64,000 nt of DNA. Origin: Actinocatenispora rupis. Its GTDB lineage: Bacteria; Actinomycetota; Actinomycetes; Mycobacteriales; Micromonosporaceae. Made by a program: the position numbers and the translations under genes. The stretch covers positions 124,001 through 188,000 of the forward strand of contig NZ_BOMB01000031.1 in NCBI RefSeq assembly GCF_016861975.1, in the 5' to 3' direction. Shown piece by piece: positions 1-64,000 of this stretch. The notes under the pieces were generated by a model. That model saw only the letters and a list, made by a program, of their open reading frames with translations. It was not told where the DNA came from and did no database searches. The stretch's first letter is position 1; every line of letters begins with the position of its first letter.

Positions 1-12
1 AGTCTCTCGGGC

Positions 13-780
13 ATGACGACGCGGGCGGAAACGCTGCCGTTGACCGGGGAGCGCACCGTCCCCGGCATCGCGGTCGAGAACTACTGGTACCGCCGGCACG
101 AGGCCGCGTACCGCGCGGTGGCGTCGATGCTGCCCGCCGGGCGGCTGCTCGAACTCGGCGTCGGCGAGGGCTACGGGGCGGCCCTGCTCGCGACCGGCCG
201 GCGCGTCGTCGGCGTCGACTACGACCTGCCGACGCTCCGGCACGTGACCCGGCGGTACCCGGGGGTGGTGGCGGTGCGGGGGAACGCGGTGGCGCTGCCG
301 GTGGCCGGCGGGTCCGTCGACGCGGTGGTGAGCATGCAGCTCGTCGAACACCTGTGGGACCAGCCGGCGCACCTGGCCGAGTGCGCCCGCGTGCTGCGGC
401 CCGGCGGCGTGCTGGTGCTGTCCACGCCGAACCGGCTCACCTTCTCCCCCGGGTACGACCCGGCGACGGACCGGCCGCGCAACGTCTACCACTCCCGGGA
501 ACTGTCCGCCGCCGAGCTGTCCGCCCTGGTACGTCCGGCACTTCCGGACGCCACCCTGTACGGCCTGCACGCCGGGGCACGGCTGCGCGCCGCCGACGCC
601 GACGCCCGCCGGCGGTACAGGGCGGACCTGGTCGAGGCGCAGCTCGCCACGCCGGCCGAGGAGTGGCCCGCGGAGCTGCGGTCGGCGGTCGGCGCGGTCG
701 CCGCCACCGACTTCGTACTGTCCACTGTGGACGTGGACGATGCGCTGGACCTGGTCGTGGTCGCGACGAAGGACCGGTAG
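13..780 (+). CDS. Class I SAM-dependent methyltransferase (Rv3030-like)
   Basis: This 255-residue protein has a Rossmann methyltransferase fold. The SAM-binding glycine motif (LLELGVGEGYG) is at residues 45-55, followed by the acidic ribose-binding strand (VVGVDYD, about 65-71). It is a methyltransferase_11-type enzyme that moves a methyl group from SAM to an unknown acceptor. The N-terminal stretch (LPLTGERTVPG) and overall length match my memory of mycobacterial Rv3030, which lies beside an alpha-glucan glycosyltransferase in the methylglucose lipopolysaccharide (MGLP) locus. The next gene starts 11 bases after its stop, so it probably heads an operon with the DUF885 gene and the GT4 gene. 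The ATG at 13 lies only 12 bases from the window edge, so a longer N-terminus cannot be excluded. A sugar or glucan acceptor is inferred from context only. Confidence 0.85.
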   Translation: MTTRAETLPLTGERTVPGIAVENYWYRRHEAAYRAVASMLPAGRLLELGVGEGYGAALLATGRRVVGVDYDLPTLRHVTRRYPGVVAVRGNAVALPVAGGSVDAVVSMQLVEHLWDQPAHLAECARVLRPGGVLVLSTPNRLTFSPGYDPATDRPRNVYHSRELSAAELSALVRPALPDATLYGLHAGARLRAADADARRRYRADLVEAQLATPAEEWPAELRSAVGAVAATDFVLSTVDVDDALDLVVVATKDR

Positions 781-791
781 ATTCTGCTCGC

Positions 792-2306
792 ATGGACGCA
801 CGGTTGCGCGCGCTCTGCGATCTGATGGTGCCGACGGCCCGCGAGTCGGTCGGCCGGCACGAGTACGACGGGGTCGTCCAGGACCTGTCCCCCGACGGCG
901 TACGCCGGGCGCTGGCCCGGCTGGCGCCCGCCGGGGCGCACCCGTACCCGGATCCGCACGACGAGGCGCAGGCGTCCGCGGCCGAACACGCCGCCCGGGT
1001 CGCGCTGGGCGACCTCGCCCTGCACCGCGCCAACCCGCTGCACCACGTCGGCAACCTCGACCTCGCCTGCTACGACCGGGAGTACGCGCCGGCCGGCGAG
1101 CGCGCCGCGGCCCGCCGGGCGCACCTCGCCGCCTGGCCGGACGCGGTCGACGCGGCGGTCGAGGCGCTCGACCGGGTACCGGCGCCCGTCGCGGCGGCGA
1201 CCCTGTCCGCGGCCCGCGGCCTCGCCGGTCAGGTACGCGACGACGACGGTGCGGCGGGACGGGCGGCGCTCGCCGCGCACGGCCGGCTCGTCGCCCACCT
1301 GGAACGGGCCGCGCGGGACGGCCACCCGGAGACCGCGCTCGGCGGTACCGCGCTGGCGGCGCTGCTGTCGTCGGCGGAGGCGCTGCCGGTGGACCTCACC
1401 GCGCTCGCCGCGCTCGCCGACGCCGAACGCGACCGGATGCGCGCCCTGCTGTCCGAGGCGTGCGACCGGATCGCGCCCGGAGTGTCCACATCGGACACCG
1501 TCGCCGCGCTGCTCGCCGACCACCCCGACATCGACGGCGTACTCACCGAGGCGCGGGCGCTGACCGCCGAGGTGATCGCCTGGACCGCCGAGCGCGGCCT
1601 GATGCCGTACGACGACGGCGAGTGCCGGGTCGGGCCGGCCCCGGAGTCGCGCCGCTGGGCGATGGCGATGATGGCGTGGGCCGCACCGTACGAGGCGGAC
1701 TCGCCGAGCTGGTACCACGTGACGCCGCCGGAGCCGGACTGGCCGGCGGCCGAACGGGAGGAGTGGCTGGCGGTCTTCAGCCGCACCAGCCTGCCGGCGA
1801 TCACCGTGCACGAGGTCGCGCCGGGCCACTTCTCGCACGGTCGGGCGTTGCGCCGCGCCCCGTCCGCGGTGCGCCGCACGCTGATCGGCGAGTCGTTCGT
1901 CGAGGGCTGGGCGCACTACGCCGAGGAGATGGCGCTGGAGGAGGGTTTCCACGCCGACGATCCGCGGTTCGCGGCGGGCGTGGCGCTGGAGGCCCTGGTC
2001 CGGGTCGTACGGCTGAGCGCGGCGATCGGGCTGCACACCGGCGCGATGACCGTCGCCGAGGCGGCGGCCCGGTTCACCGCCGACGCGTACCTGCAGGGGC
2101 CGGCGGCGCTGGCCGAGGCGTACCGGGGGACGTTCGACCCCACGTACGGCCGGTACACGTGGGGCAAGCTCGCCATCCTCGACCTGCGGGAGCGGGCCCG
2201 GCGGGCCTGGGGCGCCGGCTTCTCGCTGCCCCGGCTGCACGCCGCGCTGCTCGCCCTCGGCTCCCCGCCGCTCGGCCTGCTCGACACCGCCGTCGAGCGG
2301 GGCTGA
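792..2306 (+). CDS. DUF885 family putative metallohydrolase
   Basis: This 504-residue protein carries the DUF885 signature: a zinc-binding HEVAPGH motif at about residues 340-346 and a second acidic motif (ESFVEGWAHYAEEM) about 25 residues later. The family is predicted to form an M3-like helical zinc peptidase; substrates are mostly unknown. No signal peptide or membrane segment is visible, so it is probably cytoplasmic. The ATG at 792 was chosen because it follows the methyltransferase stop by 11 bases and begins the conserved part; the open frame extends further upstream, but only inside the methyltransferase gene. It lies between two genes resembling the Rv3030/Rv3032 pair, at the place where I remember a GH57 branching enzyme in mycobacteria. 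It therefore looks like a lineage-specific insertion. Confidence 0.8.
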   Translation: MDARLRALCDLMVPTARESVGRHEYDGVVQDLSPDGVRRALARLAPAGAHPYPDPHDEAQASAAEHAARVALGDLALHRANPLHHVGNLDLACYDREYAPAGERAAARRAHLAAWPDAVDAAVEALDRVPAPVAAATLSAARGLAGQVRDDDGAAGRAALAAHGRLVAHLERAARDGHPETALGGTALAALLSSAEALPVDLTALAALADAERDRMRALLSEACDRIAPGVSTSDTVAALLADHPDIDGVLTEARALTAEVIAWTAERGLMPYDDGECRVGPAPESRRWAMAMMAWAAPYEADSPSWYHVTPPEPDWPAAEREEWLAVFSRTSLPAITVHEVAPGHFSHGRALRRAPSAVRRTLIGESFVEGWAHYAEEMALEEGFHADDPRFAAGVALEALVRVVRLSAAIGLHTGAMTVAEAAARFTADAYLQGPAALAEAYRGTFDPTYGRYTWGKLAILDLRERARRAWGAGFSLPRLHAALLALGSPPLGLLDTAVERG

Positions 2307-2369
2307 CCCCGCCGGCCGCACCGGCCCTGCGGACGTACCGGTCGGTAACGGGTGCCAGAATCATCGACC

Positions 2370-3662
2370 ATGCGCGTGCTGATGCTGTCCTGGGAGTACC
2401 CGCCGGTCGTCGTCGGCGGGCTGGGCCGGCACGTGCACGCGCTGTCCACCGCGCTCGCCGCCGCCGGGCACGAGGTCACGGTCGTCACCCGGCACGGCGG
2501 GGACGCCCCGCTCGACGAGGTACGCGACGGGGTGCGGATCGTACGGGCACCCGCGGACCCGCCGCTGTTCCCGTTCGCGACCGAGACGCTGCTGGCGTTC
2601 ACGATGTCGCTCAACCACGCGCTGACCCGGGCCGCGCTGCGCGTCTGCGCCGAGCAGGAGTACGACGTCGTGCACGGGCACGACTGGCTGGTGACGCACG
2701 CGGCCGTGACGCTCAAGCACCACCTGCGGGTACCGCTGGTCGCGACCGTGCACGCCACCGAGGCCGGCCGGCACTCCGGCTGGCTGCCCGCCGAACTCAA
2801 CCGGTGCATCCACTCCGTCGAGTGGTGGCTGGCGTACGAGGCGCGCCGGGTGCTGGTCTGCTCCGGGTACATGCGCTGGGAGGTCAGCCGGCTGTTCGAG
2901 CTGCCCGCCGGGAAGGTCCGGGTCATCCCGAACGGCGTGGACCCGGCCGCGTTCCGCGTCACCCCGCGCCAGGTCCGCGCCGCGCGCGAGGAGTACGCCG
3001 GGGACGGGCCGCTCGTCGTGTACGCCGGCCGCCTCGTGTACGAGAAGGGCGTCCAGGACCTGATCGCCGCGACTCCCGCGCTGCGGCGGCGGTTCCCCGG
3101 GCTGCGCGTGGTCGTCGCCGGCGAGGGCAAGTACGCCGACGAGCTGGCCGCCGAGGTCACCCGCCGCCGGCTCGGCCGTACGGTGCGGTTCGCCGGGTTC
3201 CTGCCCACCGAACCGGCCCGCGCCGGCGAACCGAGCCTCCCCGCACTCTTCGCCGCCGCCGACTGCGCCGTCGTACCCAGCCGGTACGAGCCGTTCGGGA
3301 TGGTGGCGCTGGAGGCCGCCGCCGCCGGCGCGCCGCTCGCGGTGTCGGCGACCGGCGGGCTCGCCGAGTTCGTCGAGCCGGGCACCACCGGCGTCACGTT
3401 CCCGCCCAAGGACCCGGCCGGGCTCGCCGACGCCGTCTCCACCGTCCTCCGCGACGAGGTACTCGCCCGGCGGCTGTCCCGGCGTGCCCGCGCCCTCGTC
3501 ATCGACCGGTACTCCTGGCCCGCCATCGCCGCCCGCACCGTCGAGGCGTACGAGCAGGCCGGGCGCGACGAGCGGGCGCTCCGCGCGGCCGGTACCGCGG
3601 ACGGCCCGGTCCCCCCGATCACCGTCCCGGACGGCAACCTCCTCCGCGACGGCTCCGCCTGA
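2370..3662 (+). CDS. GT4 family alpha-glucan glucosyltransferase (Rv3032-like)
   Basis: This 430-residue GT-B enzyme begins MRVLMLSWEYPP with the glycine loop GGLGRH at residues 16-21. It ends in a GT4 nucleotide-sugar domain containing the EX7E pair (E307 and E315 within SRYEPFGMVALEA). The N-terminus and the segment HATEAGRHSGW closely match my memory of mycobacterial Rv3032, an alpha-1,4-glucosyltransferase that elongates methylglucose lipopolysaccharide and contributes to glycogen. It is also related to GlgM, the maltose-1-phosphate synthase, so either role is possible. The ATG at 2370 starts the family-typical N-terminus; an in-frame ATG 18 bases upstream lacks such support. The last 35 or so residues form a low-complexity tail. 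Partner glucan genes (glgX, glgP, glgE, treS, mak, glgB) occur elsewhere in the window. Confidence 0.85.
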   Translation: MRVLMLSWEYPPVVVGGLGRHVHALSTALAAAGHEVTVVTRHGGDAPLDEVRDGVRIVRAPADPPLFPFATETLLAFTMSLNHALTRAALRVCAEQEYDVVHGHDWLVTHAAVTLKHHLRVPLVATVHATEAGRHSGWLPAELNRCIHSVEWWLAYEARRVLVCSGYMRWEVSRLFELPAGKVRVIPNGVDPAAFRVTPRQVRAAREEYAGDGPLVVYAGRLVYEKGVQDLIAATPALRRRFPGLRVVVAGEGKYADELAAEVTRRRLGRTVRFAGFLPTEPARAGEPSLPALFAAADCAVVPSRYEPFGMVALEAAAAGAPLAVSATGGLAEFVEPGTTGVTFPPKDPAGLADAVSTVLRDEVLARRLSRRARALVIDRYSWPAIAARTVEAYEQAGRDERALRAAGTADGPVPPITVPDGNLLRDGSA

Positions 3663-4021
3663 CCGCGGCTCCGCCGCGCACACTGATCCCGCCCGGTTCG
3701 GCCCGACCGTCGCAACCACCCGATCCCGCGGCGGCTGCGCACGACCGGAGTTGCCGTACTACCAACGGATCCCGCCCCCAGCGGCCCGCCCGACGCCACC
3801 TGAACCCCGGATCGGCGTTGCCCGACCGGACCCGCCGTGCCCGCACGGCTCCGACCCGGCAGCCTTCCGGCGCGGTCGTCCGCGGCAGCACCATCCGACC
3901 GGAGTTGCCGTGCTGCCAACGGATCCCGCCCGGAGCGACCGGCTCGGATATTTTTGGGTTTGACCTAAGTACGGGACGGGGCTAGGTTTGGCGCGACCCA
4001 GCCGCACGATGCGGAGGAACG
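3663..4021. repeat. Non-coding gap with a 41-bp direct repeat
   Basis: This 359-base gap between the GT4 gene and mca holds no convincing gene; the open frames crossing it are proline/arginine-rich and lack recognisable motifs. It contains a 41-bp direct repeat at 3743-3783 and 3897-3937, about 37 of 41 bases identical, with the core TACCAACGGATCCCGCC or TGCCAACGGATCCCGCC. The spacing is 154 bases. An AT-richer stretch (3949-3985) just before mca is the likely promoter region. Confidence 0.6.
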
Positions 4022-4870
4022 ATGGCCGACCTGCGACTGCTCGCCGTACACGCACATCCGGACGACGAGTCCAGCAAGGGCGCGGCCACGCTCGCGCGGT
4101 ACGCGGCGGAGGGCGTCGACGTGCTGGTGGCGACCTGCACCGGCGGCGAACGCGGCGACGTGCTCAACCCGCACCTGGACACCGCCGAAACGAGGGCCCG
4201 GCTGCCGGAGCTGCGCCGGGCGGAGATGGCCGAGGCGGCGCGGCTGCTCGGGGTCCGGCAGCGGTTCCTCGGGTTCACCGACTCCGGGCTGCCGGCGGCC
4301 GGCGAGGCGCTGCCGGACGGCTGTTTCGCCCGCGTACCAACGGATGTCGCCGCGGAACGGTTGACCGCGGTGCTGCGGGAGTTCCGCCCGCAGGTGGTCG
4401 TGACGTACGACCCGAGCGGCGGCTACCCGCACCCGGACCATGTCCGTACGCACGAGGTGGCGGTGGCGGCGTTCGACGCGGCGGGCGACCCGGCCCGGTT
4501 CCCCGGCGCGGGGCCGGCGTGGCGGCCGGACAAGCTCTACTACCTGGCGGTGCTGTCGCCGGACTGGTTCCGGGCGCTGCACGAGGGGATGCTCGCGCGC
4601 GGACTGGCGTCACCGTTCGGGGAGGTGCTCGGCGAGCTGGACGGCGTGGCCGGGCTGCCGGTCACCACCCGCGTCGAGTGCGCCGCGTACTTCGGGGTCC
4701 GGGACGCGGCGGCCCGCGCGCACGCCACGCAGATGGCGCCGGAGCACCCGTTCTTCGTACATCCGCGGGATCTGGAGCGCGCGGCGTGGCCGACCGAGGA
4801 CTACCAGCTGGCGCGCAGCCACGTACCGGTGTCGACGCCGGAGAGCGACCTGTTCGCCGGCCTGCGCTGA
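4022..4870 (+). CDS. mca: Mycothiol S-conjugate amidase
   Basis: This 282-residue PIG-L/LmbE zinc amidase has the N-terminal metal motif HAHPDDE at residues 10-16 and the second metal motif HPDH at 137-140. Mca cleaves mycothiol S-conjugates at the glucosamine-cysteine bond, releasing a mercapturic acid for export and GlcN-inositol for recycling. The stretch AVHAHPDDESSKGAATLARY, the DCFARVP segment and the WPTE...LARS...ETELFAG-like C-terminus fit Mca better than its paralogue MshB. The start ATG is preceded by GGAGGA about 5 bases upstream. It appears to be a single-gene unit in the cytoplasm. Its presence supports an actinobacterial host that uses mycothiol. Confidence 0.9.
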   Translation: MADLRLLAVHAHPDDESSKGAATLARYAAEGVDVLVATCTGGERGDVLNPHLDTAETRARLPELRRAEMAEAARLLGVRQRFLGFTDSGLPAAGEALPDGCFARVPTDVAAERLTAVLREFRPQVVVTYDPSGGYPHPDHVRTHEVAVAAFDAAGDPARFPGAGPAWRPDKLYYLAVLSPDWFRALHEGMLARGLASPFGEVLGELDGVAGLPVTTRVECAAYFGVRDAAARAHATQMAPEHPFFVHPRDLERAAWPTEDYQLARSHVPVSTPESDLFAGLR

Positions 4871-4944
4871 CCGGGGCAAGGCGGGACCGGACGGACGGGG
4901 CAGACCTTGACAGCACGGGGCAAACGTACTTAAGTGCACTCCAT

Positions 4945-4963
4945 CAGTTAGGTTTCCTTACTG
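4945..4963. promoter_or_regulatory. Inverted repeat upstream of the chitinase gene
   Basis: The 19-mer CAGTTAGGTTTCCTTACTG has dyad symmetry with arms CAGTxAGG and CCTxACTG. It lies 37 bases upstream of the chitinase start, where an operator would sit. Its half-sites TTAGG and CCTTA resemble those in the palindrome before the ROK regulator (23397-23411), but with a centre 4 bases shorter. Binding by that ROK protein is an inference. Confidence 0.5.
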
Positions 4964-4999
4964 AAAGCCCCGTGCCGACCCCCCAGTCAAGGAGCCCCC

Positions 5000-6049
5000 A
5001 TGCGTAGACCACGCCCGCGTCGTACCCGCCTGGCCGCGGCTTTCGCGGCGGCGGCCACCGTACTCGGCGGTGCGGCCCTCGCCGGGGTCGCGGCCAGCCC
5101 GGCCACCGCCGCGACCGCGCTCCCCGCCCACCTGTCCGCCCCGTACTTCGAGGCGTGGAACGGCGACAGCCTCGCCGGGCTCGCGCAGCAGTCCGGCAAC
5201 CGGTACCTGACGATGGCGTTCCTGCAGGCCGACCGGAAGGGCTCCTGCACGCCGTACTGGAACGGCGACAGCGGGATGCCGGTGGACGCCGCGCAGTTCG
5301 GCTCGGACATCGACACGATGCGGGCCGCCGGCGGTGACGTGATCCCGTCCTTCGGCGGGTACACGGCGGACAACACCGGCACCGAGATCGCCGACTCGTG
5401 CACCGACGTCGACGCCATCGCCGCCGCGTACGAGAAGGTCGTGACGACGTACGACGTGACGCGGATCGACCTCGACATCGAGGACAACTCGCTGACGAAC
5501 TCCGCCGGCATCACCCGGCGGAACCAGGCCATCAGGAAGGTCGAGGACTGGGCCGCGGCGCAGGGCCGCACCGTGCAGTTCTCGTACACGCTGCCGTGCA
5601 CGGTGAACGGTCTCGCCGACGACGCGTACGCGGTGCTGTCGGACGCGGTGGCCAACGGCGCGCGCGTCGACGTCGTCAACGTCATGACGTTCGACTACTA
5701 CGACGGCGGCAGCCACGAGATGGCCGATGACACGAAGACCGCGGCGACCGGGCTGCACGACCAGCTCGCCGACCTGTACCCGGGCACGGACGACGCGGCG
5801 CTGTGGCAGAAGATCGGCGTCACCGAGATGATCGGCATCGACGACTACGGCGCGGCCGAGACGTTCACGACGGCCGACGCGCCGGCCGTGGAGAGCTGGG
5901 CCGAGAGCAAGGGTCTCGCGATGCTGTCGTTCTGGGCGCTGCAACGCGACAACGGCGGCTGCCCCGGCACCGGCGGCAGCGACACCTGCTCCGGCGTCGA
6001 CCAGTCGATCTGGCAGTTCTCCCAGGCGTTCGCCGCGTTCGACGGCTGA
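5000..6049 (+). CDS. Secreted GH18 chitinase
   Basis: This 349-residue exported protein has an Arg-rich n-region, a hydrophobic core and a probable cleavage after the alanines near residue 38 (ASPATAA). The mature part is a single GH18 barrel. The strand-4 catalytic motif appears as DLDIE (D157, D159, E161), in which E161 is the acid/base and the substrate acetamido group assists catalysis. A strand-6 motif follows (MTFDYYD). No chitin-binding or fibronectin module is attached, so it is a compact chitinase, close to bacterial GH18 enzymes usually annotated as endo-acting. The ATG at 5000 is preceded by AAGGAG at 4989-4994. It probably supplies chito-oligosaccharides to the importer and GH3 enzyme at 23.5-28.3 kb, a link supported by a related upstream palindrome. 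Confidence 0.88.
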   Translation: MRRPRPRRTRLAAAFAAAATVLGGAALAGVAASPATAATALPAHLSAPYFEAWNGDSLAGLAQQSGNRYLTMAFLQADRKGSCTPYWNGDSGMPVDAAQFGSDIDTMRAAGGDVIPSFGGYTADNTGTEIADSCTDVDAIAAAYEKVVTTYDVTRIDLDIEDNSLTNSAGITRRNQAIRKVEDWAAAQGRTVQFSYTLPCTVNGLADDAYAVLSDAVANGARVDVVNVMTFDYYDGGSHEMADDTKTAATGLHDQLADLYPGTDDAALWQKIGVTEMIGIDDYGAAETFTTADAPAVESWAESKGLAMLSFWALQRDNGGCPGTGGSDTCSGVDQSIWQFSQAFAAFDG

Positions 6050-6060
6050 CCCGCGTACCG

Positions 6061-6096
6061 ACCGCGGCCCCGGACCTCGCCGTCCGGGGCCGCGGT
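6061..6096. terminator. Bidirectional hairpin terminator
   Basis: A perfect 15-bp stem (ACCGCGGCCCCGGAC and its complement) with a 6-base loop lies between the convergent chitinase and TPP-enzyme genes, 12 bases after one stop and 5 bases after the other. There is no U-tract, as is common in GC-rich actinobacteria. Confidence 0.8.
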
Positions 6097-6100
6097 GCGC

Positions 6101-7711
6101 TCACGCCAGGTTCGCGCTGCGCGGGTACGCGTCGGCCGGATCGGTCAGCACGTTCACCAGGTACGGCACTCCCGCGTCGAACGCGCGCCGCAGCGCCGGC
6201 CCCAGGTCGGCCGGCTTCGTCACCGTCTCCCCCGCCCCGCCGAGCGCCGACACCACGTCGTCGTACCGCAGGCCGGGGGTGAGATCGGCGGCCACGTCGT
6301 AGCCGTACACCATGTTCATGGGGTGCTTCTCCAGGCCCCAGATGCCGTTGTTGCCGCAGACCATCACGACCGGCAGCTTCTGCCGCGCCAGCGACTCCAC
6401 GTCCATCAGCGAGAAGCCCGCCGCGCCGTCCCCGAGCAGCACGCAGACCTGCCGGTCCGGGTACGTCAGGCGGGCGCCGGCCGCGTAGCCCATGCCCGTG
6501 CCGAGGCAGCCGTACGGCCCGGGGTCCAGCCAGCAGCCCGGCCGACCCGGATCCAGGTACTTCCCCGCGTACGACACGAAGTCGCCGCCGTCGCCGATCA
6601 CCACGGCGTCCTCGTCGAGTACCTGGCGCAGCTCGCCGTACACCCGGGCCGGCCTGATCGGGTCGGTGTCCGCGGTCAGCTGCTCCTCGTCGGCGGCCCG
6701 GGCCGCGTCCTCCGCGGTACGCAGCGTCGCCACCCAGCCGGCGTGGTCCGTCCGGTCACCCCGGTACGCGGCCAGCCCGGACAGCACCAGCCGCAGGTCA
6801 CCCGCCGGCGACACGGCCGGCGACACGTGCGTCGCGCGCTGGCCCGGCGCGTCCACCACGTGCACCACCTGCGCGTCGCCGAAGTCGCCGAACCCCAACC
6901 GGAAGTCCAGCGCGGTACCGACGACCACGACCACGTCCGCCTGCTTCAGCGCCGTACGCCGGGCCCGCGAGAACGCCAGCGCGTGCCCTCGCGGCAGCAG
7001 CCCGCGACCCATGCCGTTCGGGAACACCGGGACCGTCAGCGCCTCGACGCACTCCCGCAGCGCCGCCACCGCGTCCCCCGTGTACACGTCGGAACCGGCG
7101 ATCACGACCGGGCGCTCCGCGCGGGCGATCAGCGCCGCCGCCTTCGCCACGTCGTCCGGGTCCGGGTCGAGCGGCGCCGGGCGTACCGCCTCGGGCAGCT
7201 CGACGTCCGCCCGCGAGAACACCACGTCCATCGGCAGGTCCAGGAACACCGGACCGCGGTGCGGACTCAGCGCCGCCAACGTCGCCGCCTGGACGTCCGC
7301 CGCCATCCGCTCCGGCGCCGTCACCGTCGTCGCGTACTTCGTCACCGAGGCGACGATCGGCACGTGGTCCAGCTCCTGCAGGCTGCCCGCACCCCACCGC
7401 CACTGCGGCGCCCGGCCACCGAGCACCACCACCGGCGCGCCGTTGAAGTACGCCGAGGTGATGCCCGAGATGCCGTTCGTGACGCCCGGACCGGCCGTCA
7501 GTACCGCCACGCCCGGCCGGCGCTGGAGCTTCGCCACGGCCTCGGCGGCGAACACCGCGGTCTGCTCGTGCCGGACGTCGACGATGCGTACGCCCGCCCG
7601 GTGCGCCGCGTCGTACAGCGGGAAGACGTGCCCGCCGGACAGCGTGAACAGCTCCGTGACCCCGTACTCGCGCAGCGCGGCCAGGGCCAGATCGCCGCCG
7701 TGCCCTTCCAT
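6101..7711 (-). CDS. Thiamine pyrophosphate-dependent acetolactate synthase-like enzyme
   Basis: This 536-residue protein has the three-domain acetohydroxyacid synthase/pyruvate decarboxylase layout. The N-terminal PYR domain holds the catalytic Glu (E49 in RHEQTAVFAAEA), a central domain follows, and the C-terminal PP domain carries the Mg-TPP motif GDG...NN (GDGAAGFSLMD...GNNGIWG). It most resembles, from memory, the mycobacterial IlvG/Rv1820 branch, which is annotated as acetolactate synthase but lies apart from ilvBN and has an uncertain reaction. No small regulatory subunit is nearby. The ATG at 7711 has a strong AGGAGG upstream. It is monocistronic, ending at the terminator shared with the chitinase gene. 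An oxalyl-CoA-decarboxylase-like or other 2-keto acid decarboxylase activity remains possible. Confidence 0.8.
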   Translation of the reverse strand: MEGHGGDLALAALREYGVTELFTLSGGHVFPLYDAAHRAGVRIVDVRHEQTAVFAAEAVAKLQRRPGVAVLTAGPGVTNGISGITSAYFNGAPVVVLGGRAPQWRWGAGSLQELDHVPIVASVTKYATTVTAPERMAADVQAATLAALSPHRGPVFLDLPMDVVFSRADVELPEAVRPAPLDPDPDDVAKAAALIARAERPVVIAGSDVYTGDAVAALRECVEALTVPVFPNGMGRGLLPRGHALAFSRARRTALKQADVVVVVGTALDFRLGFGDFGDAQVVHVVDAPGQRATHVSPAVSPAGDLRLVLSGLAAYRGDRTDHAGWVATLRTAEDAARAADEEQLTADTDPIRPARVYGELRQVLDEDAVVIGDGGDFVSYAGKYLDPGRPGCWLDPGPYGCLGTGMGYAAGARLTYPDRQVCVLLGDGAAGFSLMDVESLARQKLPVVMVCGNNGIWGLEKHPMNMVYGYDVAADLTPGLRYDDVVSALGGAGETVTKPADLGPALRRAFDAGVPYLVNVLTDPADAYPRSANLA

Positions 7712-7744
7712 CCCGCCTCCTGATGATCGACAGTGCCGGGCATG

Positions 7745-8851
7745 TTACCGGCGGGTAGTCCGCAACGGAACCGCACCCGCGTCCCCCGCCGCCCGCGTGC
7801 CGGCCGCCTCCGGACCCGCACCCTCGGGTACGGCGGGCTCCGGTACGGCGGGCTCCGGCGGCGTGGCCTCGTGGCCCGCCGGCACGGCGTCCCGGTTCGT
7901 GGCGGGGATCGTGGGCTCCGCCGTCACCGCGCCCATCGTGACGTCCGGAATCGTCGCCTCGGCGCGCGTGGCTCCGGCGTCCGTGACCTCGGGGCCCGTT
8001 GCCTCCGGGGCCGTGGTCTCCGCCGGCGTGACCTCCGGAATCGTCGCCTCGGCGCGCGTGGCTCGGGTGCCCGTGACCTCCGGCGGAGCACCCGCCGACG
8101 GGACGATGGAGTCCGCCGCCGTGGCGTCCGGGCCCGCTGCCGGCGCACTGGTCACCGCTGCGTCGCCGGGGATCGGAGCTGGCGCTGGGGCCTCCGCATC
8201 CGGCTCGGGCGACGGATCCGGTACGGAAGCGGCGGGGCGGCGGCTGCGCAGGACGCGGGCCGGTACGCCACCGGCGATCGAGTACGCGGGGATGGCCTTG
8301 GTGGCGACCGCGTTGGCGGCGAGGACGCTGCCGCGGCCGATGTGGACGCCGCGGGTGACGGTCGCCTTGGTGCCGAGCCAGCAGTCGGGGCCGATGCGGA
8401 CCGGCGACTTCACGATGCCCTGGTCCTTGATCGGACGGTCGAGGTCGGTGGTCACGTGGTCGAAGTCGCAGACGTACACCCAGTCGGCGACGAGGGTGGC
8501 GGCGCCGATCTCGATGTCCAGGTATCCGTTGACGGTGACGTCGGTGCCGAAGACGACCTTGTCACCGACCCGGACGGTGCCCTCGTGGGCGCGGACCGCG
8601 CAGTCGTTGCCGATGTGCACCCAGCGACCGAGTACGAGGCGGCCGTGGCCCGGGCGCGCGGTCAGCTCCACCCGCTTGCCCAGGAACACGAACCCCTCGG
8701 TCACGATGTCGCGCCGGCGCAGCCGCAGCTTCGCGAACCGCCAGTACCGGACCAGGTAGTACGGCGTGAACGCGCGGTGCCGCCACACCCAGCGCGCCGA
8801 CGCCCAGGTGAGGAACCGCGCCTGCCGCGGATCCCGTCGCCTCCGCCCCAT
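7745..8851 (-). CDS. Left-handed beta-helix acyltransferase with long disordered tail (Rv3034c-like)
   Basis: Residues 1-205 form a basic N-terminal segment and a hexapeptide-repeat acyltransferase domain of the kind that acetylates sugars. The conserved VCDFDHVTTD segment (His132 a candidate catalytic base) and the run IKDQGIVKSPVRIG are diagnostic. They match my memory of mycobacterial Rv3034c in the MGLP region. Residues 211-368 are a low-complexity tail of Ala, Pro, Thr and Glu with repeated (T/S)xPEVT and RAEATIP-type units; the catalytic fold appears complete without it. No membrane segment is visible. The gene is transcribed leftward after the 333-residue membrane protein gene. A sugar or glucan acceptor is inferred from the neighbourhood. 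Confidence 0.8.
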   Translation of the reverse strand: MGRRRRDPRQARFLTWASARWVWRHRAFTPYYLVRYWRFAKLRLRRRDIVTEGFVFLGKRVELTARPGHGRLVLGRWVHIGNDCAVRAHEGTVRVGDKVVFGTDVTVNGYLDIEIGAATLVADWVYVCDFDHVTTDLDRPIKDQGIVKSPVRIGPDCWLGTKATVTRGVHIGRGSVLAANAVATKAIPAYSIAGGVPARVLRSRRPAASVPDPSPEPDAEAPAPAPIPGDAAVTSAPAAGPDATAADSIVPSAGAPPEVTGTRATRAEATIPEVTPAETTAPEATGPEVTDAGATRAEATIPDVTMGAVTAEPTIPATNRDAVPAGHEATPPEPAVPEPAVPEGAGPEAAGTRAAGDAGAVPLRTTRR

Positions 8852-8984
8852 GCGCAGAACCTACCTCCCGGTAACGCCGCGCCGTGACAGCACCGCCCGA
8901 CCCGGGGATGTCACGGCCGGGTACCGGCGGTAGCCAGCAGCGCCACCTCGGGCTCGGAGAACTGCGGGTGCACCACGACCGCGG

Positions 8985-9167
8985 CTACCGGCTGCCGCCG
9001 CGGCCGTGCCGGCCGGTCGACAGCTCGGACGCGGCGAACACGCCCGACGAGCGGCAGCGGCCGTCCGGCCAGCGGAGTACGGCGACGGTGTGCCCACTCG
9101 ATACCCGGGCGGTATCCGGTGTCCAGAACCCAGCGAACCTCACCGAACCGGTCGACGCGTCGCACAC
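8985..9167 (-). CDS. Possible small protein of unknown function
   Basis: A 60-codon frame starts with GTG 8 bases after the stop of the upstream membrane-protein gene and has actinobacterial third-position GC bias. The encoded peptide (FAGFWTPDTARVSSGHTVAVLRWPDG in part) is not low complexity, but I do not recognise a family and see no ribosome binding site. The surrounding gap, 8852-9175, otherwise shows nothing I can identify. A neighbouring frame ends in VAAVVVHPQFSEPEVALLATAG, so the region could instead be a frameshifted gene remnant. Confidence 0.25.
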   Translation of the reverse strand: MCDASTGSVRFAGFWTPDTARVSSGHTVAVLRWPDGRCRSSGVFAASELSTGRHGRGGSR

Positions 9168-9175
9168 CGCACCGG

Positions 9176-10177
9176 TCAGCGCAGCGCGGCGGCGACGGTA
9201 CGGGCCCCGTCGACGGCCTCCGGTTCACTGGCCGCGGCGGTCGACACCTCCAGGCGCAGTACCACGTTGCTGACCCGGGCGTACACGGTGACGCCGGTCG
9301 GGCGGTCCAGCGCGACCGCCTCGTCGCCGAGCCCCGGCACGGCACGCGTGACGCCACCATCGTCCGCGTCCGTGGTCAGCGCGGCGTGCGCCATCCGCGG
9401 TGCCGACAGCGGCCCCTTCGTGCCGTACCGGGTCAGGGTGAGCGTCACGCTCGCGTCCGCCCGCACCGCCGCGCTCCCCTGGTACTGGCACGTCGAGTCG
9501 TCGCCCGCCCCGGTACGCCCCGCCGACTCCAGGTGCCCGCCGAACAGGTCGTGCACCGTCTTCGCGTCGAGTACCGAACACGCGTCCGGCGTCCTGCCGA
9601 ACCGGCCCGAGTCGGCGAACGCGCCGGTGAAGAACAGCGTCCCGGCCCCGCACGGGATCAGCATCAGCAGGCCGATCACCGCCAACGCACCGACCAGACC
9701 CGGGTACCGCAGCCAGTGCCGGCGCGGCTCGCTCCCGTCGTCCGCGGCGAGCGCCGCCCCCAGTACGGCCAGTTCCCCGTCGGCATCCGCGTCCGGTCCG
9801 GCATCGGGGGCATCCGCGGCCGTGGACACGTCGTCGGACGGGGGCGCGTCCGCCACCGCCGCACCGTCCACATCGGACGCCGGCGCGGGCGCGGCACGGT
9901 CGTCGTCCGCACCGGACAACGTCGTCCCGGCCGCCCCCGCCACCGCACCGTCCACATCGGACTGTCCGGACGCCGCCGCGTCGGGCTCCCCTGCCGTCGG
10001 CGCGGCAGCCTCCGACGGTGCCGGCGCGGCGGTGGCGTCCACGTCGGCCGGGGGCGCGCCACCGTCCACATCGGACGGTACCGGGGCGGTCGGCTCCGGC
10101 GCGCCGGCGTCGGCACCGTCCGCATCGGACGATGCGGCCGCATCGGGCTCGGGCGGGTCGGTACGGGCGGTCGTCAC
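9176..10177 (-). CDS. Single-pass membrane protein with acidic low-complexity cytoplasmic region and DUF3558-like outer domain
   Basis: This 333-residue protein starts with GTG at 10177. Residues 1-150 are an Ala/Asp/Pro-rich disordered region with several copies of SDVDGA, followed by one transmembrane helix at about 161-184. The outer domain of about 150 residues begins DACSVLDAKTVHDLFGG and contains a second Cys (STCQYQG), the pattern of DUF3558-like actinobacterial lipoprotein domains with a probable disulfide. The extracellular part of the kinase at 39061-40779 shows the same pattern, so the two may be distant relatives. The function is unknown. The SDVDGA repeats are encoded by near-identical 18-base units, which suggests slippage or recombination has lengthened the tail. 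Confidence 0.7.
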   Translation of the reverse strand: MTTARTDPPEPDAAASSDADGADAGAPEPTAPVPSDVDGGAPPADVDATAAPAPSEAAAPTAGEPDAAASGQSDVDGAVAGAAGTTLSGADDDRAAPAPASDVDGAAVADAPPSDDVSTAADAPDAGPDADADGELAVLGAALAADDGSEPRRHWLRYPGLVGALAVIGLLMLIPCGAGTLFFTGAFADSGRFGRTPDACSVLDAKTVHDLFGGHLESAGRTGAGDDSTCQYQGSAAVRADASVTLTLTRYGTKGPLSAPRMAHAALTTDADDGGVTRAVPGLGDEAVALDRPTGVTVYARVSNVVLRLEVSTAAASEPEAVDGARTVAAALR

Positions 10178-10266
10178 GGGCGGTCCTCACAGACGGGCGG
10201 GCGGATGCGGGTACGGCCGCGAGCGCTCACCGACAGGACGTGGCGTCAGGCGGTCACGGTGCGGTG

Positions 10267-11217
10267 TTACGGCTTCACGCCCGTGATCTCCACGTTGTAG
10301 AAGAACTCCTTCGGCACGACGCGCGACAGCACCTTCTCGTCCACCGCCGACAGCGCCTTCCACGAGGTGTACGCGAAACGCGCCCAGCCCCAGCCGAGCT
10401 TCTCCTTCGGTACGGCGGCCTCGAAGGTGCGCACCGGCCAGCCGAGGAACGCGGCGGTCAGTTCGTCGGTGGCGACCTCGACGTCGATCGCGCCGGCCGA
10501 CTCCGCGGTACGCCGCAGCGCGTGCGGGTCGAACGTGTGGAGGTCGACGACGGCTTCCAGCGCGGCGGCCTGGCTGGACTCGTCCAGCTCCTCCTGCGGG
10601 CGGCGCCAGTCGGTCAGGCCGGGCAGCTTCGTGAGGTTGGTGGTGGCCCACCAGGTGGCCTGGCCGAGCTTGCGGGCGTACCAGTCGCCGACCTTGGTCG
10701 GCTCGCCGCAGAACACGAACCGGCCGCCCGGCCGCAGTACGCGCAGCACCTCGCGCAGCGCCTGCTCCACGTCGGGGATGTGGTGCAGCATGGCGTGCCC
10801 GACGACCAGGTCGAACGTGGCGTCGTCGTACGCGATGGTCTCGGCGTCGGAGACCCGGCCGGACACGTCGAGGCCGAGCTGCTTGGCGTTGCGCAGGGCG
10901 ACGTCGACCATGCCCGGGGAGATGTCGGTGACGTACCCCTTCTCGATGACGCCGGCCTGCATGAGGTTGAGCAGGAAGAACCCGGTGCCGCAGCCCAGTT
11001 CCAACGCGTTCCGGTACGGCCAGCCGTCGGTGCCCGCGACGTGCGCGAAGCGGTCCCGGGCGTAGGTCACGCACCGCTCGTCGTACGAGATGGACCACTT
11101 CTCGTCGTAGGTGTCGGCCTCCCAGTCGTGGTACAGGATGTTCGCCTGCTTGGGATCGTCCCGGGCGGCCTCGACCTCGGCGGCGGTCGGATGCGACTTG
11201 CTCATGGTGCCACTCAC
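10267..11217 (-). CDS. SAM-dependent methyltransferase (Rv3038c-like)
   Basis: This protein of about 316 residues has a class I methyltransferase core: motif I ALELGCGTGFFLL, then VTDISPGM, and motif HAMLHHIPDVEQ before LRVLRPGGRFVF. The N-terminal LYHDWEADTYDEKWSISYDERC and the C-terminal FFYNVEITGVKP match my memory of mycobacterial Rv3038c nearly end to end. The GTG at 11217 overlaps the stop of the enoyl-CoA hydratase gene (GTGA). An ATG four codons in (11205) is an equally good start. The overlap implies translational coupling and shared function with the hydratase. The methyl acceptor is unknown; lipid or sugar substrates are guesses from the neighbourhood. Confidence 0.85.
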   Translation of the reverse strand: MSGTMSKSHPTAAEVEAARDDPKQANILYHDWEADTYDEKWSISYDERCVTYARDRFAHVAGTDGWPYRNALELGCGTGFFLLNLMQAGVIEKGYVTDISPGMVDVALRNAKQLGLDVSGRVSDAETIAYDDATFDLVVGHAMLHHIPDVEQALREVLRVLRPGGRFVFCGEPTKVGDWYARKLGQATWWATTNLTKLPGLTDWRRPQEELDESSQAAALEAVVDLHTFDPHALRRTAESAGAIDVEVATDELTAAFLGWPVRTFEAAVPKEKLGWGWARFAYTSWKALSAVDEKVLSRVVPKEFFYNVEITGVKP

Positions 11218-11999
11218 TTCCCGGTGAAGTCCGGCTTCTGCTTGGCGACGAACGCGTCCATCCCGATCCGCTTGTCGTCGGTGGCGAACAGCGCCGCGAA
11301 CAGGTGGCTCTCCAGCGCCAGGCCGGACGCCAGGTCGACCGACAGCCCGCCGTCGATCGCCTGCTTCGCCGCGCGCAGCGCCAGCGCCGGCCCCGTCAGG
11401 AACGGGCGGACCAGCTCCACCGCCGCGTCGAACACCGACTCCCCCGCCGGTACGACCCGGTCGGCGAGGCCGATGCGCAGCGCCTCGTCGGCACGCACGT
11501 GCCGGCCGGTGAAGACCAGGTCCTTGGCGCGGGCGGGGCCGATCAGCCGCGGCAGCCGCTGCGTACCGCCGGCGCCGGGGATGATGCCGAGCAGGATCTC
11601 CGGCTGGCCGAGCTTCGCGTCCGCGGACACCACGCGGAAGTCGCAGGCGAGCGCCACCTCGCAGCCGCCGCCCAGCGCGTACCCGGCGATGGCGGCGACG
11701 ACCGGCTTCGGGATGCGGGAGACGGAGTCGAGGGCGGCGGACAGTGCGGCGGCGCGCGCCGACATCTCCGCGTACCCCTCGTCGGCCATCTCCTTGATGT
11801 CGGCGCCGGCGGCGAACACCTTCTCCCCGCCGTACACGATGACGGCGCGGATGTCGTCGCGGGCGGACGCCTCCGTGGCAGCTGCCCGCAGTTCCTCCTG
11901 TACCGCCTTGTTGAGCGCGTTCATCGGCGGACGTTCCAGGCGGATCACGCCCACGCCCGGGTGCTCGGCAACCGTCTCCAGCCGGACGAACTCCCCCAC
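11214..11999 (-). CDS. Enoyl-CoA hydratase/isomerase family protein
   Basis: This 261-residue crotonase-fold protein has the oxyanion-hole segments FAAGADIKEM and IAGYALGGGCEVALACD. It has the conserved glutamate-bearing region LGQPEILLGIIPGAGGTQRLPRLIG, in which the two catalytic glutamates of classical hydratases (Glu of PEI and the later Glu/Asp) can be placed, so an active hydratase is likely. The GTG at 11999 is preceded by TAGGAGGTGTC. It is co-transcribed with the Rv3038c-like methyltransferase through a 4-base overlap, as with the Rv3039c-Rv3038c pair I remember in mycobacteria. Possible roles are fatty acid beta-oxidation or a dedicated acyl-CoA modification. Confidence 0.85.
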   Translation of the reverse strand: MGEFVRLETVAEHPGVGVIRLERPPMNALNKAVQEELRAAATEASARDDIRAVIVYGGEKVFAAGADIKEMADEGYAEMSARAAALSAALDSVSRIPKPVVAAIAGYALGGGCEVALACDFRVVSADAKLGQPEILLGIIPGAGGTQRLPRLIGPARAKDLVFTGRHVRADEALRIGLADRVVPAGESVFDAAVELVRPFLTGPALALRAAKQAIDGGLSVDLASGLALESHLFAALFATDDKRIGMDAFVAKQKPDFTGK

Positions 12000-12149
12000 G
12001 ACACCTCCTACCGCTCGGTCGGGTCGACTCGGGCGGGTCGGATCACGACGCCGCCGCGAGGGGCAGCCTAACCCGCCCGCCCCGGCGGTCCCGGCGCCGC
12101 GCCCCGCGATCGGCCGATCATGCGGCAGGTACGGCGGGTCGGCCCGGAT

Positions 12150-12974
12150 TCAGAGCGCCTGCGCCGTGTACCGGTCGCCGATCCGGGTGACCGAAAGCGG
12201 CAGCCCGAACGTCTTGCTCAGGTGCTCTCCGGTGATCACCTCGGGGGCGGGCCCGGCCGCGACGACCGCGCCGTCGCGCATCAGCAGCGCGTGCGTGTAC
12301 CCCGGGGGGATCTCCTCGACGTGGTGGGTGACCAGCACCGTCGCCGGCGCGTCGGGGTCGAGGGCCAGCTCGGACAGCCGGCGCACCAGGTCCTCGCGGC
12401 CGCCGAGGTCGAGGCCGGCGGCCGGCTCGTCCAGCAGCAGCAGCTCCGGGTCGGTCATCATCGCCCGCGCGATCTGCACGCGCTTGCGCTCCCCGTCCGA
12501 CAGCGTCCCGTACCGCCGGTCGGCGAGATGCCCGACGCCCCACTGTTCCAGCAGCTCGGTGGCGCGCCCCGCGTCCATCTCGTCGTACGCCTCGCGGAAG
12601 CGGCCGACGACGCCCCACGCGGCCGTGAGTACGGTGTCGTGCGCGGTCTCGTCGCCGGGGATGCGGGCGCCGGCCGCGGCGGTGACCAGGCCGAGCCGGG
12701 TACGCAGCTCCGCGACGTTGGTCCGGCCGAGCCGCTCGCCGAGCACGTGCACGGTGCCGGAGGTCGGGAACAGCCGGGCGGAGGCCAGGTTGAGCAGCGT
12801 GGTCTTGCCCGCGCCGTTCGGCCCGAGCAGCACCCACCGCTCGTCCAGCTCGACCTGCCAGCCGACGTCCTGGACCAGGTGGTTGCCGCCGCGGGTGACC
12901 GTCACGTCGTCGACCGCGATGACCAGGTCCGGGTCGACCTCGGGGGAAGCGTTCGGTGCCAGCACGGGCCCCAT
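12150..12974 (-). CDS. ABC transporter ATP-binding protein (Rv3041c-like)
   Basis: This 274-residue single nucleotide-binding domain has Walker A GPNGAGKTT at 51-59, the signature LSDGERKRVQIARA, Walker B LLLLDEPAAGLD and the switch histidine in VTHHVEE. No permease gene is adjacent. The sequence matches stand-alone ATPases related to E. coli ModF/YbbL-type proteins and, from memory, mycobacterial Rv3041c. The ATG at 12974 was chosen because the family similarity begins about 15 residues later; the frame remains open far upstream, but only across glgX on the other strand. The transported substrate, if any, is unknown. It is divergent from glgX, with 88 bases between the starts. Confidence 0.8.
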   Translation of the reverse strand: MGPVLAPNASPEVDPDLVIAVDDVTVTRGGNHLVQDVGWQVELDERWVLLGPNGAGKTTLLNLASARLFPTSGTVHVLGERLGRTNVAELRTRLGLVTAAAGARIPGDETAHDTVLTAAWGVVGRFREAYDEMDAGRATELLEQWGVGHLADRRYGTLSDGERKRVQIARAMMTDPELLLLDEPAAGLDLGGREDLVRRLSELALDPDAPATVLVTHHVEEIPPGYTHALLMRDGAVVAAGPAPEVITGEHLSKTFGLPLSVTRIGDRYTAQAL

Positions 12975-13062
12975 CCAACCACGCCGGTACGACCGCGGCC
13001 GTCGGTGGCCCGGGAACGCCCGCGGCGCGGGATCATGGAACCCGGACAACCGGGGAGGGTTC

Positions 13063-15081
13063 GTGGAGCTGGGTGCGACGACGGACGACGGGGGCGTACG
13101 GTTCGCCGTGTACAGCGCGGCGGCGACCGGCGTCGACGTCTGCCTGTTCGATCCGGACGGCACGGAGCGGCGCGTACCGCTGCCGGAGCGTACCGACAAC
13201 GTGTGGCACGGGCGGGTCGACGGCATCGGCCCCGGCCAGCGGTACGGGCTGCGGGCGCGCGGGCCGTGGGATCCCGGCCGTGGGCACCTGTTCGACCCGT
13301 CGAAGCTGCTCCTCGACCCGTACGGCCGGGCGGTGGCCGGCACGCTCACCGACGCGCCGGCGCTGCGGGCCGGCACCGGCACCGACTCCGCGCCGTACGT
13401 GCCGCGCTCGGTGGTCGTCGGCCCGCTCGACCCGGCGACCCGCCCGCCGCTGCGCCCCTGGACCGACACCGTCCTGTACGAGATGCACGTACGCGGGTTC
13501 ACCGCGACGATGCCCGACGTCCCACCCGAGCTGCGCGGCACGTACGCGGGGCTCGGGCACCCGGCCGCGGTGGCGTACCTGGCGGGGCTGGGGGTGACGG
13601 CCGTGGAGCTGCTGCCGGTGCAGCACAGCGTCACCGAGCCGTCGGTCGCCGCCCGCGGCCTCACCAACTACTGGGGCTACAACACGCTCGGCTACTTCGC
13701 GCCCGACACCCGGTTCGCCGCGAGCGGCTGCCCGGCCGACCCGTCGTCCGGCGCGAACCCGGCGACGGAGTTCCGGGAGATGGTGGACGCGCTGCACGCC
13801 GCGGGCATCGAGGTGGTCCTCGACGTGGTCTACAACCACACCGCGGAGGGGCCGCCGGACGGGCCGACGCTGTCGTTCCGCGGGCTGGACAACCGCACCT
13901 ACTACCGGCTCGACCCCGCCGACGGCTCCCGCTACCGCGACTACACCGGCTGCGGCAACACCCTCGACCTGCGGCAACCGCCGGTGCTCCGGCTCGTCCT
14001 CGACTCCCTCCGGTACTGGGTGACCACGATGGGGGTGGACGGGTTCCGGTTCGACCTGGCGAGCGCGCTGACCCGCTCGGCCGACAGCGTCGACCGGTAC
14101 TCGGCGTTCCTCGGCGCGGTCGGCCAGGACCCGGTACTGCGCGGCGTACGGCTGATCGCGGAGCCGTGGGACCTCGGCATGGACGGGTACCGGGTGGGTG
14201 GCTTCCCGCCGCCGTGGGCCGAGTGGAACGGCCGCTACCGGGACGCGGTGCGCGACTTCTGGCGCGGCTCGCTCGGTCACCTCGCCGAGGTCGGCACCCG
14301 CCTCGCCGGCTCCGAGGACCTGTACGGGCTGTCCGGACGCGGCCCGTACGCGTCGGTCAACTTCGTCACCGCGCACGACGGCTTCACCCTGCGCGACCTG
14401 GTCAGCTACGAGCGCAAGCACAACGAGGCCAACGGCGAGCACGGCGCCGACGGTACCGACGACAACCGGTCGGCGAACTTCGGCGTCGAGGGCGACACCG
14501 ACGACCCGGCGGTCCGCGCCGCCCGCGACCGGCAGGTCCGCAACCTGCTGACCACGCTGCTGCTGTCCGCCGGTACGCCGATGCTGCTGGCCGGCGACGA
14601 GCTGGGCAACACGCAGCACGGCAACAACAACGCGTACTGCCAGGACAACCCGACGTCGTGGCTGGACTGGTCCACCGCCGACACCGGCCTGGCCGCCTTC
14701 GTCCGGGACCTGCTCGCGCTGCGGGCGCGGGAGCCGGTGTTCCGCCGCCGCGGCTTCTTCACCGGCGCCACCGTGGACGGCCGCCGCGACCTCGTCTGGT
14801 ACCGGCCGGACGGCGGCGAGGTCACCGACGCGGACTGGCACCGGCCCGGCGACCACACGCTCGGCGCGTACCTGGACGGCGCGCGGGCGGACACCGGCAC
14901 CGGCGGCTCGTACCTGCTGTACCTGCACGGCGGCGGGGACGACGTGGACGTGGTGCTGCCGACCGCGGCCCCGGCGTACGAGACGGTGCTGGACACCGCG
15001 GGCGCCGCGCCCGGCACCCGTCCCGCGGGTACAAGGGTGCGGTTGCCGGCGCGCAGTGTCCTGCTGCTGCGGGCCACCTGA
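13063..15081 (+). CDS. glgX: Glycogen debranching enzyme GlgX
   Basis: This 672-residue GH13 enzyme has an N-terminal CBM48-type domain (ELGATTDDGGVRFAVYS onward), a catalytic barrel with nucleophile D331 (GFRFDLASAL) and acid E367 (IAEPWDLG), and the debranching-type segment TAHDGFTLRDLVSYERKHNEANGE. It hydrolyses alpha-1,6 branches in glycogen, typically after GlgP has trimmed the outer chains. The GTG at 13063 follows GGGGAGGG at the right spacing. The family is normally 650-720 residues, so this is full length. The palindrome GTCCACAGTGGAC sits 2 bases after the stop. Other alpha-glucan genes are spread through the window rather than forming one operon. Confidence 0.92.
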   Translation: MELGATTDDGGVRFAVYSAAATGVDVCLFDPDGTERRVPLPERTDNVWHGRVDGIGPGQRYGLRARGPWDPGRGHLFDPSKLLLDPYGRAVAGTLTDAPALRAGTGTDSAPYVPRSVVVGPLDPATRPPLRPWTDTVLYEMHVRGFTATMPDVPPELRGTYAGLGHPAAVAYLAGLGVTAVELLPVQHSVTEPSVAARGLTNYWGYNTLGYFAPDTRFAASGCPADPSSGANPATEFREMVDALHAAGIEVVLDVVYNHTAEGPPDGPTLSFRGLDNRTYYRLDPADGSRYRDYTGCGNTLDLRQPPVLRLVLDSLRYWVTTMGVDGFRFDLASALTRSADSVDRYSAFLGAVGQDPVLRGVRLIAEPWDLGMDGYRVGGFPPPWAEWNGRYRDAVRDFWRGSLGHLAEVGTRLAGSEDLYGLSGRGPYASVNFVTAHDGFTLRDLVSYERKHNEANGEHGADGTDDNRSANFGVEGDTDDPAVRAARDRQVRNLLTTLLLSAGTPMLLAGDELGNTQHGNNNAYCQDNPTSWLDWSTADTGLAAFVRDLLALRAREPVFRRRGFFTGATVDGRRDLVWYRPDGGEVTDADWHRPGDHTLGAYLDGARADTGTGGSYLLYLHGGGDDVDVVLPTAAPAYETVLDTAGAAPGTRPAGTRVRLPARSVLLLRAT

Positions 15082-15162
15082 CCGTCCACAGTGGACCATC
15101 GGGCCGCGGGGGCGGGCCGGGCCGCGCGGCGACCGGTAGCATCGCGCCGTCGAGGGGGTGCG

Positions 15163-15834
15163 GTGGTGGACCGACGGCGTGGCGCGGCGGTGGTGCTCGC
15201 GGTCCTCGGGCTGCTCGGCCCGGCCGGCTGCGGCGGCGGCCCGGCGGGTGCGAAGCCGGAATCGGCGCCGTCGCCCCGGCGTACCGGGGTGCTGGAGTCG
15301 ACGATCCCCGCCATGGACGCGCTGCCGAGCGCCGGGGCGATGGTGTCGCTCGACCGGCGCTGGCAGACCGCCGACGAGCACGGCGACGGCTGGACCCGGC
15401 CGGACGTGGTCGACGGCCGCAGCGCCCGCACGTACTGTCGCGGCCTGTTGCGGCGGGACTGCCCGGGCCTGACGATGCTCGGCGGTGCGGGCTACGACCT
15501 GACGTCCGGCTCGTCGGTGCGCGCCACCGCCACCTTCACCCTGTACGTCTTCGGCACGGCCGACGCGGCGCGCGGCGCGACCGACACGCTGCGCGCGCTG
15601 GCCGCGAAGGACCGGCCGACCGGTGTGCAGCTGCGTGGCAGCACCGGCCGCGCGTTCGCGTACCGGAAGGGTGGGCGGACGGTGCGGATCGAGTCGGTCA
15701 CCCGTACCGGCACCGTCGTGACGGTCGTCGACTACCGCGCACGGCCCGCGACGACGGACGCGGCGGGCACCCTGGTGACGCTCCAGGACGCCCGCCTGCG
15801 TACGGTCCTCGCCGGCCGGCAGCCCGCGCTCTGA
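15163..15834 (+). CDS. Putative lipoprotein of unknown function
   Basis: This protein of about 223 residues has a short basic start, a hydrophobic stretch (AAVVLAVLGLLGPAGC) and a Cys followed by glycines. That looks like a lipoprotein signal, although the lipobox (PAGC) is atypical. The mature part contains a CRGLLRRDC pair and no motif I recognise. Codons 1 and 2 are both GTG (15163 and 15166), with GAGGGGG upstream; either may be the start. It is convergent with the amidase gene, leaving 4 bases between the stops. Probable location is the outer face of the membrane. Confidence 0.65.
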   Translation: MVDRRRGAAVVLAVLGLLGPAGCGGGPAGAKPESAPSPRRTGVLESTIPAMDALPSAGAMVSLDRRWQTADEHGDGWTRPDVVDGRSARTYCRGLLRRDCPGLTMLGGAGYDLTSGSSVRATATFTLYVFGTADAARGATDTLRALAAKDRPTGVQLRGSTGRAFAYRKGGRTVRIESVTRTGTVVTVVDYRARPATTDAAGTLVTLQDARLRTVLAGRQPAL

Positions 15835-15838
15835 GGGC

Positions 15839-16450
15839 TCACGCCGTCACGTACGACATGTACGTGTCCCAGTCCCAGTTCGGGCCGGGGTCGGTGTGGT
15901 CGGTGCCCGGCACCTCGACGTGGCCGATGATGTGGTCCCGGTCCATCGGGATCCCGTACCGGTCGCAGATGCTGCGGGTGAGCTTCGCCGACGACCGGTA
16001 CATCGCGTCGGTGAACCAGGACGGGTCGTCGACCCAGCCCTCGTGCTCGATCCCGATGCTGCGGGTGTTGTAGTCCCAGTTGCCGGCGTGCCAGGCGATG
16101 TCGTGCTCGCGCACCATCTGGTCGATGTACCCGTCGGCGGAGCGCGTCACGTAGTGCGCGCACGCCGCGTGGCTGGGGTCCTGGAACAGCGTGATGGTGT
16201 TGTCGAACGTCTCCTGCGTGACGTGGATGACCACCAGCTCGATCGGGTACGTGCTGGGCCGGTTCGACTTCGTGTAGTTGCCGGTACTCGCCGGCACCCA
16301 GTGCGCGTCCGGGTAGTCGACGGTGCCCGCCTTGCGGCCGGCCGCCTGCGCCGCGGCGGGCACCAGTCCGGCGGCGGCGACCCCGGCGGCGACGCCCGTG
16401 GCGGCGGTGAACAGCGAACGGCGGGACAGCCCGCCCTCGGTACGACTCAT
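15839..16450 (-). CDS. Tat-exported N-acetylmuramoyl-L-alanine amidase
   Basis: This 203-residue protein has a twin-arginine signal (GGLSRRSLFTAATG, RR at 10-11) and a signal-peptidase site near AAAQAAG. The mature part is an amidase_2/PGRP-type zinc domain: the first zinc histidine is in VVIHVTQ, a central segment reads HAGNWDYNTRSIGIEHEG, and the last metal region is GHVEVPGTDHTDPGPNWDW. It should cut the bond between muramic acid and the stem peptide in the cell wall. There is no separate wall-binding domain. The ATG at 16450 has GGGGAG 6 bases upstream; a GTG two codons earlier would overlap that site. It is a single-gene unit with a likely role in wall turnover or competition. Confidence 0.85.
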   Translation of the reverse strand: MSRTEGGLSRRSLFTAATGVAAGVAAAGLVPAAAQAAGRKAGTVDYPDAHWVPASTGNYTKSNRPSTYPIELVVIHVTQETFDNTITLFQDPSHAACAHYVTRSADGYIDQMVREHDIAWHAGNWDYNTRSIGIEHEGWVDDPSWFTDAMYRSSAKLTRSICDRYGIPMDRDHIIGHVEVPGTDHTDPGPNWDWDTYMSYVTA

Positions 16451-16587
16451 CGGCACTCCCCAGGATGTGGCGAAGCGGAGATTCCAGACTTGTGCGACTC
16501 AATACCCAACGGCCGGCGCTGTCAATACTTGCCATCCGAAAGCCACCCACTCGACGCTTTTCTTCGGAGCCTCCACCGACCCGGCTG

Positions 16588-16678
16588 GGCAAACGTTTGC
16601 CGATCAGTACCCCATGCTCGGCACCCGGTCCGGCCAAGCCGTTCCGCCAGGCGTACTCTCGCTCGGAGAACGTTTGCC
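16588..16678. promoter_or_regulatory. Two LacI-type operators before the ribokinase operon
   Basis: A perfect 14-bp palindrome, GGCAAACGTTTGCC, lies at 16588-16601. A near copy, GGAGAACGTTTGCC, lies at 16665-16678, 14 bases before the ribokinase start. Both have the central CG typical of LacI-family sites and share the extension AACGTTTGCCGATC. The LacI regulator encoded third in this operon is the obvious ligand, giving autoregulation. Confidence 0.8.
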
Positions 16679-16692
16679 GATCCGGAGGCACG

Positions 16693-17541
16693 ATGCAGCG
16701 CGAGAGCCTCACCGTCGTGGGCAGCCTGAACCTCGACCTGACCTGTCGGACCGAGCGGCTGCCGGCACCCGGCGAGACCGTCACCGCCCACCACCTCGAC
16801 CGCGTACCCGGCGGCAAGGGCGCCAACCAGGCCGTCGCCGCCGCCCGGCTCGGCGCCGCGGTGCGCATGGTCGGCGCGGTCGGCGACGACGACGCCGGCC
16901 CCGTGCTGCGCGCCGCGCTGCGTACCGCCGGAGTGGACGACTCCGGCGTCGTCACCGTCGACGGCCCCAGCGGCACCGCGCTGATCGCCGTCGACGACCG
17001 CGGCGAGAACCAGATCATCGTCGTACCGGGGGCGAACGCCCTGGTGCGCGTGGACGCCGGGGTCGCCGACGCGCCCGCCGTGCTGTGCCAGTTGGAGATC
17101 CCGCTGCCGACCGTGCTCGCCGCGGCGCGTACCAGCCGGGGGTTCTTCGCGCTGAACGCCGCACCCGCCGTGCCACTGCCCGACGAGCTGCGCGCCCGCT
17201 GCGACCTCGTCATCGTCAACGAGACCGAGTACGCGGCGCTCGGCGGGCTGCCCGACGCCCGGCTCGTCGCCGTCACGTACGGCAGCCGCGGGGCGGAGCT
17301 GCGGGCGCGCGGCGAGCTGGTCGCCACCGCCGAGGCGCCCGCCGTACGCGCGGTCGACAGTGTCGGGGCGGGCGACGCGTTCTGCGCCGCGCTGGTCCTC
17401 GCGCTGCGCAGCGGACTCGACCCGGGCGCGGCACTGACCGCGGCGTGCCGCGTCGGTGCGTACGCGGTGACCGTGCCCGGCGCCCGCCCCGACCTGCCAC
17501 CGCTCGCCGACTTCCTCACCGGGGCGGTGGATCCGGCATGA
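16693..17541 (+). CDS. rbsK: Ribokinase-type PfkB sugar kinase
   Basis: This 282-residue PfkB kinase has the N-terminal GGKGANQAVAAARLGA signature, VNETEYAAL, and the C-terminal catalytic motif DSVGAGDAFCAAL, in which D228 is the base. It phosphorylates ribose or a similar pentose. The next gene encodes a nucleoside hydrolase that releases ribose, so the pair would convert nucleosides to base and ribose-5-phosphate. The ATG at 16693 has GGAGG upstream, and its stop overlaps the next start (ATGA). It is slightly shorter than E. coli RbsK but keeps all motifs. Expression is probably controlled by the two palindromes before it. Confidence 0.87.
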   Translation: MQRESLTVVGSLNLDLTCRTERLPAPGETVTAHHLDRVPGGKGANQAVAAARLGAAVRMVGAVGDDDAGPVLRAALRTAGVDDSGVVTVDGPSGTALIAVDDRGENQIIVVPGANALVRVDAGVADAPAVLCQLEIPLPTVLAAARTSRGFFALNAAPAVPLPDELRARCDLVIVNETEYAALGGLPDARLVAVTYGSRGAELRARGELVATAEAPAVRAVDSVGAGDAFCAALVLALRSGLDPGAALTAACRVGAYAVTVPGARPDLPPLADFLTGAVDPA

Positions 17542-18479
17542 TCGACGTCATCCAGGACGGCGACCACGGCGTCGACGACGCGCTCGCCACGCTGCTGCTC
17601 GCCGCGCACCCGGACGTACGGATCGCCGCCGTCGGCTCGGTGCACGGCAACACCGGCGCCGAATCCGCCGCCGCCAACGCCATCCAGGTACTCGACGTCG
17701 CCGGGCTCACCGCCGTACCCGTGGCGGTCGGGGCGCGGCGGCCGCTCGCCCAGCCGGTGCACCTGTCGACCCTCGTACACGGGGAAGACGGGCTCGGCGG
17801 TGCCGCGCAGACACCGGACCGGCGCCCCGTCGACGCGTCCGCCGCGGAACAGCTCGTCCGGCTCGCCCGCGCCGAACCGGGCCGGTACACGCTGGTCGCG
17901 ACCGGGCCGCTGACCAACGTCGCGCTCGCCCTGCTGCTGGAACCCGCGCTGCCCCGGCTGCTCGACCGGATCGTGGTGATGGGCGGCGCGCTCGACGTGC
18001 CCGGCAACATCACGCCGGTCGCCGAGGCGAACATCGCGCACGACCCCGAGGCGGCCGACCTCGTACTGACCTGCGGCGCGGACGTCACGCTCGTCCCGCT
18101 CGACACGACCATGGCGACCTGGCTCGGCCGCACCGAGCTGGCCCGGATCGCCGCGGCCAGCGACCCGCGCGCCCGGTTCGCCACCCGGATCCTCGCGCAC
18201 TACCTCGACTTCTACGCCGCGCACGGCCGCGACGGCTGCCCGCTGCACGACGAGAGCGCCGCCGCCCTCACCGTCTCCCCCGGCCTCGGCCGGTACGTCG
18301 AGGTGCCGCTGCGCGTCGAACTGCGCGGCGCCGACACCCGCGGCATGCTCGTCGCCGACCGCCGCGTCGGCGCCACCCCCGACACCCCGCCGGTACGGGT
18401 CGCGACCGGTGCCGACCGCGACGGTGTCGTCGACCTGCTGCTCGCCGGGCTGCTCGACCGGGACGCCCCGTGCGGGTGA
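17538..18479 (+). CDS. Inosine-uridine preferring nucleoside hydrolase
   Basis: This 313-residue IUNH-fold enzyme has the N-terminal Ca-binding aspartate cluster DGDHGVDDA at residues 7-15; most family members have a Pro where this has His10. Other conserved parts are VHGNTG, TGPLTNVAL, VVMGGALDVPGNITPVAEANIAHDPEAAD and a C-terminal His-containing region (CPLHDESAA). It hydrolyses the N-glycosidic bond of ribonucleosides. The start overlaps the ribokinase stop by 4 bases and its own end overlaps the LacI gene by 10, so the three genes form one tightly coupled unit. Nucleobase preference cannot be read from the sequence. Confidence 0.88.
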   Translation: MIDVIQDGDHGVDDALATLLLAAHPDVRIAAVGSVHGNTGAESAAANAIQVLDVAGLTAVPVAVGARRPLAQPVHLSTLVHGEDGLGGAAQTPDRRPVDASAAEQLVRLARAEPGRYTLVATGPLTNVALALLLEPALPRLLDRIVVMGGALDVPGNITPVAEANIAHDPEAADLVLTCGADVTLVPLDTTMATWLGRTELARIAAASDPRARFATRILAHYLDFYAAHGRDGCPLHDESAAALTVSPGLGRYVEVPLRVELRGADTRGMLVADRRVGATPDTPPVRVATGADRDGVVDLLLAGLLDRDAPCG

Positions 18480-19468
18480 CGATCCGGGACGTGGCGCAGC
18501 GGGCCGGCGTGTCGGTGTCGACCGCGTCCCGGGCACTGTCCGGCGCCCGCCCCGTCGGTACCGAGCTGACCACCCGGGTCACCGCCGCCGCCCGCGCCCT
18601 CGGGTACCGGCAGAACCGGCTCGCCAGCGCCCTGCGTACGCAGCGGACCGGGACCGTCGGCATGGTCGTGCCGCAGATCAGCAACCCGTTCTTCCCCGCC
18701 CTCGTCGAGGCGATCGAACGCAGCCTGTCCGGCAGCGGCCGGCAGCTCCTGCTCTGCGACGCGCAACGCGACCCCGCCGTCGAGGCGGTACGCCTGCAGG
18801 CGCTCGCCGACCGGCAGGTGGACGGGCTCATCGTGGCGCCGGTGTCCGCCGTGGCCAGTGCGGACGCGCTCGCGGCCGTCGCGGCCGAGGTCCCCGTCGT
18901 CCAGGTCGACCGGTACGTCACGGACGCCGACCTGGACTGGGTCGGCGTCGACGACGCCGCCGGGCTACGGCTGATCGCCGGTCACCTCGCCGACGTCGGC
19001 GCCCGCACCGTCGTACTGGTCAGCGCCGGGAGCGAGTCGTCCACCGGGCGCAGCCGGCTCGCCGGGTTCGGCCCCGCCGCCGCACGGCACCGGCTCACCA
19101 CCGCCGAGCCGCTGCTCGGCGAGTACGGGATCGACTGGGGGGTGCGCGCGGCGGACCTGCTGCGCGCGCGGGGGCCGCTGCCCGACGCGATCGTCGGCGG
19201 CAACGACGAGATCGCGCTCGGCGTCGTGCGGGGACTGCGCGCCGCCGGCGTACGGGTGCCCGACGACGTGCTGGTCACCGGCTTCGACGACGCCGGCTTC
19301 GCCGCGCTCGCCGACCCCGCGCTCACCACCGTCCGGCAGCCACACGCGCTCATCGCCGACGAGTGCGTACGGCTGCTCGACCTGGCGCGGGCCGGCGGCG
19401 AGCAGGCGCCCCGGCGCATCGCCCTCGCCCCGACCCTCGTCGTCCGCGCCTCCACCACCCGATCCTGA
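18470..19468 (+). CDS. LacI family transcriptional regulator
   Basis: This 332-residue protein has an N-terminal LacI helix-turn-helix (TIRDVAQRAGVSVSTASRALSG), a hinge helix (NRLASALRTQRT) and a periplasmic-binding-like effector domain. The GTG start overlaps the hydrolase stop. Being last in the ribokinase/hydrolase operon, it most likely responds to ribose or a nucleoside and binds the two CG-centred palindromes at 16588-16678. The 19 bases to the convergent glgP end show no clear terminator. Confidence 0.88.
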   Translation: MRVTIRDVAQRAGVSVSTASRALSGARPVGTELTTRVTAAARALGYRQNRLASALRTQRTGTVGMVVPQISNPFFPALVEAIERSLSGSGRQLLLCDAQRDPAVEAVRLQALADRQVDGLIVAPVSAVASADALAAVAAEVPVVQVDRYVTDADLDWVGVDDAAGLRLIAGHLADVGARTVVLVSAGSESSTGRSRLAGFGPAAARHRLTTAEPLLGEYGIDWGVRAADLLRARGPLPDAIVGGNDEIALGVVRGLRAAGVRVPDDVLVTGFDDAGFAALADPALTTVRQPHALIADECVRLLDLARAGGEQAPRRIALAPTLVVRASTTRS

Positions 19469-19487
19469 ACGCCCCGCGCCGCGCCGG

Positions 19488-22070
19488 TCAGCCCGGCAGC
19501 GGGTACGTGACCAGGCCGAGTTCGGCCGGGCTGGACAGCAGCGGATGCGTCGGCACGACCCGCACCGTGTACCCGAACGCGCCGGCGTGCGCGAGCGGCA
19601 CGTCCGCCTCGTACCGGAGGCGGCCGTCGACGCCGTCGCCGGTGAGCCGCATCGGCACGGTGTGGACGTCGCGCAGCTCGTCGGAGTCGCCCTCGGCGAC
19701 GCGGCCGGAGCACGCCTGTACCTCGACGTCGCCCGCGACGAGCCGACCCAGCCGTACTTCGGCGCGCAGTCGCAGCGTCGCGCCGAGCCGCGGGGTGGCG
19801 GCCTGCTCCTCGGCGCCGGACGACTCGACGTGTTCGACGGTGACCTCGCCCCACGACTCGGACACCCGCCGGGCGAACGCGGCCAGTTCGCGGCCGGGCG
19901 CGCCGCCGTCGGCGGACATCCGGCGGGACGCGGCGCCGGCGGGCAGGTACAGCCGCTGGACGTAGTCGGCGACCATCCGGCTGGCGAGTACGGCGGGGCC
20001 GAGCGTGCGGAGGGTGTGCCGCACCATGCCCACCCACCGCGCCGGTACGCCGGCCTGGTCCCGGTCGTAGAACAGCGGGACGACGTGGTTCTCCAGCAGC
20101 TCGTACAGCGCGGCGGCCTCCAGGTCGTCGCGCCGGTTCTCGTCGACGACGCCGGTGGCGGTGGGGATGGCCCAGCCGTTCTGCCCGTCGTACAGCTCGT
20201 CCCACCAGCCGTCGCGTACGGACAGGTTGAGGCCGCCGTTGAGCGCGGACTTCATCCCGGACGTACCGCAGGCTTCGAGCGGGCGCAGCGGGTTGTTGAG
20301 CCACACGTCGCAGCCGGCGACCAGGTGCCGCGCCAGCCCCATGTCGTAGTCCGGCAGGAACACGATCCGGCGCCGTACCCGGGGGTCGTCGGCGAACCAG
20401 ACGAGCTCCTGGATGAGCTTCTTGCCGCCCTCGTCGGCCGGGTGCGCCTTGCCCGCGACGAGGATCTGCACCGGCCGGTCGGTGGAGGTGAGCAGCCGTT
20501 CAAGCCGGCCGCGGTCGCGCAGCATCAGCGTCAGCCGCTTGTAGCTGGGCACCCGCCGGGCGAACCCGATGGTCAGTACGTCCGGGTCGAGCACCTCGTC
20601 GACCCAGCCCAGTTCGGCCTCGGTCGCGCCGCGGTGCGCCGCGGAGATCCGCAGCCGCCGCCGCGCCTCGGTGACCAGCCGCGCGCGCAGCTCACCGCGT
20701 ACGGACCAGAGGTCGACGTCGGGTGCCTTGCTGACCGCCGCGAACGCCGCGTCCGGCGCGGTGTGGTCGAGGTCGGCGAGTCCGGCCCGCTCGGCGAGTT
20801 CCAGCGACGGCCGGGCCAGCCACGTACGCCCGTGCACGCCGTTGGTGACCGACGTGATCGGCACCTCGTCCACGTCGAACCCGGGCCACAGCGACGAGAA
20901 CATCTCCCGGCTGACCGCCCCGTGCAGCCGGGACACCCCGTTCGCCCGCTGCGCCAGCCGCAGCCCCATGTGCGCCATGTTGAACACGCTCGGGTCCGCC
21001 TCGGCACCCAGCGCCACCACCCGCTCCACCGGTACTCCCGGGCTCGCGTTGTCGCCGCCGAAGAAGCGTTCGATGGTCTCCCGCGGGAACCGGTCGATCC
21101 CCGCCGGTACGGGCGTGTGCGTGGTGAAGACGGTGCCGGCGCGGACCACCCGCAGCGCGGCGTCGAAGTCGAGGCCGGTGTCGACGAGTTCGCGGATCCG
21201 TTCGATGCCGAGGAACCCGGCGTGCCCCTCGTTGGTGTGGTACACGTCCGGCGCCGGCGTCCCGGTACGCGCGCACCAGGCGCGGACCGCGCGCACCCCG
21301 CCGATGCCCAGGAGTACCTCCTGGAGGAGCCGGTGGTCCACACCCCCGCCGTACAGCCGGTCGGTGACGGCACGCTCGGCGGGCGTGTTGCTCTCCAGGT
21401 CGCTGTCGAGCAGCAGCAGCGTCACCCGGCCCACGTACGCCTGCCAGATCTGCGCCCGCAGCACCCGCCCCTCGGGCAGCCCGACGCGGATCTGCACCGG
21501 CGTCCCGTCCGCGTCGCGCAGCCGGGTCAACGGCAACCCGTGCGGATCCAGCGCCGGGTACTGCTCGGCCTGCCAGCCGTCCGGCGTCAGCCCCTGGCTG
21601 AAGTATCCGGAACGGTAGAGCAACCCCACCCCGAGCACCGGTACGCCCAGGTCGCTCGCCGCCTTCAGGTGATCCCCGGCCAGGATCCCCAACCCGCCCG
21701 AGTACTGCGGCAGCACCGCGGTCACGCCGAACTCGGGCGAGAAGTACGCCACCAGCCCGGGTACGTCACCGCCGAGCGTCTGGTACCAGCGCGGCTCGGT
21801 CAGGTACTGCCGCAGCTCCTGGTGGCGCTCGGCCAGCCGCCAGCGGAACTCCTCGTCGGCGGCCAGCTCGGCGAGCCGGTCCGCGGAGACCTCGCCGAGC
21901 AGCCGGACCGGGTCCTGCCCGCAGGCCCGCCACAGCGCCGGATCCACCGCCTCGAACAGGTCGAGGGTCGGCGGGTGCCAACACCAGTGCAGGTTGCCGA
22001 CCAGCTCGTCAAGGGCCGCCAGGGGTGCGGGCAGTGCCGCCCGCACCGTGAACCGTCGTAGCGCTCTCAC
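19488..22070 (-). CDS. glgP: Alpha-glucan phosphorylase
   Basis: This 860-residue GT35 enzyme is of the actinobacterial/archaeal branch that has an N-terminal DUF3417 domain (LVGNLHWCWHPPTLDLFEAV) before the phosphorylase core. The PLP-binding lysine is K607 in GTSGMKSALNGG. It releases glucose-1-phosphate from non-reducing ends of glycogen-like glucans. The start is GTG at 22070; no strong ribosome site is visible. It is convergent with the LacI gene and lies 102 bases downstream of the ROK gene on the same strand, so it may have its own promoter. It should act together with GlgX in glucan breakdown. Confidence 0.92.
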   Translation of the reverse strand: MRALRRFTVRAALPAPLAALDELVGNLHWCWHPPTLDLFEAVDPALWRACGQDPVRLLGEVSADRLAELAADEEFRWRLAERHQELRQYLTEPRWYQTLGGDVPGLVAYFSPEFGVTAVLPQYSGGLGILAGDHLKAASDLGVPVLGVGLLYRSGYFSQGLTPDGWQAEQYPALDPHGLPLTRLRDADGTPVQIRVGLPEGRVLRAQIWQAYVGRVTLLLLDSDLESNTPAERAVTDRLYGGGVDHRLLQEVLLGIGGVRAVRAWCARTGTPAPDVYHTNEGHAGFLGIERIRELVDTGLDFDAALRVVRAGTVFTTHTPVPAGIDRFPRETIERFFGGDNASPGVPVERVVALGAEADPSVFNMAHMGLRLAQRANGVSRLHGAVSREMFSSLWPGFDVDEVPITSVTNGVHGRTWLARPSLELAERAGLADLDHTAPDAAFAAVSKAPDVDLWSVRGELRARLVTEARRRLRISAAHRGATEAELGWVDEVLDPDVLTIGFARRVPSYKRLTLMLRDRGRLERLLTSTDRPVQILVAGKAHPADEGGKKLIQELVWFADDPRVRRRIVFLPDYDMGLARHLVAGCDVWLNNPLRPLEACGTSGMKSALNGGLNLSVRDGWWDELYDGQNGWAIPTATGVVDENRRDDLEAAALYELLENHVVPLFYDRDQAGVPARWVGMVRHTLRTLGPAVLASRMVADYVQRLYLPAGAASRRMSADGGAPGRELAAFARRVSESWGEVTVEHVESSGAEEQAATPRLGATLRLRAEVRLGRLVAGDVEVQACSGRVAEGDSDELRDVHTVPMRLTGDGVDGRLRYEADVPLAHAGAFGYTVRVVPTHPLLSSPAELGLVTYPLPG

Positions 22071-22172
22071 GGGTTCTGGACCCTACCCCACCGGCGGCCC
22101 CGGTTCGGACAGATCGGACCAGAGCCCGCCGGCAGAACACGCGCCGACACCCGTCCGTGACCCGGGCCGCGC

Positions 22173-23375
22173 TCACGGGGCCGCGTCGGCCGGGTCGGGC
22201 GACTCGGCCGCCGCGGCGAAGACGTCCTCCCGCGCCGCGTCCAACGCGGTCAGTACCGCACCGTGCAGGACGGCGTCGGCGGCCACCCCGGTGCCCACCA
22301 CCCGCGGTACGACCGGGGCCAGTTCGTGTACCTCCCGCTCGACCCGCGCGGCCAGTTCGGCGCCGCCGGCCTGCCCGATCTCGCCGGCGAGGACGACCAG
22401 CCCGGGGTCGAGGACGACGGAGACGGCGGCGGCGCCGAGCGCGATGCGCCGGGCGACCTCGTCCAGCAGCGGCCCGCCCTTCCCCGGGTCCGCCGCCGCG
22501 GCCCGCACCGCCTCGGCCGCCGCCACATCCGGATACCCGTACTCGGCGGCCACCGCGCGGATCGGCTCCGCGCCCGCGAGCGCGCTGTACGGGGCCTTGT
22601 GCTGCCGGGACACCCCGTGCACCAGCTCCACCCCCGGTACGGGCAGGTAGCCGACCTCGCCGGCCGCGCCCATGACCCCCTGGTACAGCCGGCCGCCGAG
22701 CATCACGCCGACACCCATCCCGCGGTCGCACCAGAGCAGGACGAAGTCGTCCACCTCGGCGGCGGCCCCGAGCCGGTGTTCGGCGACGGCGGCGAGGTTG
22801 ACGTCGTTGACGATCCGTACGGGACGGTTGAGGTCGGCGGTGAGCGCGGCGAGCAGGCCGCGGTGCCAGCGCGGCAGTTCCCAGGAGAACGACACCTCGC
22901 CGGAGCGGGGGTCGATGACGCCCGGGGAGCCGAGGACGACGCGCCGGATCGCCTCGACCGGGATGCCGGCCTCGCCGGCGACCCGCGCCAGCGCCGCGTG
23001 TACGAGGCCGACCGGGTCGTCGGAGATGTCGGCGTCGACCTGGACCCGGCCGCGTTCGGCCCCGGTGATGTCGGCGGACACGGCGGTCACTCCGGTCGGG
23101 CCGATGGCCATGCCCGCCACGTACGCGGCGGTGGGGACGACCGCGTACAGCTGGGCGCTGGGGCCGCGTCCGCCGGCGGAGACGCCGACGCGCTCGACCA
23201 GGCCGCGGCCCTCCAGGCGCTCGACGAGCTGCGAGGCGGTCACCTTGCTGAGCCCGGTCAGTTCGCCGAGCCGGGCGCGGGTGAGCGGGCCGTGCGCGAG
23301 CAGCAGTTCGAGCGCCGCCCGGTCGTTAAGAGCGCGTAACAACCGCGGCGTACCGGGCTGGTGGCGTCGACTCAT
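22173..23375 (-). CDS. ROK family transcriptional regulator
   Basis: This 400-residue protein has an N-terminal winged helix (LTRARLGELTGLSKVTASQLVERLEGRGLV) followed by a ROK sugar-kinase-like domain with IVNDVNLAAVAE and the acidic GAAGEVGY segment. The usual ROK zinc motif (CxCGxxGCxE) is absent: the corresponding stretch has no cysteines. It may therefore sense sugar without the structural zinc, or be one of the degenerate ROK repressors. It is divergent from the sugar importer, and the palindrome at 23397-23411 lies 22 bases before its start, so it probably represses itself and the importer until a chito-oligosaccharide-like inducer binds. Confidence 0.88.
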   Translation of the reverse strand: MSRRHQPGTPRLLRALNDRAALELLLAHGPLTRARLGELTGLSKVTASQLVERLEGRGLVERVGVSAGGRGPSAQLYAVVPTAAYVAGMAIGPTGVTAVSADITGAERGRVQVDADISDDPVGLVHAALARVAGEAGIPVEAIRRVVLGSPGVIDPRSGEVSFSWELPRWHRGLLAALTADLNRPVRIVNDVNLAAVAEHRLGAAAEVDDFVLLWCDRGMGVGVMLGGRLYQGVMGAAGEVGYLPVPGVELVHGVSRQHKAPYSALAGAEPIRAVAAEYGYPDVAAAEAVRAAAADPGKGGPLLDEVARRIALGAAAVSVVLDPGLVVLAGEIGQAGGAELAARVEREVHELAPVVPRVVGTGVAADAVLHGAVLTALDAAREDVFAAAAESPDPADAAP

Positions 23376-23396
23376 ACCGATTCGTCCTCTAGTCTT

Positions 23397-23411
23397 TAGG
23401 AAACTTTCCTA
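23397..23411. promoter_or_regulatory. Probable ROK operator in divergent promoter region
   Basis: The 15-mer TAGGAAACTTTCCTA is a palindrome perfect except for its centre base. It lies between the ROK gene and the importer operon, in a locally AT-rich stretch of an otherwise GC-rich region. The remainder of the gap up to 23552 contains the importer leader and a good ribosome site, AGGAGG, at 23542-23547. Confidence 0.75.
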
Positions 23412-23552
23412 TTAGATTCCCCGTCAGCACCAGATCACCCGTCAGCTTACGGTCGGCGGACGCCCTCCCCTGCGTGGAGGCGGTCCGGACCACCGCCCGG
23501 TCCGGTCCCCCGACCGGCGCCCGGCACCAGCCAGGACATCCAGGAGGATGGC

Positions 23553-24878
23553 GTGAAACATCGGCTCATCGCCGCGGCCGGACTGGCCGCGGTCCTGTTC
23601 GGCGCGGCGGCCTGCGGCAGCGGCGGCGGCAGCGCCGCGTCCGGCGGGACGATCAGTACCGCCGGCGACGCGAAGGCCAGCGGCACCCTCAAGGTCTGGC
23701 TCCAGGTCGACGCGCAGACCGGCTGGCCGGACGCGGTCAAGGCGGCCACCGCGGCGTTCCACAAGAAGTACCCGAAGGTCACGGTGCAGGTCGACTACCA
23801 GCAGTGGAACAACCACCTGACCAAGCTGGACGCGGCGCTGTCCGGCAGCACGGTGCCCGACGTCGTCGAGATGGGCGACACCGAGACGACGTCGTACCTG
23901 GCGTCCGGGGCGTTCCGGGACCTGTCGAAGAGCACGAACCTGTTCGCCGACTCGGCCAACTGGAACAAGGGCCTCGCCGCGTCCTGCCGGTACGAGGGCG
24001 CCACCTACTGCGTGCCGTACTACTCGGGCAGCCGCACCGTGTTCTACCGCAAGGACATGTTCGCCAAGGCGGGCATCACGAAGCCGCCGACCACGTACGA
24101 CGAGCTGATGGCGGACGGCGCCAAGCTCGACCGGAAGTACGGCGGCGACCCGAAGTTCTCCGCGTTCTACATGCCCGGCAAGTTCTGGTACTCGGCGCTC
24201 TCGTTCGTGTACGACGCGGGCGGCACGATCGCCACCAAGAACGGCGGGAAGTGGCAGGGCGGGCTCGCCTCGCCGGCCGCGATCAAGGGCCTGACGCAGT
24301 GGAAGGCCATGACGGACAAGCTGTCGAAGGCCAGCAAGACCAGCGACGAGGCCAACCCGCAGCAGTACACGGTGATGGCGCAGGGCCACGTCGCCATGAT
24401 GTACGGGCTGGGCTGGGAGGGCGGCAGCGTCGCGGCCGACGGCAACGGCGGCAACCCGAAGCTCAAGGACCAGATCGGCAGCTTCGCGATGCCGAGCGCG
24501 GCGGGCAGCACGGCGATGCAGTCGTTCGCGGGCGGTTCCGACCTGGCGATCACCGCCAAGAGCCGGCACGCCGACTGGGCGGCCGCCTGGGTCGCGGCGA
24601 TGACGGGTACGTCGAACGAGCGGGCGCTGATGCGGGCCGGCAACATCCCGAACACGACCACGCTGCTGGACGAGGCCGCGAAGATCCCGGCCCTGGCACC
24701 GGCCGCGGCGTCGGCGAAGAACAGCTGGATGGTGCCGATCGCCGAGGGCTGGCCGAAGGTCGAGAAGAGCCTCGTGCTCCAGAACGGCCTGGCCGACATC
24801 GCCTCCGGCAAGAAGAGCGTCGCCGACGCGGCCAAGGCGATGAACGCCGCGGTCGAGTCCACGCTGAACGGTTCCTGA
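23553..24878 (+). CDS. Sugar ABC transporter substrate-binding lipoprotein
   Basis: This 441-residue family 1 solute-binding protein has a lipoprotein signal, with lipobox ending at C21 (VLFGAAAC), then a Gly/Ser linker. The mature part contains the family motifs LKVWLQ, PDVVEMGDTE and YCVPYYSGSRTVFYRKDMF. It captures an oligosaccharide outside the cell and delivers it to the two permeases that follow. Linkage to a ROK repressor and a GH3 hexosaminidase makes N,N'-diacetylchitobiose or longer chito-oligosaccharides the best guess. The GTG start has AGGAGG 6 bases upstream. No ATPase gene is present, so a shared MsiK-like ATPase elsewhere must energise the system, as is usual in actinomycetes. 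Confidence 0.88.
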   Translation: MKHRLIAAAGLAAVLFGAAACGSGGGSAASGGTISTAGDAKASGTLKVWLQVDAQTGWPDAVKAATAAFHKKYPKVTVQVDYQQWNNHLTKLDAALSGSTVPDVVEMGDTETTSYLASGAFRDLSKSTNLFADSANWNKGLAASCRYEGATYCVPYYSGSRTVFYRKDMFAKAGITKPPTTYDELMADGAKLDRKYGGDPKFSAFYMPGKFWYSALSFVYDAGGTIATKNGGKWQGGLASPAAIKGLTQWKAMTDKLSKASKTSDEANPQQYTVMAQGHVAMMYGLGWEGGSVAADGNGGNPKLKDQIGSFAMPSAAGSTAMQSFAGGSDLAITAKSRHADWAAAWVAAMTGTSNERALMRAGNIPNTTTLLDEAAKIPALAPAAASAKNSWMVPIAEGWPKVEKSLVLQNGLADIASGKKSVADAAKAMNAAVESTLNGS

Positions 24879-24883
24879 GCACC

Positions 24884-24916
24884 GCCGGGCCCGATCCGTA
24901 CGCGGTCGGGCCCGGC
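24884..24916 (+). terminator. Intra-operon hairpin after the binding-protein gene
   Basis: A perfect 11-bp stem (GCCGGGCCCGA / TCGGGCCCGGC) with an 11-base loop lies 5 bases after the binding-protein stop and 41 bases before the first permease. It probably causes partial termination or protects upstream RNA, giving more binding protein than permease. Confidence 0.65.
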
Positions 24917-24957
24917 GCGTCACGTCACGCCGCCGCCGTCCCGGCCGAGGGAGCACG

Positions 24958-25935
24958 ATGAGCACGCACACCGAAGCACCACCCACCGCCCCCGGTACGG
25001 CCGCGCCACCGGACGGTACGGTCACGCCGCGCCGGCGTACCCGGGCCACGCCGCGGCTGATCGGGTACCTGCTGATCCTGCCGACCGTCGTGGTCCTCGC
25101 CGGCGTCCAGGGGTACCCGCTGGTCAAGCTGGTGCTGCTGTCGCTGCAGGACCTGACGCAGCGGGAGCTGTTCAGCGGGCTGCCCGCGCCGTACGTGGGG
25201 TTCGCGAACTACGCGCGGGTGCTCGGCGACCCGGGCTTCTGGACGGTGGTACTCCGCACGGTGGTGTTCACCGTGGTCAACGTGGTGCTGACGCTGGTCC
25301 TGGCGACCGGGACCGCGCTGGTGATGCGTGCCGCGTCGCGGTGGTGCCGGCTGCTGGTGACGGTCGTGCTGATCTGCGTCTGGGCGATGCCGCAGGTGGT
25401 GTCGACGCTGGTGTTCAACTGGCTGTTCGACTACGAGTTCGGCGTCGTGAACTGGCTGATCGGCCTCGTACCCGGGGTCGACATGGACAACCACGACTGG
25501 TACGCGAACGCGGTCAGCGGCTTCGGCGTGATCACGCTGATCGTGGTGTGGGGCGCGATCCCGTTCGTGGCGATCACCCTGTACGCGGGGATCTCGCAGG
25601 TACCGAAGGAACTGGAGGAGGCGGCGCGGGTGGACGGCGCGTCGGCGGCGCAGACGTTCCTGCGCGTGACGTACCCGATCCTGCGGCCGATCTACACGAT
25701 CGTCACGGTGCTGAGCGTGATCTGGGACTTCCAGGTCTTCAACCAGATCTGGGTGGCGCGCGGCAGCAAGCCGGAGCCCGAGTACCAGACCCTCGGCGTG
25801 TACTCGTTCATGCACGCGTTCGGGGTCAACGAGTACAGCCTGGGCGCCGCGGTCGCGGTCGTGACCGTACTGCTGCTGCTCGGGTTCACCGTGTTCTACA
25901 TCCGGCAGAGCCTGCGCCTGGGGGAGATCGACTGA
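24958..25935 (+). CDS. Sugar ABC transporter permease (MalF/NgcF-like)
   Basis: This 325-residue membrane protein has six predicted helices. The cytoplasmic EAA loop is EEAARVDGASAAQTFLRVTYPIL, in the MalF-type form, and docks onto an ATPase. It has a Thr/Pro-rich N-terminal extension of about 30 residues before the first helix. Its stop overlaps the next start (TGATG). It forms the translocation pore with the following permease. Confidence 0.88.
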   Translation: MSTHTEAPPTAPGTAAPPDGTVTPRRRTRATPRLIGYLLILPTVVVLAGVQGYPLVKLVLLSLQDLTQRELFSGLPAPYVGFANYARVLGDPGFWTVVLRTVVFTVVNVVLTLVLATGTALVMRAASRWCRLLVTVVLICVWAMPQVVSTLVFNWLFDYEFGVVNWLIGLVPGVDMDNHDWYANAVSGFGVITLIVVWGAIPFVAITLYAGISQVPKELEEAARVDGASAAQTFLRVTYPILRPIYTIVTVLSVIWDFQVFNQIWVARGSKPEPEYQTLGVYSFMHAFGVNEYSLGAAVAVVTVLLLLGFTVFYIRQSLRLGEID

Positions 25936-26783
25936 TGGCCACCCTGTCCGCCCGCCGCCCGCGCAGCCGCGGCCGTACCGTCGCGAACGTCGTCGGGGTC
26001 GCCGTCTCCGTCGTGATGATCTTCCCCGTGTACTGGATGCTGCTGACCGCGGTGAAGCCCGGCTCCGAGATCCTCACGTACACGCCGCGGTTCTGGACGT
26101 GGCACCCGAGCGGCTCGAACTTCGTCCGCGCGGTGCGGTCCCCGCACTTCCTCGACGCGCTCGGCAACAGCGTGCTCGTCGCGTTCGGCACCATGCTCAT
26201 CGCCCTGGTACTCGCATTGCTCGCGGCGGTCGCCATCGCACGGTTCCGGTTCTACGGGCGGCGGGCGTTCGTGTTCGTCGTCCTGGTGGTGCAGATGGTG
26301 CCGCTGTCCGCCCTGATCATCCCGATCTACCTGCTGCTCAACTCGATCGACGCGGTCAACTCGCTCGGCGGCGTGGTCCTCACGTACCTGGCGTTCGTGC
26401 TGCCGTTCACGATCTGGACGCTGCGCGGCTTCGTCGCCGGCGTACCGGCGGAGCTGGAGGAGGCGGCGATGGTCGACGGGTGCACGCGGTTCCAGGCGTT
26501 CCGGAAGATCGTGCTGCCGCTGGTGTTCCCCGGCCTGCTGGCCACCTCGATCTACGCGCTCATCCAGTCCTGGAACGAGTTCATCATGGCGTACGTGCTG
26601 TTGAGCGACCAGAACAAGGAGACGCTGCCGGTGTGGCTGGTGTCGTTCGTGACCGCGCGCGGCATCGACTACGGCGCGCTGATGGCGGGGGCGACGATGA
26701 TGGCGCTGCCCGTGGTGGTCTTCTTCGCGATCATCCAGCGCCACGTCGCGAGCGGGTTGACCGCCGGCGCGGTCAAGGGCTGA
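25935..26783 (+). CDS. Sugar ABC transporter permease (MalG/NgcG-like)
   Basis: This 282-residue permease has six predicted helices and the EAA loop EEAAMVDGCTRFQAFRKIVLPLV, typical of the MalG partner. Segments such as SWNEFIMAYVLL are also typical of carbohydrate importers. The ATG overlaps the stop of the first permease by one base, so translation is coupled. It is followed 16 bases later by the GH3 gene, which completes a transport-plus-hydrolysis operon. Confidence 0.88.
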   Translation: MATLSARRPRSRGRTVANVVGVAVSVVMIFPVYWMLLTAVKPGSEILTYTPRFWTWHPSGSNFVRAVRSPHFLDALGNSVLVAFGTMLIALVLALLAAVAIARFRFYGRRAFVFVVLVVQMVPLSALIIPIYLLLNSIDAVNSLGGVVLTYLAFVLPFTIWTLRGFVAGVPAELEEAAMVDGCTRFQAFRKIVLPLVFPGLLATSIYALIQSWNEFIMAYVLLSDQNKETLPVWLVSFVTARGIDYGALMAGATMMALPVVVFFAIIQRHVASGLTAGAVKG

Positions 26784-26799
26784 AAGGGAACAGAACAGC

Positions 26800-28269
26800 A
26801 TGATCGAACCGTCCCTGCGCACCCAGGCGCTGCGTACCCTGCTGGCCGCGTTCCGCGAGACCACCGCGCCGGACTGGGTGCGGCGACTCGGCGACGAGGG
26901 CCTCGGCGGGATCGTCCTGTTCGGGCACAACATCGTGGACCCGGACCAGGTGACCGGGCTGATCTCGACGCTGCGCGCCGGCCGGCCCGAGCTGATCGTG
27001 TCGGTCGACGAGGAGGGCGGCGACGTCACCCGCCTCGGGTACACCAGCGGCAGCCGGTACCCGGGGAACGCGGCGCTCGGCATCGTCGACGACGAGTCGC
27101 TGACCCGCCAGGTGTACCGGGCGCTCGGCTCCGAACTCGCCGCGCTCGGCATCACCCTCGACCTGGCGCCCACCGTCGACGTGAACTCGGCGCCGGACAA
27201 CCCGGTCATCGGTACCCGGTCGTTCGGGACGGATCCGGCGCGGGTCGCCGCGCACACCGCCGCCGCGGTCGCCGGGCTCGCCGACGCCGGGGTCGCCGCC
27301 TGCGCCAAGCACTTCCCGGGCCACGGCGCGACCCGCGTCGACTCGCACGACACCGTACCGGTGGTCGACGCGCCGCTGTCCGTGCTGCGGGAGCGCGACC
27401 TGCCACCGTTCGCCGCCGCGATCGCCGCGGGCGCACCCGCGATCATGACCGCGCACATCCGGGTACCGCAGGTGACCGGTGAGCTGCCGGCCACGTTCAG
27501 CCCCGCCGCGCTGCGCGGGCTGCTGCGCGACGAGCTCGGCTTCACCGGCGCGGTCGTCACCGACGCGCTGGAGATGGGCGGCGCCGGCGCCGACGGGCTC
27601 GGTCACGCGGCCGTACGCTCGCTCGCGGCCGGCGCCGATCTGCTGTGCCTCGGCGCCCGCATCACCGAGGAACTGGTGGAGGCGACCGTCGCCGAGATCG
27701 TCGCCGCCGTACGGGACGGGCGGCTCCCGGCGGAACGGCTCGCCGACGCCGCCGCCCGCTCCGTCGTACTGGCCACGGCGACGCGGCCGGGGCCGGCGCG
27801 CAGCACCGCCGGCGACGGGTACGACGAGATCGGGTTGGCGGCGGCCCGCCGGGCGCTGCGCGTGCACGGGGTGGTGCCCGCGGCGCGTCGACCGCTCGTG
27901 GTGGAGCTGGACGCGCCGCCGACGATCGCGGTCGGCGAGGTGCCGTGGGGCCTGCTGCCGTACCTGGAGCGGACCGCCGCGGACGCCGACCTGGTCCGGC
28001 TGCACCCGCTGTCCGACCCGCCGATCGACGTCGGCGCGCTGGTCGACCGGTCCGCGGGCGAACCGCTCATCCTGGTCACCCGCGACACCCACCGGCACGA
28101 ACGGATCCGCGCCGTCATCGAGGACATCACCGCCGCCCACCCCCAGGTGGTACTCGTCGAGATGGGGTGGCCGGCGTGGCGTCCGCCGCAGGCTCTCGGC
28201 TACCTCGCCACGTACGGCGCGGGGCCGGCCAACGCGCGCGCCGCCGCCGAGACGCTGCTCCCCCGCTGA
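26800..28269 (+). CDS. GH3 beta-N-acetylhexosaminidase (NagZ-like)
   Basis: This 489-residue GH3 enzyme has the (alpha/beta)8 domain with AKHFPGHGATRVDSHDTVP, the NagZ-type loop whose Asp-His dyad acts as acid/base, and the nucleophile D255 in VVTDALEMGG. No signal peptide is seen, so it works in the cytoplasm on imported substrates. A C-terminal domain of about 150 residues extends beyond the size of E. coli NagZ and resembles the second GH3 domain of Gram-positive NagZ/NagA-type enzymes. It is last in the ROK-regulated importer operon and probably splits imported chito-oligosaccharides or cell-wall GlcNAc-MurNAc units. The chitinase at 5000-6049 could provide its substrate. Confidence 0.88.
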   Translation: MIEPSLRTQALRTLLAAFRETTAPDWVRRLGDEGLGGIVLFGHNIVDPDQVTGLISTLRAGRPELIVSVDEEGGDVTRLGYTSGSRYPGNAALGIVDDESLTRQVYRALGSELAALGITLDLAPTVDVNSAPDNPVIGTRSFGTDPARVAAHTAAAVAGLADAGVAACAKHFPGHGATRVDSHDTVPVVDAPLSVLRERDLPPFAAAIAAGAPAIMTAHIRVPQVTGELPATFSPAALRGLLRDELGFTGAVVTDALEMGGAGADGLGHAAVRSLAAGADLLCLGARITEELVEATVAEIVAAVRDGRLPAERLADAAARSVVLATATRPGPARSTAGDGYDEIGLAAARRALRVHGVVPAARRPLVVELDAPPTIAVGEVPWGLLPYLERTAADADLVRLHPLSDPPIDVGALVDRSAGEPLILVTRDTHRHERIRAVIEDITAAHPQVVLVEMGWPAWRPPQALGYLATYGAGPANARAAAETLLPR

Positions 28270-28281
28270 CGGTTCAGCGGG
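28262..28281. terminator. Small hairpin built from two convergent stop regions
   Basis: CCCGCTGA and TCAGCGGG form a perfect 8-bp stem with a 4-base loop. Each arm ends in the stop codon of one of the two convergent genes (GH3 and MFS), so termination information overlaps the coding ends. Confidence 0.55.
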
Positions 28282-29422
28282 AGCGGGCCAGGGCGTACGT
28301 GACGGTGAGGCAGCCGAGCGCGGCCACCGCGGCGACCGCGAAGGCCGCCGGGTAGCCGGCGCGGGTGGCGACAAGTCCGCCGACCGGTCCGGCGGCGAGG
28401 ATGCCGAGGTCCCAGAAGGACGTCATGGCGCCGACCGCCGCGCCGGGCCGCCCGCTCGTACGGCCGAGGGTCAGGGCGCTCGCCGCCGGGTACACCAGGC
28501 CGAGGCCCAGGCCGGCGACGGCGACGGCGGTCAGCGCGACGGCGGGTGAGCCGGCGGCGGCGAGCAGGGCGAGGCCGGCGGCCTCGACCACGAGTACGGT
28601 GCGCAGCACGCGCAGCGGCCCGAGCCGGTCCACCCACGGGCTGCCGGCGGCGCGGGCGGCGAGGAACGCCGCGGCGAACACCGCGAGCCCCGCGCCGGCA
28701 CCGCCGATCCGCGCCAGGTACAGCACGAGCAGCGCGCTGAGCGTGCCGTACCCGTACGCGGCGAGGCCGAGCAGCAGGCCGGGCAGCGCGGCACCGGCCG
28801 GTACGACGTCGCGCCGGGTCCGCGGCAGCAGCGGGGTCGGCTCGGGTGGCGCGGCCGGTCGGCGGGTGGTGGCGACGAGGACGGCGGACACCACGGGCAG
28901 GGCTGCCACCAGGCCCCAGGCGTACGCGGGGCCGGCGAGGCGGTCGACGAGGGCGGCGAGGACCGGGCCGGCGGCGAGCCCGGACCACATGGACAGGCCG
29001 AACCAGCCGGTGACCCGCCCGCGCCGGTCGGGCCGTACGCCGGCGAGCACCCACGGCAGGCCGCCGGAGAACAGGGCCGCCTCGCCGAATCCCATCACCA
29101 GCCGGGCGGCGAGCAGGACGGGAACGTTCGGCGCGGCCAGGTGACCGGCGGCGCCGAGCGCGGTCAGGGCGGCGCCGGTGAGCATCGCGGCCCGGGACCG
29201 CCCGGCGTCCCCGGCGCGCCCGGCGATCGGCCGCAGCACGGCCGTGGCGGCGAACGCGGCGCCGACGACGAGTCCGACGGTGGCGGGCCCGGCGCCGAAC
29301 CGGGTGACGACGGCGGCGGGGAGTATCTGGAGCGTCCCGCCGAGCGCCAGGTAGCCGCACAGCACGGCGACCCACAGCCGGCGTACGGGGGTGACGGTGG
29401 GCGGGGCGGCGACGGTGACCAT
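28274..29422 (-). CDS. MFS transporter
   Basis: This 382-residue protein has about 12 predicted helices and is organised as two six-helix halves. Motif A-like segments (GRAGDAGRSRA in the first half) support the major facilitator superfamily. It most resembles YfcJ/YhhS-like or drug-efflux MFS proteins; the substrate is not evident. It is divergent from a TetR gene with two 20-bp palindromes between them, so it is probably de-repressed when that TetR binds a small molecule. The ATG at 29422 lies only about 9 bases from the first operator, so repression would block its promoter directly. Confidence 0.85.
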   Translation of the reverse strand: MVTVAAPPTVTPVRRLWVAVLCGYLALGGTLQILPAAVVTRFGAGPATVGLVVGAAFAATAVLRPIAGRAGDAGRSRAAMLTGAALTALGAAGHLAAPNVPVLLAARLVMGFGEAALFSGGLPWVLAGVRPDRRGRVTGWFGLSMWSGLAAGPVLAALVDRLAGPAYAWGLVAALPVVSAVLVATTRRPAAPPEPTPLLPRTRRDVVPAGAALPGLLLGLAAYGYGTLSALLVLYLARIGGAGAGLAVFAAAFLAARAAGSPWVDRLGPLRVLRTVLVVEAAGLALLAAAGSPAVALTAVAVAGLGLGLVYPAASALTLGRTSGRPGAAVGAMTSFWDLGILAAGPVGGLVATRAGYPAAFAVAAVAALGCLTVTYALARSR

Positions 29423-29430
29423 GCCCAGGG

Positions 29431-29471
29431 ACAGTACAGATCTGTACTGTCATAGTACAGATCTGTACTAT
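29431..29471. promoter_or_regulatory. Two TetR operators in tandem
   Basis: Two perfect 20-bp palindromes, ACAGTACAGATCTGTACTGT (29431-29450) and ATAGTACAGATCTGTACTAT (29452-29471), share the 16-bp core AGTACAGATCTGTACT and are separated by one base. They fill the divergent MFS/TetR promoter region and are the clearest operators in the window. Confidence 0.9.
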
Positions 29472-29506
29472 GAGGTGGCCGACACGACCCGACGAGGAGC
29501 CGCCCG

Positions 29507-30097
29507 ATGCCGCGCGGACCGGCCAACCCCACCGCCGTACGCGACCGGTTGCTGACCGCCGCGCGCGAACTCTTCTACGCCCAGGGCGTGCACGCGGTCG
29601 GCGTCAACGAGATCGCCGCCCGCGCCGGCGCGTCCAAGCTCAGCCTCTACCGGTACTTCCCGGCCAAGGACGACCTCGTCGCCGCCATGCTCGCCGAGCA
29701 CAGCGACCGCATCCACGCCTGGCTGGTCCGCAACACCGCGGACGCGCCGGCCGGGGCGGACCGCGTGCTGTCGGTGTTCGACCTGCTGATCGAGTGGTTC
29801 GCCCAGCCCGGGTACCGCGGCTGCGCGGTGGTCAACACGGTCACCGACACCCGGGCCGAGCCGCGGGTCGCCGAGATCGCGCGCCGGCACCTGCTGCGGT
29901 ACCGGGAGCTGCTGGAGACCCGGGTACGGGAGGCCGGCGGGCGGGAGCCTCGTGCCCTCGCCCGGCAGCTGCTGCTGTTGATCGAGGGCGCCAGCGTGGT
30001 CACCGCGATCGACGGTGACGCGCAGGCGGGCCGGGCCGCGCGCCGGGCCGCCCGGGATTTACTGTCCGCTCACCGTACCGAGCCGGCGGCGCGCTGA
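29507..30097 (+). CDS. TetR family transcriptional regulator
   Basis: This 196-residue regulator has an N-terminal TetR helix-turn-helix (GVNEIAARAGASKLSLYRYFPAKDDLVAAML). Its ligand domain contains a single cysteine (GYRGCAVVNT) in the position seen in AcrR/YxaF-like TetR proteins. The ATG at 29507 has GAGGAG upstream. It is divergent from the MFS gene and probably represses both through the paired palindromes at 29431-29471. The inducing ligand is unknown. Confidence 0.88.
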   Translation: MPRGPANPTAVRDRLLTAARELFYAQGVHAVGVNEIAARAGASKLSLYRYFPAKDDLVAAMLAEHSDRIHAWLVRNTADAPAGADRVLSVFDLLIEWFAQPGYRGCAVVNTVTDTRAEPRVAEIARRHLLRYRELLETRVREAGGREPRALARQLLLLIEGASVVTAIDGDAQAGRAARRAARDLLSAHRTEPAAR

Positions 30098-30163
30098 CAG
30101 CGCTGGCGGCCGAGGGGTAGCGTGACCGGGCCAGTTCCGAAAAGCCCGTCCGTGGAGCAGTCA

Positions 30164-30574
30164 ATGTCGTACCCCCCGCCCGGCCAGCAGCCGTACCCGC
30201 CGCAGCAGCCGTACGGTCAGCCGATGTCCGGGGCTCCGATGTCGGGCGCCGCGCCGCACTCGGCGCCGCCCGGCCAGTACCCGCCGCAGCAGGGCCAGTA
30301 CCCCCCGGCGCAGTACCCGCAGCAAGGGCAGTACCCGCAGGGGCAGTTCCCGCAGCAGGGCCAGTACGGCCAGCCCCCGCAGTACGGGCAGCCGGCGTAC
30401 AACCCGTACCAGTCCACGCAGTACGGGCAGCAGCCGGGCGGTAGCCAGTGGCAGGGCGTGGCGGCGAGCGTCGGCAAGTCGATCGCGATCCGGATGGGGA
30501 TCCGCATCGCGATCACCGTGGTGGCCCTGATCATCGGCGGCGTCATCGCGCTGATCAAGGTGCTGGCCAGCTGA
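30164..30574 (+). CDS. Gln/Tyr/Pro-rich single-pass membrane protein
   Basis: This 136-residue protein has an N-terminal region of about 90 residues made of repeats such as QYPQQGQ and QYGQPPQ, followed by an amphipathic stretch and one C-terminal transmembrane helix (AITVVALIIGGVIALIKVL). The ATG at 30164 is preceded by GGAG; an upstream in-frame GTG at 30122 gives a less plausible extension. Prion-like Q/Y/P segments of this kind can self-associate, and similar tails occur in actinobacterial membrane proteins of unknown role. No enzymatic domain is visible. It stands alone before glgE. Confidence 0.7.
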   Translation: MSYPPPGQQPYPPQQPYGQPMSGAPMSGAAPHSAPPGQYPPQQGQYPPAQYPQQGQYPQGQFPQQGQYGQPPQYGQPAYNPYQSTQYGQQPGGSQWQGVAASVGKSIAIRMGIRIAITVVALIIGGVIALIKVLAS

Positions 30575-30704
30575 CCCCGACGGGCTGAGGCCGGCCGCTT
30601 CCCGGTCGCCGCGGGCGGCTGATCGTGGCGCGCCGGCGATCTCCTGCCGAACATCTCGCGCGCCGTGCTGCGCCGACGCCGCACGGTGGATACCGTGGTC
30701 AGCG

Positions 30705-32672
30705 ATGACCGGACGAATCCCCATTGAACGTGTCTCCCCCGTCGTGGACTGCGGCAGACACATGGCCAAGGCCGTGGTCGGCGAGCGGGTCACCATCGGC
30801 GCCACCGTGTACCGGGAGGGCCACGACGCCCTCGGCTGCAACGTGGTGTGGCGCAGCCCCGCGGGCATCAAGCAGCCGTTCACCCGGATGACCGAGTCGG
30901 CGTCCGGTCGGGACCGGTGGACCGCCGAGGTCGAGCCGGACCTGATGGGCCGCTGGACGTTCTGCGTCGAGGCGTTCGCCGATCCGTACCGGACGTGGCG
31001 GCACGCGGTGACGGTGAAGATCGACGCCGGGCAGGGCGTCGAGGACCTGCGCAACGATCTCGCCGACGGCGCCGAGGTGCTGGTGCGGGCGATCCGGTTG
31101 GCGCCCAAGGAACGCCGCCCGGACGTCACCGCCGCCGTGCTGGCGCTGCGCGACGAGTCGCTGGACCTGAACCACCGGGTCGCCCCCGCGCTCGCGCTGG
31201 CCGACCTGCTGTGGGAGTACCCGGTGCGTGACCTGGTGTCCCGGTCGGCGACGTACCCGGTGTGGGTGGACCGGCCGCGCGCGCTGTTCTCGTCCTGGTA
31301 CGAGTTCTTCCCGCGGTCCGAGGCGGGCGTGCACCACCCGGCGGGCGTGGCGGAGCACGGCAGTTTCAAGACGGCGGCGGAGCGGCTGCCGGCGATCGCC
31401 GCGATGGGCTTCGACATCGTGTACCTGCCGCCGGTGCACCCGATCGGTGCGGTGAACCGCAAGGGCCGCAACAACGCGCTGGTCGCCGGCCCGGACGACG
31501 TGGGCGTGCCGTGGGCGATCGGTTCGGCGGACGGCGGGCACGACGCGGTCCACCCCCAGCTCGGTACTCTCGCGGACTTCGACGCGTTCGTCGCGCGGAC
31601 CCGGGAGCTGGGCATGGAGGTCGCGCTGGACCTGGCGTTGCAGTGCGCGCCGGACCATCCGTGGGTCACCGAGCATCCGGAGTGGTTCACCCAGCGCGCG
31701 GACGGCTCCATCGCGTACGCGGAGAACCCGCCGAAGAAGTACCAGGACATCTACCCGTTGAACTTCGACCGCGACCCGAAGGGCATCCGGGCGGAGGCTC
31801 TGCGCGTGGTGCGGCACTGGATCGACCACGGGGTGTCGGTGTTCCGGGTCGACAACCCGCACACCAAGCCGGTGAACTTCTGGCAGTGGCTGATCGCCGA
31901 GGTGCACAAGACGCACCCGGACGTGCTGTTCCTGGCGGAGGCGTTCACCCGGCCGGCGATGATGCACGGGCTGGCGAAGGTCGGCTTCACCCAGTCGTAC
32001 ACGTACTTCACGTGGCGGACGACGAAGCAGGAGCTGACCGAGTACGGCGAGCAGCTGGTCGGCTCGATGGACCACATGCGGCCGAACTTCTGGCCGAACA
32101 CGCCGGACATCCTGCACGAGACGCTCCAGCACGGCGGCCCGCCGATGTTCAAGATCCGCGCCGCGCTCGCCGCCACCCTCTCCTCCAACTGGGGCGTCTA
32201 CTCCGGCTACGAGCTGTACGAGCACCTGCCGCGGCACGAGGGCAGCGAGGAGTACCTGGACTCGGAGAAGTACCAGCTGCGGCCGCGGGACTGGGCGGCG
32301 GCGGAGGCGGAGGGACGCAGCCTCGCGCCGTACCTGACCCGGCTGAACGCGCTGCGCCGGGCGAACCCGGCCCTGCAGCAGATGCGTGACCTCGTGTTCC
32401 ACCCGATCGACAACGACGCGATGATCTGCTTCTCGAAGCGTGACCATCGCACCGGGAACACCGTTCTGGTCGTGTGCCTGTTGGATTCACACAACGTCCA
32501 CTGGGGCAACACGGCGCTGGAGTTGCCCGCGCTCGGGCTGGACTGGGCGGACCGGTTCCGGGTGCGCGACGAGATCACCGGCGCCGAGTACGACTGGGGA
32601 CAGTTCAACGCGGTGCGGCTGGACCCGCACCTGGAGCCCGCGCACGTGTTCACGGTGCACCCGTACCGATGA
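30705..32672 (+). CDS. glgE: Alpha-1,4-glucan:maltose-1-phosphate maltosyltransferase
   Basis: This 655-residue GH13_3 enzyme has the GlgE N-terminal domain (DUF3416: GRIPIERVSPVVDCGRH), a catalytic barrel with nucleophile D383 in FRVDNPHTKPVNFW and acid/base E412 in FLAEAFTRP, and a C-terminal beta domain. It transfers maltose from maltose-1-phosphate onto the non-reducing end of an alpha-1,4-glucan. The signature DNPHTKP separates it from other GH13 members. The length fits the family (about 660-700). treS and mak follow directly and produce its substrate from trehalose. glgB, the usual fourth partner, lies 8 kb further on. Confidence 0.95.
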   Translation: MTGRIPIERVSPVVDCGRHMAKAVVGERVTIGATVYREGHDALGCNVVWRSPAGIKQPFTRMTESASGRDRWTAEVEPDLMGRWTFCVEAFADPYRTWRHAVTVKIDAGQGVEDLRNDLADGAEVLVRAIRLAPKERRPDVTAAVLALRDESLDLNHRVAPALALADLLWEYPVRDLVSRSATYPVWVDRPRALFSSWYEFFPRSEAGVHHPAGVAEHGSFKTAAERLPAIAAMGFDIVYLPPVHPIGAVNRKGRNNALVAGPDDVGVPWAIGSADGGHDAVHPQLGTLADFDAFVARTRELGMEVALDLALQCAPDHPWVTEHPEWFTQRADGSIAYAENPPKKYQDIYPLNFDRDPKGIRAEALRVVRHWIDHGVSVFRVDNPHTKPVNFWQWLIAEVHKTHPDVLFLAEAFTRPAMMHGLAKVGFTQSYTYFTWRTTKQELTEYGEQLVGSMDHMRPNFWPNTPDILHETLQHGGPPMFKIRAALAATLSSNWGVYSGYELYEHLPRHEGSEEYLDSEKYQLRPRDWAAAEAEGRSLAPYLTRLNALRRANPALQQMRDLVFHPIDNDAMICFSKRDHRTGNTVLVVCLLDSHNVHWGNTALELPALGLDWADRFRVRDEITGAEYDWGQFNAVRLDPHLEPAHVFTVHPYR

Positions 32673-32699
32673 CGCGCGATCTACTACCCGAGGTGTGCG

Positions 32700-34508
<1,809 letters not shown>

Positions 34509-34621
34509 GCCAGGATGGGTGGGACGGCGGCGACGGCGGAGGGGTCGTGGGATGCCGCCGGGGTACGACCCCAGCAGGAGGCGACGCACGACCCCGGCGG
34601 CGCGGGGAAGGGACGCGAGGC

Positions 34622-34678
34622 ATGAGGACGGACCCGGACACACGGCCCGGCGGGCCGACGGCCGCGGTGGCGGCATGA
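34622..34678 (+). CDS. Possible short leader frame before the maltokinase gene
   Basis: An 18-codon frame starts with ATG at 34622 (GGGAAGGGACGCGAGG upstream) and its TGA overlaps the maltokinase ATG as ATGA. It lies in a 166-base gap after treS. It could couple mak translation or be chance; the peptide itself has no recognisable feature. Confidence 0.25.
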   Translation: MRTDPDTRPGGPTAAVAA

Positions 34679-36054
34679 CGACACCCGACGTACGGGCCCG
34701 CGGGCTCGCCGCGCCGCTCGCCGGCTGGCTGCCCGAACAGCGCTGGTTCGCCGGCAAGCACCGCACCGTACGCACCGTGACACCGGTGTCGTGCGTGGCG
34801 CTGGTGGAGACGGAGCCGCTGCTCGACCACGTGGTCGTCGAGGTGGCGTACGCGGCCGGCGCACCCGACCGGTACCAGCTGCTCCTCGGGTACCGGCGGC
34901 AGTTGCCGGAGAAGCTGCAGCACGTCCGGATCGGCGCCGTGGACGACCTCGTCGCGTACGCGGGGCTCTGGGACGACGTACTCGCCGAGGAACTGTTGCG
35001 GCTGCTCGACTCCGGCGCCGTCCGCGGCGGGCTGCGCTTCCGGCCCGAGGCGGGCGCGGCGATCCCGCGTGGCGAACCGAGCCGGGTGGTCGACGTCGAA
35101 CAGTCCAACACCAGCGTCGTGTACGACGAGAGCGCGATCCTCAAGCTGTTCCGCCGCCTCACCCCCGGCCGCAACCCGGACGTGGAGCTGAACCGGGCGC
35201 TGCGCCGGGCCGGCTCCGAGCACGTCGCCGAACTGCTCGGCGAGGTCGAGGGCGAGCTGCTCGGCGACACCGTGTCGTACGCGATGGTCTCGGCGTACGC
35301 GGCGAACTCGGCGGAGGGCTGGGCGATGGCCACCGCGAGCGTGCGGGACCTGTTCGCGGAGGGTGACCTGCGCGCCGACGAGGTGGGCGGCGACTTCGCC
35401 GGCGAGGCCGAACGGCTGGGCGAGGCGATCGCCGCGGTGCACGCCGACCTGGCCGACACGCTCGGCAGTACGGAGCTGGACCGGGCCGGGTACGCGGAGC
35501 TGTCGACCGGGATGATCGGCCGGCTGTCGGACGCGGTCGGGGTCGTACCGGAGCTGGCGCCGCACGCGGACGCGCTGCGTACCGAGTTCGCGGCGGTGGC
35601 GGGGCTGACCGACGCCTGCCCGGTGCAGCGCATCCACGGCGACCTGCACCTCGGCCAGGTACTCCGGACGCCGACGTCCTGGCTGGTGATCGACTTCGAG
35701 GGCGAGCCGGTGAAGCCGCTGGCGGAGCGGCTGCTGCCGGACTCGCCGCTGCGCGACGTGGCCGGCATGCTGCGCTCCTTCGACTACGCGGCCGAGCACC
35801 TGCTCGTCGGCGACACGGCCGACGACCACCAGCTGGAGTTCCGGGCGCAGGAGTGGGCGGCGCGCAACCGCAAGGCGTTCTGCACCGGGTACGCCGGGGC
35901 GGCCCGGGTGGACCCGATGCGGCACGCCGCGCTGCTCCGGGCGTACGAGCTGGACAAGGCCGTCTACGAGGTCGTGTACGAGGCGACGCACCGCCCGGCG
36001 TGGCGGTCGATCCCGCTGCGGTCCATCGCCCGGATGGTGGCCGCCGGTTCCTGA
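34675..36054 (+). CDS. mak: Maltokinase
   Basis: This 459-residue aminoglycoside-phosphotransferase-fold kinase (Pep2/Mak) has the N-terminal WLPEQRWFAGKHR segment typical of maltokinases, the nucleotide-loop region (VVDVEQSNTSVVYDESAILKLFRRL), the catalytic loop RIHGDLHLGQVL and the metal-binding VIDFEGEP. It makes maltose-1-phosphate from maltose and ATP for GlgE. The ATG at 34675 begins the conserved N-terminus and overlaps the stop of an 18-codon upstream frame. The gene ends at a bidirectional hairpin. glgE-treS-mak is the core GlgE operon. Confidence 0.93.
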   Translation: MTTPDVRARGLAAPLAGWLPEQRWFAGKHRTVRTVTPVSCVALVETEPLLDHVVVEVAYAAGAPDRYQLLLGYRRQLPEKLQHVRIGAVDDLVAYAGLWDDVLAEELLRLLDSGAVRGGLRFRPEAGAAIPRGEPSRVVDVEQSNTSVVYDESAILKLFRRLTPGRNPDVELNRALRRAGSEHVAELLGEVEGELLGDTVSYAMVSAYAANSAEGWAMATASVRDLFAEGDLRADEVGGDFAGEAERLGEAIAAVHADLADTLGSTELDRAGYAELSTGMIGRLSDAVGVVPELAPHADALRTEFAAVAGLTDACPVQRIHGDLHLGQVLRTPTSWLVIDFEGEPVKPLAERLLPDSPLRDVAGMLRSFDYAAEHLLVGDTADDHQLEFRAQEWAARNRKAFCTGYAGAARVDPMRHAALLRAYELDKAVYEVVYEATHRPAWRSIPLRSIARMVAAGS

Positions 36055-36061
36055 CGCGCGT

Positions 36062-36090
36062 CGACCCGGCCGCGCCACGCGGCCGGGTCG
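36062..36090. terminator. Bidirectional hairpin terminator
   Basis: A perfect 12-bp stem (CGACCCGGCCGC and complement) with a 5-base loop lies 8 bases after the mak stop and before the convergent membrane-protein gene. Confidence 0.8.
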
Positions 36091-36105
36091 TTGGCGTATC
36101 GACGC

Positions 36106-36771
36106 TCAGCGCCGGCCGGTGACGATGCCCGCCGCGGCGACGAAGACCAGCAGCAGTGGCAGCGACACCACCGCCACCTGCGCCGGACCGCCGAGCAGGA
36201 ACAGGTACCCGACGGCGGTGACGGCCATGGTCACCGCGAGCGCCGCCCCCACGTACGCCAGCCAGCGGGGCAGGCCGCGCCCGGCGAGTCCGACCGCGCC
36301 CGCGCCCACGGCGCCCAGCAGCAGCATCTTGACCCCGTCGACGCGGCTGACGGCGTCGTTGAGCGCGCCGGCCGCGGCGACGTGCCCGCCCGGTACCGCC
36401 CACAGCGTGAGCACCGCGCCGAGGCCGAACATCAACAGCGACAGGGCGGCCGCGGCGAGACCGGTGCCGCGCACGAGGCGCCCGTACCGGCCGCCGGCGG
36501 CACGACCGACGGCGGCGGTCACGACGGCCAGCCCGACCGCCGGCAACCCCTCGGTGCAGAGGAACTGCACCAGCCCGATCCCCTCGTGCCCCGCGTACTG
36601 CGTGATGACCTGCGCGCCGGTGGCGTGCGGGGCGGTGGACACCGTCGACACGGACAGCCCGACGATCCAGGAGGCGACGAAGCCGAGTCCGACGATCCCC
36701 GGCACCGTGCCGATCCCCCGGTACCACGGGCGGACGGTCGGCGTGCTCGCGTGGACGGCGCTGTGCGTCAT
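36106..36771 (-). CDS. Polytopic membrane protein of unknown function
   Basis: This 221-residue protein has about six predicted helices and a short cytoplasmic N-terminus. The helices are rich in Ala, Gly and Val, with a few polar residues (VSRVDGVKML). It resembles actinobacterial DUF4386-like membrane proteins, but the match is not certain. A 7-bp inverted repeat (AAGCTAA...TTAGCTT) lies 36 bases upstream, so a regulator of the MarR or TetR kind, not encoded nearby, probably controls it. Confidence 0.7.
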   Translation of the reverse strand: MTHSAVHASTPTVRPWYRGIGTVPGIVGLGFVASWIVGLSVSTVSTAPHATGAQVITQYAGHEGIGLVQFLCTEGLPAVGLAVVTAAVGRAAGGRYGRLVRGTGLAAAALSLLMFGLGAVLTLWAVPGGHVAAAGALNDAVSRVDGVKMLLLGAVGAGAVGLAGRGLPRWLAYVGAALAVTMAVTAVGYLFLLGGPAQVAVVSLPLLLVFVAAAGIVTGRR

Positions 36772-36807
36772 GGCGTACTCCCCAGCAAGAGAATCAACGT
36801 AGCCATA

Positions 36808-36826
36808 AAGCTAATGCACTTAGCTT
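36808..36826. promoter_or_regulatory. Inverted-repeat operator upstream of the membrane-protein gene
   Basis: AAGCTAATGCACTTAGCTT has perfect 7-base arms and a 5-base centre, within an AT-rich island. It lies between two divergent genes, the membrane protein and ung, but closer to the former. No cognate regulator is adjacent. Confidence 0.65.
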
Positions 36827-36904
36827 GGTTCGTCAAGCCGGCCGCCGCCCGATGCGGCGACCGGAATGCGGACGTGTCGTACCCGATGGGTAGGGTCTCT
36901 CGGC

Positions 36905-37579
36905 ATGAGTGGGCGACCGTTGAGTGACGTTGTCGATCCGAGTTGGGCCGAGGCGCTGGCGCCGGTGGCGGACCGGATCACGGCCATGGGCGAGTTCCTC
37001 CGCGAGGAGAACGCGGCGGGCCGCGGCTACCTCCCCGCCGGGGACAACGTGCTGCGCGCGTTCCGGCAGCCGCTGGGTGACGTGCGGGTGCTGATCGTCG
37101 GCCAGGACCCCTACCCCACACCCGGCAACGCGGTCGGCCTGTCCTTCTCGGTCGCGCCCGACGTGCGGCTGCCGGCCAGCCTCCGCAACATCTTCAAGGA
37201 GTACTGCGACGACCTCGGCCACCCGCGGCCGGCGAACGGCGACCTCACCCCGTGGACCGAGCACGGCGTCCTGCTGCTCAACCGGTGCCTCACCGTCCAG
37301 CCGGGCAAGCCGGCCGCGCACCGCGGCAAGGGCTGGGAGGCGGTCACCGACGCCGCGATCCAGGCGCTGGTGGCGCGCGGCGGACCGCTGGTCGCGATCC
37401 TGTGGGGCCGCGACGCGCAGTCGCTGCAGCCGCTGCTCGGCGACACCCCGGTGGTCAAGAGCGTGCACCCCAGCCCGATGTCCGCCAGCGGCGGCTTCTT
37501 CGGCTCCCGCCCGTTCTCCCGGGCGAACGAGCTGCTCGCCCAGCAGGGCGCCGAGCCGGTCGACTGGAAGCTCCCGTAG
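36905..37579 (+). CDS. ung: Uracil-DNA glycosylase, family 1
   Basis: This 224-residue enzyme has motif [10 protein letters not shown] (water-activating D68), the uracil-binding segment [11 protein letters not shown] and motif B HPSPMSA with the minor-groove leucine-loop region. It removes uracil from DNA, starting base-excision repair. It is full length for the family (about 220-230). The ATG at 36905 begins [14 protein letters not shown]; a longer frame upstream crosses the promoter region and is not supported. It is transcribed alone and ends at a hairpin. Confidence 0.95.
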
Positions 37580-37625
37580 AGCGTGACTTCCCTTTTCCCG
37601 CAAGGGATCGGGGCACCCTGACCTC

Positions 37626-37660
37626 GTACGCCGGTCCGGTCCACGGCCGGGCCGGCGTAC
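37626..37660. terminator. Hairpin terminator between ung and a convergent gene
   Basis: A 14-bp stem (GTACGCCGGTCCGG with CCGGGCCGGCGTAC, one G-T pair) with a 7-base loop lies 46 bases after the ung stop and 3 bases after the convergent small gene, in reverse orientation. Confidence 0.75.
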
Positions 37661-37663
37661 CCG

Positions 37664-37960
37664 TCAGTGCGGGTCGACCTTCGTGTGCGACAGCGCGGCC
37701 AGCCGGTCCGACTCCGGCTGGAACAGCGGGCCGTCCACCTCGCGGGCGCGGGCCCGGTCCATCTTCTCCGGCGGGTAGAACCGGCGCGCCCAGTACGAGT
37801 CGGGCTTGGCGAGGCGGATCGCGCCGACCCACCACACCGGGTGCAGGAACAGTCCGGCGAACACCATGCCCTGCTTGCCCTTGAGCCCGGTGATCACGAC
37901 CGGCACCAGGTACACCAGGACGGCGGCGACGACGATCGCCGCGACCACGAGCTTCTCCAT
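37664..37960 (-). CDS. Small two-helix membrane protein
   Basis: This 98-residue protein has an N-terminal helix (LVVAAIVVAAVLVYLVPVVI), a second hydrophobic segment around GMVFAGLFLHPVWWVGAIRLA, and a charged C-terminus (RFYPPEKMDRARARE). Superinfection-immunity-like (Imm_superinfect) membrane proteins share the order of helix, G(L)KGKQG..., LFLGWTxxGW, but the similarity here is weak. The function is unknown. The ATG at 37960 has GGGAAGGGATCC upstream. Confidence 0.6.
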   Translation of the reverse strand: MEKLVVAAIVVAAVLVYLVPVVITGLKGKQGMVFAGLFLHPVWWVGAIRLAKPDSYWARRFYPPEKMDRARAREVDGPLFQPESDRLAALSHTKVDPH

Positions 37961-38110
37961 CGTCGGATCCCTTCCCTGCCAACGGTTTTGCCTGGAACGT
38001 AGCCGCGTCCGGCGGGAGGGGTCCCGTACCCCGGCCCGGCCCGCTCCGCCTGGTCGACCCGGTGGTCGCCGGCGTCGGCGCCGCGTTGCGAGGCGACACG
38101 GACCCGCGGG

Positions 38111-38902
38111 TCAGGGGTGGTCGAGCAGCGCCAGGTCCGGCGGGATCAGCGTGGTGGAAAGCATGAGTTCGCGGAGCAGGTTGTCGTTGAGCGCGTTGCC
38201 GACGGGTTCGCCGACCTCCTCGCGGGTCAGCCCCGCGACACCGTCCCGGGACAGCCGGGTACGCACGGCGACCACGTGGTGTTCGACCCGCTTGGCGGTC
38301 CAGCCGGCGGCGGGGAACAGCTCGGCCAGCGCCTCCGCGGTCTGCCGCCAGGTCAGCGGCTGCGGGTGCGCCTCGTGCCGCAGGTACCGCTGGCCGAGCA
38401 CGGTCAGTACGGCGCGCTCGTCGGGCGCGAGCCGCCACAGCCGCGGCGGTTGCGTGGGGTCGAGGTGGCGTGCGGTGGGGCGGTCGCCGGCCGTGGACGC
38501 CACGTACACCTCAAGGAGGTGGTCGCGGTTGCGGGCGCCGCGCACGAACAGCGGCGAGTACCCGGCGGTGAGGGGAACGGGGTCCTCGCCGTGGAACAGC
38601 AGCCTGGACCCGGGCAGGCGGATCGGCAGCCGGCCGGTGTTGCGTACCCACCAGCGGTTGTCCTCGCACAGCAGTACGCCATGCTGGCGGCTGACGCCGC
38701 GGTCGTCGGCGCCGACGCACACGTGCACGTCGTCGGAGTTGCGGCCGAACAGGATGGTGCGTCCCTCCCGGGGCCGCATCTCGATGCCGCCGGTGACCGC
38801 CAGCGCGAAGATCGTGCCCGGCACCGACTCCGGTACGCCGAGGGCGAGGCTGTCGTGTCCCGCCCGCAGCGCGTGCCCCGACGAACGTCGCACGTTGTGC
38901 AC
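38111..38902 (-). CDS. FHA-domain protein with C-terminal helical DNA-binding-like region
   Basis: This protein of about 263 residues has an FHA domain near residues 45-115: the conserved pattern FGRNSDDVHVCVG...GVSRQHG...WWVRN contains the Gly-Arg, Ser-x-x-His and Asn that bind phosphothreonine. The C-terminal half (LAPDERAVLTVLGQRYL...LTWRQTAEALAELFPAAGWTAKRVEHHVVAVRTRL) looks like a winged-helix or sigma-70 region 4-like fold. The start is GTG at 38902, with GGAGG 8 bases upstream. It lies just downstream of, and on the same strand as, a Ser/Thr kinase gene, so it may read that kinase's phosphorylation marks. Confidence 0.75.
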   Translation of the reverse strand: MHNVRRSSGHALRAGHDSLALGVPESVPGTIFALAVTGGIEMRPREGRTILFGRNSDDVHVCVGADDRGVSRQHGVLLCEDNRWWVRNTGRLPIRLPGSRLLFHGEDPVPLTAGYSPLFVRGARNRDHLLEVYVASTAGDRPTARHLDPTQPPRLWRLAPDERAVLTVLGQRYLRHEAHPQPLTWRQTAEALAELFPAAGWTAKRVEHHVVAVRTRLSRDGVAGLTREEVGEPVGNALNDNLLRELMLSTTLIPPDLALLDHP

Positions 38903-38920
38903 CCCGCACCTCCGTGTCCC

Positions 38921-38971
38921 CGCGTTCCCGCGTCCCGCGTTCCCGCGTCCCGCGTCCCGCGTCCCGCGTCC
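38921..38971. repeat. Short tandem repeat of CGCGT(T)CC
   Basis: Seven head-to-tail units of 7 or 8 bases (CGCGTCC or CGCGTTCC, lengths 8-7-8-7-7-7-7) occupy 51 bases just upstream of the FHA gene's ribosome site. Such an array can change length by slippage and could alter promoter or leader spacing. Confidence 0.85.
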
Positions 38972-39060
38972 CGGCCAGCATCGACCCGGCCGGTACGACA
39001 GGTCTACCGCTCGGTGCGGGGACCGCTCCCCGGCGGGCGCCGTATACCGGGGTGGTGCGG

Positions 39061-40779
39061 TCAGGGGTGCGGGAGGCGCGCGGCGGCGGTACGGGCCAGC
39101 CGGGTCGCGGTGGCGCAGTACCGGGAGCCGTGGCCGTGGCCGTGTACGACGAGGTAGACGAGTTCCTCGGTGGGTTGGCCGTGCGGGTCGCCGTACCGGC
39201 GTTGGACGACCTGGACGAGGCAGGTGCCGCCGCCGTCGCCGTCGGGCTGCACGTACCCGGTGTGGCCGGCGAGGGTGACGGGGCTGCCGTCCTCGGTGGT
39301 GAGCGGCTCGTTGCGGTCGAACCGGAGGCGGATGTCGGTGTCGCCGGTGCCGTCCCAGGCGCAGTCCCAGCCGGCGAAGCCGCGTTCGGCGGTGCTGGTG
39401 TCGACGCCGGGCGCGCCGCGCAGCAGCCGGCACGCGTCGACCCGGGCCAGCGACCCGGCCGGGAACCCGGTGGCGCGCCGCGGCAGGGTGCCCTTGCGGA
39501 GCGCGTCGACCGCGGCGGCCGTACCGGTGTCGGCCATGCCGCAGAGCGACGCGGTGCCGTCGGCGAGCAGTTCGGCCGTGACGTACACCTGGTAGCCGTC
39601 GCCGATGACGACGACCCGGTCGCACTCGTCGTCACCGGCCGGCGCGGCGATCACCGGCATCCCGGCCACGTACGTGCGGTGGCCGGGCGGCAGCGCGCCG
39701 ACCGCCAGCTCGGCGCGTACGTCGACGTCGGGGCCGGCGGAGCGCTGCACGATCGCGTCGCACCGGTTGAAGTTGCCGTAGTCGGTCTCCACGTCGACCC
39801 GGCCGTACCGGCCGAGCCGGTCGGGTGACAGCAGCGCGCACGGGTCCGCGGTGGCCGCCGCACCGACCGCCGGTACGGCCGCGGCCCGCGGGATGTCGCC
39901 GCCCGCCGCGAGCGCCACGACGGCGAGTACGACCAGCAGTGCCACCGCGACCGGGGTACGGCGGGCGCGCGGGCGTACCCGGCGGCGGGGCTGGGCGACG
40001 GCGGTGAGCCGGGCGCGGGCCTGGGCGGCGGTGGGCCGGGCGGCGGGGTCGGGCGCGAGCATCGCGGCGAGGACCCGGGCGAGCGGCGCGCCGGCACGTA
40101 CGGGCGGGGCGATCGCGCCCGACCGGGACCGCCGTTGCAGTGCCGCCGGGCTGTCGGAGCTGCCGAACGGCGAGACGCCCTCGACCGCCGCGTACAGCGT
40201 GGCGCCGAGGGAGAACACGTCGGAGGCGGCCGTCGGCTCGCGACCGTTCGCCACCTCCGGCGCCAGGTACGCGGGGGTGCCGCGGAGCCGGCCGTCGCCG
40301 AGCGCGGCATCTTCGGTGAGCTGCCGGGACAGCCCGAAGTCGGTGAGTTTCGCGACGCCGCCGTCGGCCACCAGCACGTTGCCGGGTTTCACGTCGCAGT
40401 GCACGATCCCCTTGTCGTGCAACGCTTCCAGCGCGCCGGCGAGCTGCGCCCCGAGCGCCGCCGTACGCCGGGGCGACAGCGGTCCGGTCGCGCCGACGAG
40501 CTGCGCCAGGCTCCGCCACGGCAGGTACTCCATGACCAGCCAGCGGTCGTCGCCGTCGGGGACCACGTCGTACAGGGTGACGACGTGCGGGTGCTGGAGC
40601 ACGGCGGCGATGCGCGCCTCGCGGCGGACCTGCCGCCCGCCGCGCGGCCCGGTCAGGTGGGACCGCTTGACCGCGACGACCCGGCCCAGCTCCTCGTCGG
40701 TGGCACGCCACACGAGCCCCATGCCGCCCAGCCCGACCTGTTCCTCCAACCGGTACCGGCCGGCGATTAGCGCACCCAT
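39061..40779 (-). CDS. Membrane Ser/Thr protein kinase, non-RD type
   Basis: This 572-residue Hanks-type kinase has the ATP-anchoring lysine K38 (VVAVKRS), a catalytic loop HCDVKPGN in which Cys128 replaces the usual Arg of HRD, and DFG at 147-149. One transmembrane helix follows a basic linker at about 275-295. The outer region of about 270 residues has two cysteine-containing modules beginning DPCALLSPDRLGRYG and DACRLLRGAPG, resembling DUF3558-type domains rather than PASTA repeats. The non-RD loop suggests that it does not need activation-loop phosphorylation. The ATG at 40779 has GGAGGG at correct spacing; a GTG two codons upstream is too close to it. The FHA gene lies downstream. Confidence 0.88.
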   Translation of the reverse strand: MGALIAGRYRLEEQVGLGGMGLVWRATDEELGRVVAVKRSHLTGPRGGRQVRREARIAAVLQHPHVVTLYDVVPDGDDRWLVMEYLPWRSLAQLVGATGPLSPRRTAALGAQLAGALEALHDKGIVHCDVKPGNVLVADGGVAKLTDFGLSRQLTEDAALGDGRLRGTPAYLAPEVANGREPTAASDVFSLGATLYAAVEGVSPFGSSDSPAALQRRSRSGAIAPPVRAGAPLARVLAAMLAPDPAARPTAAQARARLTAVAQPRRRVRPRARRTPVAVALLVVLAVVALAAGGDIPRAAAVPAVGAAATADPCALLSPDRLGRYGRVDVETDYGNFNRCDAIVQRSAGPDVDVRAELAVGALPPGHRTYVAGMPVIAAPAGDDECDRVVVIGDGYQVYVTAELLADGTASLCGMADTGTAAAVDALRKGTLPRRATGFPAGSLARVDACRLLRGAPGVDTSTAERGFAGWDCAWDGTGDTDIRLRFDRNEPLTTEDGSPVTLAGHTGYVQPDGDGGGTCLVQVVQRRYGDPHGQPTEELVYLVVHGHGHGSRYCATATRLARTAAARLPHP

Positions 40780-40984
40780 CCGCACTACCCTCCGTACCGC
40801 CCGACAAAGCGGTCAGTACGGCAGCTTAAACCGCACGACCCCGGGCTTTCGGTACGGGCCGGCGCCGCGGCCCGGCGCCCAGTCTGCGCCCGCACCGGCC
40901 CGCCCCCGCCCGAGCCGCGACACGACCCGCCGGTACCGGGCGCAACGGCGCGCGGCGGACGGCCGGGGCGCTTAGGGTTGTCAG

Positions 40985-43162
40985 GTGGCGACTGCGCGAT
41001 CGGTGGACAGGGCCGAACTGGACCGGTTGGTACGGGGCGAGATCCACGACCCCCATGCGCTGCTGGGTGCGCACCCGGTCGGCGACCGTACGGCGGTGCG
41101 GACGCTGCGGCCGGGTGCGGACACGGTCGTGGTGGTCGACGGCGACCAGCGGTTCCCGGCGACGGCGGTGCACGACGGCGGCGTGTTCGAGGCGCTGCTG
41201 CCGGGTGGGCCGCGCGACTACCGGCTGGAGGTCACGGACGCGGCGGGCACCCGCGTCGTGGACGACCCGTACCGGTGGCTGCCGACGCTGTCCGACACCG
41301 ACCTGCACCTGATCGGCGAGGGCCGGCACGAGGAGCTGTGGCGGGTCCTCGGCGCCCACGTCCGCTCGTACTCGACGCCCAACGGCACGGTGGCCGGCGT
41401 GTCCTTCGCCGTCTGGGCGCCGAACGCGCGGGCCGTCCGGGTGATCGGCGACGGCGTCGGCTGGGGCCCGTACGCCGGGCTGAACATGCGCTCGCTGGGC
41501 TCGTCCGGCGTGTGGGAGCTGTTCGTACCGGACTTCCCGGCCGACGGGCTGTACAAGTACCGGGTCCTGGGTCCGGACGGGCAGTGGCGGGAGAAGGCCG
41601 ACCCGATGGCGCAGGCCACGGAGGTGCCGCCGCGCACCGCGTCCCGGGTTTTCCGCTCCACGTACGACTGGTCGGACGCGGCGTGGATGTCGCACCGGCG
41701 CCAGGCCACCTGGCACGAGCTGCCCATGTCGGTGTACGAGGTGCATCTCGGGTCGTGGCGGCCGGGCCTCGGCTACCGGGAGCTGGCCGACCAGCTCGTC
41801 GAGTACGTGACGACGTTGGGCTTCACGCACGTGGAGTTCCTGCCGGTGGCGGAGCACCCGTTCGGCGGGTCCTGGGGCTACCAGGTGACCAGCTACTACG
41901 CGCCGACCGCCCGGTTCGGCGGCCCGGACGACTTCCGGCACCTGGTGGACCGGCTGCACGCCGCGGGCATCGGCGTGATCCTCGACTGGGTGCCGGCGCA
42001 CTTCCCGCGCGACGAGTGGGCGCTGGCCCGGTTCGACGGTACGCCGTGCTACGAGCACGCCGACCCGGGCCGCGGCGAGCACCCCGACTGGGGCACGCTG
42101 GTGTTCGACTTCGGCCGGCGCGAGGTCCGCAACTTCCTCGTCGCCAACGCCCTGTACTGGTGCGAGGAGTTCCACGTCGACGGGCTGCGGGTCGACGCCG
42201 TCGCGTCCATGCTCTACCTGGACTACTCGCGCAACGAGGGCGAGTGGACGCCGAACGTGCACGGCGGCCGGGAGAACCTCGACGCGGTGTCGTTCCTCCA
42301 GGAGGCGAACGCCACCGTGTACAAGAAGTACCCGGGTGTGGTGATGGTGGCGGAGGAGTCGACCGCGTGGCCCGGCGTCACCCGGCCCACGTACCTCGGC
42401 GGGCTCGGGTTCGGGTTCAAGTGGAACATGGGCTGGATGCACGACACCCTGTCGTACGTGGCGAAGGACCCGGTGTACCGGCAGTACCACCACCACGAGA
42501 TGACCTTCTCCCTCATGTACGCGTGGAGCGAGAACTTCGTGCTGCCGATCAGCCACGACGAGGTCGTGCACGGCAAGGGCTCGCTGTACGGGAAGATGCC
42601 CGGCGACGAGTGGAACAAGCTCGCCGGCGTACGGGCGCTGCTCGGGTTCATGTGGGCGCACCCGGGCAAGCAACTGCTGTTCAGCGGCAGCGAGTTCGCG
42701 CAGCCCGGCGAGTGGAGCGAGGAACGCGGCCTGGAGTGGGACGCGCTCGCCGACCCGGGGCACGCCGGCGTCGCCGCCATGGTCGCCGACCTGAACGCGC
42801 GCTACCGCGACCTGCCGGCGCTGTGGAGCCAGGACACCTCCCCCGCCGGCTTCGCCTGGATCGACGCGAACGACGCCGCCGGCAACGTCTTCTCCTTCCT
42901 GCGCTGGGGATCCGACGGCAGCGTCGTCGCCTGCGTGGCCAACTTCTCCGGCAGCCCGCACCCCGACTACCGCCTCGGCCTGCCGCGTACGGGACGGTGG
43001 GTGGAGGCGCTGAACACCGACGCCGAGTCGTACGGCGGGTCGGGGTGGGGCAACTTCGGCGAGGTGACCGCCACCGACGAGTCGTGGCACGGCCTGCCCG
43101 CGTCCGCGACGATCCAGGTACCGCCGCTGGCCGTGGTCTGGTTCCGCCACACCGACTCCTGA
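40985..43162 (+). CDS. glgB: 1,4-alpha-glucan branching enzyme
   Basis: This 725-residue GH13_9 enzyme has N1 and CBM48 N-terminal domains ([11 protein letters not shown]...; [16 protein letters not shown]), a catalytic barrel with nucleophile D404 ([18 protein letters not shown]) and acid/base E457 ([13 protein letters not shown]), and a C-terminal all-beta domain. It introduces alpha-1,6 branches into linear glucan. In most actinobacteria glgB directly follows glgE-treS-mak; here about 5 kb of other genes separate them. The start is GTG at 40985. A run of three TCCACARYGGA palindromes follows the stop. Confidence 0.95.
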
Positions 43163-43377
43163 CCCTCCACAATGGACCCCGCGGCCAGGTCAGGCCGCGA
43201 GGGACGACCAGTGCGGCCCGGACGCTCCACAGTGGACGCGCACACCCCGGCGAGAGCGCGGGTCGACGGGTCGTCGGCTCCGCCACGACCGACCGCCGAC
43301 CCTCCACAACGGACCATCCGCGTCCCGGTCCAGTCAGGGGCGCCGGCGGGTCCGGGCCCCGGTACGAGCGGGCCCGG
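43163..43377. repeat. Gap with three copies of a TCCACARYGGA palindrome
   Basis: The 215-base gap between glgB and the convergent MFS gene contains TCCACAATGGA (43166-43176), TCCACAGTGGA (43226-43236) and TCCACAACGGA (43303-43313), about 60 and 77 bases apart. No reading frame in it looks real. The sites may be processing or termination signals. Confidence 0.6.
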
Positions 43378-44595
43378 TCAGGGGCGGCGGGCGGGCAGGT
43401 CGGCGCGGGTGAACAGGGCCGGTGCGAGTACCGCGCCGAGGACCAGAAGTGTTGCGGCGCCGGCGATCGGGGCGCGCAGGCCGTACCGGTGGGCGACGAA
43501 GCCGGCGGCCAGCGCGCCGAGCGGACCGGCGCCGAGGGTGACGAGCCGGAAGGCGCTGCTGACGCGGCCGAGCATCCGGTCCGGCACGAGCGACTGCCGG
43601 GTCGACACCGCCACCACGCTCCACAGGCCGTTCGCCGCACCGAACACGCCGACCGCGATGCCCGCCGGTACGGGATGGGTGGCGAGCGCCATCCCCGTCG
43701 CTCCGGCCCCGCCGACGGCGACCGCGGCGAGCAGCACGGTGCGGGATCCGACGGCGGCGGCGATCCGGCCGGCGGTCAGCGATCCGAGTACGCCGCCGAC
43801 GGCGAACGCCGCGACGAGCAGCCCGTACCCGAGGCTGCCGAGGTGCAGGACGCCGCGGGTGTAGAGCACGAGCAGGGCCACGGCGACGGTGGTGACGAGG
43901 TTGAGCAGGGCCCCGTACGCGCAGAGCCGGCGCAGCAGCCGGTGGCCGAGCAGGAACCGCAACCCGGCCACCACGTCCGCGCGTACGGTACCGGCGGCGC
44001 GCGTGGCGGGTGGCGCGGCACGTACCGGGATGGCGGCGACGAGGATCGCGGCGGCGGCGAAGCTGGCGGCGTCGACGAGGAACGGCGCAGCGGCCAGCGC
44101 GGTGAACAGGGTGGCGCCGACGGGCGCGCCGAGCAGCGTGTCGGCGACGAGCATGCCGGCCTGGAGCCGACCGTTGGCGGCGGGCCGCTGCGCCTCCGGT
44201 ACGAGCGCGGGGACCATCGCGGCGGAGGCGCTGTCGTACAGGGTGCCGACGCTGGTGAGGGCGAACGCGACGACGAGCACGACGGGCAGCGTGACCGTAC
44301 CGGTGAGGACGGTCGCGGCGAGGACGGCGACGACGGCGGCGCGCACGACGTCGAGGCGCCACAGTACGCGGCGGCGGTCGACGCGGTCGGCGAGCGCGCC
44401 GGCGAGCAGGCCGAAGAGTACCCAGGGCAGTTGTTCGGCGACGGACACCAGGGAGACGAGCCGCGGGTCGGTGGTGACGGAGGCGGCGAGCAGCGGCAGC
44501 GCGATCCAGTGCACGCCGTCGCCGAGCGCGGAGATCGTACTGGCGACCCAGAGCAGCCCGAACGGCCGTACCCTGGATGCATGCGCAACGGACAT
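43378..44595 (-). CDS. MFS transporter, Enterobactin-exporter/MdtG-like
   Basis: This 405-residue MFS protein has about 12 helices. It starts FGLLWVASTISALGDGVHWIALPLLAA, has motif A-like LLAGALADRVDRRRVL and contains FGAANGLWSVVAVSTRQSLVP between helices 10 and 11. This pattern is typical of MFS_3/EntS-like exporters that expel macrolides, siderophores or drugs. The ATG at 44595 is directly beside the palindrome TGAACC...GGTTCA, and the divergent TetR gene begins about 30 bases away, so it is probably repressed by that TetR. A role in drug resistance is inferred from family and context. Confidence 0.85.
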   Translation of the reverse strand: MSVAHASRVRPFGLLWVASTISALGDGVHWIALPLLAASVTTDPRLVSLVSVAEQLPWVLFGLLAGALADRVDRRRVLWRLDVVRAAVVAVLAATVLTGTVTLPVVLVVAFALTSVGTLYDSASAAMVPALVPEAQRPAANGRLQAGMLVADTLLGAPVGATLFTALAAAPFLVDAASFAAAAILVAAIPVRAAPPATRAAGTVRADVVAGLRFLLGHRLLRRLCAYGALLNLVTTVAVALLVLYTRGVLHLGSLGYGLLVAAFAVGGVLGSLTAGRIAAAVGSRTVLLAAVAVGGAGATGMALATHPVPAGIAVGVFGAANGLWSVVAVSTRQSLVPDRMLGRVSSAFRLVTLGAGPLGALAAGFVAHRYGLRAPIAGAATLLVLGAVLAPALFTRADLPARRP

Positions 44596-44613
44596 GAACC
44601 GGAGTCTGGTTCA
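44595..44613. promoter_or_regulatory. TetR operator in MFS/TetR divergent region
   Basis: TGAACCGGAGTCTGGTTCA has perfect 6-base arms and a 7-base centre. It touches the MFS start codon and lies 12 bases before the chosen TetR start. An operator here argues against the longer TetR reading frame starting at 44581. Confidence 0.75.
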
Positions 44614-44625
44614 GGTTTTGCCGCC

Positions 44626-45213
44626 GTGTCAAGCCGCGGCACCCCACGGCAGGAGCGCAGCCGGGCGAAACGGGAACAGATCCTCGCCACCACGGCCGCG
44701 CTGCTCATCGAGCTGCCGTACCACGAGATCAGCACCAAGCTGATCGCCGAACGCTCCGGCGTCGCCGTCGGCTCCCTCTACCGCTACTTCGCCGACAAGA
44801 CGGAGATCGCCAACGCGCTGCTGCTGCGCTGGCTCGACCGCATGACCGCGGTACTCGACGGCGCGCTCGCCGACCCGCCCGCCCGCGCCTCCCGGCTCGT
44901 CGACCGCGTCGTCGACGCGTACGCCGACTTCTACCGGTCCGAGCCGGGGTTCCACCAGGTCTGGTTCGTCGGCGGCACCGCGACGCACCTGCCCCGCGAC
45001 GTGTCCGACGCCCACGACGAACTGATCGCCAGCCACTTCCGCGCCGTCCTGACCCAGCGGTACGGGATCGCCGTGTCGGTGCGGCAGTCCCGGGTCGCGG
45101 TGACCGTCGGCGACAAGCTCCTCAACGAGGCGTTCCGGGACGACCCGGCCGGCGATCCGGCGATCCTGGCCGAACTGAAGCTCGTCCTCCGCCGCTACCT
45201 CCGCACCGACTGA
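44626..45213 (+). CDS. TetR family transcriptional regulator
   Basis: This 195-residue protein has the TetR helix-turn-helix (HEISTKLIAERSGVAVGSLYRYFADKTEIANALL) after a basic arm (RQERSRAKREQIL). The C-terminal half is the variable ligand pocket. The GTG at 44626 was chosen because the in-frame ATG at 44581 would place the operator inside the gene and overlap the MFS start; the ATG remains possible (210 residues). It probably represses the divergent MFS exporter. Confidence 0.83.
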   Translation: MSSRGTPRQERSRAKREQILATTAALLIELPYHEISTKLIAERSGVAVGSLYRYFADKTEIANALLLRWLDRMTAVLDGALADPPARASRLVDRVVDAYADFYRSEPGFHQVWFVGGTATHLPRDVSDAHDELIASHFRAVLTQRYGIAVSVRQSRVAVTVGDKLLNEAFRDDPAGDPAILAELKLVLRRYLRTD

Positions 45214-45257
45214 CGCGAGCCGCCGGGACGGCACCGCAACCGGTCAGCAGGGGGCGG

Positions 45258-46277
45258 TCAGGGCAGCCGGACGGGCATGAGCACCGAGTACGTCCCGGGG
45301 TCGGTGGGGTGGCGGACGGCGAGCGGGTGCAGCGGCCCGTCGAGGTCGAGGACGAGCTGTCCGGCGGGCGCCGCGTCGAGCGCGTCCAGCAGGTACCCGC
45401 GGTTCACGGCGGCGACGAACCCGGGCGTGGTGGGATCGACGACGCGGAGCGCACCGGCGGGGTCCAGTCCGAGCGCGGCGACCGGACCCTGCGCCTCCGG
45501 TACGGTGTGCACCGGGCCGTCCGCGAGCATCGCCCGCAGCTCCCCCGCGTCGACCGGGATCCGTTGTCCCCCAACCGAACCCACCACCATCCGGTACGCC
45601 GGGTAGTCGCCCGGGTGGGCGGTGAGCGTGAGGTCGGCGAGGTGCAGCACGTCGCCGTCGATACGGGCGTCGAGCGGGTCGGCGGCCAGCGCGGCGATCC
45701 GGTCCAGCTCCGCCCTCGGTACGGGCAGCCGGCCGGCGGGCCCCGACCGCCCCGTCACCGGTACGGCGCTGACCGCCATCCGGTACCGGTCGGTGGCGAC
45801 CAGGGTCAGCCGCTCGTCGTCCACCTCGAACAGCACCGCGTCGAGGTCGGCGGGGCCGGCGGTGGGCAGCGCGAACCGTACCGCGTCGAGGGCGTGGCGC
45901 AGGTCGGCGGCGGTGACCCGGAACGCGGTCACGGCGGGATCGGTCTCGGACATCACGGACTCCAGTTCTCGTCGGGCATCGGCCAGCCCGGCCTCCAGCC
46001 GGGCCAGGTGTCCGGCGACGAGCGCACCGACCAGGGCGCGGTCGTGGCGGGCGGCCACCAGCGCGCGCATCTCGGCCAGCGGCATCCCGACCCGGCGCAG
46101 CCGGGCCAGCAGCCGCGCGACCGGCACCTGGTCCCGGCCGTACCGCCGGTAGCCGCTGCGCGGATCGACCCGCCGCGGTACCAGCAGGCCGGCGCCGTCG
46201 TAGAAGCGCAGCGCGCTGACCGGCAGCCCGCCGGCCCGCGCCATCTCCCCGATACCGAGCAGCTCGCCGTCGTACAC
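45258..46277 (-). CDS. MerR-type regulator fused to a DNA polymerase III beta-clamp-like domain
   Basis: This 339-residue two-part protein has a MerR winged helix at residues 6-75 (LGIGEMARAGGLPVSALRFYDGAGLL...SGYRRYGRD) and a coiled-coil dimerisation helix to about 110. Residues 117-339 then resemble domains 2 and 3 of the sliding clamp DnaN: FRVTAADLRHALDAVRFALP, then LTLVATDRYRMAVSAVPV, and the clamp-like C-terminal ending SVLMPVRLP. Domain 1 of the clamp is missing. The GTG at 46277 has GGGAGGG upstream and follows a MerR-type operator. The clamp-like part may form the effector or oligomerisation domain rather than encircle DNA. It is a single-gene unit, divergent from the sigma-factor gene. 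Confidence 0.85.
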   Translation of the reverse strand: MYDGELLGIGEMARAGGLPVSALRFYDGAGLLVPRRVDPRSGYRRYGRDQVPVARLLARLRRVGMPLAEMRALVAARHDRALVGALVAGHLARLEAGLADARRELESVMSETDPAVTAFRVTAADLRHALDAVRFALPTAGPADLDAVLFEVDDERLTLVATDRYRMAVSAVPVTGRSGPAGRLPVPRAELDRIAALAADPLDARIDGDVLHLADLTLTAHPGDYPAYRMVVGSVGGQRIPVDAGELRAMLADGPVHTVPEAQGPVAALGLDPAGALRVVDPTTPGFVAAVNRGYLLDALDAAPAGQLVLDLDGPLHPLAVRHPTDPGTYSVLMPVRLP

Positions 46278-46293
46278 GCCCGGAACCCTCCCG

Positions 46294-46310
46294 TCTCGAC
46301 CAGGTCGAGA
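46294..46310. promoter_or_regulatory. MerR-type operator/promoter
   Basis: TCTCGACCAGGTCGAGA is a palindrome around a single centre base. On the minus strand a -35-like TTGACT directly precedes it (46310-46315), the arrangement expected when a MerR protein works between -35 and -10. It probably controls the MerR/clamp gene. Confidence 0.75.
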
Positions 46311-46409
46311 GTCAACCCTGCGCCCCGCGGTCGAGTCCACCGCGGACCGGGTGGAGCGGTGGGGTATCTGCCCGTACGGGCGCTTCGCGGACGTGATCTG
46401 GGCCGCGGC

Positions 46410-46433
46410 TGTCACATCCGGCGCCGCCGATGG
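46410..46433 (+). promoter_or_regulatory. Probable ECF41 autoregulated promoter
   Basis: TGTCACA (46410-46416) followed 11 bases later by CGATGG (46428-46433) fits the TGTCACA...CGTC promoter pattern I remember for ECF41 sigma factors. It lies 38 bases before the sigma gene start. Confidence 0.5.
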
Positions 46434-46471
46434 GTCAGTGTGGTGACAGCGCGAACGGGAGAGTGTGACAC

Positions 46472-47362
46472 GTGACCGAGAACGAGTTCCTGGCCGAACA
46501 GTTCGAGCAGCAGCGCGGACACCTGCGCGCCGTGGCGTACCGGATGCTCGGGTCGCTGACCGAGGCGGACGACGCGGTGCAGGAGGCGTGGCTGCGGGTC
46601 AGCCGGGCCGGGACCGACGAGGTACGCAACCTCGGCGGCTGGCTGACCACCGTCGTCGCCCGGGTCGCCCTCAACATGCTGCGGTCCCGGCGTACCCGGG
46701 GCGAGCAGCCGCTCGACACGCACGTACCGGATCCGGTGGTGAGCCGGGAGGACCGCGTCGACCCGGAGCAGCAGGCGCTGCTCGCCGACTCCGTCGGGCT
46801 GGCGCTGCTCGTCGTCCTCGACACGCTCGCGCCCGCCGAACGGCTCGCGTTCGTGCTGCACGACATGTTCGGCGTGCCGTTCGAGGAGATCGCCGACGTG
46901 CTGGACCGCTCCCCCGCCTCGGCGCGGCAGCTCGCCAGCCGCGCCCGCCGCCGCGTACAGGGGCAGCCCGTCGCGCCCGACCCGGACGTGGTGCGGCAGA
47001 AGCAGGTCGTCGACGCGTTCCTCGCCGCGTCCCAGGCCGGCGACTTCGACGCCCTCGTCGCCGTCCTCCACCCCGACGTCGTACTCCGCGCCGACGGTGG
47101 CCTCTCCCGCCCGCAGCTCTCCAAGGAACTGCACGGCGCCGACGCCGTCGCCGGCTCCGCGCTCATGTTCCGCCGCACCGCCACCGAAGGCGTCCACCGG
47201 CGCGTCCTCGTCAACGGCGCCGTCGGCACCATGTCCTGGGTCGACGGCCGGCCCACCTCGCTGCTGGCCTTCACCGTCGTCGACGACCGGATCACCGCCA
47301 TCACGATCCTCGCCGACCCCGACCGGCTCGCCGGCCTCGACCTCACCGTCCTGGACGACTGA
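46472..47362 (+). CDS. ECF41-type RNA polymerase sigma factor (SigJ-like)
   Basis: This 296-residue protein has sigma region 2 (LRAVAYRMLGSLTEADDAVQEAWLRVSR) and region 4 (LDTLAPAERLAFVLHDMFGVPFEEIADVLDRSPASARQLASRARRR), followed by a C-terminal SnoaL/NTF2-like domain (about 180-296). That domain is characteristic of ECF41/SigJ sigma factors and regulates them in place of an anti-sigma factor. The usual neighbour, a carboxymuconolactone decarboxylase or similar oxidoreductase gene, is absent here. The start is GTG at 46472. A perfect hairpin ends the transcript. Confidence 0.9.
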   Translation: MTENEFLAEQFEQQRGHLRAVAYRMLGSLTEADDAVQEAWLRVSRAGTDEVRNLGGWLTTVVARVALNMLRSRRTRGEQPLDTHVPDPVVSREDRVDPEQQALLADSVGLALLVVLDTLAPAERLAFVLHDMFGVPFEEIADVLDRSPASARQLASRARRRVQGQPVAPDPDVVRQKQVVDAFLAASQAGDFDALVAVLHPDVVLRADGGLSRPQLSKELHGADAVAGSALMFRRTATEGVHRRVLVNGAVGTMSWVDGRPTSLLAFTVVDDRITAITILADPDRLAGLDLTVLDD

Positions 47363-47370
47363 CGGCGACG

Positions 47371-47397
47371 GGCTCCGGTCCACAGTGGACCGGAGCC
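47371..47397 (+). terminator. Hairpin terminator containing the TCCACAGTGGA palindrome
   Basis: GGCTCCGGTCCAC and GTGGACCGGAGCC form a perfect 13-base inverted repeat around a single A, 8 bases after the sigma-factor stop, followed by CTT. A one-base loop cannot fold fully, so the real stem is about 11 bp. Confidence 0.7.
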
Positions 47398-47419
47398 CTT
47401 CGGTTGGTACGCAAGCGGA

Positions 47420-47674
47420 TCAGCCGATGCGGCCCCGGCGTACCGCGTCGGTGAACGCGGCCCACGCGGCACCGTTCACGCTCAACACCGGCCCCCGCCG
47501 GTCCTTCGAATCCCGCACGTACCAGGTCGCCCCACGCTCAGCGACCTCCACGCACTGCCCGCCCTGCGATCCACTGCGGCTGCTCTTGCGCCACGCCAAC
47601 AGGTCGAACCCGACCTCGACGCAGTTACCGCCCTGGGTACTGCTGCGACTGCTCGTCCACCAGCTCACACTCAT
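47420..47674 (-). CDS. DUF397 protein with duplicated motif
   Basis: This 84-residue protein has two DUF397 modules. A partial first module (WWTSSRSSTQGGNCVEV) is followed by a complete one (WRKSSRSGSQGGQCVEVAERGATWYVRDSKD...AAWAAFTDAV). DUF397 proteins are small partners of XRE/Scr1-type regulators in actinomycetes and may act as antitoxin-like or signalling partners. The ATG at 47674 has GGAGAG upstream, and the gene is third in the XRE operon. Nearly 130 bases are almost identical to the upstream paralogue, so this is a recent tandem duplication. Confidence 0.87.
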   Translation of the reverse strand: MSVSWWTSSRSSTQGGNCVEVGFDLLAWRKSSRSGSQGGQCVEVAERGATWYVRDSKDRRGPVLSVNGAAWAAFTDAVRRGRIG

Positions 47675-47689
47675 AGCGCTCTCCTGTCC

Positions 47690-47956
47690 TCAGCCGAGGC
47701 GATTTCCTCGTACCGCGTCGGTGAACGCCGCCCACGCGGCGCCGGCCATACTCAACACCGGCCCCTGCCGGTCCTTCGAATCCCGCACGTACCAGGTCGC
47801 CCCACGCTCAGCGACCTCCGCGCACTGCCCGCCCTGGCCGGTGCTCCGGCTACTCGTACGCCAGTCGAGCGTGTCGACCGCGACCTCGATGCAATTCCCG
47901 CCCTGGCTGGTGCTGCGGCTGCTCTTCCACCATCTCAGATGCTCAGGGGCTCTCAT
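47690..47956 (-). CDS. DUF397 protein with duplicated motif
   Basis: This 88-residue paralogue of the preceding protein again has a partial (WWKSSRSTSQGGNCIEVAVD) and a complete DUF397 module (WRTSSRSTGQGGQCAEVAERGATWYVRDSKD). The ATG at 47956 lies inside the end of the XRE gene, 14 bases before its stop, with GGAGAG 4 bases upstream, so it is translationally coupled to the regulator. A TTG four codons upstream is a weaker alternative start. It is probably the direct partner of the XRE protein. Confidence 0.87.
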   Translation of the reverse strand: MRAPEHLRWWKSSRSTSQGGNCIEVAVDTLDWRTSSRSTGQGGQCAEVAERGATWYVRDSKDRQGPVLSMAGAAWAAFTDAVRGNRLG

Positions 47957-48770
47957 ACCGCTCTCCAATCGTGCGGACGATCAGCTCGACCGACTCTTCC
48001 ACGGACAGGGCCTGCCCGCGAATCGCGTCGAACGCCAGCCGGCACCGTTCCACAGCAACTGGGTCGGAAATGACCTGTCCGGCGGCCGGCCCCTCGATGT
48101 AGGCGATGCGCTCCTGCCGCGGCAGTTCCATGAGCGCGAAGGCACCGTCCACGCCGATGTGGCTGCTGCTCGCCATTGGTAGCACCGAGAGCCGGATGAA
48201 CGGACGCTGGGTGGCTCTCACCAGATGCCACAACTGGTCCACCATGATCTGCCTGCTACCGAAGGGACGGAACAGCACGGACTCATCGATCACGAACCAG
48301 AGCAGTGGAGGGTCGTCACGTTCCAGGATCTGTTGACGCCGGAGTCTCGCCGCGATCGACGTCTCGATTTCGGCCGCCGGCTTCGGCGGCCAGCCGACGA
48401 CCAAGTTCGCCCGGGCATAATCCTCGGTCTGTAGCAGCCCTGGGATCGCCAGGACCTCGAACTCGTTCAGCGCGACGGCCTCGGCTTCCAGTGCCACGAA
48501 CGAGCGGAACCAGTGCGGGTGGACGTCGTGCGCGAGGAGCGGCCAGAGGCCGAGCAGTGCGCCGTCGCAGCCGAGGACCCGGTCGCAGACCGCCAGGAAC
48601 TCGTGTGTGGGCGGGCGTTGGTGCGTCTCGACCATGCCGATCAGCGCGGGCGAGTAGTTCATCTGGCGGGCCAGATCGGCCTGGCTGAGCCCGGCCAGCC
48701 GTCGTCGGCGGCGGAGTTCGTGGACGAAGTAGTCGCGGACTGTCTCGGGTGGTGCCGGGTCGGTGTCCAT
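47943..48770 (-). CDS. XRE family regulator with DUF5753 domain (Scr1-like)
   Basis: This 275-residue protein has an N-terminal helix-turn-helix (LSQADLARQMNYSPALIGMVETHQRPP) and a C-terminal DUF5753 domain (FRSFVALEAEAVALNEFEVLAIPGLLQTEDYARA...). This is the standard actinomycete Scr1-like regulator paired with DUF397 proteins, which influence development and antibiotic production in Streptomyces. The ATG at 48770 has GAGAGG upstream and lies within a TCCACAATGGA palindrome. It heads a three-gene operon with the two DUF397 genes. Confidence 0.9.
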   Translation of the reverse strand: MDTDPAPPETVRDYFVHELRRRRRLAGLSQADLARQMNYSPALIGMVETHQRPPTHEFLAVCDRVLGCDGALLGLWPLLAHDVHPHWFRSFVALEAEAVALNEFEVLAIPGLLQTEDYARANLVVGWPPKPAAEIETSIAARLRRQQILERDDPPLLWFVIDESVLFRPFGSRQIMVDQLWHLVRATQRPFIRLSVLPMASSSHIGVDGAFALMELPRQERIAYIEGPAAGQVISDPVAVERCRLAFDAIRGQALSVEESVELIVRTIGERYESP

Positions 48771-48854
48771 TGTGGACCTCTCGGTGTCGCCCCGTTGCGA
48801 ACGGCCAGATGGTACTCCGCCGCAACGGGACGTCACTGTCGGATACACGCTGGG

Positions 48855-50309
48855 TCAGCCGGTGATGTTGAGGAGGTCGAGGGCGGACTGCTGGCGGGCG
48901 GCGTCGGTCGTGTCGAGGGGGCCGGCCCAGTGGAAGCCGTACTGGTCGAAGGCATTGCGGTCGTCGGTGTAGACCGCGTTCGCTTGGCGCGTCAGGTATC
49001 CGCTGTACGGGTGGTCGCCCAGCGCCGCGTTCAGCGCGCCGAGGCCGCGGACGTACGCGCCCTTGAAGGAGGGTCCGTCGCCGCCGCCGTCGGTGCCGGC
49101 CTCACCGGGTTCGGCGAGGATTCCGTTGGGGTTGAGCGCGGTCGCGGTGGTGGAGGCGTCGGCGAGGCTGCGCCCGGCGGTCAGCAGCGAGGCGTCGTTC
49201 GTGGCCCGGTACAGCTCGGCGAGCCCACCGAGCACCACGCCCTGGTTGTACGACCAGGTGGTCTGGCCGTTGTTGGCGCAGCCGGCGGTGAGCCCGTCGT
49301 TGACGAGGTGCGAGCCGTTGATCATGCCGGACTGCTGGAACCAGCTCCACTCGTCCTTCGCCCGCGTCAGGTACGTGGTGTCGCCGGGGATCCGGTTGTG
49401 CAGCGCCGCGGTGAGCCGCAGGTACAGCTCGTTCGGGATGGCGTTCTTGTACGTCCTCGCGGTGCTCCACCAGACGCCGCCGCCGCAGGTGGAGTCCCAG
49501 TACCGGGCCATGTGGTCGGCGTCGGCGCGGGCGGTGTCGAGGTAGCGCGGGTCGCCGGTCAGGTCGTACGCGTCGACCCAGGCGAGGCCCCACCACCCCG
49601 TGTCGTCGATGTAGTCGTTGGTGAAGTTGCCACCCTGCGCGTTGACGTTCCTGTCGTACGTGGTCGCGATCGCGTACTGGTAGCTGGCCATGCCGGAGGT
49701 GCGGATGTTGTCGATGACGGCGGTCAGCGCGTTCGCGGAGTTCCACCAGCCGGTGGTGTCGAACAGGCCGGTTCCGTTGTCGTAGAAGGCCATCAGCGCG
49801 GTGGCGGCGGCGCGGCGCCGGTCCGCGGCGTTCCAGGTGGTGCGGGCCCACGGGGTGCAGGCGATCTCGGGGCGGTTGCCGGCCTTGCCGCAGGCGCGCA
49901 GCGCACCGATGGACTTCGCGCCCCAGTCGTCCGCGTTGTACATCAGCGTGCGCCAGCCGCGGGAACCGTCCGGCACGCTCGTGTCGCCGAGTTTCGAGCC
50001 GGACGACCAGGTACGCCCGCCGTCCCAGGACCGGTCCAGCCACACCTCGTCGCCGGGGTCGCCGTTGTCGATGCTGGCCCACATCATGTCGTCGGCGTCG
50101 TCGGCGTGCAGCACGATCTGCCGGGACCACACGGTCGCCGACACCGGAGTACGGTCGCCCGCCGCCAGCGCGGGATCGCGCGCGTCGCAGTACTTGTCGC
50201 ACACGGCGGCGTGCGGGTGGACGGGGGCGGCGGTGGCCGCGGCGGGCGGGACGAGCAGGGTCGCGGCGAGTACGCCACCGAGGGCGAGCCGCAGGGGTCT
50301 GGACGCCAT
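48855..50309 (-). CDS. Secreted GH76 alpha-1,6-mannanase family protein
   Basis: This 484-residue protein has a signal peptide (LRLALGGVLAATLLVPPAAATAAP). GH76 similarity begins near ADRRRAAATALMAFYD, and the catalytic aspartate pair D235-D236 is in NDYIDDTGWWGLAWVDAYD. GH76 enzymes cleave alpha-1,6-mannan of fungal walls or of actinobacterial cell-wall mannans. About 120 residues between the signal peptide and the GH76 domain (DRTPVSATVWSRQIVLHADDADDMMWASIDNGDPGDEVWLDRSWDGG) look like a separate beta domain. The ATG at 50309 has GGAGG upstream. A LacI-type palindrome before it suggests sugar-responsive control, though no LacI gene is adjacent. Confidence 0.87.
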   Translation of the reverse strand: MASRPLRLALGGVLAATLLVPPAAATAAPVHPHAAVCDKYCDARDPALAAGDRTPVSATVWSRQIVLHADDADDMMWASIDNGDPGDEVWLDRSWDGGRTWSSGSKLGDTSVPDGSRGWRTLMYNADDWGAKSIGALRACGKAGNRPEIACTPWARTTWNAADRRRAAATALMAFYDNGTGLFDTTGWWNSANALTAVIDNIRTSGMASYQYAIATTYDRNVNAQGGNFTNDYIDDTGWWGLAWVDAYDLTGDPRYLDTARADADHMARYWDSTCGGGVWWSTARTYKNAIPNELYLRLTAALHNRIPGDTTYLTRAKDEWSWFQQSGMINGSHLVNDGLTAGCANNGQTTWSYNQGVVLGGLAELYRATNDASLLTAGRSLADASTTATALNPNGILAEPGEAGTDGGGDGPSFKGAYVRGLGALNAALGDHPYSGYLTRQANAVYTDDRNAFDQYGFHWAGPLDTTDAARQQSALDLLNITG

Positions 50310-50345
50310 GAACGCCTCCGAACGGGTCGATGCCGGCAGGATGCC

Positions 50346-50359
50346 TGACAACGGTGTCA
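50346..50359. promoter_or_regulatory. LacI-type operator before the GH76 gene
   Basis: TGACAACGGTGTCA differs by one base from the perfect LacI-family palindrome TGACAACGTTGTCA and lies 37 bases upstream of the GH76 start. The rest of the 236-base gap to the next gene shows nothing else I can identify. Confidence 0.6.
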
Positions 50360-50545
50360 AACCGACATGTCACCCCCTCCACACCACCCCTGTCAATGCC
50401 CCGCCGCCCGACCCCGCCGCGACCACCCCGGTACGCCCGGTGACGGCGCGCGGCGCGGCTCCACCCGGAGGGGTGGTACCGCTGGGTCGTTGTCGGGGGC
50501 TGCTCTTAGACTCCGCTGGGCTGTCGCCGGAAGGGCTGGTGTGGT

Positions 50546-51127
50546 ATGTCGCGGGGTGGGGTGTTCTGCGTCGAAGGTCAGTGGGCGCGCGATCTGACCA
50601 GCAAGGGGTCGGTGCTGCCGACCCTGGAGCTGCTGGAGCGCATCCAGAGCCTCCGGTACATCCACAAGGACGTCGCCACCGCCCAGGAGCTGGAGTACTA
50701 CCTGGACCGCTGGACCCTCAAGCAGTACGACGACTACAACGTCGGGTTCTTCGCGCTGCACGGCGAGCCGCAGCGGCTGCTGCTCACCGAGTTCAACCAC
50801 CACGACAACACCATCGAGCTGGACGAGGTGGGCGAGATCCTCGCCGGCAAGTGCACCGGTCGGCGGCTGTTCTTCGGCAGCTGCGCCGTGCTCAAGGCGC
50901 CCGACCGGGCCCTGCGCGACTTCCTCGACCGCACCGGCGCCGCGCTGATCTGCGGGTACACGAAGACGGTGGACTGGGTGGAGGCCGCCGCGTTCGAGAC
51001 GGTGCTGCTCGACCGGCTCGTCAACGGCAAGCGCGTCGACTCCGCCGAGTCGACCATGCGGTCCGCGCGGTTCGCCGCGTTCGCCGACCATCTCGGCTTC
51101 CGCGTCCTCTACCGGAACGGCCGGTGA
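50546..51127 (+). CDS. Small caspase-like (clan CD) protein, DUF6642-type
   Basis: This 193-residue protein without a signal peptide begins GVFCVEGQWARDL. A putative caspase-type dyad is visible: His72 in VGFFALHGEPQR, after a beta strand, and Cys113 in RRLFFGSCAVLK, after a second strand. The order and spacing (about 40 residues) fit clan CD proteases such as CHAT and caspase domains. I believe this is the family called DUF6642, whose function is unknown. It stands alone with no obvious effector or substrate gene, but such small peptidase-like proteins occur in bacterial stress and defence contexts. The active-site assignment is inferred from pattern only. Confidence 0.7.
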   Translation: MSRGGVFCVEGQWARDLTSKGSVLPTLELLERIQSLRYIHKDVATAQELEYYLDRWTLKQYDDYNVGFFALHGEPQRLLLTEFNHHDNTIELDEVGEILAGKCTGRRLFFGSCAVLKAPDRALRDFLDRTGAALICGYTKTVDWVEAAAFETVLLDRLVNGKRVDSAESTMRSARFAAFADHLGFRVLYRNGR

Positions 51128-51302
51128 ACCCTTTGTCCGTCCACAGTGGACTTTCCGGGCCGGCGGCGGAACGCGCGCCACGGTGGACGCTCCCGGCCGG
51201 TAGCGGCACGCGCCCGACGGTCCGGCCTTGCCGCGCCGTGACCTGCGGACCCGCCGGCACCACCGTGACGTGCGTCGATGCCCCGTTGGCTAGGCTGGAC
51301 CG

Positions 51303-51728
51303 ATGCCCGACGTACTGGCCGTGACGCGCTCGATCTCGATCCCCGGGGCCGAGCTGCACTGGCGCTTCTCCCGGTCCGGCGGACCGGGCGGCCAGGGCGT
51401 CAACACGGCCGACTCGCGGGTCGAGCTGTCCTGGGACCTCGCCGGCTCCACGGTCCTGTCCCCCGCGCTCAAGCGGCGCGCGGTCGACCGGCTCGGCGGA
51501 CGGCTCGTCGACGGCGTCCTCACCGTCGCCGCCTCCGAACACCGGGCGCAGCTCGACAACCGGCGCGCCGCCGCCGACCGCCTCGCCACCCTCGTACGGG
51601 AGGCGGTGGCGCCACCGCCGCCACCGCGCCGGCCGACGAAGCCGTCCCGCGGCTCCGTCACCCGCCGGCTCAACGCCAAGCGCCGCCGCGGCGACATCAA
51701 GAAGCTCCGCCGCGACACCGACGACTGA
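51303..51728 (+). CDS. arfB: Alternative ribosome-rescue factor / peptidyl-tRNA hydrolase
   Basis: This 141-residue protein is of the YaeJ/ICT1 family. It has the catalytic GGQ at 29-31 (SRSGGPGGQGVNT), a compact codon-independent release-factor domain, and a basic C-terminal tail (KRRRGDIKKLRRDTDD) that enters the empty mRNA channel of stalled ribosomes. It hydrolyses peptidyl-tRNA on non-stop ribosomes. The size and layout are typical. It is convergent with cydC. Confidence 0.93.
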   Translation: MPDVLAVTRSISIPGAELHWRFSRSGGPGGQGVNTADSRVELSWDLAGSTVLSPALKRRAVDRLGGRLVDGVLTVAASEHRAQLDNRRAAADRLATLVREAVAPPPPPRRPTKPSRGSVTRRLNAKRRRGDIKKLRRDTDD

Positions 51729-51733
51729 CGGAC

Positions 51734-53347
51734 TCAGGCGCCCAGGTCCAGCACCCGGTCCGCGTACCGGAGGGCGGCCGGGTCGTGCGTCACCAGGATC
51801 GTCGTACGCCCGGCGGTCGCGGCCAGGACGTCCGCGAGCAGCCGGTCCGCGTCGTCGGCGGCGAGCCCCTCGGTCGGCTCGTCCAGCAGCAGTACGGGCG
51901 GGTCGGCGAGCAGGGCGCGAGCCAGCAGGACGCGCTGCCGCTGGCCGCCGGACAGGGCCGCGCCGTCCGTACCGACCGGGGTGTCGAGGCCGAGCACGTC
52001 GCCCAGCCCCACCCGGTCGAGTACGGCGCGCAGGTCGCCGTCGGTCGCGCCCGCCCGGCCGAGCCGCAGGTTCGCCGCGAGCGTCGTGTCGAACAGCCAC
52101 GCCTCCTCGCCGACCCCGCCGACCACCCGCCGCACGTCTGCCCCCGCGTACGCGTCGATCGGGTGGCCGGCGAGCCGCACGGTGCCGGCGGACGGCGCCA
52201 CGAACCGGCGGAGTACGGCGAGCAGGGTGCTCTTGCCGGAGCCGCTCGGCCCGGTCACCACCAGCCGGGTGCCCGCCGGTACGTCGACGGACAGGCCCGC
52301 CACGGCCGCCGCGCCACCCGCCCGGTACCGGACGGTCAGGTCGCGGACCTCGATGCGTACCGGACCGGTCGGGGCGGGCAGCGGCACCGCCGGCTCCGGT
52401 ACGGGTGGCGGCGCGGCCAGGACGGCGCGGACCCGGGCCAGCGCGGCGCGGGCGTCGGCGTACCGGCGGGCGGCGGCGGGCAGCGCCAGCGCCGGTTCGA
52501 GCGCCACCAGCGTCGTCAGCCCCACCACGGCCACCGCCGGCCCACCCACCGGCCCGGCCAGCACGGTCGCGGCGACGGCGGCGAGGCCCTGCACGGCGAG
52601 GCCGAACGCGGTGAGCAGCCCGGCGGTACGCGACTCGGCGCGTTCCCGGGCGGCCCGGTCGGCGTGCGCGGCGCCAGCGGTGGCGAGCGCGGCGCCGGTC
52701 GCGGAGTACGCGGCGAGCTCGGCGGCACCGTCGAGCAGGTCGGCCGCCGTCACCGCCACCGCCGTGTCGTCCACCGCCGCGGTACGTCGACGGTGCCGGG
52801 CGGCGAGCGCCGGCAGCAGTACCGCGGAGGTGAGGAGCGCCAGCGCCAGCGGCACCGCCGCGGGCGGGGCCAGCAGGGCGACCAGCAGCAGCCCGGCGCC
52901 GCCCGCGACCACCGCGCCCGCCGCCGGCACCGCGCAGCGCACCACCAGGTCCTGCACCGCCGCGGTGTCCGCGACCATCCGGTGCAGCAGCTCCGCGCGG
53001 CGCCACGCCGGCAGTCCACCGGGCGCCAGCGGCACCAGCCCCGCGTACACCCGGGCGCGCAGGTCGGCGAGCGCCCGCAGCGCCGCGCCGTGCCCGGTCA
53101 CCCGCTCCGCGTACCGGAGGGTGCCGCGCAGCAGCGCGAACGCGCGTACCCCGACGATCGCGACGGACAGCGCGGCGAGGCCCGGCCGTTCCGCGGCACG
53201 CGCCAGCAGCCACGCCGCGGTGGCGAGCAGCGCCGTACCGGCCAGGTCCGCGGCGGCGCCCGCCACCGCGGCGACCACCACCGGACGGCGCACCGTACGG
53301 ACCGGATCCGTTGCGGCGCAAGGCTTCTCGACCGCGGCCGTGGTCAT
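51734..53347 (-). CDS. cydC: ABC exporter subunit CydC
   Basis: This 537-residue half-transporter has six membrane helices (AAADLAGTALLATAAWLLARAAERPGL...FALLRGTLRYAERVTGHG is CydC-like) and a nucleotide-binding domain with Walker A GPSGSGKST, signature LSGGQRQRV and Walker B LLLDEPTEGL. With CydD it exports thiol compounds needed to assemble cytochrome bd. The ATG at 53347 overlaps the stop of the last upstream small frame (ATGA). The first 22 codons are part of the repeat unit that is tandemly amplified upstream of the gene. It is the last gene of cydABDC. Confidence 0.9.
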   Translation of the reverse strand: MTTAAVEKPCAATDPVRTVRRPVVVAAVAGAAADLAGTALLATAAWLLARAAERPGLAALSVAIVGVRAFALLRGTLRYAERVTGHGAALRALADLRARVYAGLVPLAPGGLPAWRRAELLHRMVADTAAVQDLVVRCAVPAAGAVVAGGAGLLLVALLAPPAAVPLALALLTSAVLLPALAARHRRRTAAVDDTAVAVTAADLLDGAAELAAYSATGAALATAGAAHADRAARERAESRTAGLLTAFGLAVQGLAAVAATVLAGPVGGPAVAVVGLTTLVALEPALALPAAARRYADARAALARVRAVLAAPPPVPEPAVPLPAPTGPVRIEVRDLTVRYRAGGAAAVAGLSVDVPAGTRLVVTGPSGSGKSTLLAVLRRFVAPSAGTVRLAGHPIDAYAGADVRRVVGGVGEEAWLFDTTLAANLRLGRAGATDGDLRAVLDRVGLGDVLGLDTPVGTDGAALSGGQRQRVLLARALLADPPVLLLDEPTEGLAADDADRLLADVLAATAGRTTILVTHDPAALRYADRVLDLGA

Positions 53348-53472
53348 GCCGGCACCAACGCTCGGGTGGCAGCGAGCGGGACAGCGCGGGCTGCGGCGAC
53401 CAGCGACGGACGGCGCACCGTACGAACCGGATCCGTTACGACGCAAGGCTTCTCGACCGTTGCTGTGGTCAT
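53344..53472 (-). CDS. Small frame between cydD and cydC (repeat copy nearest cydC)
   Basis: A 42-residue frame whose first 22 residues mimic the CydC N-terminus (MTTATVEKPCVVTDPV...) and whose last 20 mimic the CydD C-terminus (LVAAARAVPLAATRALVPA). It is joined to its neighbours by ATGA overlaps at both ends. It is probably a by-product of tandem duplication; translation would pass ribosomes on to cydC. Confidence 0.4.
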   Translation of the reverse strand: MTTATVEKPCVVTDPVRTVRRPSLVAAARAVPLAATRALVPA

Positions 53473-53720
53473 GCCGGCACCACCGCTCGGGCAGCAGCGA
53501 CCGGGACCGCACGGGCCGCGGCGACCATCGCCGGACGGCGCACCGTACGGACCGGATCCGTTACGGCGCAAAGGTTCCCGACCATGGCTTTGGTCATTCC
53601 GACACCACCTCGGGCGGGAGCGAGCGGGGCCGCCCGGGCCGCGGCGAACACCACCGGCCGCCCTACCTGACGAACCGGATCCGTTGCGGCGCAAGGATTA
53701 CCGACCATAGCTGTGGTCAT
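53469..53720 (-). CDS. Small frame between cydD and cydC (two fused repeat copies)
   Basis: An 83-residue frame formed by two repeat units fused in phase: one unit is 123 rather than 125 bases, so the internal stop is lost (residues 38-42 read GGVGM at the join). Each half starts like CydC and ends like CydD. ATGA overlaps link it to the frames on either side. Confidence 0.4.
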   Translation of the reverse strand: MTTAMVGNPCAATDPVRQVGRPVVFAAARAAPLAPARGGVGMTKAMVGNLCAVTDPVRTVRRPAMVAAARAVPVAAARAVVPA

Positions 53721-53845
53721 GCCGACACCATCACCCGGGCGGGAGCGAGCGGGACCGCGCGGGCCGCAGCGACCAGCGACGGACGATGCACCGTCCGAAC
53801 CTGATCCGTTGCGGCGCAAGGCTTCTCGACCGCGGCCGTGGTCAT
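53717..53845 (-). CDS. Small frame between cydD and cydC (repeat copy next to cydD)
   Basis: A 42-residue frame that begins MTTAAVEKPCAATDQV and ends LVAAARAVPLAPARVMVSA. Its ATG overlaps the cydD stop (ATGA), exactly as the ancestral cydD/cydC junction would. No independent function is suggested by the sequence. Confidence 0.4.
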   Translation of the reverse strand: MTTAAVEKPCAATDQVRTVHRPSLVAAARAVPLAPARVMVSA

Positions 53846-55755
53846 GCCGGCACCAACGCTCGGGCTGGAGCGAGCGGGACTGCGCGCGCTGCAGCGACCA
53901 GCGCCGGACGGTGCGCCACCGCCAGCACCGTACGGTCCGCGGCGAGCCGGCGGGTGGCCGCGAGTACCGCCGACTCGGTGGCGGGGTCGAGCCGCGCGGT
54001 GGGCTCGTCGAGCAGCAGCAGCGGCGCGTCCCGGCACAGCGCGCGGGCGAGCGCGACGCGTTGCCGCTGCCCGGCGGACAGCCCGTGGCCGTTCTCGCCG
54101 AGGACCGTGGCCGGCCCGTCCGGCAGCGCGGCGACCACCTCGGTGAGCGCCGCATCGCCGATGGCGCAACGGATCCGCGCATCGTCGGCGCCCGGCGCGC
54201 CCAGCCTGACGTTGTCCGCGAGCGTGCCGGCGAACAGTCGCGGCCGCTGCGGCACCCACCCGATCCGGGTACGCCACGCCGCGAGCGCCGCCCCGTCCGC
54301 GTCGGCGAGATCCGTACCGTCCAGCCACACCCGGCCCGCCGTCGGCCGCAGGAAACCCAGCGCCAGCGCCAGTACGGTGCTCTTGCCCGCGCCGCTCGGC
54401 CCGGTCAGCACCACCCGCTCCCCCACCGCCACGGTCAGGTCGAACCCGCACAGCGCCGGCACGTCCCGCCCCGGGTACCGCACCGTCACGCCCTCGAACC
54501 GCAGCAGCACCCGGCGCCGCCCCGACCCCGCCTCGCCCATCCCCGTCCGAAGCCGCGGATTCGCCTGCGGCGCAAGGGTTCCGGCCGCGACACCGGTCCC
54601 ACCGGTAGCCGCCGGCTCGCCTGCGCCGGCAGGTTCACCGGAGGCGGCGGGTTTGCCGGAGGCGGCAGGTTCACCGAAGGCGGCGGGTTCACCGGAGGCG
54701 GCGGGTTCACCGGAGGCGACGGGTTCACCGAAGGCGACCGGTTCACCGGAGGCGGCAGGTTCGCCGGTGACCGCGGGTTCGCCGGACGCGGCGGGTTTGC
54801 GGGTGGCGGCGCGGGCGGCGTCGAGTACGGCGAGGGCGTCGTCGGCGGCGGCGAGGCCGGGGGCGGCGGCGTGGAAGTGGGTGGCGAGCGCCCGCAGCGG
54901 CAGGTACGCCTGCGGCGCGAGCAGCAGCACGGTGAGCCCGGTGGTGAGGTCGAGCCGGCCGGCCAGCAGCCGCAGCCCGACCGGTACGGCGACGAGCGCG
55001 AGCGACAGCGCGGCGACGAGTTCGAGGGCGAGGGCGGTGAGGAACGCGACGCGCAGCGCGGACATGGTGGCGCGGCGGTGGTCGTCGGCGACGCGGCGCA
55101 GGCGTACGGCGTGGGTGTCGGCGCGGCCGAAGGCGCGCAGGGTGGGCAGGCCGAGGACGGTGTCGAGGAAGTGCCCGCCGAGTACGGACAGGCGGCGCCA
55201 CTGGCGGCGGGTGGCGGCGCGGGCGTGCCGGCCGGCGAGCGCGCCGAACAGCGGTACCAACGGCAGGGTCGCGGCGACGGTCAGCGCGGAGGCCGGATCG
55301 GCCCAGCAGAGCCGGACCAGCACGCAGACCGGTACGGCGGCGGCGAGCGCGACGGCGGGCTGGTGGTCCCGCAGGTACGGGGTGAGGCCGTCGACGCCGC
55401 GGTCGGCGAGCGTGACCAGTTCGCCGACGGGGCGCCCGGCGATCCAGCGCGGCCCGAGCGCCTGCGCCGCAGCGAGGATCCGGTACCGCAGCGCGGCGGT
55501 GGCCCGCGCCGCCGTACGCCCGGCCGACGCCTCGCGGCATCCGGCGAGGACGGCGCGGGCGACGGAGACGGCGGCGAGCGCGACGGCGAGCGGGAGTACC
55601 GCGGGGGATCGGGACAGGACCGCGACGATCAGCCGGGCGAGCAGGTCGAGCTGCCCGACCAGCAGGACGGCGAGGGCGACGGCGGTGACCCGACCCCAGC
55701 CGAGGCCGCGGCGTACCCCGGGCAGGGCGGTGAGTCGCTTTCCGTGGCGGCGCAT
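53842..55755 (-). CDS. cydD: ABC exporter subunit CydD
   Basis: This 637-residue half-transporter has an N-terminal membrane domain (ALGPRWIAGRPVGELVTLADRGVDGLTPYLRDHQP is CydD-like) and a nucleotide-binding domain with Walker A GPSGAGKST, signature LSAGQRQRVALARAL and Walker B LLLLDEPTARLD. A 66-residue low-complexity linker of hexapeptides (xPxAxG) separates the two and is unusual for the family. It works with CydC. The ATG at 55755 overlaps the cydB stop (TGATG), and the gene ends in the repeat array shared with cydC. Confidence 0.9.
   Translation of the reverse strand: MRRHGKRLTALPGVRRGLGWGRVTAVALAVLLVGQLDLLARLIVAVLSRSPAVLPLAVALAAVSVARAVLAGCREASAGRTAARATAALRYRILAAAQALGPRWIAGRPVGELVTLADRGVDGLTPYLRDHQPAVALAAAVPVCVLVRLCWADPASALTVAATLPLVPLFGALAGRHARAATRRQWRRLSVLGGHFLDTVLGLPTLRAFGRADTHAVRLRRVADDHRRATMSALRVAFLTALALELVAALSLALVAVPVGLRLLAGRLDLTTGLTVLLLAPQAYLPLRALATHFHAAAPGLAAADDALAVLDAARAATRKPAASGEPAVTGEPAASGEPVAFGEPVASGEPAASGEPAAFGEPAASGKPAASGEPAGAGEPAATGGTGVAAGTLAPQANPRLRTGMGEAGSGRRRVLLRFEGVTVRYPGRDVPALCGFDLTVAVGERVVLTGPSGAGKSTVLALALGFLRPTAGRVWLDGTDLADADGAALAAWRTRIGWVPQRPRLFAGTLADNVRLGAPGADDARIRCAIGDAALTEVVAALPDGPATVLGENGHGLSAGQRQRVALARALCRDAPLLLLDEPTARLDPATESAVLAATRRLAADRTVLAVAHRPALVAAARAVPLAPARALVPA
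54601..54798 (-). repeat. In-frame 18-bp minisatellite in the cydD linker
   Basis: Eleven 18-bp units (198 bp in total) encode hexapeptides of the form (E/K)P(A/V)(A/V/G)(S/T/F/A)G between the membrane and ATPase domains of CydD. Units are similar at the DNA level and all keep the frame, so copy number can vary without inactivating the protein. Confidence 0.9.
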
Positions 55756-56690
55756 CAGAAGAAGGCCACGGTGGCGTCGGTGACGGGTCGCCGGAACAGC
55801 CACCACAGCAGCCCCTGGTGTACGAGCACGACCGGCACCGCGGCCAGCAGTACGGTGCCGACGGCGGTGGAGTCGCCGGCGAGGCGGGCCAGGGTGGGCG
55901 CGGCGCAGCCGGCGACGGCGAGTACCGGCGCGGCGGCGGCCACCGCGGTCCCCACCACCGCGGTACGCCGGCGCCCGGTGGTCAGCGCGCGGCGGGCGGC
56001 GAGCAGCCCGGCCGGGGCGAGCAGGACGAGGGCGGCGGGCGGGGCGAGGTGCGCGCGTACCGCGGGCAGGGCCGGGGCGGCGCACGCCACGACGGCGGTC
56101 ACCACGGCGGCGGGCACGGTGAGCCGGTGCGCGAGCCGTACGGCGGCGTCGGCGGCCGCGGGCACCCGGACGGCGGTCACCGCGGCCCCGTGCGCCGCGA
56201 GTACCAGGACGAGGGCGGCACCGCAGGCGGGCGGGAACCAGGCCAGCAGCGGGTCGGTGAGCCCGGCGGCGGGCGGCAGGCCCAGCGCGAGGTCGCCCAG
56301 CAGCATGCCCCAGCAGAACGCGAAGACGAGGCTGCCGACGGCGTACGCGGACTCCCAGCCGGCGCGCCAGCGGGCCGAGTCGCGCCGGCCGCGCAGCCAG
56401 AGGCCCGCGTCGCGCAGCACCCAGGCGGCGAGACCGGGCACCACCGCCGGGTACGCCGCGGCGAGCACGTGCTCGGCGGCCGGGAACTCGCCCGCCAGCA
56501 GCCCGCCCGCGGCGACCAGCCACATCTCGGTGGCGAGGACGACCTGGCCGACGCCGGTGAGTACCCGGCGACGCGGCCAGCCGGGCGGGGCGAGTCGGTG
56601 CAGCAGGATCCCGGCGCCCAGGGCGTACCCGTCGAGCACGAACCAGCCGGCGAGCAGGAACACCAGCAGGGCGGACAGCGCAACGTCCAC
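55755..56690 (-). CDS. cydB: Cytochrome bd ubiquinol oxidase subunit II
   Basis: This protein of about 311 residues is a CydB subunit with about 8-9 helices. It begins ALLVFLLAGWFVLDGYALGAGIL, with the conserved LDGxxLG motif of CydB, and carries the GRRDSARW and WESAYAVGSLVFAFCWGMLLG segments. It partners CydA in cytochrome bd, a high-affinity terminal oxidase that reduces oxygen to water. The GTG at 56690 has AAGGAG 8 bases upstream; an in-frame GTG at 56699 would overlap that site. It is a little shorter than E. coli CydB (379), as in other actinobacteria. Confidence 0.88.
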   Translation of the reverse strand: MDVALSALLVFLLAGWFVLDGYALGAGILLHRLAPPGWPRRRVLTGVGQVVLATEMWLVAAGGLLAGEFPAAEHVLAAAYPAVVPGLAAWVLRDAGLWLRGRRDSARWRAGWESAYAVGSLVFAFCWGMLLGDLALGLPPAAGLTDPLLAWFPPACGAALVLVLAAHGAAVTAVRVPAAADAAVRLAHRLTVPAAVVTAVVACAAPALPAVRAHLAPPAALVLLAPAGLLAARRALTTGRRRTAVVGTAVAAAAPVLAVAGCAAPTLARLAGDSTAVGTVLLAAVPVVLVHQGLLWWLFRRPVTDATVAFF

Positions 56691-56703
56691 TGTGGACACT
56701 CCT

Positions 56704-57927
56704 TCAGACGACGGCGGGTACGACAGGGGCGGGCTCGTCGGCCGCGAGCGTGCGGCCGAGCGCCATCCGGCGCGGGCCACGGCGCGCGAGCGTCAGCAGT
56801 ACGCACCAGTTCGTGACGGCGAGGCCGACGACGAGCGTGCCGAACAGCGCCAGCGACACCGCCACCTGCCCGGTGGACAGCGAGGTCGCGTCCGCCGTAC
56901 GCAGCACGCCGTAGATCACCCACGGCTGCCGGCCGACCTCGCGTACCAGCCAGCCGCACACCACCGCGACGAACGGCAGCGGGATCCACCACGTCATCAC
57001 CCGCAGCAGGATCCGCCGGCGTACCACCCACCGCCGGATCAGGAACGGCAGCAGGAACAACCCCAGATACGTCGAGTACTCCCCGAACTGCTGCATGATC
57101 GAGAAGGGCACCCCGAGCCAACCCGGCGGCCGGTCCGCCACCGGCGCCCCGCCCTTCGACGGCATGATCGCGTCGACCTTGCCCGGCTGGTCCAGCTTGA
57201 GGTAGTCGAGCTGCGCCCACCCGAACATGAACGTCAGGAACGCGCCGACCAGCCCCACCACCACGCCGATCCGCCACGACCGCAGGAACACGTCGGTGTC
57301 GTCCGGTCGCTTCCGCAGGTGCCAGGCGCTGATCCCGGCCACCACCATCCCGCCCAGCATCAGCGCCGCCGGCAGCAGGTGCCGCAACGCGCCGACCGCC
57401 TCCGGGTTGGCGAACAGCGCGCCCAAGTCGGTGATCCGCGCCTCGCCGCCCCGCATGACGTACCCGACGGGGTGCTGCAGGAAGCCGTTGGCCACCAGTA
57501 CGAAGACCGCCGACGCGTACGCGGTGATCGTGACCAGGTAGAACGACGCGAGGTGCACGACCTTCGGCAGGGTGCCCCAACCGAAGATCCAGATGCCCAG
57601 GAACGTCGCCTCGGCGAAGAACGCGACCATCGTCTCCATCGCCAGCGGGGCGCCGAACACCTGCCCGGCGACCCGGTTCACCCCGGTCCAGGCGAGCCCG
57701 AACTGGAACTCCATCACCAGCCCGGTGACGATGCCGAGCCCGTAGTTCACCACGTACAGCTGGCCCCAGTAGCGGGTCATGGCGAGGTGCACGGCGCGGC
57801 CGGTCAGCACGTACCGCGTCTGCATGACGGCGATCAGCGGGGTCAGGCCGAGGGTGAGCACGACGAACAGGAAGTGCACGTTCGCGGTGAGCGCGAACTG
57901 CACCCGGGCCAGGTCGACGGCGGTCAC
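56704..57927 (-). CDS. cydA: Cytochrome bd ubiquinol oxidase subunit I
   Basis: This 407-residue subunit has the N-terminal DLARVQFALTANVHFLF segment, in which H18 is the expected heme b595 ligand, and the quinol-loop/heme region ending GWLVREVGRQPWVIYGVLRTADA. It is shorter than E. coli (522) or mycobacterial CydA because the periplasmic Q-loop is short. It oxidises menaquinol. The GTG at 57927 has GGAGG upstream; the GTG at 57939 would leave it without one. It heads the cydABDC operon, and two palindromes for the divergent PadR lie just upstream. Confidence 0.9.
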   Translation of the reverse strand: MTAVDLARVQFALTANVHFLFVVLTLGLTPLIAVMQTRYVLTGRAVHLAMTRYWGQLYVVNYGLGIVTGLVMEFQFGLAWTGVNRVAGQVFGAPLAMETMVAFFAEATFLGIWIFGWGTLPKVVHLASFYLVTITAYASAVFVLVANGFLQHPVGYVMRGGEARITDLGALFANPEAVGALRHLLPAALMLGGMVVAGISAWHLRKRPDDTDVFLRSWRIGVVVGLVGAFLTFMFGWAQLDYLKLDQPGKVDAIMPSKGGAPVADRPPGWLGVPFSIMQQFGEYSTYLGLFLLPFLIRRWVVRRRILLRVMTWWIPLPFVAVVCGWLVREVGRQPWVIYGVLRTADATSLSTGQVAVSLALFGTLVVGLAVTNWCVLLTLARRGPRRMALGRTLAADEPAPVVPAVV

Positions 57928-57951
57928 GGACGCCTCCACTGCGTTGACTCT

Positions 57952-57976
57952 CTACGTGTAGACAGGCTACATGTAG
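57952..57976. promoter_or_regulatory. Paired PadR-type operators before cydA
   Basis: Two 10-bp palindromes, CTACGTGTAG (57952-57961) and CTACATGTAG (57967-57976), repeat at 15-base spacing in the divergent cydA/padR region. They resemble operators of PadR-type regulators. PadR is probably autoregulatory and controls cytochrome bd. Confidence 0.8.
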
Positions 57977-58049
57977 ATAAGCGACATGCAACCCCGGGAT
58001 GTCCCGGAGCCGCTGGGCGGCGCCGGCACTGGATGGGTAGGTTGACGGC

Positions 58050-58370
58050 ATGAAGGCGGACCGGCTACGCGGGCACCTCGACGCGCTCGTCCTCGCCGTC
58101 CTCGACGACGGCCCCCGCCACGGGTACGCGATCGCCGAAGCGCTGGCGACCCGCAGCGGCGGCGCCGTCGCCATGCCCACCGGCACCCTCTACCCCGCCC
58201 TCCGCCGCCTCGAACGCGCCGGGTACGTGCGCAGCGAGTGGGCCACCGTCGCCGGCCGCAAGCGCCGCACGTACTGGCTCACCGACGCCGGCGCCCGCTT
58301 CCTCGCCGCCGAACGCGCCGACTGGCGCGACTTCAGCGCCGCCATCGAAGGCGTCCTCGGCACCCCCTGA
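58050..58370 (+). CDS. PadR family transcriptional regulator
   Basis: This 106-residue protein is an almost pure PadR winged helix (LDALVLAVLDDGPRHGYAIAEAL...MPTGTLYPALRRLERAGYVRSEWA...RRTYWLTDAG), with a C-terminal dimerisation helix. The ATG is at 58050. It is divergent from cydABDC and convergent with a permease-prefix-domain gene, the kind of partner with which PadR genes often co-occur. It likely represses cydA through the CTACRTGTAG sites. Confidence 0.88.
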   Translation: MKADRLRGHLDALVLAVLDDGPRHGYAIAEALATRSGGAVAMPTGTLYPALRRLERAGYVRSEWATVAGRKRRTYWLTDAGARFLAAERADWRDFSAAIEGVLGTP

Positions 58371-58501
58371 CCCCCCAGCGCCCCACGGAGACTGCCGCCC
58401 TGCGGTCGGGCGCTGGTTTCCACGCGGCGTCAGCGACGGATCCGCTTGGTACGCAAGGGTTTTGCGGCCCGGTGAACCCGGCAGGGACGGGCGCGTCGGG
58501 G

Positions 58502-59164
58502 TCAGCAGGGGCGGGCGGCGACGAGGCACCGGCGGGCGCTCATCGCGATCAACCCCGCCGGTACGGCGGACAGCAGCAGCGATCCCGCCACCGACCCGAC
58601 CGTCGCCAGGCCGGGGGTCGCCACCGACATCACCGCGCACGACGCGAGCATCAGCGCGGCCACGCCGAGCCCGAACATGCCGGACATCCGCGCCAGCAGG
58701 TCGGCCCGCGCGAAGAACCGCTGCCCCCAGGTGAACGCCAGCGCCACGGCGAGTACGGCCGCGCAGGCGGGCACCAGCTGCGCCGCGTCCACCACCCGCG
58801 CCAGCATCCGGTACGACTCGGACGGGGTCGTGCCGGCCCACAGCTCGTCCCGGCCGAGCCGCCACGACACCTCGGAGCACAGCCACACGCCGAGCTGCGC
58901 GCCGAGCGTGACGAGCAGCGTGCGGCGCCCCTGCGACAGCGCCAGCTCCCCCCGGTACTCGGCGGCCAGCTCGCGGACGGTGCCGAAGTCGGCGACGGCG
59001 CGCGCTTCGGCCTCGTCGGCCGGCATCCCCGCCGCCCGGTACGCGGTGGCCGCGTCGACGAGACCGTCCCGCGCCTCGCCGAGCAGGCTGGCGCGGGCGC
59101 GCGCCGGGCCGGGAAGTACCGCGGCCAGGGCGCGCAGGTGCGCGTCGATCGTGTCGGTCCGCAT
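58502..59164 (-). CDS. Permease prefix domain-containing membrane protein
   Basis: This 220-residue protein has a soluble N-terminal domain (IDAHLRALAAVLPGPARARASLLGEARDGLVDAATAYRAAGMPADEAEARAVADFG) of the permease-prefix type, which often precedes ABC permeases or PadR-associated proteins. About four hydrophobic segments follow. No enzymatic motif is seen. The ATG at 59164 was chosen over one six codons upstream because the domain begins there. It is convergent with padR; 131 bases of spacer contain one GGATCCGCTTGGTACGCAAGG word. Confidence 0.75.
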   Translation of the reverse strand: MRTDTIDAHLRALAAVLPGPARARASLLGEARDGLVDAATAYRAAGMPADEAEARAVADFGTVRELAAEYRGELALSQGRRTLLVTLGAQLGVWLCSEVSWRLGRDELWAGTTPSESYRMLARVVDAAQLVPACAAVLAVALAFTWGQRFFARADLLARMSGMFGLGVAALMLASCAVMSVATPGLATVGSVAGSLLLSAVPAGLIAMSARRCLVAARPC

Positions 59165-59193
59165 CGGTCCAGCATGCCGCACCGACCCCGGTT

Positions 59194-59222
59194 CCCGCGT
59201 CCGGGAATCTCCCGGACGCGGG
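59194..59222. terminator. Hairpin terminator downstream of the glutamate dehydrogenase gene
   Basis: A perfect 13-bp stem (CCCGCGTCCGGGA and complement) with a 3-base loop lies 8 bases beyond the dehydrogenase stop on the minus strand, before the next gene. Confidence 0.8.
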
Positions 59223-59230
59223 GGTTCGGG

Positions 59231-62200
59231 TCAGGTCGCGGCGAGCGCCGAGGTCCGCACCACCGTACGGATCTGGCGCAGGAGTACGGAGAGGGCGGCC
59301 AGGTCGGCCCGGGAACCGCCGAACTCGCCGATCGCGTTGAGCGCGCGGCCGATCGTCGTCGCGTTCTCCTCCGCCCAGGCGTCGACGCGGGCGGTGGCGG
59401 GGAGGCCGGGATCCGTACCGACCAGGGCCTCGGCGGTGAGTGCGGAGAGCGCCGCGTACAGGTCGTACCGGAGGGCCTGGCGGGCCTGGGTCTGCCAGCG
59501 GTCCTCGCGCGGCAGCTCGGAGATCCGGTCGAGGATCTCGTCCACCCGGAACCGCTCCGACATCGCGTAGTACATGTCGGCGACCTCGGTGACGTCCCGG
59601 TCGATGTGGTGCGCGACCTCGACCACGTCGAGCAGGCCGAAGCCCCACAGCACCCGGGTGGCCCGGTCCGCCAGCTCCGCCGGGATGCCCTCGGCGACCA
59701 GCAGGTCCCGGTGCTTGTCGTACGCCTCGTGCTCGGAGCCGCGGTAGAGTTCGCCGACCTTCGGCAGCAGCGCCGACACGCCCGGCCGGAACCGGTCGAT
59801 CTCGTCGGTCACCGACAGCGGGCTGCGCCGGTTCTGCACGATCCAGCGGACCGCCCGGTCGAGCGCCCGCCGGGTCCGCAGCAGCGCGTCGGTCTGTGCC
59901 GCCGTCGCCACCTTGTTGTCCAGCGCCTCCAGGTCGCGCCACAGCTCACCGAGCCCGAACACCTCACGCGTGATCACGTACGCCCGGAGCACGTCGGGCG
60001 CCGTCGCCCCCGTCTCCTCGACCGCCCGGTACACGAAGGAGGTGCCGCCACGGTTGACGGTCTCGTTGACCAGCATCGTGGTGACGATCTCGCGGTGCAG
60101 CGGGTGGTCGGCCATGGCCGTCTCGTACTTCTCGCGCAGCGCGGTCGGGAAGTAGTCGACCAGCGTGTCGTGCGTCCACGGCTCGTCCGGGAGGGCCGAG
60201 TCGAGCAGCTCGTCCTCCAGCGCGATCTTCACGTACGCCAGGACGACGGAGAACTCCGGCGAGCAGAGGCCGCCGCCGTCGGCCGCGCGGGCCGCCAGTT
60301 CCTTGTCGGTGGGGAGGCCCTCCAGCGCACGGTCCAGCCGGCCGGACTTCTCCATGTCGGTGATGAGCCGGCAGTGCACCGGCAGCAGCGGGTGCGACTG
60401 GGAGCGGGCGCAGCCGAGCGCGGTGTTCTGGTCGTAGTTGTCGAGCAGGACGTGCTGGCCGATCTCCTCGGTCATCGACGCGAGCACCGCGCGGCGCTCG
60501 TCCTCGGTCAGCTCGCCGGCCGCCTTCGCCCGGTTCAGCAGTACCTTGATGTTGACCTCGTGGTCGGACGTGTCCACGCCCGCCGAGTTGTCGATGAAGT
60601 CGGTGTTGATGTGGCCGCCGGCCAGCGCGAACTCGACCCGGCCGAGCTGCGTCAGGCCCAGGTTGCCGCCCTCGCCGACGACCTTGCACCGCAGGTCGGA
60701 GCCGTTGACCCGGACCGGGTCGTTGGCCTTGTCGCCGACGTCCACATTGGACTCGGTGGTCGCCTTGACGTACGTGCCGATGCCGCCGTTCCACAGCAGG
60801 TCGACCGGCGCGGTCAGGATCGCCCGGATCAGCTCCGGCGGGGACATCGTCTCCACCCCGTCGTCGATGCCGAGGGCCGCGCGCATCGGCGCGGACACCG
60901 GGATCGCCTTCGCGTCCCGCGGCCACACGCCGCCGCCCGCGGAGATCGTCGACGTGTCGTAGTCGGCCCAGCTCGACCGCGGCAGGTCGAACATCCGCCG
61001 GCGCTCCGCGTACGACACGGCGGCGTCCGGGTCCGGGTCGACGAACACGTGCCGGTGGTCGAACGCCGCGACCAGCCGCGTCGTCTCGCTGCACAGCATG
61101 CCGTTGCCGAACACGTCGCCGGACATGTCGCCGACGCCGACCGCGGTGAACTCCTCCGTCTGGCAGTCCACGCCCAGCTCGCGGAAGTGCCGCTTCACCG
61201 ACTCCCACGCGCCGCGGGCGGTGATGCCCATCTTCTTGTGGTCGTAGCCGACCGAACCGCCGGACGCGAACGCGTCGCCCAGCCAGTAGCCGTAGTCGAT
61301 GGCGATCTGGTTGGCGATGTCGGAGAACGTCGCGGTGCCCTTGTCCGCCGCGACCACCAGGTACGTGTCGTCGGCGTCGTGGCGTACCACGTCGGTCGGG
61401 TGCAGGACCGCGCCGTCCGGGTCGATGTTGTCCGTGATGTCCAGCAGGGCCGAGATGAACATCTGGTAGCAGGCCACGCCCTCGGCCTGGTACGCTTCGC
61501 GGTCCGTTGGCGGCGGCGCCTGCTTCAACACGAAGCCGCCCTTCGCGCCGACCGGCACGATCACGGCGTTCTTGACCATCTGCGCCTTGACCAGGCCCAG
61601 GATCTCGGTACGGAAGTCCTCCCGACGGTCCGACCAGCGCAGCCCGCCGCGCGCGACCGCACCGAACCGCAGGTGTACGCCCTCGAAGCGCGGCGAGTAC
61701 ACGAAGATCTCGAACTTGGGGCGGGGCTTGGGCAGCACCGGGATGCGTTGCGGGTCGAGCTTGAACGCCACGTACGGCTTCGGCCGGCCGGCGGTGGCGC
61801 GCTGGAAGAACGACGTGCGCAGGGTGGCCAGGATCAGCGTCAGGAAGTTGCGCAGGATCCGGTCCTGGTCGAGCGACGTGACGTCGTCGAGCTGCTCGTT
61901 GATCGCCTCGACGAGGTGCTCGGCGTGCTGCTCGCGCCCCTCGTCGGACAGCTGGATCCGCGGGTCGAAGCGCGTCTCGAACAACGCGACCAGCAGCGTC
62001 GCGATCCCCGGGTACGCCATGAACGTCGATTCCATGTACTCCTGGCTGAACACCGTGCCCGCCTGCCGCAGGTACTTCGCGTACCCGCGCAGGACGACGA
62101 TCTGGCGCCAGGTCAGCCCGGCCCGGAGTACCAGCTGGTTGAGGCCGTCGACCTCGGACTCGCCGCGCCACACCGCGGAGAACGCGTTCTCCACCTTGGC

Positions 62201-64000
62201 CCGCACGGTGCCCATGTCCAGCGCGTCGGCCGGCGGACGCAGGCCGAAGTCGTACAGGTAGACGGTGCCGTCGGCGCGGGCGATCTCGTACGGCCGCTCG
62301 TCGGCGACCTTCACCCCGAGCGAGTGCAGCACCGGCAGCAGCGCCGACAGCATCATCGGCTCGCCCAGCCGGAACACCTTGAACCGCAGGTCGTCGTCGT
62401 TCTTCCGGCGCCGGTACAGATGCATCGCCAGCTCGCCGGGCTCGTCCAGCAGCTCCAGCTTCGCCAGGTCCTTCGACGCCTCGTACGGGTTGTGCTCGTC
62501 CTTGTACGTCTGCGGCAACGCGTCCGCGTACCGGTCGTAGAGGTAGCGGGCCTGCTCGTCACCGAGCTTGCGGTCCAGCAGGACACGGAAGTCGTCGTCC
62601 CACAACCGGGTCGCCTCGGCCAGCTCGTGCTGGATCGCGTCCACGTCCACGTCGGCCGGCGGGTTCGTCGGATCGGTACGCACCGTGACGTGGATGCGGG
62701 CCAGCTGCCCCTCGGTGACGCGGGTCGAGTAGTCCAGACCCACCCCGTTCAGCCGCTCCAGCAGGATCTCCTGGATCCGCAGCCGGTTCCGCGTCGAGAA
62801 CCGGTCCCGCGGCAGGTACACCAGGCACGAGATGAACCGCCCGTACGCGTCGCGGCGCGCGAACAGCCGCAGTTGCCGGCGCCCGGCCAGCCGCAGCACG
62901 CCCATCACCGTGCGGAACAGCTCGTCGGTCGAGATCTGGAACAGCTCGTCCCGCGGGTACGTCTCCAGGATGTCCATCAGGTCGCGGCCCGAGTGGCTGC
63001 GCGGCGACAGCCCCGACCGGCGCAGCACCGTCGCCACCTTCCGCCGCACCACCGGCAGGTCCCGCACGGACTGCACGTACGCCGCGGAGGTGAACAGGCC
63101 GAGGAACCGCTTCTCCCCCACCACGTTGCCCGCGGCGTCGAACGTCTTGATCCCGATGTAGTCCAGGTACGCGTTGCGGTGCACGGTGGCCCGCGAGTTC
63201 GCCTTCGTGATGGTGAGCAGGCGCTTCTCCAACGCCTTCGCGTACGCCTCGGGCGCCATCGACGACAGGCTCCGCGGCTGCGTCCGGTCCGCCCGCAGGA
63301 TGCCCAGGCCCGACCCGTCCACCGCGGCGAGCATCTGCTCCCCACCGTCGCTCGTCAGCTCGTACTCCCGGTACCCCAGGAACGTGAAATGGTCGTTGGT
63401 GAGCCACTTCAGCAGGTCGACGGCATCGGTGACGTCGGACTCCGGTACCGGCAGGGACGCGTCGCGCAGCGCGACGGACAGCTCGCGGGCGCGCTCCAGC
63501 ATCCGCGGCCAGTCCTCGGCCACCTCGCGGACGTCGGTGAGCACCCGGCGGATGTCCGCGCGCAGGTCCTCCACGGCGGACGGGTCCTGCTGCCGGTCCA
63601 CCTCGAAGGTCATCCAGCTCTCGACCGTGTCCTCGGACGTCGCGTCGTCCGCCTCGACCTCCGGGCGGATCGCTACGAGCCGGCCGGCCGGATCGCGCCG
63701 CACCACCACCTGCGGGTGCACCACCAGATGGATCTCCAGGCCGCGGGAGGCGAGCGCCGCCGTCACCGAATCGACCAGGAACGGCATGTCGTCGACGACG
63801 ATGGACAGCACGGTGTGCCCCTCGTCCGCGGGATTGCGCAGCTCGACCCGCAGCTCGCCGGCGTCCCGCTGCGCCGCCAGCTTCCGGTGCTGGCACGTCG
63901 TCTCGAACAGCTCCGCCGCGGTGCGGCCGACGAGCTCCTCGTCCGGCACGAGCCGCCAGTACAGCTTGACGAGGTCGGCCAGCTCGGTGTCCGCGCCGGC
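59231..64000 (-). CDS. gdh: NAD-specific glutamate dehydrogenase, large (L-180) type, 5' end beyond the window
   Basis: At least 1590 codons of the approximately 180-kDa NAD-GDH are present, in frame to the right edge with no start inside the window; an in-frame start candidate at 63949 would delete part of the conserved N-terminus. The visible protein has N-terminal ACT-like regulatory regions ([39 protein letters not shown]). The catalytic dehydrogenase core contains [41 protein letters not shown] and [19 protein letters not shown], and a long C-terminal helical region follows. It deaminates glutamate to 2-oxoglutarate with NAD. Mycobacterial Gdh of this class (Rv2476c) is about 1624 residues and is controlled by the FHA protein GarA. 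Confidence 0.93.
   Translation of the reverse strand, partial: [1589 protein letters not shown]

Follow-up and report, generated by a model that had tools for sequence, protein, structure and literature searches.

Mycobacterial interspersed repetitive units (MIRUs), reportedly described by Supply et al. in 1997, are the repeats closest to the structure considered here, together with the ordinary coupling of neighbouring genes through an ATGA stop-start overlap. In its passage on MIRUs, PMC12548453 describes repeats that are mobile in appearance, with a small ORF and its neighbour coupled at −4 spacing, and the relevant part of PMC3914561 gives units of 46-101 bp at 41 loci, with tandem copies. 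At some MIRU loci the number of copies varies from isolate to isolate. A passage of PMC2734929 lists differential translation within operons among the proposed functions of MIRU-VNTRs.

The locus examined here lies in a window of 64,000 nucleotides from Actinocatenispora rupis and consists of a tandem array at the junction between cydD and cydC (Table 1), the two half-exporter genes whose names we took from gene order. TRF assigned the array a period of 125, 5.2 copies, 82% matches and a score of 844, and the minus-strand ATGA sites at 53845, 53720, 53597, 53472 and 53347 are spaced by 125, 123, 125 and 125 bp. This bears out the five-fold repeat reported at this junction by the initial annotation, with the correction that the real count is four inserted units plus two half units, which are the actual gene ends. 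Mechanical stop-start following from cydD also recovered the chain that had been proposed, with frames of 42, 83 and 42 codons linked by four-base overlaps up to the cydC ATG; the 83-residue frame owes its length to a unit that is two bases shorter (123 being 0 mod 3), so that the ATGA at 53597 is crossed out of frame. The claim that every unit consists of the start of cydC fused to the end of cydD holds as well: the unit fronts match the first 60 nt of cydC at 55, 47, 52 and 54 of 60 positions, the tails match the cydD end at 56/65, 49/63, 55/65 and 58/65, and the seam considered below agrees. Divergence among the four inserted units is about 14-21%. No Shine-Dalgarno-like site was seen ahead of the micro-frame and cydC starts, a search for promoter or terminator patterns returned none, and no Rfam family reached its gathering score. 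RNA folding was unremarkable overall (z of 0.55, 1.02, −2.21 and 0.66 for the four units and −1.26 for the cydC start), and a role for RNA structure was rejected, as stability was not consistent.

Table 1. Features of the cyd gene cluster and of the array at the cydD-cydC junction (window positions).
Feature	Position	Strand	Basis or remark
cydA, cytochrome bd subunit I	56704..57939	-	PF01654 E=2.7e-103, ORF
cydB, cytochrome bd subunit II	55755..56699	-	PF02322 E=1.2e-34, ORF; 5' limit of ORF possible at 56780
cydD, ABC exporter half	53842..55755	-	PF00664 + PF00005; start approximate; TGA is part of the chain's first ATGA
Tandem array, units of 125/123/125/125 bp; outer half units are cydD 3' end and cydC 5' end	53266..53911	-	TRF, ATGA spacing
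Seam repeat, cydD 3' end copy	53891..53911	-	18/21 identical to 53268-53288
Micro-frame 1, 42 aa, flanked on both sides by ATGA overlap	53717..53845	-	ATGA positions, mechanical chain-following
Micro-frame 2, 83 aa, fusion of two units through the two-base-shorter first one	53469..53720	-	ATGA positions, unit alignment, chain-following
Micro-frame 3, 42 aa, ends at ATGA of cydC	53344..53472	-	ATGA positions, chain-following
25-bp palindrome, unit 1	53802..53826	-	Profile score 28.1
25-bp palindrome, unit 2	53677..53701	-	Profile score 29.2
25-bp palindrome, unit 3	53554..53578	-	Profile score 27.2
25-bp palindrome, unit 4	53429..53453	-	Profile score 23.6
25-bp palindrome, within cydC 5' coding end	53304..53328	-	Profile score 31.2
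Seam repeat, cydC 5' end copy	53268..53288	-	18/21 identical to 53891-53911
cydC, ABC exporter half, 537 aa	51734..53347	-	PF00005 E=1.8e-29

The array resembles MIRUs, as these are portrayed in the passages cited, in sitting as a short repeat where two genes meet, with tandem copies and small ORFs that have four-base overlaps to their neighbours, two units being fused in the 83-aa frame. The initial annotation knew of no described case, which is mistaken as regards the architecture, since the account in PMC12548453 already gives MIRUs a small ORF coupled at −4 spacing. The likeness ends with unit length, all four cyd units being longer than the 46-101 bp stated in PMC3914561, and with dispersal: the cyd unit matched only itself and three stretches of 28-43 bp (E up to 0.001), with no second full copy in the assembly. 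It ends also with origin, as MIRUs appear to be mobile insertions foreign to the genes they separate, whereas the cyd unit is the front of cydC joined to the tail of cydD. The array has the look of a locally made version of a repeat type already known, and none of the records listed by an open-access literature search described an array at a cyd junction. Compared with ordinary coupling, each of its junctions is a normal four-base overlap, a direct ATGA or GTGA overlap being present at 23 of the 29 loci that hold a related genome's best cydC-like match (the other six were left unresolved by the script). The difference lies in the three extra serial stop-start overlaps, plus one out-of-frame ATGA, between cydD and cydC.

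We put at roughly 70% the probability that the array arose by tandem duplication in place from the cydD-cydC overlap, has since diverged and is most likely tolerated. At the seam, the similarity between the end of cydD and the start of cydC shares first place with offset 137 among 220 offsets, and the seam offset is the array's own 125 bp, which supports derivation of the array from the junction itself. Three same-genus genomes (G001, G002 and G003), whose cydC is 74% identical to that of A. rupis, have a plain single cydD-cydC overlap, and TRF detected no array at their cyd junctions. Within the genus the cydD tails vary in both sequence and length, marking a tolerant zone, and diverged tandem arrays (period at least 40) are common both in A. 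rupis (38 in 1.264 Mb) and in G002 (25 in 0.4 Mb). We infer that the segment across the ATGA overlap was duplicated in tandem when two short stretches of similar sequence 125 bp apart, one at the end of cydD and the other at the start of cydC, underwent exchange or slippage; further multiplication would have brought the inserted units to four, and these then diverged. The array would be tolerated because a unit of 2 mod 3 length remakes the stop-start overlap with each copy and one of 0 mod 3 length allows in-frame read-through into the next unit. Ribosomes coming from cydD would terminate and restart across the three micro-frames before reaching cydC, with at most weak selection for an open path to that gene.

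The initial annotation had stressed that no premature stop breaks the chain; the frames are indeed unbroken, but as a sign of function this carries no weight, as it is no more than chance expects, and we rejected it as evidence of selection. Only four of 369 single changes to the consensus unit are nonsense, so stops would be rare in any case, and in neutral simulations, which start every copy from a consensus unit under a star history, the copies were free of stops in 0.56-0.57 of runs and retained the exact chain in 0.26-0.32. Coupled chains are not in themselves rare by chance, since a mechanical search of a 1.664 Mb sample gave 22 rows of at least three small coupled frames (several being one chain followed from different starts); among 124 scanned tandem arrays, at least three coupled starts occur in two, one being the cyd array and the other lying in L227. 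Several observations count against the neutral reading: all four inserted units retain the ATGA, which neutrality predicts in only about 18% of runs, the single indel did not break the chain, the array has lasted long enough for its copies to diverge, and unit 3 is more stably folded than most shuffles. A comparison of synonymous and nonsynonymous differences had been proposed as a check. The pooled pN/pS, which takes in a composite of real gene ends and pairs that are not independent, is 0.63 in frame compared with 1.03 and 1.15 when the other two frames are read, as weakly constrained frames would give; with only the four units considered, the ratio ranges from 0.54 to 1.02. The excess of third-position changes was not significant (19 observed, with means of 15.9 and 16.6; P 0.21 and 0.28), and AT drift as a sign of decay did not distinguish the possibilities either (GC>AT at 33/380 and AT>GC at 10/120 sites).

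The initial annotation suggested that the array may tune the CydD:CydC ratio, which would make it a selected translational attenuator, and that its copy number could change by recombination, as a slow switch. The anatomy is compatible with this. Passages of PMC10666635 describe reinitiation as strongly dependent on genes that overlap or lie only a very short distance apart, with the final 15 nt of the upstream gene sometimes enough, so short frames could relay ribosomes. A passage of PMC2734929 adds that repeat length 5' of one mycobacterial gene is reportedly tied to its expression. We nevertheless consider an attenuator improbable, as intact frames are not unlikely under neutrality. Since CydD and CydC assemble as a single heterodimer, additional steps depressing CydC would have no obvious use, and recombination is expected to be less ready between diverged copies. 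We see no clear sign that the array is a tuned switch. The in-frame pN/pS below 1 might also be taken to mean that the micro-frames encode functional peptides, but a Pfam search with micro-frames 1, 2 and 3 found no family, amino-acid replacements are present in every copy, the four-unit ratios reach 1.02 and the parent segments are the ends of other proteins, making such a role very hard to credit. An assembly artefact, which might be suspected in a draft genome of 81 contigs, is highly unlikely given that the copies differ by about 14-21% and that the array is internal to a 224,877-bp contig.

A further possibility is that the dispersed 25-bp palindrome in the cydC 5' end drives tandem amplification nearby and that the cyd array is one product. 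Its half-site gave 497 pattern matches genome-wide on both strands, against nine for the reversed pattern, and at a profile threshold of 14 there were 167 hits in 1.264 Mb of A. rupis, the reversed sequence giving none at a score of at least 14. Each cyd unit holds one copy, which recalls REP/REPIN elements, but a search of the A. rupis draft (96.8% complete) with PF01797, the RAYT-type transposase family present in four of 25 genomes searched, gave no match, and 96 of the 167 hits fall in coding sequence as called by a home-made caller. Six of 49 mostly intergenic arrays contain the palindrome compared with 2.09 expected (P 0.018), and the cydC starts of G001 and G002 score 15.1 and 21.4. That array test, however, includes the cyd array that prompted it, 43 of the 49 arrays are without the palindrome, and the G003 cydC start scores 10.8, below threshold. 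None of the 25 G002 arrays (period at least 40) carries it, although with just 14 hits in that sample only 0.07 overlaps would be expected. Taken together, we regard amplification driven by the palindrome as doubtful. Special conservation of the palindrome core among the copies was considered and rejected (4/72 compared with 47/426 changes, P 0.21).

If in-place duplication from the cydD-cydC overlap is correct, the array could represent a concrete route by which MIRUs and similar coupled micro-ORF repeats arise with no mobile element involved, and the length rule (2 or 0 mod 3) would account for the low cost of such repeats. It may also serve as a natural series for gauging the expression loss per termination-reinitiation step, a quantity that PMC6728339 names, in the passage concerned, for future measurement. 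A bolder proposal, which we hold only as a speculative one, is that the array captures the birth of a MIRU-type coupled repeat, in which in-place duplication of an ATGA overlap yields 2 mod 3 copies that each re-create a stop-start overlap and so cost little, and copy number becomes a heritable, adjustable count of the termination-reinitiation steps that separate two subunits of the same complex.

During this work we also came across a MIRU-like dispersed family of about 80 bp in the taxonomic family to which A. rupis belongs, with matches in 74 of 150 of its genomes and none in a reversed control. From 44 of 50 loci we extracted 51 distinct units, of which 46 have frames of at most 40 codons, and at the loci examined all 46 short frames terminate in a four-base overlap; the start overlap is built into the search motif and hence not independent. 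An open upstream frame of at least 20 codons is present in 46 of the 51 units. With coupled small ORFs, dispersal, tandem copies and a length below 101 bp, the family resembles MIRUs in architecture. None of the records listed by an open-access literature search described a MIRU-like family outside mycobacteria; if this one is real, such repeats extend beyond that group. The cyd unit is not a member: its sequence is other, the family is dispersed, and host-genus copies of the family carry an AAGGAGG-like site ahead of the following start, where none is visible in the cyd unit. The two are nonetheless alike in their tandem copies, in the ATGA overlaps at the unit ends and in spacings of 2 mod 3, which in the family are 80 and 77 bp.

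Where cydD meets cydC, the initial annotation had described an array of ATGA-coupled micro-frames, and our analysis confirms that this array is real and was accurately described: TRF reports a period of 125 bp, five ATGA sites are present and the chain can be traced through to cydC (Table). Stop-start overlaps lead through frames of 42, 83 and 42 codons and then into cydC, with three extra overlaps in use. The units have diverged from one another by 14-21%, and the array has the highest score of any on our list of tandem arrays in the host genome (G000). The host is probably a high-GC actinobacterium. The 83-codon frame exists because one unit is 123 bp long, which is 0 mod 3, and the ATGA at 53597 is crossed out of frame. 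A 125-bp unit is 2 mod 3, so the cydD-derived TGA falls in frame and the overlap is rebuilt. On this reckoning, a path to cydC would be kept by two of the three unit lengths modulo 3 provided that no stop intervenes, which makes the coupled chain less remarkable than its appearance suggests.

Table. Coordinates of the features discussed (window positions unless a locus is named)
Feature	Position	Strand	Description
Window	G000:C31:124001-188000		assembly of 7.83 Mb in 81 contigs
cydA, cydB, cydD, cydC		minus	named by PF01654, PF02322, PF00664 and PF00005 matches and gene order
cyd tandem array	53266-53911		period 125, 5.2 copies (TRF)
ATGA sites of the array	53845, 53720, 53597, 53472, 53347	minus	
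25-bp palindrome	53304-53328		GGATCCGTTGCG-S-CGCAACGGATCC type; four further copies in the cyd array; genome-wide
Repeat inside cydD	54627-54797		18 bp, 9.5 copies
Duplication	47400-47941	minus	270 bp
Two coupled 80-bp units	L227 (from G002), about 19337-19500	minus	
Intergenic array	L135 18962-19299		89 bp x 3.8 copies
Palindrome TGTCCACNGTGGACA, example	L129 19603-19907		

The units are built from the two genes that flank them. Their first 60 bases match cydC at 55, 47, 52 and 54 positions, and the remainder matches cydD at 56/65, 49/63, 55/65 and 58/65. When the end of cydD and the start of cydC are placed as single copies, they share 18 of 21 bases at the array's own offset of 125, which ties with offset 137 for the best among 220 tried. 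A seam of this kind is the footprint expected when a short imperfect repeat undergoes slippage or unequal exchange, and an event of this sort may have given rise to the array. In three genomes of the same genus (G001, G002 and G003), whose cydC is 74% identical, the junction is a plain stop-start overlap, with either of two adjacent ATGs possible as the cydC start in G002, and TRF found no tandem array there in any of the three. More widely, a direct overlap, either ATGA or GTGA, is present at 23 of the 29 loci holding a related genome's best cydC-like match, and our script left six unresolved; matches beyond the genus are 38-48% identical and may in part represent different exporters from the same family. 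The second cydDC-like pair of G000 also has a plain ATGA overlap. Inside cydD itself, a short repeat encodes a GEPAAS-like linker of CydD, and the cydD genes of the relatives carry low-complexity repeats of a different kind.

It had been proposed that the array tunes the CydD:CydC ratio, with the lack of premature stops in the copies taken as a sign of function. The copies are indeed free of such stops, but this says little about function, since neutral simulations, in which substitutions were placed on the consensus unit in the number observed per copy under an assumed star history, left every copy stop-free in 0.56 (observed spectrum) or 0.57 (flat spectrum) of runs. ATGA was kept in all four units in 0.18 of runs, and the chain reached cydC exactly in 0.32 with substitutions only and in 0.26-0.27 with one indel added, survival being 0.50-0.60 when 40 bases of slack were allowed. 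Pooled over all pairs of copies, which are non-independent and include one row assembled from the real gene ends, pN/pS was 0.63 in frame vs 1.03 and 1.15 in the other two frames; the six pairs among the four units gave 0.75, 0.83, 0.54, 0.61, 1.02 and 0.79, and copy differences were not significantly enriched at third positions (P 0.21 and 0.28). There may be weak constraint on the chain, and the data can be explained without it. RNA folding is ordinary overall, with z of 0.55, 1.02, -2.21 and 0.66 in the units and -1.26 at the start of cydC. Searches for promoters and terminators gave no matching pattern, no Pfam family matched the micro-frames, and the only two Rfam matches below E 1 lie far beneath their families' gathering scores.

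Known systems offer a partial parallel. Passages of PMC2734929 list differential translation within operons among the functions proposed for MIRU-VNTRs (MIRU, mycobacterial interspersed repetitive unit) and link repeat length to the expression of one gene, and an excerpt of PMC3914561 gives MIRUs as 46-101 bp at 41 loci. According to part of PMC10666635, reinitiation requires overlaps or very short gaps, and 15 nt of the upstream gene can suffice. If translated, the cyd array could work much as a MIRU array would, but it is not one, as it differs in unit size and lacks the dispersal and foreign origin. We consider the cyd array probably a tolerated duplication that arose in place; the regulatory reading is at present unsupported.

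Tandem arrays are ordinary in these genomes: those of period 40 or more number 38 in the 1.264 Mb sampled from G000 and 25 in the 0.4 Mb sampled from G002. Short matches to the cyd array elsewhere in G000, together with a core common to other arrays, led us to recognise a dispersed 25-bp palindrome. Its half-site pattern, counted on both strands such that full palindromes can score twice, has 497 matches in G000 vs 9 for the reversed pattern, and 127, 103 and 93 vs 14, 11 and 9 in the three genus-mates, where the palindrome is less common than in the host species. Among 37 other genomes most are near background and a few mildly raised, with clear excesses in G019 (115 vs 17), G021 (135 vs 12) and G007 (61 vs 10). 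A symmetric profile built on 33 sites outside the cyd array gave 167 hits in the 1.264-Mb sample of G000 and none in the reversed sample. With our home-made gene caller, 96 of the 167 fall in coding sequence, and the density of hits per base is higher in intergenic space, where it peaks between convergent genes and is lowest between divergent ones. At the relatives' cydC start the best scores are 15.1 (G001), 21.4 (G002) and 10.8 (G003, under the threshold of 14). The palindrome occurs in six of 49 mostly intergenic tandem arrays, the cyd array among them (2.09 expected, P 0.018), and in none of the 25 G002 arrays of period 40 or more (0.07 expected). It is possible that the palindrome has had some causal part in amplification. 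No PF01797 match was found in G000. The intergenic array of L135 has AACGGATCCG-like half-sites beneath the profile threshold.

A scan of 124 arrays also revealed a dispersed family of coupled micro-ORFs, which by analogy may be described as MIRU-like. At L227, a gene ending RTEGPR and a gene starting MSAATD are separated by two units of 80 bp, each unit being a frame of 27 codons with an ATGA join at either end. This two-unit stretch has 12, 23, 25 and 23 matches in G000, G001, G002 and G003 (20 candidates scored per genome); among the 41 genomes searched, six others of the family have weaker ones. The exact motif of the unit start occurs in 74/150 genomes of the host's family and in 12/197 drawn from the class, G000 included, with reversed controls of 0 in both. 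By script motif, 44 of 50 fetched loci (L235-L284) yielded at least one distinct unit, and the other six repeated an already counted locus or did not fit the motif; loci were picked by similarity with related genomes included, and these counts are non-independent. Frames of 40 codons or less occur in 46 of 51 distinct units, and each of these 46 overlaps the next start by 4 bases at its end; the remaining five comprise two coupled units with longer frames of 43 and 45 codons and three uncoupled ones. The overlap at the unit's own start belongs to the search motif and is hence not an independent result. The upstream frame is open for 20 codons or more in 46/51. The script measured three tandem spacings of 80 bp and three of 77 bp, lengths that are each 2 mod 3, and a 78-bp spacing in one G002 array runs counter to this rule. 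None of the entries listed by an open-access literature search describes the family. Its frames, mostly of 26-27 codons, stand at operon junctions, either singly or in tandem, with an AAGGAGG-like site in the host's genus.

Two further observations concern other repeats. A second dispersed palindrome, TGTCCACNGTGGACA, which we take to include a DnaA-box-like sequence, occurs at 708 places in G000 vs 8 in the control and is raised in many genomes of the host's family and order. The 270-bp duplication in the window produces a pair of neighbouring frames carrying WRKSSRSGSQGGQCVEVA-type motifs, which we assume to resemble DUF397, beside a gene that is presumably helix-turn-helix-like.
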